Below are positions 1 to 32,386 of a DNA stretch of 32,386 nt, piece after piece. The notes beneath the pieces are model-generated. The model did not search any database. It was not told the origin of the DNA and worked only from the letters and a program-made list of their open reading frames with translations. Every line of letters begins with the position of its first letter. Within the stretch, counting starts at the first letter, position 1. The translations under genes and the position numbers were made by a program. The DNA is from an uncultured Boseongicola sp. Its GTDB lineage: Bacteria; Pseudomonadota; Alphaproteobacteria; Rhodobacterales; Rhodobacteraceae. The stretch spans positions 1 through 32,386 of the forward strand of contig CAJQNG010000093.1 of assembly GCA_905479635.1 (NCBI GenBank). The letters are read 5' to 3'.

Positions 1-138
1 CGCCCGCGCCATCACCGGGTCCATGCGCGTATCAGCGACAGCTGCGCGAAAGCTGTCCTCTGTCCAGCCATCAAACGCCACATGCGCCAAAGCTGCGTCT
101 AAAATCTGGTTCTGCGGCGTGTTTTCGCGGTCAGTCAT
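1..138 (-). CDS. COQ9 family protein, N-terminal part (truncated by window edge)
   Basis: The reading frame starts at an ATG (complement of 136-138) and runs off the left edge, giving 46 residues. The piece QILDAALAHVAFDGWT resembles the N-terminal TetR-like helix region of alphaproteobacterial COQ9 proteins, which bind lipid and assist ubiquinone biosynthesis (family knowledge). A purine-rich ribosome site (ggaggg) lies about 6-11 bases before the ATG. It is divergent from rpsU across about 110 bp, a pairing often seen in Rhodobacteraceae, which supports the call. Only the first fifth or so of the protein is visible, so the ligand-binding part cannot be checked. Confidence 0.75.
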   Translation of the reverse strand, partial: MTDRENTPQNQILDAALAHVAFDGWTEDSFRAAVADTRMDPVMARA

Positions 139-167
139 GGAGGCCCTCCGTTCAGCTATGTGCAGTG

Positions 168-196
168 TAGACAAGCTAGGGCGGCTTTGCTATATG
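168..196 (+). promoter_or_regulatory. Candidate sigma-70-type promoter of rpsU
   Basis: A TAGACA -35-like hexamer (168-173) is followed after 17 bp by TATATG (191-196), preceded by an extended -10 TGC (188-190). It would start transcription near 203, leaving a leader of roughly 47 nt before the rpsU ATG at 250. Judged by eye only. Confidence 0.45.
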
Positions 197-249
197 GCCA
201 CTTCCTGCAAATCCATGCAACTCGAACTTAGAAAGGTGGTGAAAACCAC

Positions 250-456
250 ATGCAGGTTAGTGTTCGTGACAACAACGTCGATCAGGCGCTTCGTGCCCTG
301 AAGAAAAAGCTGCAGCGTGAGGGCGTTTTCCGTGAAATGAAGCTTCGGCAACATTTCGAGAAACCGTCTGAAAAGCGCGTGCGCCAGAAGGCCGAGGCCA
401 TCCGGCGTGCCCGCAAGCTAGCCCGTAAAGCGGCACAGCGCGAGGGAATAGTCTGA
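250..456 (+). CDS. rpsU: 30S ribosomal protein S21
   Basis: The protein has 68 residues, the usual size of alphaproteobacterial S21. It starts [20 protein letters not shown] and has the basic middle and tail ([21 protein letters not shown]) typical of this small-subunit protein, which sits near the 3' end of 16S rRNA on the platform and aids initiation. An extended -10 promoter candidate lies upstream and a clear intrinsic terminator downstream, so it looks monocistronic. Nothing is unusual in the sequence. Confidence 0.97.
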
Positions 457-502
457 GCGTTTCAGTTTAGCACTGGGCGGTTCTTCGGAACGGCCAATGA
501 CG

Positions 503-537
503 ACCCCCGCAGCTTTGCTTCGGGGGTTTGTTGTTTT
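503..537 (+). terminator. Rho-independent terminator of rpsU
   Basis: A perfect 7-bp GC-rich stem (503-509 acccccg with 521-527 cgggggt) with an 11-nt loop is followed by a T-rich tract (ttgttgttttt). It lies about 46 nt after the rpsU stop codon. Confidence 0.85.
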
Positions 538-803
538 TAGGGGGTGAGATTGGAAATCCAGTTCCCGCTTTCTGGACAGGGTCACTCGGATATTTTAGAG
601 AATTGAAGACGGGGTCGACGCGCTTTCGGCCAGGGCCGAGTGCCTGGTCACCACATGAAGACAAACAGTGTTGCCCAAGCTGGCAGCACATCGGAGAACA
701 GCGCCGTGGCGAGCAGAAATGATGATAACGCCGTAATCCAGAAACGGATGGGACGGTTTGCCAACAGAGAAGGCATGCCCGACGGCGCAGGCGACCGGCC
801 GGC

Positions 804-1556
804 ATTGAGGGATTATTCTGGTCGCATGAGGGGCCGGTCATCCACAAATGGCATCACTATCTACCGATCTACCTACCTATCTACGAGAGGTATGTTGCGC
901 CGCTTCGGTGCGGGCTGGTCAGGCTTCTTGAAATTGACGTCTCTGCGGGAGGCCCGATGTCGCTGTGGGGGCACTATTTTGGCTCGGAGGCTGTGATCTT
1001 TGGGGGCGATATTGATCCCAATTGTGCCGCAATGAACGGGTTAGACGGGCGGGTCCGGATCGGGTCGCGGGATGATCCCAAATTTCTCGAAGATGTGGTC
1101 GGGGAAATGGGTGGTATCGACATTGTGCTTGACGATGGAAGCCTCGTTTCGAAAAATATTCGGGCGTCCCTGAACGTCCTTTTCCCGCTGCTGAAAGACG
1201 GCGGCATCTATGCAATTGACGACCTTCACGCAACTTGCTGGTCCACGCATGAAGGCGGGTATCAAAAGCCGGACTCGTTCATCGGCGATATCCGACAGAT
1301 GTATGATGACATGCACCATTGGTATCACACCAAAGGCCAAAAAATTGAGGCGACTTCGGGCAGTCTTGCAACGCTTCATTTGTACAAATCCGGCGCTGTT
1401 CTTGAAAAGCGACGTGGCCCACCGCCACGGCACCTCAAATTCGAAGCGCGGCATAAGGTCGGAGATCCCTCCGGCGATCCCCTATTTCTTGGTTTGCCCC
1501 GAACACCGTCGCAACGTAAATACCTCTCGAAAAGCTCACCGAGGCCAATCCTATGA
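804..1556 (+). pseudogene. Decaying class I SAM-dependent methyltransferase (CmcI-like family)
   Basis: The frame open from 729 to 1556 encodes a class I methyltransferase of the kind that begins ...HKWHHYLPIYERY...LLEIxVSxGG.SLW..YFG.EAVIFG.DIDP and continues VLDDGS and DGGIYAIDDLH. Homology starts near 804 (ATT codon, then EGLFWSHEGPVIHKW), but no ATG, GTG or TTG exists in frame between the upstream stop at 726-728 and the ATG at 957. That ATG lies inside the SAM-binding loop and cannot be the original start. Other signs of decay: the loop glycine reads EIDVSAGG instead of EIGV..GG, GIDIDP reads GGDIDP, the family's usual histidines after DDGS are replaced (DDGSLVSKN), and a 12-bp in-frame tandem duplication (861-884) doubles LPIY. 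The C-terminus is also longer than expected. It could still be made from an ATT start or from 957 as a shortened protein. The stop overlaps the next gene by 4 bases. Confidence 0.6.
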
Positions 1557-1966
1557 AATCCACTATCACCTGGACAGATAATCGCACCTTTGAAGGCAAA
1601 ACCGAGGACGGGTTTCGCGTGACCTTTGGGCAGGGTGCCGGCGACGGGCCAAAACCGGGGCCAAGTGCTATGGAGCTTTTGCTGATCGGCGCCGGGGGCT
1701 GTTCGGCATTTGATGTGGTGTCAGTCCTTGAGAAAGGGCGGCAGGACATTGACGATGTGATTGTGGAACTGGACGCGGATCGCGCCGGTGAGGTGCCGAG
1801 GGTGTTCACCCGCATTCACATGCATTTCGTCGTGAAGGGGCGGAATGTGTCGGAAGCGAAGGTCGCGCGGGCAATTGATCTGTCGGTCGACAAGTATTGC
1901 TCGGCCACGCGTATGCTTGAGAAGACAGCCACGGTGACCCACGATTTCGAGATCATCGAGGTTTGA
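1553..1966 (+). CDS. OsmC family protein (peroxiredoxin-like)
   Basis: A 137-residue protein of the OsmC/Ohr superfamily, YhfA-like branch. It has the two conserved cysteines expected for thiol peroxide reduction: C50 in the helix start GGCSAFDVVSVLEK and C116 in DKYCSATRML. PGPSAMELLLIGAGGCS is the family hallmark. The family reduces organic or fatty-acid hydroperoxides as a cytosolic dimer, although the YhfA branch is poorly characterised and its substrate is not known. The ATG overlaps the stop of the decaying methyltransferase gene, and the gene ends 3 bp from the convergent Lrp-type regulator. Confidence 0.9.
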   Translation: MKSTITWTDNRTFEGKTEDGFRVTFGQGAGDGPKPGPSAMELLLIGAGGCSAFDVVSVLEKGRQDIDDVIVELDADRAGEVPRVFTRIHMHFVVKGRNVSEAKVARAIDLSVDKYCSATRMLEKTATVTHDFEIIEV

Positions 1967-1969
1967 GGC

Positions 1970-2431
1970 CTAGACCGGAAGCGCGGTTGTCTGGCGCACA
2001 GTTCTAAGCGCGAAAGACGAGTGCATCTGAGCGACTCCCGGAAGGCGGGCAAGGTAACGGCGGTGGATGCGGGCGAAATCTTCAGTGTCTTGCGCCACGA
2101 CTTTTAACAGGTAATCGGCGCTGCCGGCCATCAAGTGGCACTCAAGTACATCCGGAACCAGGCGTACCTCGCGCTCAAACGCGTCGAGGACTTCGTCGGC
2201 CTGCCCCGAAAGCGTGATTTCAACGAACACCACCGTGGGACGGCCAAGTTTGCGTGGATCAAGGAGGGCGACGTAGTCCCGGATAATCCCGGCCTCTTCC
2301 AGCCGTTGCACCCGGCGGTGACAAGCCGAGGCGGACAGATGGACCTCGTCGGAGAGGTCGGCGTTAGAAATGCGGCCCTTCCTTTGCAGGACCGTTAAGA
2401 TACGGGCATCTGTCGCGTCTACTTCCATCAT
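1970..2431 (-). CDS. Lrp/AsnC family transcriptional regulator
   Basis: The protein is about 153 residues from the start chosen here (second ATG, with a weak GGA upstream); ATGs at 2446 and 2428 are alternatives. The N-terminal winged helix-turn-helix (VDATDARILTVLQRKGRISNADLSDEVHLSASACHRRVQRLEEAGII) is followed by an AsnC/RAM ligand-binding domain. It is divergent from alanine dehydrogenase, as AldR-type regulators commonly are, so control of ald in response to alanine or another amino acid is likely (inference). The intergenic space of about 135 bp holds a short inverted repeat at 2526-2538. Confidence 0.93.
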   Translation of the reverse strand: MMEVDATDARILTVLQRKGRISNADLSDEVHLSASACHRRVQRLEEAGIIRDYVALLDPRKLGRPTVVFVEITLSGQADEVLDAFEREVRLVPDVLECHLMAGSADYLLKVVAQDTEDFARIHRRYLARLPGVAQMHSSFALRTVRQTTALPV

Positions 2432-2525
2432 GGCGCATGATTCCATCGTGATTTGCTATATACATCGAAGACTCTGCCGATTTTACCGCAAACAGCCAGA
2501 GAAATCGGCGCGTTCTCTCCAGTGA

Positions 2526-2538
2526 ATATGCGTCATAT
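2526..2538. promoter_or_regulatory. Short inverted repeat upstream of ald, possible operator
   Basis: ATATG (2526-2530) and CATAT (2534-2538) form a dyad with a 3-bp centre, 28 bp before the ald start. It might be bound by the neighbouring Lrp-type regulator, but the repeat is short and could be chance. Confidence 0.25.
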
Positions 2539-2566
2539 GAGGGGTGAGTGGAGAAGGACACACATC

Positions 2567-3685
2567 ATGAAAATCGGTTGCCCAAAAGAGATCAAACCAC
2601 AGGAATTTCGCGTTGGCATGACGCCGTCGACTGCTGGCGAGGTCGTGGCACATGGCCATGAAGTGGTCGTGCAGGCTGGTGGCGGCGGCGGTGCCGGATT
2701 TACCGACGACGATTACCGCGCCGCTGGCGCCGAGATCGCGGACACAGCAGAGCAAATTTTTGCCACCGCCGATATGATCGTGAAGGTCAAGGAACCACAG
2801 CCCGGCGAGCGCGCGATGCTGCGCGAGGGTCAGGTTTTGTTCACCTATCTGCACCTTGCGCCTGATCCGGCCCAGACCCGCGACCTGATTGCCAGTGGCG
2901 CGACCTGCATTGCCTACGAGACGGTGACCGACGCGCGTGGCGGATTGCCGTTGCTGGCACCCATGTCAGAAGTTGCCGGACGGCTTGCGCCTCAGGTTGG
3001 GGCATGGACGTTACAAAAGGCGAACGGCGGACGCGGTGTTTTGATGGGCGGCGTTCCTGGCGTTGGACCGGCGAATGTCGTGGTTATCGGCGGCGGCGTT
3101 GTGGGAACGCATGCGGCGAAGATCGCCGCTGGTATGGGCGCTGACGTGACCATTCTGGATCGGTCCCTCCCCCGGTTGCGTTACCTTGACGATGTGTTTG
3201 GCGGAACCTTCAAGAACCGCTACGCAAGTGCGGCAGCGACGGCAGAATTGGTGGCAAGCGCGGATATGGTGATTGGCGCGGTTTTGATCCCCGGCGCTGC
3301 GGCTCCCAAGTTGGTCAGTCGCGCGGATTTGTCGACGATGAAGCCGGGCGCGGTAATCGTTGATGTGGCGATTGATCAGGGCGGGTGCTTCGAGACATCA
3401 AAGGCAACGACGCACCAGGATCCGATCTATGAGGTCGACGGAATTATGCATTATTGTGTGGCGAATATGCCCGGTGCCGTGGCGCGGACGTCGACCATCG
3501 CATTAACCAATGCGACCATGCCATACATGCTTTCGTTGGCCGACAAGGGCTGGAAATCGGCCTGTGAAGATGACACGCATCTGTTGAACGGTCTGAATGT
3601 TCACGCGGGACATCTGACTTACTACGCGGTCGGAAAAGCGCTTGGGATTGATGTGATGTCGCCGCAGCTTGCATTGAAGTTGTGA
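2567..3685 (+). CDS. ald: Alanine dehydrogenase
   Basis: A 372-residue protein, the standard length for NAD-dependent L-alanine dehydrogenase (EC 1.4.1.1), which interconverts L-alanine and pyruvate plus ammonia. The start MKIGCPKEIKPQEFRVGMTPS is typical, with a ribosome site (gagaagga) just upstream; longer in-frame starts lack support. Conserved parts include KVKEPQ, the catalytic-site region LFTYLHLAPD, the Rossmann loop VVIGGGVVGTHAAKIAAGMGADV, and DVAIDQGG near the C-terminal half. It is divergent from the Lrp/AsnC gene, which probably regulates it. It ends 15 bp before the convergent thioredoxin-like gene. Confidence 0.97.
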   Translation: MKIGCPKEIKPQEFRVGMTPSTAGEVVAHGHEVVVQAGGGGGAGFTDDDYRAAGAEIADTAEQIFATADMIVKVKEPQPGERAMLREGQVLFTYLHLAPDPAQTRDLIASGATCIAYETVTDARGGLPLLAPMSEVAGRLAPQVGAWTLQKANGGRGVLMGGVPGVGPANVVVIGGGVVGTHAAKIAAGMGADVTILDRSLPRLRYLDDVFGGTFKNRYASAAATAELVASADMVIGAVLIPGAAAPKLVSRADLSTMKPGAVIVDVAIDQGGCFETSKATTHQDPIYEVDGIMHYCVANMPGAVARTSTIALTNATMPYMLSLADKGWKSACEDDTHLLNGLNVHAGHLTYYAVGKALGIDVMSPQLALKL

Positions 3686-3700
3686 TGCTTTGGGGGGTGA

Positions 3701-4255
3701 TCAGGCCACCTTCCACTTAATCGAGCACCCCATCGAGGCAATCTGATCAGCAGGGCCTGTGCCCGTATTTGCGACCCTTACCATTGCTTCAAACAGATCA
3801 CGGCGCAGATCGGGAGGTCCCGCACTGGCGCGCGACGCATCAAGGCGCCCGCGATACTGCAGGGTCAGATCAGCGTTAAAGCCAAAAAAGTCTGGCGTGC
3901 ATTCCGCACCGTAAGCGCGCGCGACGCCTTGATCTTCATCGTAAAGGTACGGGAAGGAAAAACTGTGTCTTCCCGCCATTTTCTTCATGTTTTCAAAGCT
4001 ATCAGCGGGGTACATGGCCGCGTCGTTTGAACCGATGGCGACAAACCCAACGCCGTGGTCGCTCAACTCGCGCGCATCGCGGATGATGCGATCAAGCACC
4101 GCAAGAACGTAGGGGCAGTGGTTGCACATGAAGACAACGACGGTGCCATTCAGCCCTTTCAGGTCATCTAGCGAGTAGGTCTTGCCGTCGGTGCCGGTCA
4201 GTTGGAACGCGGGCGCCGGCCAGCCGAAGTCGCAGACAGGGGGTATTGCAGTCAT
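3701..4255 (-). CDS. Thioredoxin family protein (AhpC/TSA-like, CNHCPYV motif)
   Basis: A 184-residue thioredoxin-fold protein. The redox motif is C44-N-H-C47 in VVVFMCNHCPYVLAVLDRII, followed by FVAIGSNDAAMYPADSFENM and YGAECTPDFFGFN, all typical of a widespread cytosolic redoxin family of unknown partner. The tail GCSIKWK also recurs in the family. No signal peptide is visible. Convergent with ald; the upstream mscL terminator separates it from mscL. The exact physiological substrate is unknown. Confidence 0.88.
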   Translation of the reverse strand: MTAIPPVCDFGWPAPAFQLTGTDGKTYSLDDLKGLNGTVVVFMCNHCPYVLAVLDRIIRDARELSDHGVGFVAIGSNDAAMYPADSFENMKKMAGRHSFSFPYLYDEDQGVARAYGAECTPDFFGFNADLTLQYRGRLDASRASAGPPDLRRDLFEAMVRVANTGTGPADQIASMGCSIKWKVA

Positions 4256-4303
4256 AGGGATGCTCCGATGCTAAATTTGGAAGAGAATAGCAAGAAACCA
4301 GGT

Positions 4304-4331
4304 ATAAAAAAGGGCCCGCCGAAGCGGACCC
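4304..4331 (-). terminator. Rho-independent terminator of mscL
   Basis: On the minus strand the stem gggtccgc/gcgggccc (one G-T pair, 4331-4324 with 4319-4312) has a TTCG loop and is followed by a run of T (4311-4305). It lies about 25 nt after the mscL stop. Confidence 0.85.
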
Positions 4332-4354
4332 CCATTGCAATCTTTAGCGGCGTC

Positions 4355-4795
4355 TTAGGACGCTTGCGCCTTCAGCGCATCGCGGATTTCAGCAAGCAAT
4401 TCTTCCTGCGTTGGGCCCTTTGGCTCCTCGGCGGCGGGTGCTTCTGCTTCAGTCTCGGCAGATTCTTTCACGCGGTTCACTGTCTTAACCAAAATGAACA
4501 CGACCCAAGCGATAATCAGGAAGTTGACGATGGCCATAATGAACGCGCCATAGGCGAAAACCGACGCGCCGGCTTCGCGTGCAGCTTCGAGGCTTGACCC
4601 TTCTGCCACGTCACCCGCAAGGACAGCGTAGTTGTTGGTGAAGTCCACGCCGCCGGTAAAAAGACCGATAAGCGGGTTGATAAGATCGCCAACGAGCGAT
4701 GCCACAATCGCGGTGAACGCCGCGCCGATGATGATACCCACGGCCATGTCCATGACATTGCCCTTCGCGATGAAGTCTTTGAATTCTTTGATCAT
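4355..4795 (-). CDS. mscL: Large-conductance mechanosensitive channel
   Basis: A 146-residue inner-membrane channel protein that opens under membrane tension to release solutes on osmotic downshift. The start [31 protein letters not shown] is the MscL signature: amphipathic N-terminal helix, then TM1 (about residues 16-44). TM2 is about residues 75-100 ([29 protein letters not shown]). The C-terminal helix ([12 protein letters not shown]) is preceded by an acidic linker rich in E, A and P. The start was chosen because gaggg sits 5 bases upstream and the first residues match the family; an in-frame ATG at 4834 is not needed. Confidence 0.97.
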
Positions 4796-4953
4796 TTTTA
4801 CCCTCATTTTGCCTTGGTTCCCGGGTGCGCGCATCCGTCACATCATTCCCACACATCCGATAGCACGAATACGCACATATTCTAGGGTTAATAAGCGCTC
4901 CAAAGAGCCTACCTGCTGCATTGAACGCAGCGTAATATTCCAAGGACCGAACC

Positions 4954-5661
4954 ATGAATATCCAGAGCCCCGTTTTCAGCCACCCAATCTTGCAGCGGTG
5001 GCCCGCGACACGGCCCCATGTCATGCAACTTTACAGTTTTCCAACAGCGAACGGCGTTAAGGTCTCAATTGCGCTGGAAGAGCTTGGGCTGGACTATGAG
5101 GCGCACCGGGTGACGCTGTCCGACGCGGACGTCAAAAGTCCTGCGTTTCTATCACTGAACCCAAACAACAAAATTCCCGCGCTGATCGACCCAAATGGGC
5201 CGAACGGCGAGATGGTCGAGCTTTTTGAAAGCGGCACGATCCTTATTTATCTGGCTGAAAAGACCGGTAAGCTGATGCCGGAAGGGGCCGCAAGGTATGA
5301 CGTTCTGAAGTGGCTGATGTTTCAGTTGGGCGGGTTAGGGCCGATGCTGGGGCAGCTTGGTTATTTCGTGAAATTCGCCGGCAAAGAGATCGAAGACCCA
5401 CGCCCACGCAAGCGATTTCAGACCGAAGCGAAGCGTCTTTTGGCGGTGCTTGAAGGCAAGTTAGCGGATCGAGAATGGATTGCCGGTGAGTATTCAATCG
5501 CCGACATCGCGATTGCTCCCTGGCTTAGACAGTTGGAAGCCTACGGCATCAAAGATTTGGTGGGTTGGGGCAATCTAACCCACGTCCCGGCCTATCTTGA
5601 GCGTTTCCTGGCGCGTCCGGCGGTTCAGCGAGGCCTGAACATACCGGCGCGCGATGGGTAA
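4954..5661 (+). CDS. Glutathione S-transferase family protein (YghU/YfcG-like)
   Basis: A 235-residue cytosolic GST. An N-terminal thioredoxin-like domain begins at about residue 25 (MQLYSFPTANGVKVSIALEELGLDYEAH) with the glutathione-site segment NPNNKIPALIDP and LFESGTILIYLAEK. The helical C-terminal domain holds GPMLGQLGYFVKFA and ADIAIAPWL. The short N-terminal extension (HPILQRWPATRPH) is also seen in related alphaproteobacterial and YghU-type enzymes, supporting the first ATG; an ATG at residue 24 is the alternative. Members often show glutathione-dependent disulfide or peroxide reductase activity; the substrate here is not known. Confidence 0.93.
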   Translation: MNIQSPVFSHPILQRWPATRPHVMQLYSFPTANGVKVSIALEELGLDYEAHRVTLSDADVKSPAFLSLNPNNKIPALIDPNGPNGEMVELFESGTILIYLAEKTGKLMPEGAARYDVLKWLMFQLGGLGPMLGQLGYFVKFAGKEIEDPRPRKRFQTEAKRLLAVLEGKLADREWIAGEYSIADIAIAPWLRQLEAYGIKDLVGWGNLTHVPAYLERFLARPAVQRGLNIPARDG

Positions 5662-6132
5662 TTACTCAGCCGCGAGGGCGCCGCTTTCTGGCAGTTTTCC
5701 AGTTAGGACGTAGTTCAAGATCTCGACGACCTGCCGCGGTTCCTGCGCCACAGCCAGAGCCGCGGCGTGCACTTCTTTGAGGGGGTGCTGGTGGTCGGGT
5801 TGGCTGAGAACGATCAGTGATTTGCCCAAAGCCGCGGCCATGCCTGCGTCAAACGCGGCATTCCACTGTTTGTACTTTTCACCAAAGCGAACAACAACAA
5901 TGTCCGCGTTTTCGATGCCATGACGGGTGCGGATCGCGTTGACCTTGGCGCCTTTGTGATCATGCCAGAACTTGTTGGGTTCAGCCCCAAGGATCGCTAC
6001 GCCGCAGTCGTCGGACGCATCGTGATCGGTCACGGGCGCGGAAAATGCCAGGTCGAGGTCTTTAGAACCTTCGATGATCTGCTCGCGCCAATCCGTGTGG
6101 ATTTCGCCGGACAGGTATACTTTCATGGTCAT
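5662..6132 (-). CDS. YtoQ family protein
   Basis: A 156-residue protein of the YtoQ family. Recognisable parts are MKVYLSGEIHTDWREQI, the DHDASDDCG stretch, NADIVVVRFGEKYKQWNAAFDAG and LSQPDHQHPLKEV. The fold resembles nucleoside 2-deoxyribosyltransferase-like proteins (loose inference); the biochemical role is not established. The start has a good ribosome site (aggagag, about 6 bases upstream). It follows pheT by 38 bp in the same direction and may be co-transcribed. It ends immediately against the convergent GST gene. Confidence 0.88.
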   Translation of the reverse strand: MTMKVYLSGEIHTDWREQIIEGSKDLDLAFSAPVTDHDASDDCGVAILGAEPNKFWHDHKGAKVNAIRTRHGIENADIVVVRFGEKYKQWNAAFDAGMAAALGKSLIVLSQPDHQHPLKEVHAAALAVAQEPRQVVEILNYVLTGKLPESGALAAE

Positions 6133-6170
6133 GGTCGCTCTCCTTTTTGTCGTGACATGGGCGCGGGGTG

Positions 6171-8567
6171 TTATCCGCGCAAGGTGCCGCCGGTGACCTT
6201 GCCGACTTTCTCGACGATTTTGGCTCCGACGGCGTCGATTTCCTGGTCCGTCAAGGTCTTATCGTTGGGTTGCAGCCGTACGGTGATCGCCAGAGATTTT
6301 TTGCCCTCGCCCAGGCTGCCTCCGATGAATTCGTCGAACACGCGGACCTCTTCGATCAGGGCTTTATCGGCCCCGGCAGCGGCGTTCACGAGCGTTATCG
6401 CTTCGACTTGTGCGTCGAGGACAAACGCAAAGTCACGCTCGACGGCTTGCAGATCACTCATGCGAAGGGCACCCCGCGAGGCGGTTTTAGCCTTTGATTG
6501 CGGTATGGCGGCAAGGTGGATCGCGAAGCCCACGGCGGGACCTTTGACATCCAGCTCGCGCAGGGTTTTCGGGTGCAGTTCGCCGAACGAGCCAAGGATG
6601 ATCTTGGGGCCAAGCATGATCCGGGCCGAGCGGCCAGGGTGCCACCAGTCCTTCGCAGATCGCGAGAATTGCGTGCGGGATGGCGCGCCGAGGGCGGACA
6701 GGACCGCGTCGGCGTCGGCGCGGGCGTCGAACACGTCCACGCCCCGACGTGCGCCGTGGGGGCCTTTGGGGCCGGTTGCGCCGATGCGGATGCCGGTGAC
6801 GAGAAGCTCTTGTTCGCCGGGTTCACCGCCCTGGAAAACGGCTCCAACCTCAAACAGAGCAAGGTCCGCAAAGCCGCGTGACTGGTTACGGGCAGCGGCT
6901 TGCAAAAGGCCTGCAAGGTGCGTTGGGCGCATGTGGGTCATTTCCGAGCTGATCGGGTTGGCGACGCGCGTGGCATCGGTTCCGCCGCCGAACAACTGCG
7001 CCGAGGCTTCGTCGATGAAGCTGTAGGTGACGCATTCGTTATAGCCCAAGGCCGCAGTGGTGCGGCGCGCGATTTGCTCGCGTTTTTGCAGGGGCGTCAG
7101 GATGGCTTTGGGGACGCCGGCTGACATGCGGGGCATGGGTTTTGGGATCAAGTTGGTGAGCGAGGCGATGCGCGCGATTTCTTCAACAAGGTCAGCTTCG
7201 CCCTGCACGTCAACGCGCCAGCTTGGCGGGGTGGCCATGTCACCATCAAGACTGAAGCCCAAGGATTCAAGCGTTGCCCGTTGGGTTTCGGCGGGGATGT
7301 CCATGCCGACGAGGGACGAGCAGCGATCCGTGTCGAGTTTGTAGGCGCGTTTTGTGTCGGGGACGGCCCCCGCGCTTAGCACCTCGGAGGCTTCGCCGCC
7401 GCAGAGGTCCAGGACCATTTGCGTGGCAAGTTCGAGGCCGGGCAGCGTGAAGGCCGGGTCTACGCCGCGCTCGAACCGGTAGCGGGCGTCGGAGTTGACC
7501 TTTAGGTCGCGGCCCGTGTGGGCGATGGTGATCGGGTCCCAGTAGGCACTTTCGAGGAAGACGTTTATGGTGTCTTCGGTGACGCCGCTTTCTTCGCCGC
7601 CCATGACGCCTGCGATGCTTTCCGCCGCGCGGTCGTCGGAGATGACGATCATGCCCGGGGCAAAGGTGTAGGTTTTATCGTCAAGCGCCAGCAGGGTTTC
7701 GCCGCCTTTTGCGCGGTGGACGCGCAAGTCGCCCTGCACCTTATCAGCGTCAAAGACGTGAAGTGGGCGGTTGCGGTCGTAGGTGAAGAAGTTGGTGATA
7801 TCCACAAGGGCCGAGATCGGGCGCAGGCCGATGGCTTTGAGGCGGGCCTGAAGCCATGCGGGCGAGGGCCCGTTCTTGACGCCACGGATCATGCGGCCGG
7901 TGAAATAGGGTGCGCCGTCGAGGGCGTCGTCGTCGATTGTCACACCCATGGGGCTTTTGAAGGTGCCTTTGACGGGAGCGATGGGCCGGTCGATTTTGCT
8001 GCCAAGGCCGCGCGCGGCGAGGTCGCGTGCGATGCCTTCGACGCCCAACGCGTCCTGGCGGTTGGGAGTGATCGCGATCTCGATCACGGGGTCGACGAAT
8101 GCCGGGTCATTTTCCGCCAGCCAGTCAGCGAAGCTTTGGCCGACTTCGCCCGAGGCAAGTTCGATGATGCCGTCGTGTTCGTCAGACAGTTCCATCTCGC
8201 GTTCGGAAGCCATCATGCCGAAGCTTTCGACGCCCCGGATTCTTCCGACCTGAATGGTCGTGTCGATGCCGGGAACGTAGGTGCCGGGCTTGGCGATGAC
8301 GACTGTGATGCCCGCGCGCGCGTTTGGCGCACCGCAGACGATCTGCTTCAGACCATCGTCGGTTTCGACCATGCAGACGCGCAAGCGATCAGCATCGGGG
8401 TGCTGTTCGGCGGTCTGCACCTTGCCGATGGTGAAATCGCGCAGTTTCTCGGCGGGGTTTTCAATACCTTCAACTTCGAGACCGAGGTCGGTCAGCGTCT
8501 CGGCGATTTCAGCGACCGAGGCAGTGGTGTCGAGGTGCTCATGGAGCCAGGAGAGGGTGAATTTCAT
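6171..8567 (-). CDS. pheT: Phenylalanine--tRNA ligase beta subunit
   Basis: A 798-residue protein of full length. Domains in order: N-terminal MKFTLSWLHEHLDTTASVAEIAETLTDLGLEVE; a tRNA-binding (EMAP-like) domain at about 40-150 (IGKVQTAEQHPDADRLRVC, GAPNAR); B3/B4 editing region at about 210-380 (FTGRMIRGVKNGPSPAWLQARL, LDDKTYTF, GVMGGEESGV); B5 (about 400-470); the catalytic-like module; and a C-terminal anticodon-binding FDX-ACB domain (DFAFVLD ... FDEFIGGSLGEGKKSLAITVRLQPNDKTLTDQEID). It works with PheS as an alpha2beta2 enzyme charging tRNA-Phe. The start overlaps the stop of the HIRAN gene (ATGA), so translation is likely coupled. Confidence 0.98.
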   Translation of the reverse strand: MKFTLSWLHEHLDTTASVAEIAETLTDLGLEVEGIENPAEKLRDFTIGKVQTAEQHPDADRLRVCMVETDDGLKQIVCGAPNARAGITVVIAKPGTYVPGIDTTIQVGRIRGVESFGMMASEREMELSDEHDGIIELASGEVGQSFADWLAENDPAFVDPVIEIAITPNRQDALGVEGIARDLAARGLGSKIDRPIAPVKGTFKSPMGVTIDDDALDGAPYFTGRMIRGVKNGPSPAWLQARLKAIGLRPISALVDITNFFTYDRNRPLHVFDADKVQGDLRVHRAKGGETLLALDDKTYTFAPGMIVISDDRAAESIAGVMGGEESGVTEDTINVFLESAYWDPITIAHTGRDLKVNSDARYRFERGVDPAFTLPGLELATQMVLDLCGGEASEVLSAGAVPDTKRAYKLDTDRCSSLVGMDIPAETQRATLESLGFSLDGDMATPPSWRVDVQGEADLVEEIARIASLTNLIPKPMPRMSAGVPKAILTPLQKREQIARRTTAALGYNECVTYSFIDEASAQLFGGGTDATRVANPISSEMTHMRPTHLAGLLQAAARNQSRGFADLALFEVGAVFQGGEPGEQELLVTGIRIGATGPKGPHGARRGVDVFDARADADAVLSALGAPSRTQFSRSAKDWWHPGRSARIMLGPKIILGSFGELHPKTLRELDVKGPAVGFAIHLAAIPQSKAKTASRGALRMSDLQAVERDFAFVLDAQVEAITLVNAAAGADKALIEEVRVFDEFIGGSLGEGKKSLAITVRLQPNDKTLTDQEIDAVGAKIVEKVGKVTGGTLRG

Positions 8568-8986
8568 TTTGGGTTCTCTTTCACCAAAGCAAGTGGGCGC
8601 TTCAGGCTAAGTTTAATTCCGTAGCTTCCGTCAGAAATGTCATTCTTCCAGCCGCCAACAATCTTTGCCTTCGCGTTGACCGGCGACAATTCCGCGATGA
8701 GGCTCACCAGCACTTCTCGAAACAACTTTGTGCCTTCGCGAAAGAGGTGCCCGACTTGTCCCCGACCAAGGTATACCGCGACCGCATCGGAATCATGTTT
8801 GGTGTCGCTTTCGCAGACCGAGGTGGCTTCACATTCATACTTTGCTGACATTTTTTCCTTTGGACCGGCTATTTGTTCAAGGTCGCTCTGAAAATGGCCC
8901 TCGCCAACAATATCTTGCGACAATCCGCGGCTGTGAGCCGACATTGGATAGATCACTTTTTTCTTTCCAAATAGCCACTTCAGCAT
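8564..8986 (-). CDS. HIRAN domain-like small protein
   Basis: A 140-residue protein. Residues about 25-100 read DIVGEGHFQSDLEQIAG ... CEATSVCESDTKHDSDAVAVYLGRGQVGHLFREGTKLFREVL, matching the pattern of HIRAN domains (VGesxYQ..L; REPDNpyDpNAVaV; .vGyL.re.A). HIRAN occurs in SNF2 and Rad18-linked proteins and as stand-alone bacterial proteins, where it is thought to bind DNA ends (family knowledge). The N-terminus is short and basic with a hydrophobic start (MLKWLFGKKK). A good ribosome site (ggagag) lies 7 bases upstream of the ATG. Its stop overlaps pheT, placing it inside the pheS-pheT unit. The function here is unknown. Confidence 0.7.
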   Translation of the reverse strand: MLKWLFGKKKVIYPMSAHSRGLSQDIVGEGHFQSDLEQIAGPKEKMSAKYECEATSVCESDTKHDSDAVAVYLGRGQVGHLFREGTKLFREVLVSLIAELSPVNAKAKIVGGWKNDISDGSYGIKLSLKRPLALVKENPK

Positions 8987-9113
8987 CGATCACTCTCCGC
9001 TTCGAGCACCACGCCTGACCCGAGGGTGGGTGTATCATGCCCGCATGCAGAGGCAGGTCTGACGTGATGCGGGACTAAGTCTCTGCGAGACATATGTTTG
9101 GTGCGGCTCAACA

Positions 9114-9539
9114 CTACCCCCGCCCCGCCAAGTCATCGACTACTTCAAAATGCTCAAACACCAGCATCATTTCGGGGTCGAAGCCTCCGTTGCGCTCGAA
9201 GTACGCTTTGTGGTCGTCCTGCCAGCCCTCAAGATCGATGTTTTCACCCTCGGCCAGTGCCATCTCTTCGGTAACGTCGCAAAACCGTACCTGTTCGACC
9301 TTCACCGTGCGGATGACAATTGCGGGCGTGCCGTCCCAGTTGGTGGCGATGTCGCAGCGGCCCACAACCGGGATGGACTGCGGTTCGTCGGCGAAATCGG
9401 TCAGCGCGCCGCTTATCGCGCGTTTGTGGCCCGCGCGGACCAATGCGAGCAGCCGCTTGGACAGCTTGGCGGTGTCGCCGAATTTGAATGTGCCGGCACC
9501 AGGGTAGGTGTCCTGGAGATCTTCGTATTCGTCGCTCAT
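9114..9539 (-). CDS. ASCH domain-containing protein
   Basis: A 141-residue protein beginning [46 protein letters not shown]. The G-x-KRA segment followed by [44 protein letters not shown] and the ending [16 protein letters not shown] are typical ASCH domain features. ASCH is a PUA-like beta-barrel, predicted to bind RNA or act on modified nucleosides (family knowledge). The ATG overlaps the pheS stop codon (ATGA), so it is translationally coupled to pheS. A longer in-frame start inside pheS is implausible. The substrate is unknown; some ASCH proteins are N4-acetylcytidine amidohydrolases, but that cannot be read from this sequence. Confidence 0.87.
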
Positions 9540-10606
9540 CGGACTAGACCTCCGTGTAGGGTCGGTTGATCCAGCGAGGCGAAACCGTAGTGTCGGAGCC
9601 AGCGCAGGTCGCTGTCGAAGAACGCGCGCAGATCTGGGATGCCGTATTTCAGCATTGCCATTCGGTCGATGCCCATGCCGAAAGCGAAGCCCTGCCATTT
9701 GTCAGGGTCAACGCCTGCGGCCGACAGCACTTTGGGGTGGACCATCCCCGAGCCGAGTACTTCGAGCCAGCCGTCGCCCTCGCCCACTTTGACGGTGCCG
9801 CCTTCCCATGAGCATTGTATGTCGACTTCTGCCGAGGGTTCCGTGAACGGGAAGTGCGAGGCGCGAAAGCGGGTTTTGACTTTCGTGCTGAAGAAGGCCG
9901 AGAAGAATTCCTCAAGCACCCATTTCAGGTTGGCCATAGAGATGTCTTTGTCGATGGCGAGGCCCTCGACTTGGTGAAACATCGGGGTGTGGGTCTGGTC
10001 GTAGTCGGCGCGGTAAACGCGGCCCGGGCAGATGATGCGGATCGGCGCTCCGGTGTCTTGCATCGAGCGGATTTGCACTGGGGATGTATGGGTTCGCAGC
10101 ACATGCGGCGGGCGGTCGTCGCCTTCCGCGCGGTGCATATAGAATGTGTCCATTTCGGTACGGGCCGGGTGGTGTCCGGGGATGTTCAGGGCGTCAAAGT
10201 TGTGCCAGTTGGTCTCGATCTGCGGACCCTCGGCGACCGAAAAGCCCATGTCGGCGAGGATGGCGGTGACTTCTTCGGTGACTTGTGAGACCGGGTGGAT
10301 GGTGCCGTGGGGGCGGTCGCGCGCGGGCAGTGTAACGTCAAGCCATTCATCGCGCAGGCGCGCATCAAGAGCGGCGTCTTCAAGGGCCGATTTTTTACCG
10401 GCGAGGGCGGAGTTGAGCTCGTCTTTCAGGGCGTTGAGGGCGGGACCAGAGACCTGGCGTTCCTCTGGCGTCATGCGTCCAAGTTCGCGCATTTTTAGGG
10501 AGACTTCGCCCTTCTTGCCGACGGCTTGCACCCGCAAGTCTTCAAGCGCGCTTTCGTCAGCGGCGTCTGCGATTGCGGTCAGGTATTTTTGCCGAAGATC
10601 GTCCAT
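9536..10606 (-). CDS. pheS: Phenylalanine--tRNA ligase alpha subunit
   Basis: A 356-residue protein of standard length. The N-terminal coiled coil (about 1-90, [33 protein letters not shown]) is followed by the class II catalytic core: motif 1 region [19 protein letters not shown]; the loop [18 protein letters not shown]; motif 2 with [23 protein letters not shown]; and motif 3 [25 protein letters not shown]. It forms the alpha2beta2 enzyme with PheT. A G-rich ribosome site (aaggggg) precedes the ATG. The ancestral link to rplT is broken here by a lipoprotein pseudogene, so its promoter must lie within or near that segment or be read through from upstream. Confidence 0.98.
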
Positions 10607-10639
10607 TCGGACCCCCTTGAGAACATCCCTGCCCTGCTA

Positions 10640-11435
10640 GCCATCTGGGGGCAAAAAGACAAGAAGCCGCCGTATTCGGTCCTGGCGATTCCGCCCTCAT
10701 CATGTTGCAGTGTCCGCCCGCCGACCAGTTCTTCGCCGTTAGGCCCAACAAACAAACCCGAGTATTGGCCCGTTGGATGTCGTCGTTACCAGTGCATCAT
10801 TGCCCTGCTCACCAGCTTCTGTTCCCAAAAAGACGCCGTTTTCGATCGCCGAAGGGCCCAAGATGAAATCAGTGGATGTGATACTGGGAGCACTAAATTC
10901 AGGGCGGTCGATGATCGAGCCTGCGTCCGTTCCTGCCTCAAAATCGGCTGTGAGACTTGTAGATCCCATCAAAAGTTGGATGACTAGACCGCTGGTGTCA
11001 TTCAGGTACCAACTCGCATACCCACCTCCAGACGTGGCGGGCCCAGTTGTCGGAAGTGTTGTGTCGCCGATGCGTTCAAGAAACGCTGCGCGTGTCCCTA
11101 GATCATCGCCGGAATGGTTGCGATTGTCACTGTACCGGAACCGGATGATGTTTCACGAAAAGATGCATAGCTGGCAGCGGCGACAGTGCTGGTATGCCCA
11201 TTCAATCCGCCAAGGTGGTAGGTGTTGTTGCGGGTCGCAACGAATGTCGTGACGTCATCTATGATGGTCACAGTATCAGTCGCCGAGTCGTGGGCGCAGT
11301 GACGCCAGCGGGCAGTGTGCCGGTAGATTGGGTCGCAGCGCCGACTGTGAGGGGCGCCAAGACAGTCGGGGCCGTGCCACATGCCACCAATAAGGTGGCA
11401 GACGAAACAAAAGCAACGGTCGTCAAAGTATTCAA
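10640..11435 (-). pseudogene. Frameshifted surface lipoprotein (transferrin-binding-protein-like family)
   Basis: On the minus strand a broken gene can be read across four frame segments. It starts at a TTG (11435-11433) with a gggag ribosome site and encodes a lipoprotein signal (MNTLTTVAFVSSATLLVAC, lipobox cysteine 19). The frame shifts near 11285-11300 to SATDTVTIIDDVTTFVATRNN..., near 11100-11115 to DDLGTRAAFLERIGDTTLPTTG ... LTADFEAGTDAGSIIDR, and near 10768-10772 to YSGLFVGPNGEELVGG. The pieces LPTTG, L.ADFEAGT..GSI..R and GLF.GPNGEE.VGG in this order are characteristic of Rhodobacteraceae lipoproteins with a transferrin-binding-protein beta-barrel domain. At least three frameshifts make a functional protein unlikely. 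The 3' boundary is approximate. Its position between rplT and pheS splits a usually adjacent pair of operon segments. Confidence 0.72.
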
Positions 11436-11528
11436 CGGTCGGCTCCCAAAAAATTGGTTACTTTCTTGAGATCCGGAAACCAATATTGAAAAGCCGAAAT
11501 AGGTCCAACCTGCCATATTACTGACATC

Positions 11529-11559
11529 AAAAAAAAACCCGGCCGTGTTGGCGACCGGG
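11529..11559 (-). terminator. Rho-independent terminator of rpmI-rplT
   Basis: On the minus strand an 8-bp stem (11559-11552 with 11545-11538, one G-T pair) with a 6-nt loop is followed by nine T residues (11537-11529). It lies about 30 nt after the rplT stop and should block read-through into the lipoprotein pseudogene and pheS. Confidence 0.9.
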
Positions 11560-11588
11560 CTCCAAAATCTAAGCTTTTGCCTGCCTTT

Positions 11589-11951
11589 TTAAGCGAGCGC
11601 GGCTTTCACCTTTTCAACGATCGCACCGAACGCTTCTGGCTCGTGCACCGCGAGGTCCGCGAGAACCTTGCGGTCCACTTCGACACCGGCAAGCGACAGG
11701 CCATTGATGAAGCGCGAGTATGTCAGTGCTTCGTCATGGCTGCGCACAGCTGCGTTGATACGCTGAATCCACAAAGCGCGGAAATTGCGCTTGCGATTCT
11801 TACGGTCGCGCGTTGCGTATTGGTTCGCCTTGTCGACGGCCTGACGGGCCGCTTTGAAGGTATTTTTGCGACGGCCGTAAAAGCCTTTTGCGGCGTCAGT
11901 AACTTTTTTATGGCGGGCGTGGGTGACTGTGCCACCTTTGGTTCTAGGCAT
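11589..11951 (-). CDS. rplT: 50S ribosomal protein L20
   Basis: A 120-residue protein starting [39 protein letters not shown], the highly conserved L20 N-terminus rich in basic residues, followed by [23 protein letters not shown] and YSRFINGL. It binds 23S rRNA early in large-subunit assembly and in many bacteria represses its own operon. It follows rpmI by 12 bp in the same direction and is closed by a strong terminator. Confidence 0.98.
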
Positions 11952-11963
11952 TTCTCAAGCTCC

Positions 11964-12164
11964 TCAGCGTGCGTATGGCATATAGGATTTGACCAACTTC
12001 TGATCGGGTTCGCTCAGCACGCGTGTGCCGCGGGCATTCCGCAAAAATTTGTTGGACCGCTTGATCATGCCGTGCCGTTTACCGGCAGAGCCGCCGACGA
12101 CTTTACCCGTCGCCGTCACTTTGAAGCGCTTTTTGGCACTCGACTTCGTCTTCATCTTAGGCAT
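11964..12164 (-). CDS. rpmI: 50S ribosomal protein L35
   Basis: A 66-residue basic protein starting [22 protein letters not shown], with [23 protein letters not shown], all typical of L35. The start was chosen for the family length and N-terminus; an ATG five codons earlier is in frame but gives a non-standard extension. It forms the first gene of rpmI-rplT. No infC is found upstream; pyruvate kinase is the upstream neighbour in the same direction. Confidence 0.97.
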
Positions 12165-12195
12165 TTCCATCTCCTTCATTAGGACGGTTCATAAA

Positions 12196-12225
12196 CACCC
12201 TCGGCATGCCACTTTGGCCGGGGTG
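12196..12225 (-). terminator. Hairpin between pyk and rpmI, possible pyk terminator or rpmI leader
   Basis: CACCC-t-CGGC (12196-12205) can pair with GCCGGGGTG (12217-12225), giving a 9-bp stem with one bulge. On the minus strand it is followed only by a short T stretch (ttta), so termination is uncertain. It could also belong to an L20-type autoregulatory leader. Confidence 0.35.
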
Positions 12226-12303
12226 CTTGTCGAAGTGCGCCGGATAGCCGGGAAAGGGCTGTCTGGCAAGGGAAAATCGTCACTGGCGCGGGGCGGTTTT
12301 GGG

Positions 12304-13752
12304 TTATTCAGGATCAGACGGCAGGATCAGCCGTTCATCGCAGGGCGCGACCCGCAGGATGTTCGTGGTGCCAGACTGTCCAAAAGGCACACCGGCAGTG
12401 ACAACCAGTTGATCCGTGGGCTGCGCGAAGCCTTCGGTGCGTGCGGCGCGCGCAGCATTGACGACGGCTTCTTTGAAGCGAGAGACTTCCTCGGTCTTTA
12501 CGCAATGCAGACCCCAGGTCAGCGCCATCCGACGCGCAGTGCCAATCCGCGAGGTCATTGCGATGATTGGAACGCCGGGCCGTTCGCGGGCCACAAGCGA
12601 CGCGGTTTGACCCGACTGCGAGAAACAGCAAATGACTTTGATGTCAGCCGTTTCGGCGATCTCGCGGGCGGCGGAAACGATGCCATCAGCGACGGATTGC
12701 TTCGGACCACCCCGGCTTGCCTCGATAACTTCCCGGTAGGTCGGGTCACTTTCGACCTCAAGCGCTACGGCGTTCATCGTCCGCACCGCTTCGATCGGGA
12801 AGCTGCCGGCGGCGCTTTCAGCGGAAAGCATGACCGCATCGGTGCCTTCGTAGATGGCTGCGGCAACGTCCGAGACTTCTGCGCGGGTTGGCATCGGGCT
12901 GTCGATCATCGATTCGAGCATCTGCGTGGCGACGATAACCGGCTTAGCGGCCATGCGGCATTTGCGGATGAGGCGTTTCTGGATCGGTGGCACGCACTGC
13001 ACGGGCAGTTCAACACCAAGGTCACCGCGCGCAACCATGATGCCGTCAGACACGGCGAGGATATCGTCAAACGCGGTTACTGCGGCAGGCTTTTCGATCT
13101 TCGACAGGATCGCGGCGCGCCCTTGCGCCAATTCACGCGCTTCGGCGACATCGGCAGTGCGTTGCACGAAGCTAAGGGCCAGCCAGTCGACGCCAAGACG
13201 GCAGACAAATTCGAGGTCTTTGCGGTCTTTATCGGACAAAGCGGCCAGCGGCAGCACAACGTCGGGGACGTTCACGCCTTTACGATTCGAGATCGTACCG
13301 CCGACTTTAACGGTGCAATCGGCGAAATCAGCGCCGCATTTTTCAACCTTGAGGCGGATTTTACCATCGTTCACAAGAAGGCTGGAGCCGGGTTCGAGTG
13401 CCTCGAAAATCTCTCTGTGAGGAAGCTGTACACGGGTCAAGTCGCCGGGTGCTTCGTCCAGATCAAGACGGAACGCCTGACCCACTTGAAGTTCCTCGCC
13501 ATCATCGCTGGCAAACACGCCAACGCGCAGCTTCGGGCCCTGAAGGTCGGCCAAAATGGCAATTGGGCGGCCCGTTTCGACCTCGATCTCGCGGATAATC
13601 CGGTGGCGCTCTCCAATCTCGGCGTGTTCGCCGTGGCTCATGTTCAGGCGGAACACATCTGCACCGGCATCAAAAAGCGCCCGAATCATTTCCTTATCGC
13701 TGGAAGCCGGGCCCAGGGTAGCAACAATCTTTACGTTGCGCTGACGTCTCAT
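12304..13752 (-). CDS. pyk: Pyruvate kinase
   Basis: A 482-residue enzyme that converts phosphoenolpyruvate and ADP to pyruvate and ATP. It starts MRRQRNVKIVATLGPASSDKEMIRALFDAGADVFRLNMSHG, with a gaggag ribosome site 9 bases upstream deciding the start. Conserved elements: ADLQGPKLRVG; SKIEKPAAVTAFDDILAVSDGIMVARGDLGVELP (active-site lysine in KIEKP and Mg ligands E and D); and KPVIVATQMLESMIDSPMPTRAEVSDVAAAIYEGTDAVMLSAESAAG. The C-terminal regulatory domain includes VICCFSQSGQTASLVARERPGVPIIAMT. It is transcribed toward rpmI and is divergent from the N-formylglutamate amidohydrolase-like gene. Confidence 0.98.
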   Translation of the reverse strand: MRRQRNVKIVATLGPASSDKEMIRALFDAGADVFRLNMSHGEHAEIGERHRIIREIEVETGRPIAILADLQGPKLRVGVFASDDGEELQVGQAFRLDLDEAPGDLTRVQLPHREIFEALEPGSSLLVNDGKIRLKVEKCGADFADCTVKVGGTISNRKGVNVPDVVLPLAALSDKDRKDLEFVCRLGVDWLALSFVQRTADVAEARELAQGRAAILSKIEKPAAVTAFDDILAVSDGIMVARGDLGVELPVQCVPPIQKRLIRKCRMAAKPVIVATQMLESMIDSPMPTRAEVSDVAAAIYEGTDAVMLSAESAAGSFPIEAVRTMNAVALEVESDPTYREVIEASRGGPKQSVADGIVSAAREIAETADIKVICCFSQSGQTASLVARERPGVPIIAMTSRIGTARRMALTWGLHCVKTEEVSRFKEAVVNAARAARTEGFAQPTDQLVVTAGVPFGQSGTTNILRVAPCDERLILPSDPE

Positions 13753-13858
13753 GCACGGAACTCCTCGTTCGGTCTTTTCATTGGCTTGGAGGCTTATTGC
13801 CGGAAATGTTAGCGCGTGACAACTGGCGCTTTCCAATAGGCGTCGATAGAGACAGCCT

Positions 13859-14620
13859 ATGCAGAGCGATGGTCACAGCCTAAGTTGGGAACCTTACCAT
13901 ATTTTGGGAGGCGAACGCGCCTCGCGATGGCTGGTGGTGTGCGATCATGCCACAAACCGAGTGCCGGACTGGGTGAACGGTGGCGATCTTGGTATCGCAG
14001 CCACAGATATGGCGCGCCACATCGCGTTTGACGTCGGTGCCGCTGGCGTTGCGGTGCGATTGGCCGAGAGGCTAGGAGCCCCTGCGGCGCTTTCCAATTT
14101 CTCGCGTTTGGTGATCGACCCGAATCGGGGCGAAGATGACCCAACTCTGGTCATGCAGCTTTATGACGGGACGCTGATCGGCGCCAATCGCGGGATTTCG
14201 CTCGAGGGAGTGAGCGAGCGTTTGGAGAAGTGTTATCGCCCCTACCACGCGGCCGTGGCAGACCTTGCCGCGCGGAGCGACGATACGGTGATTGTATCGG
14301 TGCATTCCTTTACGCCACAGTTTCGCGGTCGCCCGATGCGGCCCTGGCATTGCGGACTGCTTTACGGCGATGACACGCGCCTTTCGCTGCCTTTGGTGCA
14401 GCTTCTGGAACAGGTTCCGGGACTGATTGTGGGGGCGAACAAGCCCTATTCCGGCTATCTGACAGGCGACACAATTGATCGCCATGCTATTGCATTGGGG
14501 CGGCAGAATACTTTGATCGAGATCAGGAACGATTTGATCGAAACCGACGCGGGTCAGGCCGAGTGGGCTGACCGATTTGCCAGCCTTCTTCCGCAGGCGC
14601 TGGCTATAGCTGAAAGCTGA
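13859..14620 (+). CDS. N-formylglutamate amidohydrolase family protein
   Basis: A 253-residue zinc hydrolase of the FGase family. Family motifs seen: VVCDHATNRVPDW, HIAFDVGAAGVAVRLAERLGAPAALSNFSRLVIDPNRGEDDPTLV, VIVSVHSFTPQFRGRPMRPWHCGLLYGDD, NKPYSGYLTGDTIDRHA and LIEIRNDLI. The family hydrolyses N-formyl-L-glutamate to formate and glutamate at the end of one histidine-degradation route. Here no hut genes are in view; the neighbours are a DUF1244 gene and, nearby on the other strand, enzymes of D-glutamate/N-acetylglutamate metabolism. A role on another N-acyl amino acid is therefore possible (inference). Confidence 0.9.
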   Translation: MQSDGHSLSWEPYHILGGERASRWLVVCDHATNRVPDWVNGGDLGIAATDMARHIAFDVGAAGVAVRLAERLGAPAALSNFSRLVIDPNRGEDDPTLVMQLYDGTLIGANRGISLEGVSERLEKCYRPYHAAVADLAARSDDTVIVSVHSFTPQFRGRPMRPWHCGLLYGDDTRLSLPLVQLLEQVPGLIVGANKPYSGYLTGDTIDRHAIALGRQNTLIEIRNDLIETDAGQAEWADRFASLLPQALAIAES

Positions 14621-14632
14621 GGAGACACTTGC

Positions 14633-14953
14633 ATGGATATTGACGACCAGACCCGGATCGAGCTGGAGGCGGCGGCCTTTCGGCGATTGCAGAAGCATTT
14701 GATGGACGACCGCGCCGATGTGCAAAACATCGATATGATGAACCTTACCGGGTTCTGTCGGAACTGTTTGTCGCGTTGGTATCAGGAAGCGGCCAGCGTG
14801 CGCGGCATTGAAATGTCAAAGGACGAGGGGCGCGAGATGTTTTACGGCATGCCCTATGCGGACTGGCGCGCGCAACATCAGACCGAGGCGACCGACGATC
14901 AGAAAAGTGCGTTTAAGAGGGCGTTCGAGGAGAATGTCGGGACCGGGGAATAA
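14633..14953 (+). CDS. DUF1244 domain-containing protein
   Basis: A 106-residue protein of the DUF1244 family, common and conserved in alpha- and gammaproteobacteria, function unknown. The core NIDMMNLTGFCRNCLSRWYQEAA (C42 and C45) followed by EMFYGMPYADWRAQHQTEAT is the family signature. A gaggag ribosome site is 9 bases before the ATG. It starts 12 bp after the N-formylglutamate amidohydrolase-like gene, so the two are probably co-transcribed. Confidence 0.93.
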   Translation: MDIDDQTRIELEAAAFRRLQKHLMDDRADVQNIDMMNLTGFCRNCLSRWYQEAASVRGIEMSKDEGREMFYGMPYADWRAQHQTEATDDQKSAFKRAFEENVGTGE

Positions 14954-15209
14954 CGCTACCGACTGCCCGTGGTCCGATCGAGCTGACTTGGCCATCACGC
15001 AGCCAAAACATCGGGAGATGGCGCGGGCGGCCAAAGCAATAGCCCTGAAACCGGTCACATCCCAAATCAGCCAAAAGTGGTGTATGCGCTTTCGGCTCGA
15101 CGCTTTCGGCTGTGATTTTGATCTCCAGCGCCCGCCAGAGATCCATAATTGAGCGCACCATACCGGCAGAGCGGGGGATGACGTGATTGGCCTGAACAGT
15201 CTCGGAGCT
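14913..15209 (-). pseudogene. C-terminal remnant of an EAL-domain (cyclic-di-GMP phosphodiesterase) protein
   Basis: The minus-strand frame open from 15209 reads IPRSAGMVRSIMDLWRALEIKITAESVEPKAHTPLLADLGCDRFQGYCFGRP, which matches the last third of EAL domains (R.I..L...L.I...AEGVE....L..LGCD..QGY.FGRP). The AEGVE motif is changed to AESVE, the EAL signature and other catalytic residues are absent, and a stop lies just upstream (15210-15212). It overlaps the end of the DUF1244 gene on the opposite strand. It is best read as a relic of a deleted gene; the boundaries are those of the open frame, not of a protein. Confidence 0.65.
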
Positions 15210-15267
15210 TTAAGGGTTCCCTGAGCCTGAGTGCAAAGAATGCATTGAAATCTAACGCGTTTCCGCC

Positions 15268-16128
15268 TCAGATCGCAGTTTTGCGGCTTTCGTCGAGATA
15301 AATCTCGCGCAAACGCATCGCGACCGCCCCCGGTGTGCCGTCCCCAAGCGACGCGCCGTCGATCTCGACTATGGGCATCACGAAAGTCGAGGCCGAGGTG
15401 ATGAACGCTTCGTCGGCATCTTTTGCCTCGTCGATGGTGAACGCGCGTTCTTCGACAACCATCTGCGCTTCTTTGGCAAACCGCAAAACGGCGGCACGGG
15501 TGATGCCGTGCAGGATGTCGTTGGATAGATGCCGGGTGATAATCTTGCCGTCTTTGACGATATAGGCGTTGTTCGAGGTGCCTTCGGTGACGTGACCGTC
15601 CTCGACCATCCACGCATCATCGCACCCGGCTGCCTTGGCCATCATCTTGCCCATCGACGGGTACAAAAGCTGCACGGTTTTGATGTCACGCCGCGCCCAG
15701 CGCTGGTCTTCGATCGAGATGACCTTAAGGCCCTTTTTCGCGGCAGGGCTTTCGGCAATGGATTTGGCTTGGGTGAACAAAACAAGCGTTGACGGGACTT
15801 TTACCGGGTCAGGAAACGCAAAATCGCGGTCAGCATCAGCGCCGCGCGTGACTTGCAGATAGATCATGCCCTCTTGCAAATCGTTGCGCGCCATCAATTC
15901 TCGGTGGATATCCAGAAGTTCGTCCATCGTGACGGGGGCCGCCATATCAAGCTCGTTCAGGGACCGGGTCAGCCGTCGCGCGTGTCCGTCAAAATCCAGA
16001 ATTTTGCCTTCAAGAACACTGGTGACCTCGTAGACCCCATCAGCAAAGAGGAACCCGCGGTCGAATACCGACACTTTGGCCTGATCTTCAGGGACGTAGT
16101 CGCCGTTTACATAAACGATACGGGTCAT
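15268..16128 (-). CDS. dat: D-amino-acid transaminase (class IV PLP aminotransferase)
   Basis: A 286-residue fold-type IV aminotransferase. The N-terminus VYVNGDYVPEDQAKVSVFDRGFLFADGVYEV fits D-amino-acid aminotransferase rather than branched-chain IlvE. The PLP lysine is K150 in RWARRDIKTVQLL; the cofactor segment DGHVTEGTSNNAYIV carries E182. The ending ITSASTFVMPIVEIDG is typical. It would exchange amino groups between D-alanine and 2-oxoglutarate, giving pyruvate and D-glutamate. It follows dgcA by 81 bp in the same direction; the context suggests D-alanine/D-glutamate turnover. A good ribosome site (aggaaa) lies 7 bases upstream. Confidence 0.92.
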   Translation of the reverse strand: MTRIVYVNGDYVPEDQAKVSVFDRGFLFADGVYEVTSVLEGKILDFDGHARRLTRSLNELDMAAPVTMDELLDIHRELMARNDLQEGMIYLQVTRGADADRDFAFPDPVKVPSTLVLFTQAKSIAESPAAKKGLKVISIEDQRWARRDIKTVQLLYPSMGKMMAKAAGCDDAWMVEDGHVTEGTSNNAYIVKDGKIITRHLSNDILHGITRAAVLRFAKEAQMVVEERAFTIDEAKDADEAFITSASTFVMPIVEIDGASLGDGTPGAVAMRLREIYLDESRKTAI

Positions 16129-16209
16129 GGGCGGTTTCCTTTGCAGGTAGCAGGGCCATAGCAGGCATTGGGATCCGGAATATTTTTGAACGGCCGCGGG
16201 TGCAAGCCC

Positions 16210-17175
16210 CTAGCCCCAAAGTGCGGCGACAGGCGCGTGCAGTCCGGCCTCGTCATAGGCCAGCGGCGGGTTGCGGTCTTCGGCCAGAAGAAGCGGGCCA
16301 TCAAGATCGACGAAAGCGGCGCCCTGCGCCAGAAGTGTGGCGGGCGCCATGGCAAGCGACGTGCCGACCATGCAGCCGATCATCAGCCCGTATCCCTCGG
16401 CAAGAGCGGCGTCTTTCAGGGCAAGCGCTTCTGTCAGACCGCCAGTCTTGTCGAGTTTGATATTTGCGATGTCATATTTGCCGGCAAGACCAGGCAGCGA
16501 CGCGCGATCATGGCAGCTTTCGTCGGCGCAGACCGGTAGGGGGCGCTCGATCTCGGCGAGCATGTCGTCGGCACCCGCGGGCAGAGGTTGCTCAACCAGC
16601 AGCACGCCAAGGCGGATAAGATGCGGCGCAAGGTCGGCGTAGATGTCGGCCGTCCAGCCCTCGTTGGCATCAACGATGATGTCAGTTTCGGGAGCGCCGC
16701 GGCGGACTGCTTCGAGTCGGGCCATATCGTCGGGCGTGCCGAGTTTGATTTTCAAAAGCGGACGGGTCGAGTGGCGCGCCGCCGACTTTTTCATGTTCTC
16801 AGGCGTATCAAGCGATAGGGTGAAGGCGGTGGTTAACGCCGCCGGAGCGGGCACGCCCACAATGTCCCAGACGCGCTTTCCCGCCTGTTTTGCTTCCAGA
16901 TCCCACATCGCGCAATCGACGGCGTTGCGCGCGGCGCCCGCTGGAAGCGTCTCTTGCAGCGCGGGCCGCGTGATGGTTTCGGGAAGCGCGCGGATTTCGT
17001 CCATCACCGAGGCGAGCGTTTCGCCATAACGCGCATAAGGCACGCATTCGCCACGGCCAGTGACGACGCCATCGCTGACAGTGACAGTCAAAACCTCGGC
17101 GGCATCCCGCGAGCCGCGCGAGATGGTAAACGTCTCGGCCAGCCGGAAGGTTTCGGCCTTAACCTTGATTAACAT
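16210..17175 (-). CDS. dgcA: Dipeptide epimerase family protein (DgcA-like racemase/epimerase)
   Basis: A 321-residue enolase-superfamily protein (MLE/L-Ala-D/L-Glu epimerase branch). Catalytic pattern: K-x-K at 142-144 (LLKIKLG), metal ligands D169 (DANEGW), E195 (VEQPLP) and D218 (CADESCHD), and the second catalytic lysine K240 in DIANIKLDKTGGL. In the described DgcN-DgcA route, DgcA epimerises N-acetyl-D-glutamate to N-acetyl-L-glutamate; other family members epimerise the muropeptide dipeptide. The dgcN gene immediately upstream (51 bp gap) supports the former (inference from context). Confidence 0.88.
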   Translation of the reverse strand: MLIKVKAETFRLAETFTISRGSRDAAEVLTVTVSDGVVTGRGECVPYARYGETLASVMDEIRALPETITRPALQETLPAGAARNAVDCAMWDLEAKQAGKRVWDIVGVPAPAALTTAFTLSLDTPENMKKSAARHSTRPLLKIKLGTPDDMARLEAVRRGAPETDIIVDANEGWTADIYADLAPHLIRLGVLLVEQPLPAGADDMLAEIERPLPVCADESCHDRASLPGLAGKYDIANIKLDKTGGLTEALALKDAALAEGYGLMIGCMVGTSLAMAPATLLAQGAAFVDLDGPLLLAEDRNPPLAYDEAGLHAPVAALWG

Positions 17176-17226
17176 GCGCTGCGCCTTCTTTCTGTCAGGT
17201 CGTGTGTACCCGGGGAAACCGCGTTC

Positions 17227-18228
17227 TTAAAGCGCGCTTAGGGCGTCGACCAGACGACCGGCTCCGTGCCGATAGGGATCCACGGTGGGCAAACCCATGC
17301 GATCTTCGATTTCGGCGCAAACTGCGAAGGCTTCGGCGTCGGAAAGTGCTTTGGTGTTGACCGAAATGCCGGCGACCACACAGGCAGGGTTGGCGATCCG
17401 CGCAAGGGGCAAAGCCATATCGCGCAGCTCTTCGAGCTTTGGCAATGCAAAGTCCGGCAGACCGCGCATGTGGGTGCGGGTCGGCTCGTGGGCAAGGATC
17501 AGCGCGTCGGGCTGTCCGCCGTGGATCAGCGCCATGGTCACACCAGAATAGGACACGTGCCAAAGACTACCCTGCCCTTCGATGTGGTCCCAGTGATCGG
17601 CGTCAGCGTCCGGGGTAAGCCATTCGACAGCTCCCGCCATGAAGTCGGCGACGACGGCATCAAGAGGAATGCCTTTTCCAGTGATCAGGATGCCAGTCTG
17701 GCCGGTAGGGCGAAACGTGGATTTCATCCCGCGCTTCTGCATTTCCGCGTCCATCGCAAGGCCCGTGTACATCTTGCCGACCGAACAATCAGTACCAACG
17801 GCCAGACAGCGCTTGCCGGTGCGATTTGTGCCGTTAGCGATGGGGTAGGCGACCGACGGGATGCGCACGTCGTGAAGCGTGGCACCTGTGCGGGCCGAGG
17901 TGGCCTTCAGCAGGTTCTCATCGCGCAAGAGATTGTGCAGGCCGCTGGCGATATCAAAGCCGATCTCCATTGCTTCGGCCAGCACGTTCAACCACGCCTG
18001 CGAAATCATGCCGCCGCGGTTGGCAACGCCAACAACAAGCGTGCGTGCGCCTTTGTCGAATGCCTCTTGCAATGACATATCGGCAGAGCCAACATCGGCG
18101 TTGCAGCCTTCCATGCGAAACTGCCCGACAACGTTATCGGGATTCCAGTCCTTAATGCCTTGCGCGACTTTGGCGGCAAGATTGTCGTGGGCGTCGCCCA
18201 AGAAGAGAAGATATGGTGTGCGAATCAT
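17227..18228 (-). CDS. dgcN: DUF1611 family protein, DgcN-like N-acetyltransferase for D-glutamate
   Basis: A 333-residue protein of the DUF1611 family. The N-terminal domain (about 1-130: LLFLGDAHDNLAAKVAQGIKDW, RTLVVGVANRGGMISQAW, IASGLHNLL) is followed by a P-loop GTDCSVGKMYT (145-155) and RPTGQTGILITGKGIPLDAVVADFMAGAVEWL. In marine bacteria DgcN acetylates D-glutamate, the first step of a D-glutamate catabolic route completed by DgcA (literature recalled, not checked). It is the first gene of dgcN-dgcA-dat. The 130-bp upstream region holds two dyads, one perfect over 10 bp, likely regulatory. Confidence 0.87.
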   Translation of the reverse strand: MIRTPYLLFLGDAHDNLAAKVAQGIKDWNPDNVVGQFRMEGCNADVGSADMSLQEAFDKGARTLVVGVANRGGMISQAWLNVLAEAMEIGFDIASGLHNLLRDENLLKATSARTGATLHDVRIPSVAYPIANGTNRTGKRCLAVGTDCSVGKMYTGLAMDAEMQKRGMKSTFRPTGQTGILITGKGIPLDAVVADFMAGAVEWLTPDADADHWDHIEGQGSLWHVSYSGVTMALIHGGQPDALILAHEPTRTHMRGLPDFALPKLEELRDMALPLARIANPACVVAGISVNTKALSDAEAFAVCAEIEDRMGLPTVDPYRHGAGRLVDALSAL

Positions 18229-18264
18229 GACGTGTCCCCGTGTAAGCGTTCACGCCACTTTCAC

Positions 18265-18302
18265 CGGATATAGCGGAAAATCTTTGCGATATCCGCGCTA
18301 TA
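18265..18302. promoter_or_regulatory. Overlapping dyads close to dgcN start
   Basis: CGGATAT (18265-18271) pairs with ATATCCG (18289-18295), and TATAGCG (18269-18275) pairs with CGCTATA (18296-18302). Both 7-bp arms are perfect and share the same segment 40-75 bp before the dgcN ATG, where a promoter is expected. Only one can form at a time as a hairpin; they may instead be protein sites. Confidence 0.35.
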
Positions 18303-18319
18303 AACGCCAATGCACCAAT

Positions 18320-18353
18320 ATTCTTCGAATAATTTACCGATTGTTCGAAGAAT
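18320..18353. promoter_or_regulatory. Perfect 10-bp inverted repeat upstream of dgcN, candidate operator
   Basis: ATTCTTCGAA (18320-18329) and TTCGAAGAAT (18344-18353) are exact reverse complements separated by 14 bp. Each arm also contains the self-palindrome TTCGAA. The element lies about 90-125 bp before the dgcN start and just past the 3' end of the Ste14-like pseudogene. There is no T-run on either side, so a terminator is unlikely; a dimeric regulator site is the better reading. Confidence 0.6.
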
Positions 18354-18358
18354 GTTCA

Positions 18359-18784
18359 CTACACCATCGGGGTCGATGGAAAAAGTGTCTCTTCATGCAG
18401 GTGGTCGCGCAGTTCCGCCAAAGGCAGAAGTCCCAGGAAGGCCAGTGCGGCGCGCAGACTTGTTCGTAAATGCCCGACGTCGCATGTCACGTGCTGCGGA
18501 GTTGAAAAGAGACGCGGGTCGGGGATGATCGCAGCAACTCGCGCGGCAAGGGCCAAATAGCGTTCGCCGAACCGGTCCCGGAGAAAATTCTCTTCGTCGC
18601 GTGCCGTCAAGGAGAGCACTGCAAACGTCGCCCCGCCAAAAGCGAGGGTCAAGACCGCGCAGCCGACAAGAATGCCGAACCCCACGATGGACATCGTTAA
18701 GAACAAATAGAGAGGATGGCGGCAGATCGAATAGGGGCCATCCTATGTGAGTTCGGCAACTTCATGGACGGCCTGGTAGTGTTC
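18359..18784 (-). pseudogene. Isoprenylcysteine methyltransferase (Ste14-like) pseudogene, C-terminal part
   Basis: The minus-strand frame reads HEVAELT-stop-DGPYSICRHPLYLFLTMSIVGFGILVG ... LTARDEENFLRDRFGERYLALAARVAAIIPDPRLF. The segment DGPY..RHPLYL and EE..L...FG..Y..Y..RV...IP are hallmarks of the membrane ICMT/phospholipid methyltransferase-like family. An in-frame TAG (18745-18743) interrupts it just before DGPYS, and another stop (18787-18785) precedes the remnant; the N-terminal membrane part is missing. A shortened product could start at the TTG at 18706, but it would lack the RHPxY core, so loss of function is likely. Confidence 0.65.
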
Positions 18785-18977
18785 TCATGCGGTTCGTGTG
18801 AACAACAAAAGCGGCTTAGACACACAAAAACCACCCTTAAGATCATGATGCGGTGGCGTTGCCGGGCTGTGAAGGATGTCGTTTGCCCGGAGAACGCTCC
18901 TAAAGCGGGACATGATTGAGGTACGCCGGTGACCGAACATATGCAATCTTCGGTATATTGTGGTGGCGGTAAAATGC

Positions 18978-19002
18978 TGCATGCGCGAAATGACTTGCAT
19001 GC
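18978..19002. promoter_or_regulatory. Repeated TGCATGC motif upstream of malyl-CoA lyase
   Basis: TGCATGC occurs at 18978-18984 and 18996-19002, spaced 18 bp apart, 55-80 bp before the mcl1 ATG. Each copy includes the palindrome GCATGC. A spacing near two helical turns suggests a protein site; no regulator is identified. The rest of 18785-19056 shows no gene that can be supported. Confidence 0.3.
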
Positions 19003-19056
19003 CGCAACGCAACATAATACCAAATGCTAAATCCAAAACGAAAGAAAGTTACGCAT

Positions 19057-20016
19057 ATGTCGTTCCGTCTTCAGCCCGCCGCCCCTGCCCGTCCGAACCG
19101 TTGCCAGCTGTTTGGCCCCGGATCGCGACCTGCGATTTTTGAGAAAATGTCGGCGTCCGATGCGGATGTGATTAACCTTGATCTGGAAGATTCAGTTGCT
19201 CCTTCGGACAAGGACGAGGCGCGCCGCAACATCATCCAAGCGACGCATGATGTGGATTGGGGCACCAAGTATCTGACCGTGCGGATCAATGGGCTGGATA
19301 CGCCTTATTGGTATCGTGATGTAGTTGATTTGCTGGAGAACGCCTCGGATCGGCTAGACCAGATCATGATCCCGAAGGTCGGATGCGCGGCGGATGTTTA
19401 TGCGGTGGACGCTTTGGTGACGGCCGTTGAGAGCGCCAAAGCACGTCGCAAACCGATCAGCCTTGAGGTCATTATTGAGACCGCTGCAGGCATTGCTCAT
19501 GTGGAAGAAATTGCCGCAAGTTCCCCGCGTTTACAGGCAATGAGCCTTGGGGCAGCGGATTTTGCGGCCTCGATGGGGATGCAGACAACGGGTATCGGTG
19601 GCACGCAGGAAAACTACTATATGCACCGCGAGGGCGAAAAATTCTGGTCCGATCCGTGGCACTGGGCGCAAGCCGCAATTGTGGCTGCGTGCCGCACGCA
19701 CGGCGTTCTGCCGGTGGATGGTCCGTTCGGAGATCTCAGGGACGACGAGGGCTATCGCGCACAGGCGCGGAGGTCGGCGACGTTGGGAATGGTCGGCAAA
19801 TGGGCGATCCACCCCAAGCAGGTCGCGATTGCCAACGAGGTGTTTACGCCATCGCACGAGGCCGTGACCGAAGCCCGCGAAATCCTTGCGGCGATGGCAC
19901 AAGCCCAAGCCATAGGCGCAGGCGCTGCGGTTTATAAAGGGCGGCTCGTGGACCTCGCAAGCGTGCGACAGGCCGAGGTGATCGTGCGGCAATCCGAGAT
20001 GATTGTCGCAGGTTAG
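19057..20016 (+). CDS. mcl1: L-malyl-CoA/beta-methylmalyl-CoA lyase
   Basis: A 319-residue CoA-ester lyase of the CitE-like family, very close to Rhodobacter Mcl1 in length and wording (MSFRLQPAAPARPNRCQLFGPGSRP). Substrate and metal residues are visible: R76 (TVRINGLD), E141 (VIIETAAGIAH) and D168 (SLGAADFAASMGMQTTGIGG); LDLEDSVAPSDKDEAR is the other signature. It cleaves beta-methylmalyl-CoA to glyoxylate and propionyl-CoA, and malyl-CoA to glyoxylate and acetyl-CoA, in the ethylmalonyl-CoA pathway. The start MSFRLQP was chosen over an ATG 11 codons earlier. Repeats in the leader may be regulatory. The gene is followed by a structured intergenic segment with a terminator. Confidence 0.95.
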   Translation: MSFRLQPAAPARPNRCQLFGPGSRPAIFEKMSASDADVINLDLEDSVAPSDKDEARRNIIQATHDVDWGTKYLTVRINGLDTPYWYRDVVDLLENASDRLDQIMIPKVGCAADVYAVDALVTAVESAKARRKPISLEVIIETAAGIAHVEEIAASSPRLQAMSLGAADFAASMGMQTTGIGGTQENYYMHREGEKFWSDPWHWAQAAIVAACRTHGVLPVDGPFGDLRDDEGYRAQARRSATLGMVGKWAIHPKQVAIANEVFTPSHEAVTEAREILAAMAQAQAIGAGAAVYKGRLVDLASVRQAEVIVRQSEMIVAG

Positions 20017-20056
20017 GCCTTGCCCGACATTGCGATCGCTTTGAGCGCTTTACACG

Positions 20057-20216
20057 TGCGGGATTCCGAAAGCCGAAACGCTTGCCAGTTTTGGAGTTCT
20101 GGTGCTAGCGTGGGGTTACCTAACCGGGCAGCGGGGTGTCTTCCGGACCCGCCCGACGTCAAGAATGACGCGTGAAATCCCCGCAGAACCGGCGTGCTTT
20201 CAGGCACGCTTTTTCT
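20057..20216 (+). ncRNA. Candidate structured RNA between mcl1 and the HIBADH-family gene
   Basis: The 247-bp gap after mcl1 can fold as a closing stem P1 (20057-20065 with 20176-20185, one bulge) enclosing four hairpins: P2 (20078-20088 with 20099-20111, ACGCT/AGCGT and CCAG/CTGG), P3 (GGTT 20114-20117 with AACC 20122-20125), P4 (GCGGG 20131-20135 with CCCGC 20148-20152, or an alternative using CGGGC/GCCCG), and P5 (CGTCA 20157-20161 with TGACG 20166-20170). The intrinsic terminator follows directly. No known riboswitch signature (TPP, cobalamin, glycine, SAM) was recognised and no strong promoter was found. It could be an mcl1 3' UTR, an independent sRNA, or a leader of the next gene. Paired by eye, without covariation. 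Confidence 0.4.
20192..20214 (+). terminator. Rho-independent terminator downstream of mcl1
   Basis: The perfect 6-bp stem GCGTGC/GCACGC (20192-20197 with 20204-20209) has a 6-nt loop and is followed by five T residues. It would end mcl1 mRNA or the candidate structured RNA, 50 nt before the next gene's ATG. Confidence 0.75.
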
Positions 20217-20263
20217 GAAACGCACCGGCCGTTTGCTCGGTGCTAAAATACGGGAGATCAGAG

Positions 20264-21163
20264 ATGAAAACAGTTGGTGTTGTCGGGCTTGGGGATATGG
20301 GCAGCGGATTGGCGCTGAACCTTATCAAAAATGGTTTCGATGTGGTTGGGATAGACTTGAAGCCCGAGCGAATGGCGGCCTTTGCCGATATGGGCGGGCG
20401 TGCTGGAACGCTGAGCGAGATCGGGCGGGCGTCGGCCGCCGTCTTTGTCATGGTGATGAAGGGCGACGACGCGAAGGACGTGATCTTTGACCCGGATGGG
20501 CTGATGGCCAATATGGCCGAGGGCTCGGCGGTGATTTTGAGCGCGACGGTGAAGCCAAGCGAGGCCCGCGCGATTGGTGCGGCGATGGAAGGGTCAGGCG
20601 TTCATCTAATTGATACACCAGTGTCGGGCGGGTTCCCGGGCGCGCAGGCGGGCACGTTAACCATGATGGCGGCAGCTTCCGGGGATGTGCTGGACGCGTT
20701 TGCGCCGGTGATGGAGGCGGTTTCGGCGAATATCCATCGGGTCGGTGACAAGCCCGGGGATGGGCAGACGGTGAAAGCCTGCTTGCAATCGCTGATCGGG
20801 GCACAATTTTCGGCGACGTTCGAGGCGGCGGCTTTGGCGGCTAAGGCGGGGGTTTCGGGGCAGGTTTTGCTGGACGTGTTTTCGACCTCTTCAGCGGGCT
20901 GTGGTGTGGTGAACAACGCGCTTGAGAAGATCATAGATCGCCAGTTTGAGGGCACCGGAAGCCACATTAATACGATGCACAAGGACCTTACAATCTCGAT
21001 GGGATTGGGCGAGGAACTTGGTGTGCCGCTTCATACGGCGGGGTCGGCGATGCAGATATTTCATGCAGGGCGGACGAAGTATCCAAACGGGGACAACTGG
21101 GTATGCACGCGGGTGATTGAGGAGATCGTCGGCGCGGAATTGCACCGTGATCCGAATGTGTGA
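20264..21163 (+). CDS. NAD(P)-dependent oxidoreductase, 3-hydroxyisobutyrate dehydrogenase family
   Basis: A 299-residue beta-hydroxyacid dehydrogenase. The Rossmann motif GLGDMGSGLA is at residues 8-17, the substrate-site segment DTPVSGGFPGAQAGTLTMM at about 117-135, and the catalytic lysine K171 in GDGQTVKACLQSL (the usual NN after this lysine is not present). The family includes L-threonate, tartronate semialdehyde and 3-hydroxyisobutyrate dehydrogenases. Pairing with a hydroxypyruvate-isomerase-like gene downstream resembles four-carbon sugar acid catabolism (LtnD/OtnI type), but the matching kinase and aldolase are not in view, so the substrate stays open. The start MKTVGVVGLG was chosen for its ribosome site (gggaga). 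Confidence 0.88.
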   Translation: MKTVGVVGLGDMGSGLALNLIKNGFDVVGIDLKPERMAAFADMGGRAGTLSEIGRASAAVFVMVMKGDDAKDVIFDPDGLMANMAEGSAVILSATVKPSEARAIGAAMEGSGVHLIDTPVSGGFPGAQAGTLTMMAAASGDVLDAFAPVMEAVSANIHRVGDKPGDGQTVKACLQSLIGAQFSATFEAAALAAKAGVSGQVLLDVFSTSSAGCGVVNNALEKIIDRQFEGTGSHINTMHKDLTISMGLGEELGVPLHTAGSAMQIFHAGRTKYPNGDNWVCTRVIEEIVGAELHRDPNV

Positions 21164-21201
21164 TGGCGGCGTCGGCGCTTTCGCGCCCGGAGGGCGCTCT
21201 G

Positions 21202-21236
21202 CCCTTCATCCCGAGGTATTTGAAAAGGATGAAGGG
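21202..21236 (+). promoter_or_regulatory. Perfect 10-bp inverted repeat covering the ribosome site of the TIM-barrel gene
   Basis: CCCTTCATCC (21202-21211) and GGATGAAGGG (21227-21236) are exact reverse complements around a 15-nt loop containing CGAGGTATTT. The 3' arm includes the purine-rich ribosome site (gaagggag) of the next gene. A CGAGGTATTT-centred intergenic hairpin is, from memory, recurrent in Roseobacter genomes. It could modulate translation or be a dispersed repeat. Confidence 0.55.
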
Positions 21237-21247
21237 AGACCGTTTCG

Positions 21248-22111
21248 ATGAAACTTGGTGTTATCTGCGACGGGATTAGTCGGGATCTGGGTCATACCGT
21301 TGATGTGATGGATGAATTTGGGTTGGAATATGCAGAGCTGCAGTTTGTCGGCAGACATGAGGTGGGGGATCATTCGCCCGCCGAGATCGCTGGGATCGAT
21401 GCGCTCTTACGGGATCGGGGAAAGCCAGTGTCGTGTCTTTCGCGGCATGTGTTTGCGGGGATGACGTCGGCCAACCGGCCGGGTGATGACCTTCATACGA
21501 CCCATATGGATGCGCTGAAGCGGGTGATCGATATGGCGCATGTGGTGGGGTCCCCGTTGGTACGGATCATGACGCAGAAGAAGGAGCAGATCCTTTGGGG
21601 CAGTCATGGTGCTGAAAAGTGGAACGTCGCCCATGGAGCATGGGACACGATGGCGCCGATGATTGCGCCTGCCGTTGAACTCGCGCGCGCCGAGGGCGTG
21701 GTTCTGGTGGTCGAAACCGGGAATGGGACGATGGTCAATTCCAACTATACGGCGCGGCGGCTGATCGACGAATTGGATGCCAAGGACGCTTTGCAGGTGC
21801 TTTGGGATCCGGCGAACAATTGCTGGTGTCATGAGCGGGCCTATCCCGAGGGCTACGACGCGGTGCGCGGTGGCTATCTGGGGCATGTGCATATCAAGGA
21901 TGTGAAGGTGGATACACCGCGCGCGACCCTGGAGATACGACCCATGGGCGAGGGGCAGTTGGGGCCTTTGTTTGGCGATATTGCCGAAGCCTTAAAAGCC
22001 GATGGCTATGACGGGGTGGTGTCGTTCGAGAGCGTTTACCATCCAGGAGACGGGGACTTCGAGGCCGGGTTCCGTCAGAATATCGGGGCGTTCAAGGCGC
22101 TGTTTGGCTGA
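21248..22111 (+). CDS. Sugar phosphate isomerase/epimerase (hydroxypyruvate isomerase-like TIM barrel)
   Basis: A 287-residue AP-endonuclease-2-type TIM barrel. The metal-site pattern is visible: E in VVLVVETGNGTMVN, D in VLWDPANNCWCHE, H in YLGHVHIKDVK, and E in GVVSFESVYHPGDGDFEAGF. The N-terminus MKLGVICDGISRDLGHTVDVMDEFGLEYAELQFVGRHE is typical of sugar isomerase/epimerase members. It follows the HIBADH-family gene by 84 bp and probably shares its transcript; the two may act on consecutive steps of an acidic sugar. The exact reaction cannot be assigned. Confidence 0.88.
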   Translation: MKLGVICDGISRDLGHTVDVMDEFGLEYAELQFVGRHEVGDHSPAEIAGIDALLRDRGKPVSCLSRHVFAGMTSANRPGDDLHTTHMDALKRVIDMAHVVGSPLVRIMTQKKEQILWGSHGAEKWNVAHGAWDTMAPMIAPAVELARAEGVVLVVETGNGTMVNSNYTARRLIDELDAKDALQVLWDPANNCWCHERAYPEGYDAVRGGYLGHVHIKDVKVDTPRATLEIRPMGEGQLGPLFGDIAEALKADGYDGVVSFESVYHPGDGDFEAGFRQNIGAFKALFG

Positions 22112-22115
22112 GGCT

Positions 22116-22715
22116 TTACCAGAGAGATTTCTCGGCGCGGGCGGGCCATTCAAGATCGAAGTCGGCGCCGCCAACCTCGCCCGAGGTCATCTCTTTCAAG
22201 ATGTCTCCCGGACTTGGCAGGCCGTCGCTTTCGTCGCCTGCTGTCCAGAGGCGTGCCCGCATGATGGCGCGGGCGCACTGGAAGTAAACCTGCGTGATGT
22301 CGATCACGATGACCGAGCGCGGGTGCGCACCGTCGCGTTCGAAACGGGCGAGCATGTCGGGGTCTGCAGTGACTTTGGCGTTGCCATTGATCCGCACGAC
22401 GTTGGTTGATCCCGGCACCATGAACATCAGCGAAACGCGTGGATCGCGGACGATATTGCGCAGGCTATCGATGCGGTTGTTGCCGCGCCAATCAGGCATC
22501 GCAAGGGTTCTATCGTCAATTTCCGTCACGACGGGGCTGTCGTCTCCGCGCGGGCTGCCGTCAGACCCTTCGGGGCCGACGGTGGTCAGAACGCAGAACC
22601 GCGAGGCCATAATCCAGCGGCGATACGCAGGCACCATCCGGTCCGCGACTTTGCGCGTGGAAGGTGCTTTGGGCGTGCCATAAAGCGCTTCGAGTTGTTC
22701 GATGGTTTCGATCAT
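22116..22715 (-). CDS. Pyridoxamine 5'-phosphate oxidase family flavoprotein (MSMEG_1061-like)
   Basis: A 199-residue split-barrel FMN protein. ASRFCVLTTVGPEGSDGSPRGDDSPVVTEIDDRTLAMPDWRGNNRIDSLRNIVRDPRVSLMFMVPGSTNVVRINGNAKVT is characteristic of the MSMEG_1061 family of PPOX-type flavoproteins, which are not true PdxH enzymes. The tail QVYFQCARAIMRARLW is also typical. The substrate is unknown; relatives include F420- or FMN-dependent reductases. Its start overlaps the plsC-like stop (ATGA), so it is the last gene of ftsE-ftsX-plsC. Confidence 0.9.
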   Translation of the reverse strand: MIETIEQLEALYGTPKAPSTRKVADRMVPAYRRWIMASRFCVLTTVGPEGSDGSPRGDDSPVVTEIDDRTLAMPDWRGNNRIDSLRNIVRDPRVSLMFMVPGSTNVVRINGNAKVTADPDMLARFERDGAHPRSVIVIDITQVYFQCARAIMRARLWTAGDESDGLPSPGDILKEMTSGEVGGADFDLEWPARAEKSLW

Positions 22716-23428
22716 TGGGGGCCTCTTGCTTCGGCGAGAAGTCGGTCAGAGTTGGTTTCAACCGTCTCTTCGAGTTTAACCATGAACTCTTTGACGCCGA
22801 GGCCCGGCGGTATCGGGTCGAGGAATTCGACGACAGCGGTGCCGGGAAGTCTGAGGTAACCGCGTTTGGGCCAGAAGTGACCTATATTGGTGGCGATGGG
22901 AATGCAGGTCTGGCCAAGCTGATTATAGAGAAAGCCGGTACCAGCTTTGTATGGTTTTTTGTCGTCGGGTGCGACGCGGGTGCCTTGGGGGTAGATCACC
23001 AGTTGGCCCGGATAGCTGCGGCCCTTTTCGACGTCGGCTTTCATTTTGTTGATGGCTTGCCCGCGCTTGCCACGGTCAACCGGAATGCAGCCAGCGCGCA
23101 AGGCATACCAGCCAAGAAGCGGAGCGTAGATCAGCTCGCGTTTCATGATGAATTTGCCACGCGGGATGGCGTGGTAAATCACGATGATATCGAAGAAAGA
23201 CTGGTGTTTTGCCGCGATCATCACTTCGTCCACCGGAGGTGTACCGCGGACTTCTACCTTGAGGCCAATCATCCATGAGGCGCACCAGATGCTGAAGCGG
23301 CACCATTCGTGGCAGGCTTTGACGGCCCATTTCGCGTCCCAAATTGCGAAGGGGGCAAAGACAATTGCGTAGCACAGCATCGAGACATAGAGCGTGATGT
23401 TGAACAGCATTGATCGGGCAAGTTGCAT
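22712..23428 (-). CDS. 1-acyl-sn-glycerol-3-phosphate acyltransferase (PlsC-like)
   Basis: A 238-residue membrane acyltransferase. An N-terminal hydrophobic stretch (about 7-30) anchors it. The catalytic HX4D motif is H75-D80 in AAKHQSFFD; the substrate motifs are GCIPVDRG (about 113-120) and YPQGTR (146-151); IPIATNIG is block IV. It transfers an acyl chain to lysophosphatidate or a similar lysolipid at the inner membrane. It begins 3 bp after ftsX and overlaps the flavoprotein gene. Confidence 0.93.
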   Translation of the reverse strand: MQLARSMLFNITLYVSMLCYAIVFAPFAIWDAKWAVKACHEWCRFSIWCASWMIGLKVEVRGTPPVDEVMIAAKHQSFFDIIVIYHAIPRGKFIMKRELIYAPLLGWYALRAGCIPVDRGKRGQAINKMKADVEKGRSYPGQLVIYPQGTRVAPDDKKPYKAGTGFLYNQLGQTCIPIATNIGHFWPKRGYLRLPGTAVVEFLDPIPPGLGVKEFMVKLEETVETNSDRLLAEARGPQ

Positions 23429-23431
23429 GGG

Positions 23432-24322
23432 CTATCCGGCCTCTTTCAAGCGGCGCGCGGCGGCGGCGCGGGTGGCGGCGAAGGCAAGCGCGGCGGCGGC
23501 CAGTGGGACCAGAAGCGGCCAGATCCATTCCGCTCCCTGAAAGCCAACGGCGCTGGCAAGACCACCCCCTGCAACGGTGGGGATTAGGGCGACCGCGAAA
23601 AGGCCGATGATCGTGCCAGCGGCGGCACCGGCAAGCGTGCGCAAACTGAAACGGCGGGTAAAGGCGCGGGTGATATAGCTGTCTTCCGCTCCCACAAGGC
23701 GCAAGACATCGATCACCTGGCCATTTGCGGAAATAGCGGCCGAGGCGGCAAGGGCGACGGTGACCCCGGTAACAATTGCGATAAGAAGCAGCGCGATAAG
23801 CGAAAGCGTGCGCAATCCGCGCGCGGCGTCGACCATAGGTGCGCGCCAGCGGCCGTGGTCGTCATAGACGGCTCCGGGCGCTTCGGCGGCAAGGCGTTGG
23901 CGCAAGCCTATCACGTCGGGGCCATTTTCAGTCAGAGTGACGTCGATCAGGATTGGCAGACGCAGGGTTTCAATCGGCAGATCAGAGCCAAACCATGGTT
24001 GCAACAAAAGCGCCTGTTCATCGTTCGACAGCCGTCTTGTGCCACCAATGCCGGGGGTTTGAGACAGGATAGTTTCAACCGTCTCGGCCTGAACAGCGGC
24101 CATCTCGACCGGAGCGGAAATGCGGACTGTTGCAGTGTCAGCAAGCGAGGCTTCCCAGTCGCCCGCCTGCCGTCCAGCAGACAACGCGAGGGCAAGAACG
24201 AAGACTGCCAGGAAGGCCATGGCGGCGGCGCAAGCGATTGTGAGCATCGCGGTGTAGCCAGTGCGGGGGACGACGCTTTCGGCAGAGGTATCGCCCTTGA
24301 GCAGGGTTAGAAGCGCGTTCAA
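23432..24322 (-). CDS. ftsX: Cell division protein FtsX
   Basis: A 296-residue four-helix membrane protein. TM1 is at about 24-48 (TGYTAMLTIACAAAMAFLAVFVLALAL), a periplasmic loop at about 50-165, TM2 at about 172-196 (LSLIALLLIAIVTGVTVALAASAAI), and then the FtsX core INGQVIDVLRLVGAEDSYITRAFTRRFSLRT, TM3 and TM4. It pairs with FtsE to couple the divisome to peptidoglycan hydrolase activation. Its start overlaps the ftsE stop by 4 bases. Confidence 0.94.
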   Translation of the reverse strand: MNALLTLLKGDTSAESVVPRTGYTAMLTIACAAAMAFLAVFVLALALSAGRQAGDWEASLADTATVRISAPVEMAAVQAETVETILSQTPGIGGTRRLSNDEQALLLQPWFGSDLPIETLRLPILIDVTLTENGPDVIGLRQRLAAEAPGAVYDDHGRWRAPMVDAARGLRTLSLIALLLIAIVTGVTVALAASAAISANGQVIDVLRLVGAEDSYITRAFTRRFSLRTLAGAAAGTIIGLFAVALIPTVAGGGLASAVGFQGAEWIWPLLVPLAAAALAFAATRAAAARRLKEAG

Positions 24323-25011
24323 AGTTCGGCTCCGGCAAGTTCGACAGCACCGTCGCGCAGACGCAGAACACGGGTCGAAACACGTGTTTTTGCCTGCCTT
24401 ATCAGAGACATATCATGAGTAGCGCAAAGCACAGTTTTGCCTAAGAGGTTGAGTTCAATCAGAAGGCCAAGGATTTTCAGCGACATTTCCCAGTCGACGT
24501 TGCCGGTGGGTTCGTCCGCCAAAATGATGTCAGGTGACAAGATCACAGCGCGGGCAAGGGCGGCGCGTTGGCGTTCGCCGCCCGACAATTCGGGCGGGCG
24601 GTGATCAGAGAGCGCGTTCAGACCAACCCAGTTCATCAGCTCGGACATATCGGTGCGCGCGGCCTCGACGTTTCCGCCGGACACAGTCACCGGAAGCAGC
24701 ACGTTTTCAGCGACACTTAGGTGGTCGATGAAGCGGCAATCCTGATGCACAACGCCGATGCGGCGGCGCAGGCGGGCGATGGCGTCGCGGTCCATGTGGC
24801 CCGTGTCTTCGTCGAAGAGCGTGACGCGGCCTTCGGTCGGTTGCAGTTCGCCGTAGCAAAGTTTGATGAGGGTGGTTTTGCCCGCGCCAGAGGGCCCCGT
24901 GAGGAAGTGAAAGCTGCCCGGCGCAAGCTGAAGCGACACGTCTCGAAAGAGCGTGTTGTCGCTATAACTCATTGTGACAGAGTTCAGCGCGATTGCAGAT
25001 CGGTCAGCCAT
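24319..25011 (-). CDS. ftsE: Cell division ATP-binding protein FtsE
   Basis: A 230-residue ABC ATPase. Walker A GPSGAGKT is at 39-46, the Q-loop VVHQDCRFIDHLSVAENV at about 87-104, signature LSGGERQR at 142-149, Walker B DIILADEPTGNVDW at 161-174, and the switch histidine in CATHD. The Q-loop wording (QDCRFIDHLSV..N) is typical of alphaproteobacterial FtsE. The start MADRSAIALNSVTMSY was chosen because residues further upstream have no likeness to the family. It is divergent from the zinc-ribbon membrane protein gene. Confidence 0.95.
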   Translation of the reverse strand: MADRSAIALNSVTMSYSDNTLFRDVSLQLAPGSFHFLTGPSGAGKTTLIKLCYGELQPTEGRVTLFDEDTGHMDRDAIARLRRRIGVVHQDCRFIDHLSVAENVLLPVTVSGGNVEAARTDMSELMNWVGLNALSDHRPPELSGGERQRAALARAVILSPDIILADEPTGNVDWEMSLKILGLLIELNLLGKTVLCATHDMSLIRQAKTRVSTRVLRLRDGAVELAGAEL

Positions 25012-25159
25012 GTCGCGACGCTTTTGCCTTAGTCGTGAGATGCATGCAACGACGCTTTGAGTTCGGCGTGGAAAGTGGTAAACACCAGCGAACGCCGAAA
25101 CGGGCTGTGGTGAACACCGGTCCGGCGGCATAGAGGCTAAAAAGAGCAAGGGCAATAAG

Positions 25160-26134
25160 ATGCGATTGATCTGTCCCAATTGCACGGCGCAATACGAAGT
25201 CGACGCAACCATGATCCCCGACGAGGGACGTGACGTGCAATGTTCGAATTGCGGGCACACGTGGTACGAGCTTGCACCGCAGGCAAAAGAAGCTTTGGCG
25301 CCCGATGCCGCGCCGGACGTCGATCCCGAACCATGGGAGACGCCTGAGGTTGAGGCGGACGGCGACCCCGAGATTGCGCCGGGGCCTGAGTTGGAGCCGG
25401 AACCAGAATTTGAACCTGCGTCCGAAATTATGGCTGAGGCACCGGAGCCGGAGGTTGAGGAGCCTTGGGAAGCGGAACGTGAACCTGAACCTACGCCTGA
25501 ACCGGAAGACGACGAGGATGACGACGATCAGGACGACAGTTGGGACTGGCCGGAAACACGTCTGCTTTCCCCGGCGGAAGACCCTGACACGCCCGTGGGG
25601 GCCAAGCTGTCCAACATGCGGCGTCCGGCCGATGTGGCAGCCCTTGATTTGCTGCGCGAAGAGGCCGAGCGTGAGATTTCTAGGCGCAAGCCGTCAACCA
25701 CTTCATCGCTTGAGGTTCAAACCGATTTCAGCCTGGACGCCCCTGCCGAAGAAGAGACCCCGTCGCGGGCTTTGAAGGCGCGGATGGCGCGACTTAATAC
25801 GCGCGATGCCTTGGCAGAAGTGGAAGACGAATACGTCGAGCCACGGCGCGAATTGCTGCCGGATATGGATGAAATCAACTCGACCTTGCGACCCGGTGGG
25901 GACCGCGACACCCGGCATGCGCGCTCGCCCGACGAAGAGTTGCTGCATCGCAAAGGCTTCCGGATTGGGTTTGTGGCCTCGGTTGGAATCGCGGCCGTGA
26001 TGGTGATCGCCTATGCATGGGCGCCGTCGATTGCATCTGCCCTGCCACCCACGGAAGGCGCTTTGATTTCTTATGTGGATGTCGCGAATTCAGCGCGAGA
26101 TGCGCTTGACGCTCTGTTCGGTGGCGGTGCTTAG
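25160..26134 (+). CDS. Zinc-ribbon domain membrane protein (MJ0042-type)
   Basis: A 324-residue protein. An N-terminal zinc ribbon has C5-x2-C8 and C28-x2-C31 (MRLICPNCTAQYEVDATMIP ... VQCSNCGHTWYE). Residues about 45-125 form a long, very acidic, Pro/Glu-rich low-complexity stretch ending in EDDEDDDDQDDSWDW. A charged region then leads to a single transmembrane helix near 270-292 (GFRIGFVASVGIAAVMVIAYAW) and a short tail. The same layout and position opposite ftsE are common in Rhodobacteraceae. Function unknown; the zinc ribbon suggests nucleic-acid or protein contact at the membrane. Confidence 0.85.
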   Translation: MRLICPNCTAQYEVDATMIPDEGRDVQCSNCGHTWYELAPQAKEALAPDAAPDVDPEPWETPEVEADGDPEIAPGPELEPEPEFEPASEIMAEAPEPEVEEPWEAEREPEPTPEPEDDEDDDDQDDSWDWPETRLLSPAEDPDTPVGAKLSNMRRPADVAALDLLREEAEREISRRKPSTTSSLEVQTDFSLDAPAEEETPSRALKARMARLNTRDALAEVEDEYVEPRRELLPDMDEINSTLRPGGDRDTRHARSPDEELLHRKGFRIGFVASVGIAAVMVIAYAWAPSIASALPPTEGALISYVDVANSARDALDALFGGGA

Positions 26135-26140
26135 CCTGTC

Positions 26141-28384
26141 TTAACGCTTGCGCGTGACTTTCCGCTTTTTGCTGGCCGCTTTGGTTGCTTTGCGCCGCAC
26201 GGGGCCGCCGCGACGACGCGAGGTGGGGCCGCGTTTGATAGCTTTGCCGTCGACGTTGAGCAGTTCCAGCATCAGGCCGCCGGTGACCGGGACGGCTTCG
26301 GCCAGACGCACCGTGACGCGCAGGCCAAGACCAAGCGTCAGGCCGGTGTCAGAGCCTTGGAGCGTTTGGCTGTCAGCGTCGAAGTGGAAGAATTCCGAGC
26401 CAAGCGAACGCACCGGGATCAACCCGTCAGCGCCGGTTTCATCAAGTTTCACGAAAGCGCCGAACCGTTGAATGCCCGAGATACGGCCCGTCAGTTCGGC
26501 GCCGATCCGATCAGACAGGAACGCCGCCAAGTAGCGATCGGAGGTGTCGCGTTCGGCGATCATCGAACGGCGTTCGGTATCAGAGATATGCATGCCAGTT
26601 TCTTCAAGGTTTTCGACCTCTTGGTGAGACAGGCCGTCGTCACCCCATTTGTGGGCCGACACAAGCGCACGGTGGACGATCAGGTCAGCGTAGCGCCGGA
26701 TCGGCGAGGTGAAGTGAGCGTAAGATTGCAGCGCAAGACCGAAGTGGCCGAAGTTTTGCGGAGCGTAATAGGCTTGGGTCATGGACCGCAATGTGGCGAT
26801 ATTGATCTGTTCGCTGTAGTCCGTGCCAGCAGCGGCGTGCAACAAGCGGTTAAGGTGCGCGGTCTTAAGGACCTGCCCCTTTGCAAGCGTGAGTCCCACA
26901 GACTGTGCTGTTTCGCGCAGAGCGTCGAGTTTTTCAGGGTTCGGTTCCTCGTGGACGCGGTACAGGAGCGGTTGCTTTTTCGCGACAAGCGTTTCGGCAG
27001 CGGCGACGTTGGCCAGCACCATAAATTCCTCGATCAGCTTGTGCGCATCAAGGCGGTCTCTGAAAGCAACGGATGTGACGCGGCCGTCGTCGTTCAGGAT
27101 GATCTTTCGCTCGGGCAGATCCAGATCAAGCGGCTGGCGTGCTTCGCGTGCTTTTTTAAGGGCAGCGTAGGCGCCGTACAGCGGCTTCAAAACACAATCA
27201 AGAAGCGGCGCGGTGCGGTCGTTCGGCCTGCCGTCGATAGCATCCTGCACTTCTTCGTAGTGCAGAGATGCCAGAGATTTCATCAGGCCGCGCACGAATT
27301 TATGACCGATCTTTTCCCCCGCCGTGTTGATCTGCATTCTGACGGCAAGGCAAGCGCGCGGCACCCCTTCGTGAAGCGAGCAGAGATCACCCGACAAACG
27401 ATCCGGCAGCATCGGCACGACGCGGTCGGGGAAATAGGTTGAATTGCCGCGCTTGCGCGCCTCCTGGTCAAGCGCTGATCCGGAGCGGATATAATGAGCG
27501 ACATCGGCGATAGCGACCCACACGACATGGCCACCTTCGTTTTTGGGATCATCATCGGCGTGGGCGAAACAAGCGTCGTCGTGATCGCGGGCATCGCTTG
27601 GGTCGATGGTGATCAGCGGCATTTCCGTGAGATCTTCGCGAGCCTTGAGGTCTGCGGGCTTCATCCCGTCAGCTTCTGCTATGGCCTCATCAGGGAAGTC
27701 ATCGGGGATGCCGTGTTGGTGGATTGCGATGAGCGAGACGGCTTTGGGCGCAGACGGATTCCCAAGCCGGGCGACGATGCGCGCCTTGGGCAGGCCCATG
27801 CGGTCCTTCGGGCCGGCCTGTTCGGCTTCGACCAATTCGCCGTCTTTCGCGCCGTTTATGGCGTCGCTTCCGACACGCCATTCGCGGTCAGCGCCTTTGT
27901 CGATCGGCAGGATACGGCCGCCTTCGGCGTGTTTGCGGAAAACACCCAACAGGCGTTTAGGGTTCGTGCCGATGCGGCGAATGAGGCGGCCTTCATAGGC
28001 GTGATCCTCGTCTTTGACCTGAGTTAGACGGGCAAGGATGCGGTCTCCCGCGCCAAGGGCGGGTTCGGAGGCCTTCAGGATGAGGAGGACGCTGGGTTCG
28101 GCGCCTTCGCCCTCCCATTCAAGCGGGCGGGCGAAAAGGTCACCATCGGCGTTTGGTTCGATAACTTGCAGAACTGAAACGGGCGGCAGGCTCTCGGGAT
28201 CACGGTAGGTCTTGCGGTGCTTTTCAAGGTGGCCGTCTTCGGCAAGCTCTTTCAGCAGGCGTTTAAGGTCGATGCGGGCCGCGCCTTTGATGCCAAAGGC
28301 TTTGCCGATGTCACGCTTGTTGGTCCGGGTCGGATTTTCCGAGATCCATGCGAGAATTTCGTCTTTTGTGGGGATGCTTGCCAT
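26141..28384 (-). CDS. rnr: Ribonuclease R
   Basis: A 747-residue 3'-5' exoribonuclease that degrades structured RNA. Domains in order: N-terminal winged helix (about 1-60, ILAWISENPTRTNKRDIGKAFGIKGAARIDLKRLLKEL), cold-shock domains, the catalytic RNB domain with ITIDPSDARDHDDACFAH, CSLHEGVPRACLAVRM and HFTSPIRRYADLIVHR, an S1 domain near 635-720 (GAELTGRISGIQRFGAFVKLDETGADGLIPV), and a basic tail (RRRGGPVRRKATKAASKKRKVTRKR). It is downstream of, and in the same direction as, the dapE cluster, after a 110-bp gap without visible terminator. Confidence 0.97.
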   Translation of the reverse strand: MASIPTKDEILAWISENPTRTNKRDIGKAFGIKGAARIDLKRLLKELAEDGHLEKHRKTYRDPESLPPVSVLQVIEPNADGDLFARPLEWEGEGAEPSVLLILKASEPALGAGDRILARLTQVKDEDHAYEGRLIRRIGTNPKRLLGVFRKHAEGGRILPIDKGADREWRVGSDAINGAKDGELVEAEQAGPKDRMGLPKARIVARLGNPSAPKAVSLIAIHQHGIPDDFPDEAIAEADGMKPADLKAREDLTEMPLITIDPSDARDHDDACFAHADDDPKNEGGHVVWVAIADVAHYIRSGSALDQEARKRGNSTYFPDRVVPMLPDRLSGDLCSLHEGVPRACLAVRMQINTAGEKIGHKFVRGLMKSLASLHYEEVQDAIDGRPNDRTAPLLDCVLKPLYGAYAALKKAREARQPLDLDLPERKIILNDDGRVTSVAFRDRLDAHKLIEEFMVLANVAAAETLVAKKQPLLYRVHEEPNPEKLDALRETAQSVGLTLAKGQVLKTAHLNRLLHAAAGTDYSEQINIATLRSMTQAYYAPQNFGHFGLALQSYAHFTSPIRRYADLIVHRALVSAHKWGDDGLSHQEVENLEETGMHISDTERRSMIAERDTSDRYLAAFLSDRIGAELTGRISGIQRFGAFVKLDETGADGLIPVRSLGSEFFHFDADSQTLQGSDTGLTLGLGLRVTVRLAEAVPVTGGLMLELLNVDGKAIKRGPTSRRRGGPVRRKATKAASKKRKVTRKR

Positions 28385-28494
28385 GCGTGCGGGCTATCAT
28401 GGGGCGTGGCGCGCGTCACGGGGGATTTATCTTACGGGAGCGCTGCCCCGTCCGCCTCATGCGCCCCCCCCAAGGTGTTTTTGAATGGGTGACG

Positions 28495-29061
28495 TCAGAG
28501 ATCGATTGCAGTGTCGACGTCGCGCAGGGTGGCGGTTTTGGCGATAGGGGTGGGGAGGGTTTTTTCTGTGTCTTTCAGCGCGTGCTCGGTTGACCAGCGG
28601 ACGTTTTGGAACAGGGTCGGTGGCGCACGCCGGGGGTGTTTCACGCCGACGAGCCAGTAGCCGCCGTCGGGGGCGGGGCCAAGGACGGACGCGTTTTCAC
28701 CCAGAACGCGAAAAGCCTGCGCGATATGGGGGGAGGTTACGCCGGGGATGTCCGCACCGATAACCAGGGTCGGGCCTGTGGTGGAGCGCAGCATGCGGGC
28801 CATGCGGTCCCCGAGGTTTCCAGGGCCTTGAGGGAGCCGTGCGATATCTTCAGGCCAGACGCGGCTTTGCAGGCCTTCGCGGTCCGGCGCAACAGCGAGG
28901 ATGATGTGCCAGCGCGGGTCCCGCAGGCGGCGGATCAACGCGCGGGTTTGGTGACGAAACCACCACGCCGCGCGGGTCATGCCGATGTCGCGTCCCAAAC
29001 GAGTTTTGGCGTAGCCGGGGCGCGGTTCTTTGACCATGATGACGAGGGTCGGCTGCCTCAC
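28495..29061 (-). CDS. DUF2064/TIGR04282-type glycosyltransferase-like protein
   Basis: A 188-residue protein with a nucleotide-diphospho-sugar transferase fold. MVKEPRPGYAKTRLGRDIG (N-terminal), GNLGDRMARML, VIGADIPGVTSPHIAQAF (the DxD-like site) and GPAPDGGYWLVGV are the family pattern. Some members are linked to arsenosugar synthesis, others are uncharacterised; no arsenic genes are in view, so that role is not claimed. Its ATG overlaps the GNAT stop by 4 bases. Confidence 0.85.
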   Translation of the reverse strand: MRQPTLVIMVKEPRPGYAKTRLGRDIGMTRAAWWFRHQTRALIRRLRDPRWHIILAVAPDREGLQSRVWPEDIARLPQGPGNLGDRMARMLRSTTGPTLVIGADIPGVTSPHIAQAFRVLGENASVLGPAPDGGYWLVGVKHPRRAPPTLFQNVRWSTEHALKDTEKTLPTPIAKTATLRDVDTAIDL

Positions 29062-29477
29062 AGCGGGCGAACCATTTCCTGATGCGGCATGCCTGCGTCT
29101 ACAAACTCGTCGCCTATCTGGCCGAATCCGAGGGATTCGTAGAAGGCGACGGCCTCGATCTGTGCGCCAAGACGGGCTTCGGTCAGGTGCGGGCGGGACG
29201 CGAACTCTGCAAGGGCGGCGCGCACGATGGCGGCTCCTATACCTTTGCCGCGGTGAGCTTTAAGAACGGCAAGGCGGCCAATTTTGCCCGTGGTGCCTTT
29301 TTCGAGGAGCCGCGCGGTGCCGACCGGGCTGCCGTTGTCGGTGGCGAGCAGATGCGTGGCAGTATCGTCCAAACCGTCAATGTCTTCTTCAAGGCCGATG
29401 CCCTGTTCTACCACGAAAACCAGTTTCCGGATCATGTGGCAGGTATCGATATCGCGGGTCGTGGTGATCTTGGTCAT
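29058..29477 (-). CDS. GNAT family N-acetyltransferase
   Basis: A protein of about 139 residues from MTKITTTRDIDTCHMIRKLVFVVEQGIGLEEDIDGLDDTATHLLA. The acetyl-CoA loop lies in KIGRLAVLKAHRGKGIGAAIVRAAL (R-G-K-G-I-G), and the C-terminus EAVAFYESLGFGQIGDEFVDAGMPHQEM is typical of ElaA/GNAT members. The start chosen lies 4 bp after the dapE stop; an in-frame ATG at 29504 would overlap dapE by 23 bp. The substrate is unknown. Confidence 0.88.
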   Translation of the reverse strand: MTKITTTRDIDTCHMIRKLVFVVEQGIGLEEDIDGLDDTATHLLATDNGSPVGTARLLEKGTTGKIGRLAVLKAHRGKGIGAAIVRAALAEFASRPHLTEARLGAQIEAVAFYESLGFGQIGDEFVDAGMPHQEMVRPL

Positions 29478-29481
29478 GACG

Positions 29482-30627
29482 TTAGCTTGCGAAATAGTCA
29501 TCAAGGATGCGGGCGTAGATCGCCTTCAGGCCGTGGATGTCGGAAAGCTCGACCCGCTCATCGACCTGATGCATGGTTTGCCCGACCAGGCCGAATTCGA
29601 CCACGGGACAATGGGATTTCACAAAGCGCGCGTCCGAAGTGCCGCCAGTGGTGGACAGTTCTGGCGTGACGCCGGTTTCGGCTTCGACCGCTTTGGCGAT
29701 CAGGTCCGACAAAGCACCCGGCGGGGTGACGAAGCTTTCGCCTGACACTTGGATTTTCATCGCGATGTCTATGCCTGTTTCATCCGCAACGGCGGCGGCT
29801 TGCACCTTTAACCAGTCCGTCAGAGTCGCCGAGGAATGGCTGTCGTTGAAGCGGATGTTGACGGTGGACCGACAAGCGGCGGGGATCACGTTGTTGGCTG
29901 GATTTCCCGTATCAAAGGTGGTGACGGCCAGCGTTGAGGCGTCGAAGTGATCCGTGCCATCATCAAGCGCGTGGGTCGCAAGGCGATCCATCAGGCGGGC
30001 AAGTGCGGGGACCGGATTCTTTGCGCGATGCGGATAGGCCGAGTGACCCTGCACGCCGGTCGCGGTGAAATAGGCGGTCATCGAGCCGCGACGACCGATC
30101 TTGATGGTATCGCCAAGCGTGTTCGGGCAGGTCGGCTCGCCCACAAGGCAGACGTCCATCGCCTCGCCGTTTGTGTCCATCCAGTCGAGAATGGCGCGCG
30201 TACCGTCGATGCCCATGTCTTCTTCATCGCCGGTTAGGGTGATCACGATCGCACCGTCGGGCGGGTTGGTCCGGGCGCGGTCAACAGCGGCGGCGACAAA
30301 GGCCGCAACGCCGGATTTCATATCCGCGGCGCCGCGTCCGAACATCGTGGTGCCGTCGATATGCGCGCTGAACGGCGGATAGGTCCAATCGGCGGGATCA
30401 CCAACGGGCACCACATCAGTGTGGCCGTTGAAGCCGAAGGTTTTGGCATGACCCTTGGGGCCGAAGCGGGCAACAAGGTTCAGGATATTGCCCCGGTCAG
30501 CGCGGAAGGTGTCAAAGCCTGCCTCTTTCAGAAGCGAGTCCAAAAGCGGAATGGCACCGCCGTCTTCAGGGGTGACAGAGGCGCACTGGATCAGTCGTGC
30601 AGTGAGGTCAGCGGGGTCAATGGTCAT
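29482..30627 (-). CDS. dapE: Succinyl-diaminopimelate desuccinylase
   Basis: A 381-residue M20 metallohydrolase that splits N-succinyl-LL-2,6-diaminopimelate into succinate and LL-DAP for lysine and peptidoglycan synthesis. Zinc-site motifs are present: [13 protein letters not shown] (H69 with D71), [16 protein letters not shown] (D102), [12 protein letters not shown] (catalytic and ligand glutamates), GEPT, and the C-terminal region [11 protein letters not shown] and [16 protein letters not shown]. It sits in a same-direction group with HAD and GNAT genes. Confidence 0.96.
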
Positions 30628-30658
30628 AACAACGTGCTACATTGGCCGTTACGCGACT

Positions 30659-31306
30659 TCAACGCCCGGAATGTGTGAGGATCGCTGACACGGCGTCCGG
30701 CAATTGCGAGGCATGGTCGATTAGGGTCGCGGCTCCGACCCAGTCTTCCGGTGTGCCATAGCCCCAACGCACCGCAATCGCGGGCATGCCAACTTCGGCT
30801 GCAGCCCCCATGTCGTGATAGCGATCGCCAGCCATAACCGATGCGTCCGCCGTTTCGCCCGTTTTCTCCAGCGCATAGGCGAGAAGATCGCCCTTCCAGT
30901 TGCGGGTACCATCAAGCTCGGGGCCGAACTCAGCCGTCATGAAGGGTGCAAGGCCGAAATGCGCTGTGATTTGCGTGGCATAGGCGTGAGGTTTGGCAGT
31001 CATGAGGTAAAGGCGGTGGCCAGCATCGCGCATGGCTTGAAGAGCAGGGATGATGCCGTCGTAAATTTCGGCATCGTACATTCCCGAAGCCTGGTAATGG
31101 ATGCGGTAGGCGTCAAGGATCGGGTCCGGGTTGGCAATGCCAAGCTTAGCGAAACTATCGATGAAAGGGGGCCCGATCATCCAGGTCAGATCACTGGTGG
31201 CGTGGTCATCCATGCCGTGGGTCGCAAAGGCATGCGACAGCGATCCGGTGATGCCGGGCCGCGAATCCATTAACGTTCCGTCAAGATCAAGGAAAACGGC
31301 GGTCAT
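30659..31306 (-). CDS. HAD family hydrolase (phosphoglycolate-phosphatase-like)
   Basis: A 215-residue HAD phosphatase. The motif I nucleophile is D7 in VFLDLDGTLMDS, with D9; motif II LMTAKPHAYA; the motif III lysine in NWKGDLL; motif IV VMAGDRYHDMGAAAEVGMPAIAVRWGYG. The helical cap is C1-type. The closest named group is Gph-like (5'-nucleotidase or phosphoglycolate phosphatase), but specificity cannot be read. It overlaps the small gene upstream by 4 bases and precedes dapE by 31 bp. Confidence 0.92.
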   Translation of the reverse strand: MTAVFLDLDGTLMDSRPGITGSLSHAFATHGMDDHATSDLTWMIGPPFIDSFAKLGIANPDPILDAYRIHYQASGMYDAEIYDGIIPALQAMRDAGHRLYLMTAKPHAYATQITAHFGLAPFMTAEFGPELDGTRNWKGDLLAYALEKTGETADASVMAGDRYHDMGAAAEVGMPAIAVRWGYGTPEDWVGAATLIDHASQLPDAVSAILTHSGR

Positions 31307-31641
31307 TTTTTATCCTCGAAAAAGGGGGTCATTTGCGCGACGATAACGGCGTTGTCGTCCAATGCGCGCTGCATCAGTGCGCGTTCTTCATCGTCGATCT
31401 CGTGGCCTCCGGCCTCGCGTTCCTCAACGGTGCCATAGCCGGTGACGTCCAAAGGCGCGACATCGGCTTTTTTCAACACGGCAACAGCCTCGCGGACCGC
31501 TTCGGCCTCGTCCACGCCGGTGGCATAACATACAAGCGCACCGCCGGTCGCACCCTTTGGCAAACCGTCACCGTCTTTGCGGCCGATCTGTATAAGAAGC
31601 GTGAAGACCTGCTGCGGTCGGGATGTCTTGTCCTTTGCCAT
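31303..31641 (-). CDS. Conserved small protein of unknown function
   Basis: A 112-residue protein, not recognised. Residues 10-60 look like a small alpha/beta unit (QQVFTLLIQIGRK ... GALVCYATGVDEAEAVREAVAVLKKADVAPLDVTGYGTVEERE), followed by an acidic helical part (IDDEERALMQRALDDNAVIVAQMTPFFEDKK). The ATGA overlap with the HAD gene and matching codon use support real coding. No signal peptide or membrane helix. Confidence 0.75.
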   Translation of the reverse strand: MAKDKTSRPQQVFTLLIQIGRKDGDGLPKGATGGALVCYATGVDEAEAVREAVAVLKKADVAPLDVTGYGTVEEREAGGHEIDDEERALMQRALDDNAVIVAQMTPFFEDKK

Positions 31642-31685
31642 GCGACTTTACCTGTCAGACACGAACGCTGGGTGCAAGACGCAGA

Positions 31686-32273
31686 TCAGCTCTTCCAGGG
31701 GATCAAAGTAACGGTGGCAGGCTCGGGCGGTGCGAGACCTTCGGGGCGCTCGTAGAGGTATCGAAACGCCGCCAAAGCAGGCCCCGAAACTTTATCGATC
31801 AGGGACCAGATCCACCCGACTTCGGTGGCGTCAGCCCCGGCAAGGATGGCCGAGGTTAAAGATCGCTCGCCGCTACCATCCAAAAGCGTCAGGACGGCCT
31901 CTCGCGTCATCTTCAGACATTTCGCAGGCTCCTGAGCGGGCCCAAGGTCGATCCGCCCGGCAAGTTCGGCCGCTTTGAACGCCCTCATCAGCGCCGCGCG
32001 CAACGCGGGACAGACAAGAGCGTATTGGGCGTGAAAGGCCACCCAATTCCAGTAAAGCGTATCAGGCGGATCGTCTGCCTGGCGCATATCCGTCAAGACC
32101 AAGGCGGTCGCGAACAGGAAGATCGGGAAATCATCATCCGGCAGAGCGGCGGCCAACAAGATCGAAGTATGCACGTCGAAATCGCCTGGATGACGGAATT
32201 TTGTGCCCCACGACACAATAGGGGCCAAAATACAGGTACCATTGCCCGTCAAAGACAGGAAACCGGCGATCAA
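31686..32273 (-). CDS. Hypothetical protein
   Basis: Up to 195 residues, not recognised. The solid part starts near HTSILLAAALPDDDFPIFLFATALVLTDMRQADDPPDTLYWNWVAFHAQYALV and continues mainly helical to the C-terminus. The first 33 residues (MIAGFLSLTGNG...) look less protein-like, so a GTG at 32174 is a plausible real start. It lies 44 bp upstream of the small conserved gene, same strand. The remaining 113 bp to the window edge hold no gene that can be supported. Confidence 0.6.
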   Translation of the reverse strand: MIAGFLSLTGNGTCILAPIVSWGTKFRHPGDFDVHTSILLAAALPDDDFPIFLFATALVLTDMRQADDPPDTLYWNWVAFHAQYALVCPALRAALMRAFKAAELAGRIDLGPAQEPAKCLKMTREAVLTLLDGSGERSLTSAILAGADATEVGWIWSLIDKVSGPALAAFRYLYERPEGLAPPEPATVTLIPWKS

Positions 32274-32386
32274 CCGCGATCGGGTATCTTGCGACGTCTA
32301 GCGGAGCATAGCCCCCAAATCACCAAGCGCCTGGCGTGAGCGGCAACCATCCGCTGAACTCTTAAACATGGCGAATAGATACCCCA

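Follow-up and report, generated by a model that had tools for sequence, protein, structure and literature searches.

In the 32,386-nt stretch of DNA analysed here (the window), a conserved structured element of about 62 nt (20123-20184) lies between a lyase gene and a dehydrogenase gene. Its fold has helix P1 (GGGC/GCCC), the small hairpin P2 (GUC/GAC), a third hairpin, P3, that is variable, and a pseudoknot formed by CGGGG and CCCCG. The features of this region and of the two genes downstream are as follows.

20082..20111, + strand: promoter-like site (-35 TTGCCA 20082-20087, 18-nt spacer, -10 TAGCGT 20106-20111)
20123..20184, + strand: structured element, 62-nt covariance model match (84.1 bits, E 1.5e-16)
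20125-20129 with 20151-20155, + strand: helix P1, three of five pairs varying on both sides
20138..20148, + strand: short hairpin P2, GUC 20138-20140 with GAC 20146-20148, loop UUCCG
20156..20171, + strand: hairpin P3, 20156-20160 with 20167-20171, variable in sequence and length
20132..20183, + strand: pseudoknot, CGGGG 20132-20136 with CCCCG 20179-20183
20174..20178, + strand: conserved unpaired GAAAU/GAAAC (alignment consensus), 5' of the pseudoknot 3' strand
20191..20214, + strand: intrinsic terminator in the gap between element and gene, GC stem then U run
20250..20256, + strand: Shine-Dalgarno-like ACGGGAG, with a possible alternative pairing to the pseudoknot 3' strand
20264..21163, + strand: beta-hydroxyacid dehydrogenase (LtnD/GarR/HIBADH family), under the cut-off of every NCBIfam model matched
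21248..22111, + strand: second gene, xylose isomerase-like TIM barrel protein (PF01261)

Among NCBIfam models the dehydrogenase matches L-threonate dehydrogenase best (196 vs. a cut-off of 350), and the solved proteins closest to it in sequence carry the names of 3-hydroxyisobutyrate, 2-hydroxymethylglutarate, and tartronate semialdehyde enzymes. For the TIM-barrel protein, neither an NCBIfam match nor a solved relative (E up to 1e-5) was found. PMC4809877 reports a 178-nt antisense RNA, cis76, in Ruegeria pomeroyi at SPO3097, called there a 3-hydroxyisobutyrate dehydrogenase. On the upstream side, the product of 19057-20016 is by its sequence a CitE-like lyase; its identity as malyl-CoA lyase (mcl1), assigned in an earlier reading of the DNA from its letters (the sequence-only reading), is not established because with none of the four NCBIfam models that it matched does the gene reach the cut-off (RipC, the best, gives 189 of 375 bits). 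Further genes on this side (16210-18228, - strand) encode a DgcN/DgcA pair (N-acetyltransferase and N-acetyl-D-Glu racemase) above the curated cut-offs, beside a gene (15268-16128) that is aminotransferase-like by eye.

The sequence-only reading had proposed a structured RNA spanning 20057-20216, with a closing stem around four hairpins. A structured RNA is indeed present between the lyase and dehydrogenase genes, but it had been placed wrongly, the conserved part being confined to 20123-20184. The stems that it named all occur in the sequence of 20057-20216, yet only P3 and the terminator stand, while all others fall. Of the closing stem, the 5' arm (TGCGGGATT, 20057-20065) is upstream of the promoter-like site, and the 3' arm overlaps with the 3' strand of the pseudoknot. 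The ACGCT/AGCGT and CCAG/CTGG stems sit within 20078-20111, in the promoter-like site, and GCGGG/CCCGC as drawn clashes with P1 and the pseudoknot, which both covary. When 195 relatives were searched at the DNA level, seven genomes matched, the window's own among them; in the other six the match was confined to 20102-20194, so conservation does not extend to the closing stem's 5' arm.

Folding energy no better than that of shuffled sequence, one of the outcomes named in the sequence-only reading as counting against its structured RNA, is what the analysis gave. The difference was not significant on any of three intervals, namely 20057-20216 (z = -1.56, 10 of 200 shuffles as good), the leader plus terminator (z = -1.24, 23 of 200), and the 62-nt core (z = +0.49, 140 of 200). 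Pseudoknots are outside the model of the folding programs used. The element goes beyond chance by its covariation and its gene association, not by energy alone.

The covariance model was built from eight sequences, that of the window among them; the element is the model's sole match within the window's genome. All 89 loci submitted to the model matched it, and these were reduced to 77 by dropping 10 duplicate copies of the same DNA (one cut at a contig end) and two with element and 100-nt flanks identical to another locus; 58 of the 77 are named records. Covariation was assessed on 74 distinct aligned rows, weighted to an effective 37.8 in the column-pair test. Across P1, P2, and P3, 95.0% of cells are paired and nine of 13 pairs show changes on both sides, with none of 500 shuffles reaching the observed covariation and slid versions of the helices 27-40% paired; since the model used for aligning already held the three helices, these counts are tilted towards them. 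The pseudoknot was absent from that model. Among 1770 ranked column pairs, the top 15 hold eight proposed pairs, the P1 extension 9-30, and six that are neither, so relatedness contributes to these scores.

Support differs between the parts of the fold. In P1, column pair 7-32 ranks 3 and the extension 9-30 ranks 4; the latter (20130 with 20150) is paired in some relatives, its types in the 74 rows being A.C (n = 64), C-G (n = 4), G-C (n = 2), A-U (n = 2), U-A (n = 1), and U.C (n = 1). P2 is paired in 100% of cells, but covariation hardly tests it and its support is thin because it is nearly invariant, with one pair changing both sides in one row and two pairs invariant. P3, drawn as CGTCA/TGACG in the sequence-only reading, is a real hairpin: both sides change at all five pairs, four of which rank 1, 2, 7, and 8, and 89.3% of cells are paired. 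At the outermost pair (20156/20171) the window has A.C, and 28 of the 74 rows are unpaired there. For the pseudoknot, all five pairs form in 58 of 74 rows vs. a mean of 24.4 and a maximum of 37 in 2000 permutations of the 3' strands. Its outer pair occurs as C-G (n = 35), G-C (n = 22), and U-A (n = 2). Of the five pairs, the two outermost stand at ranks 5 and 12, and the inner three are unremarkable. One of the first four pairs fails in 13 of the 74 rows in this register, and several of these rows would pair one base off (by eye). An alternative register (columns 13-16 with 88-91) had zero both-side changes and was replaced by columns 13-16 with 89-92 plus 10/11-93. Different pair types recur across different genera (by eye), though kinship inflates the covariation numbers. 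The fold is conserved, with compensatory changes in P1, P3, and the pseudoknot across the 74 distinct sequences, and the covariation in relatives on which the sequence-only reading had made its structured RNA depend was found in these three parts.

The eight-sequence model detected the element in 27 of the 394 family genomes searched. With a refined model it turned up in 15 of 292 genomes at the level of the order, and at that of the class the window's genome was the single hit among 385. When 84,980 species, each represented by one genome, were scanned with an exact pattern, 61 records came up, and all of them match the model. They belong to Rhodobacterales, Rhizobiaceae, Roseibium, and Pseudovibrio, with record titles including Boseongicola, Ruegeria, Roseobacter, Litoreibacter, Planktomarina, Silicimonas, Jannaschia, and Ahrensia; viral contigs scanned with the pattern gave no match. 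Strict filters in the model searches, and the variants that an exact pattern passes over, make these counts lower bounds. Since the pattern fixed GGTGTCT, GGAC, and GAAANCC, the invariance of these letters is partly ascertainment. Two genomes already bearing one element carry a second copy, L056:1501-1558 (G280) and L128 (G609). Downstream of the former, the dehydrogenase seems truncated and diverged (135 aligned residues, 46% identity), and the TIM-barrel gene aligns over its full length.

The dehydrogenase lies directly downstream of the element in all 75 loci with at least 150 nt of downstream DNA; the remaining two of the 77 (L102 and L072) are short of it, and L072 shows the gene's first codons. 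Further loci beyond the 77 behave alike (11 of 11). The TIM-barrel gene comes next after the dehydrogenase in 58 of 62 loci with room. As far as position goes, these counts lend good support to the second suggestion of the sequence-only reading, a leader controlling the dehydrogenase and isomerase genes. At E <= 1e-90, the dehydrogenase is found in 52 of the 394 family genomes, among them all 27 with the element, both counts apparently coming from the same draw. The other 25 of the 52 have no detected element, and the element is therefore dispensable, though the strict filters of this search lose weak matches. A full-model search of 17 element-less loci, comprising 15 of these 25 (one with 47 nt upstream) and two same-genus loci (one cut at the gene), gave a best score of 13.9 bits.

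Some of the element-less orthologues stand behind genes that are below curated cut-offs, either a 2-dehydro-3-deoxygluconokinase-like gene (L139 and L147) or a NanR-like GntR gene (L135 and L136). A NanR-like GntR gene also lies directly upstream of the element in five of the 58 named loci (L065, L074, L100, L115, and L116), two from Rhizobiaceae and three from Roseibium/Labrenzia, which makes a reading in which RNA and GntR protein replace each other weak and not clean. These five loci, being close behind the GntR gene and without a strict terminator, may be intercistronic and act on translation. Two other element-less orthologues (L150:1385-1495 and L019:1400-1500) share a different conserved leader (CTCGGGCANGGCGCCTGG...GGAAAGCCGAA) that is 74% identical between them. 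Rfam gave nothing for it with E up to 5. Among 198 family genomes it was found in these two only, and it is possibly a second leader RNA.

Neighbouring genes in the 58 named loci, with each cluster named from one representative, include mannonate dehydratase (n = 7) and glucuronate isomerase (n = 3), both of which pass cut-offs, and a gluconate 5-dehydrogenase-like SDR (n = 7) that passes the general SDR model only. A sugar-acid dehydratase-like enolase (n = 7), an idonate dehydrogenase-like protein (n = 5), and a sulfatase-like protein (n = 4) are below cut-offs. No sugar-acid neighbours were identified in the window itself. These neighbours, present in a minority of the named loci, point to sugar acids, and we weakly infer that the substrate of the dehydrogenase/TIM-barrel pair may be a sugar acid or related compound.

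Upstream of the element, a TTG-type -35 plus a -10 ending 9-14 nt 5' of the element occurs in 40 of the 77 loci vs. 2.8 expected from mononucleotide shuffles, in a test framed after the sequences had been viewed. A general promoter consensus scan did not list the window site at 20082-20111. Because such a site precedes the element in 40 loci, the RNA probably begins a few bases before P1, and for the window we infer a transcription start near 20118. The lyase gene is upstream in only one of the 77 loci, that of the window, and 74 of the 77 have at least 1300 nt of upstream DNA.

The intrinsic terminator that the sequence-only reading saw directly after its structure is there, at 20191-20214. 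A scan of 2.7 kb found four such sites vs. 2.6 expected, so the window terminator rests on its constant place after the element: strict terminators are present in 16 of 75 leaders vs. 1.15 expected, and all 16 start 4-7 nt after the element. The other 59 leaders are without one. The mean complementarity between the pseudoknot 3' strand and the Shine-Dalgarno sequence over 75 loci exceeds that in 200 of 200 permutations, a result confounded by relatedness and including a few loci (e.g. L083, L080, and L082) where the start codon was chosen too far downstream, lowering scores there. In truncated-leader folds of the 16 strict-terminator loci, a CCGG before P1 pairs with a CCGG at the terminator base in some loci and not in others. 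This candidate antiterminator was not relied on, as the alternative pairings differ among the 16 loci. The two candidate expression platforms imply opposite signs, with release of the Shine-Dalgarno sequence turning the genes on and freeing of the terminator base from CCGG turning them off.

Comparison with known RNAs gave no assignment. No Rfam 15 family matched in the window at gathering score, nor in 19900-20400 with E allowed up to 10. In 20 loci searched with E up to 2, three matches were obtained, all of them outside the element. For 6S RNA, which the sequence-only reading had brought up, the covariance model (RF00013) found nothing in 19900-20400 at E up to 10. Elsewhere in the window's genome, which is 71% complete, it likewise found nothing, whereas five of 14 control genomes gave a match; the sensitivity of the model in this genome is therefore unproven. 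With no Rfam match and an element that goes with one gene, 6S RNA was rejected. In the open PubMed Central literature, a description of the motif was not found among the matches listed, and supplement-only motifs would be missed by such a search.

The nearest parallels are found among leader RNAs. According to PMC2864571 and PMC7367207, the SAM/SAH riboswitch (RF01727) is a pseudoknotted leader of a metabolic gene in Rhodobacterales, and in these respects the element resembles it, as well as other H-type pseudoknot riboswitches. In contrast to the SAM/SAH riboswitch, the element has no Rfam match, precedes a dehydrogenase gene rather than metK, and has the 3' strands of P1 and the pseudoknot separated by the variable hairpin P3. 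Orphan candidates described with a similar placement include ldh2 and icd-II, which precede a dehydrogenase gene, and idnO, which precedes a gluconate 5-dehydrogenase gene. These descriptions, rather than sequence, set the element apart from them, with ldh2 placed in Negativicutes, idnO mostly in Streptococcus and Erysipelotrichaceae, and icd-II traced from a beta-proteobacterium. HRC-8-4 and uORFC-8-2 are motifs of the same order, Rhodobacterales, but the places described for them, chiefly the gap from ccoNOQP to ccoGHIS and the region before cysS, are other than this dehydrogenase. The kind of RNA is known, and judged by these comparisons the element family appears to be new.

We consider the element to be probably a cis-acting regulatory RNA, the leader of the dehydrogenase/TIM-barrel pair, and most likely a previously undescribed riboswitch class. 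It has a conserved, covarying fold and, as would be expected of a riboswitch, a place before a metabolic gene, in all 75 loci with room and with transcription of the leader predicted. The association with a single gene family also fits autogenous control by a protein, with the dehydrogenase or another protein binding its own leader and repressing or attenuating expression, as ribosomal proteins bind and control their own leaders. This is the main rival and is unlikely rather than far-fetched: the element has been seen with one gene family only (75 of 75 loci, 27 of 27 genomes) and is present in three loci without the TIM-barrel gene next (L062, L077, and L070), but the dehydrogenase has no RNA-binding domain among its Pfam matches at E up to 0.001, and conserved unpaired letters combined with a pseudoknot are more typical of small-molecule pockets. 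A cis-acting leader might instead govern termination or translation by its folding, with neither ligand nor protein (e.g. in response to temperature or ions), or be the target of an RNA chaperone or sRNA. The nearby terminator and Shine-Dalgarno sequence fit this, but we regard it as improbable, since it would require neither particular conserved letters nor a tie to a single metabolic gene.

The remaining alternatives concern other transcripts and a translated product. The promoter-like site and the terminator flanking the element in the window would suit a terminated trans-acting sRNA of about 100 nt, which is very improbable given that the dehydrogenase is next in every locus with room and that most leaders (59 of 75) lack a strict terminator. 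A leader peptide acting as an attenuator could start at the GTG in GGTGTCT, from which a frame of about 10 codons is open in the window. Across the 71 GTGTCT rows, 41 have no stop inside the element, codons 3, 5, and 6 change amino acid, and codon 4 is GGA in all 71 with a constant third base, although GGAC was fixed by the scan pattern; codon 2 is uninformative because the search string fixed it. On this pattern of stops and codon changes the leader peptide was rejected, and we give it hardly any credence. An origin in the mcl1 transcript, as its 3' UTR or as an sRNA processed from it, had been suggested in the sequence-only reading and agrees with the position of the element after the lyase gene in the window. 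Synteny contradicts it, as that gene is upstream in this one locus of 77, and the promoter-like site intervenes, as it does directly before the element in 40 loci; this origin was rejected and has next to no chance of being correct.

If the element, in a transcript predicted to start near 20118, is a riboswitch, its P1/pseudoknot fold would be stabilised by a small molecule on which the enzymes act, perhaps a sugar acid or a beta-hydroxyacid related to one. The stabilised fold may then alter termination at 20191-20214 or access to the Shine-Dalgarno sequence, which could pair with the pseudoknot 3' strand, and at loci without a terminator it would act on translation alone. As the two platforms give opposite signs, the effect of the ligand on the genes could be on or off. 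To our knowledge, sugar acids are not among the known riboswitch ligands.

More specifically, and with somewhat less than even confidence, we propose a new riboswitch class (P1-P2-P3 plus pseudoknot) that may sense a sugar acid or beta-hydroxyacid of the hexuronate/aldonate pathways in marine alphaproteobacteria, and that in some lineages might take the role which GntR-type proteins seem to have for element-less orthologues and elsewhere work alongside such a protein. If this is true, the ligand would reveal the substrate of the dehydrogenase/TIM-barrel pair and would help to assign a function to two proteins of which one is below every matched NCBIfam cut-off and the other is without a match. 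A riboswitch would also constitute a new class, for which the 61 records of the species-level genome collection are starting material. The gene pair is accompanied in some loci by the RNA, in some by a GntR-like gene, and in others by both, which would allow control by RNA and control by protein to be compared within a single pathway.
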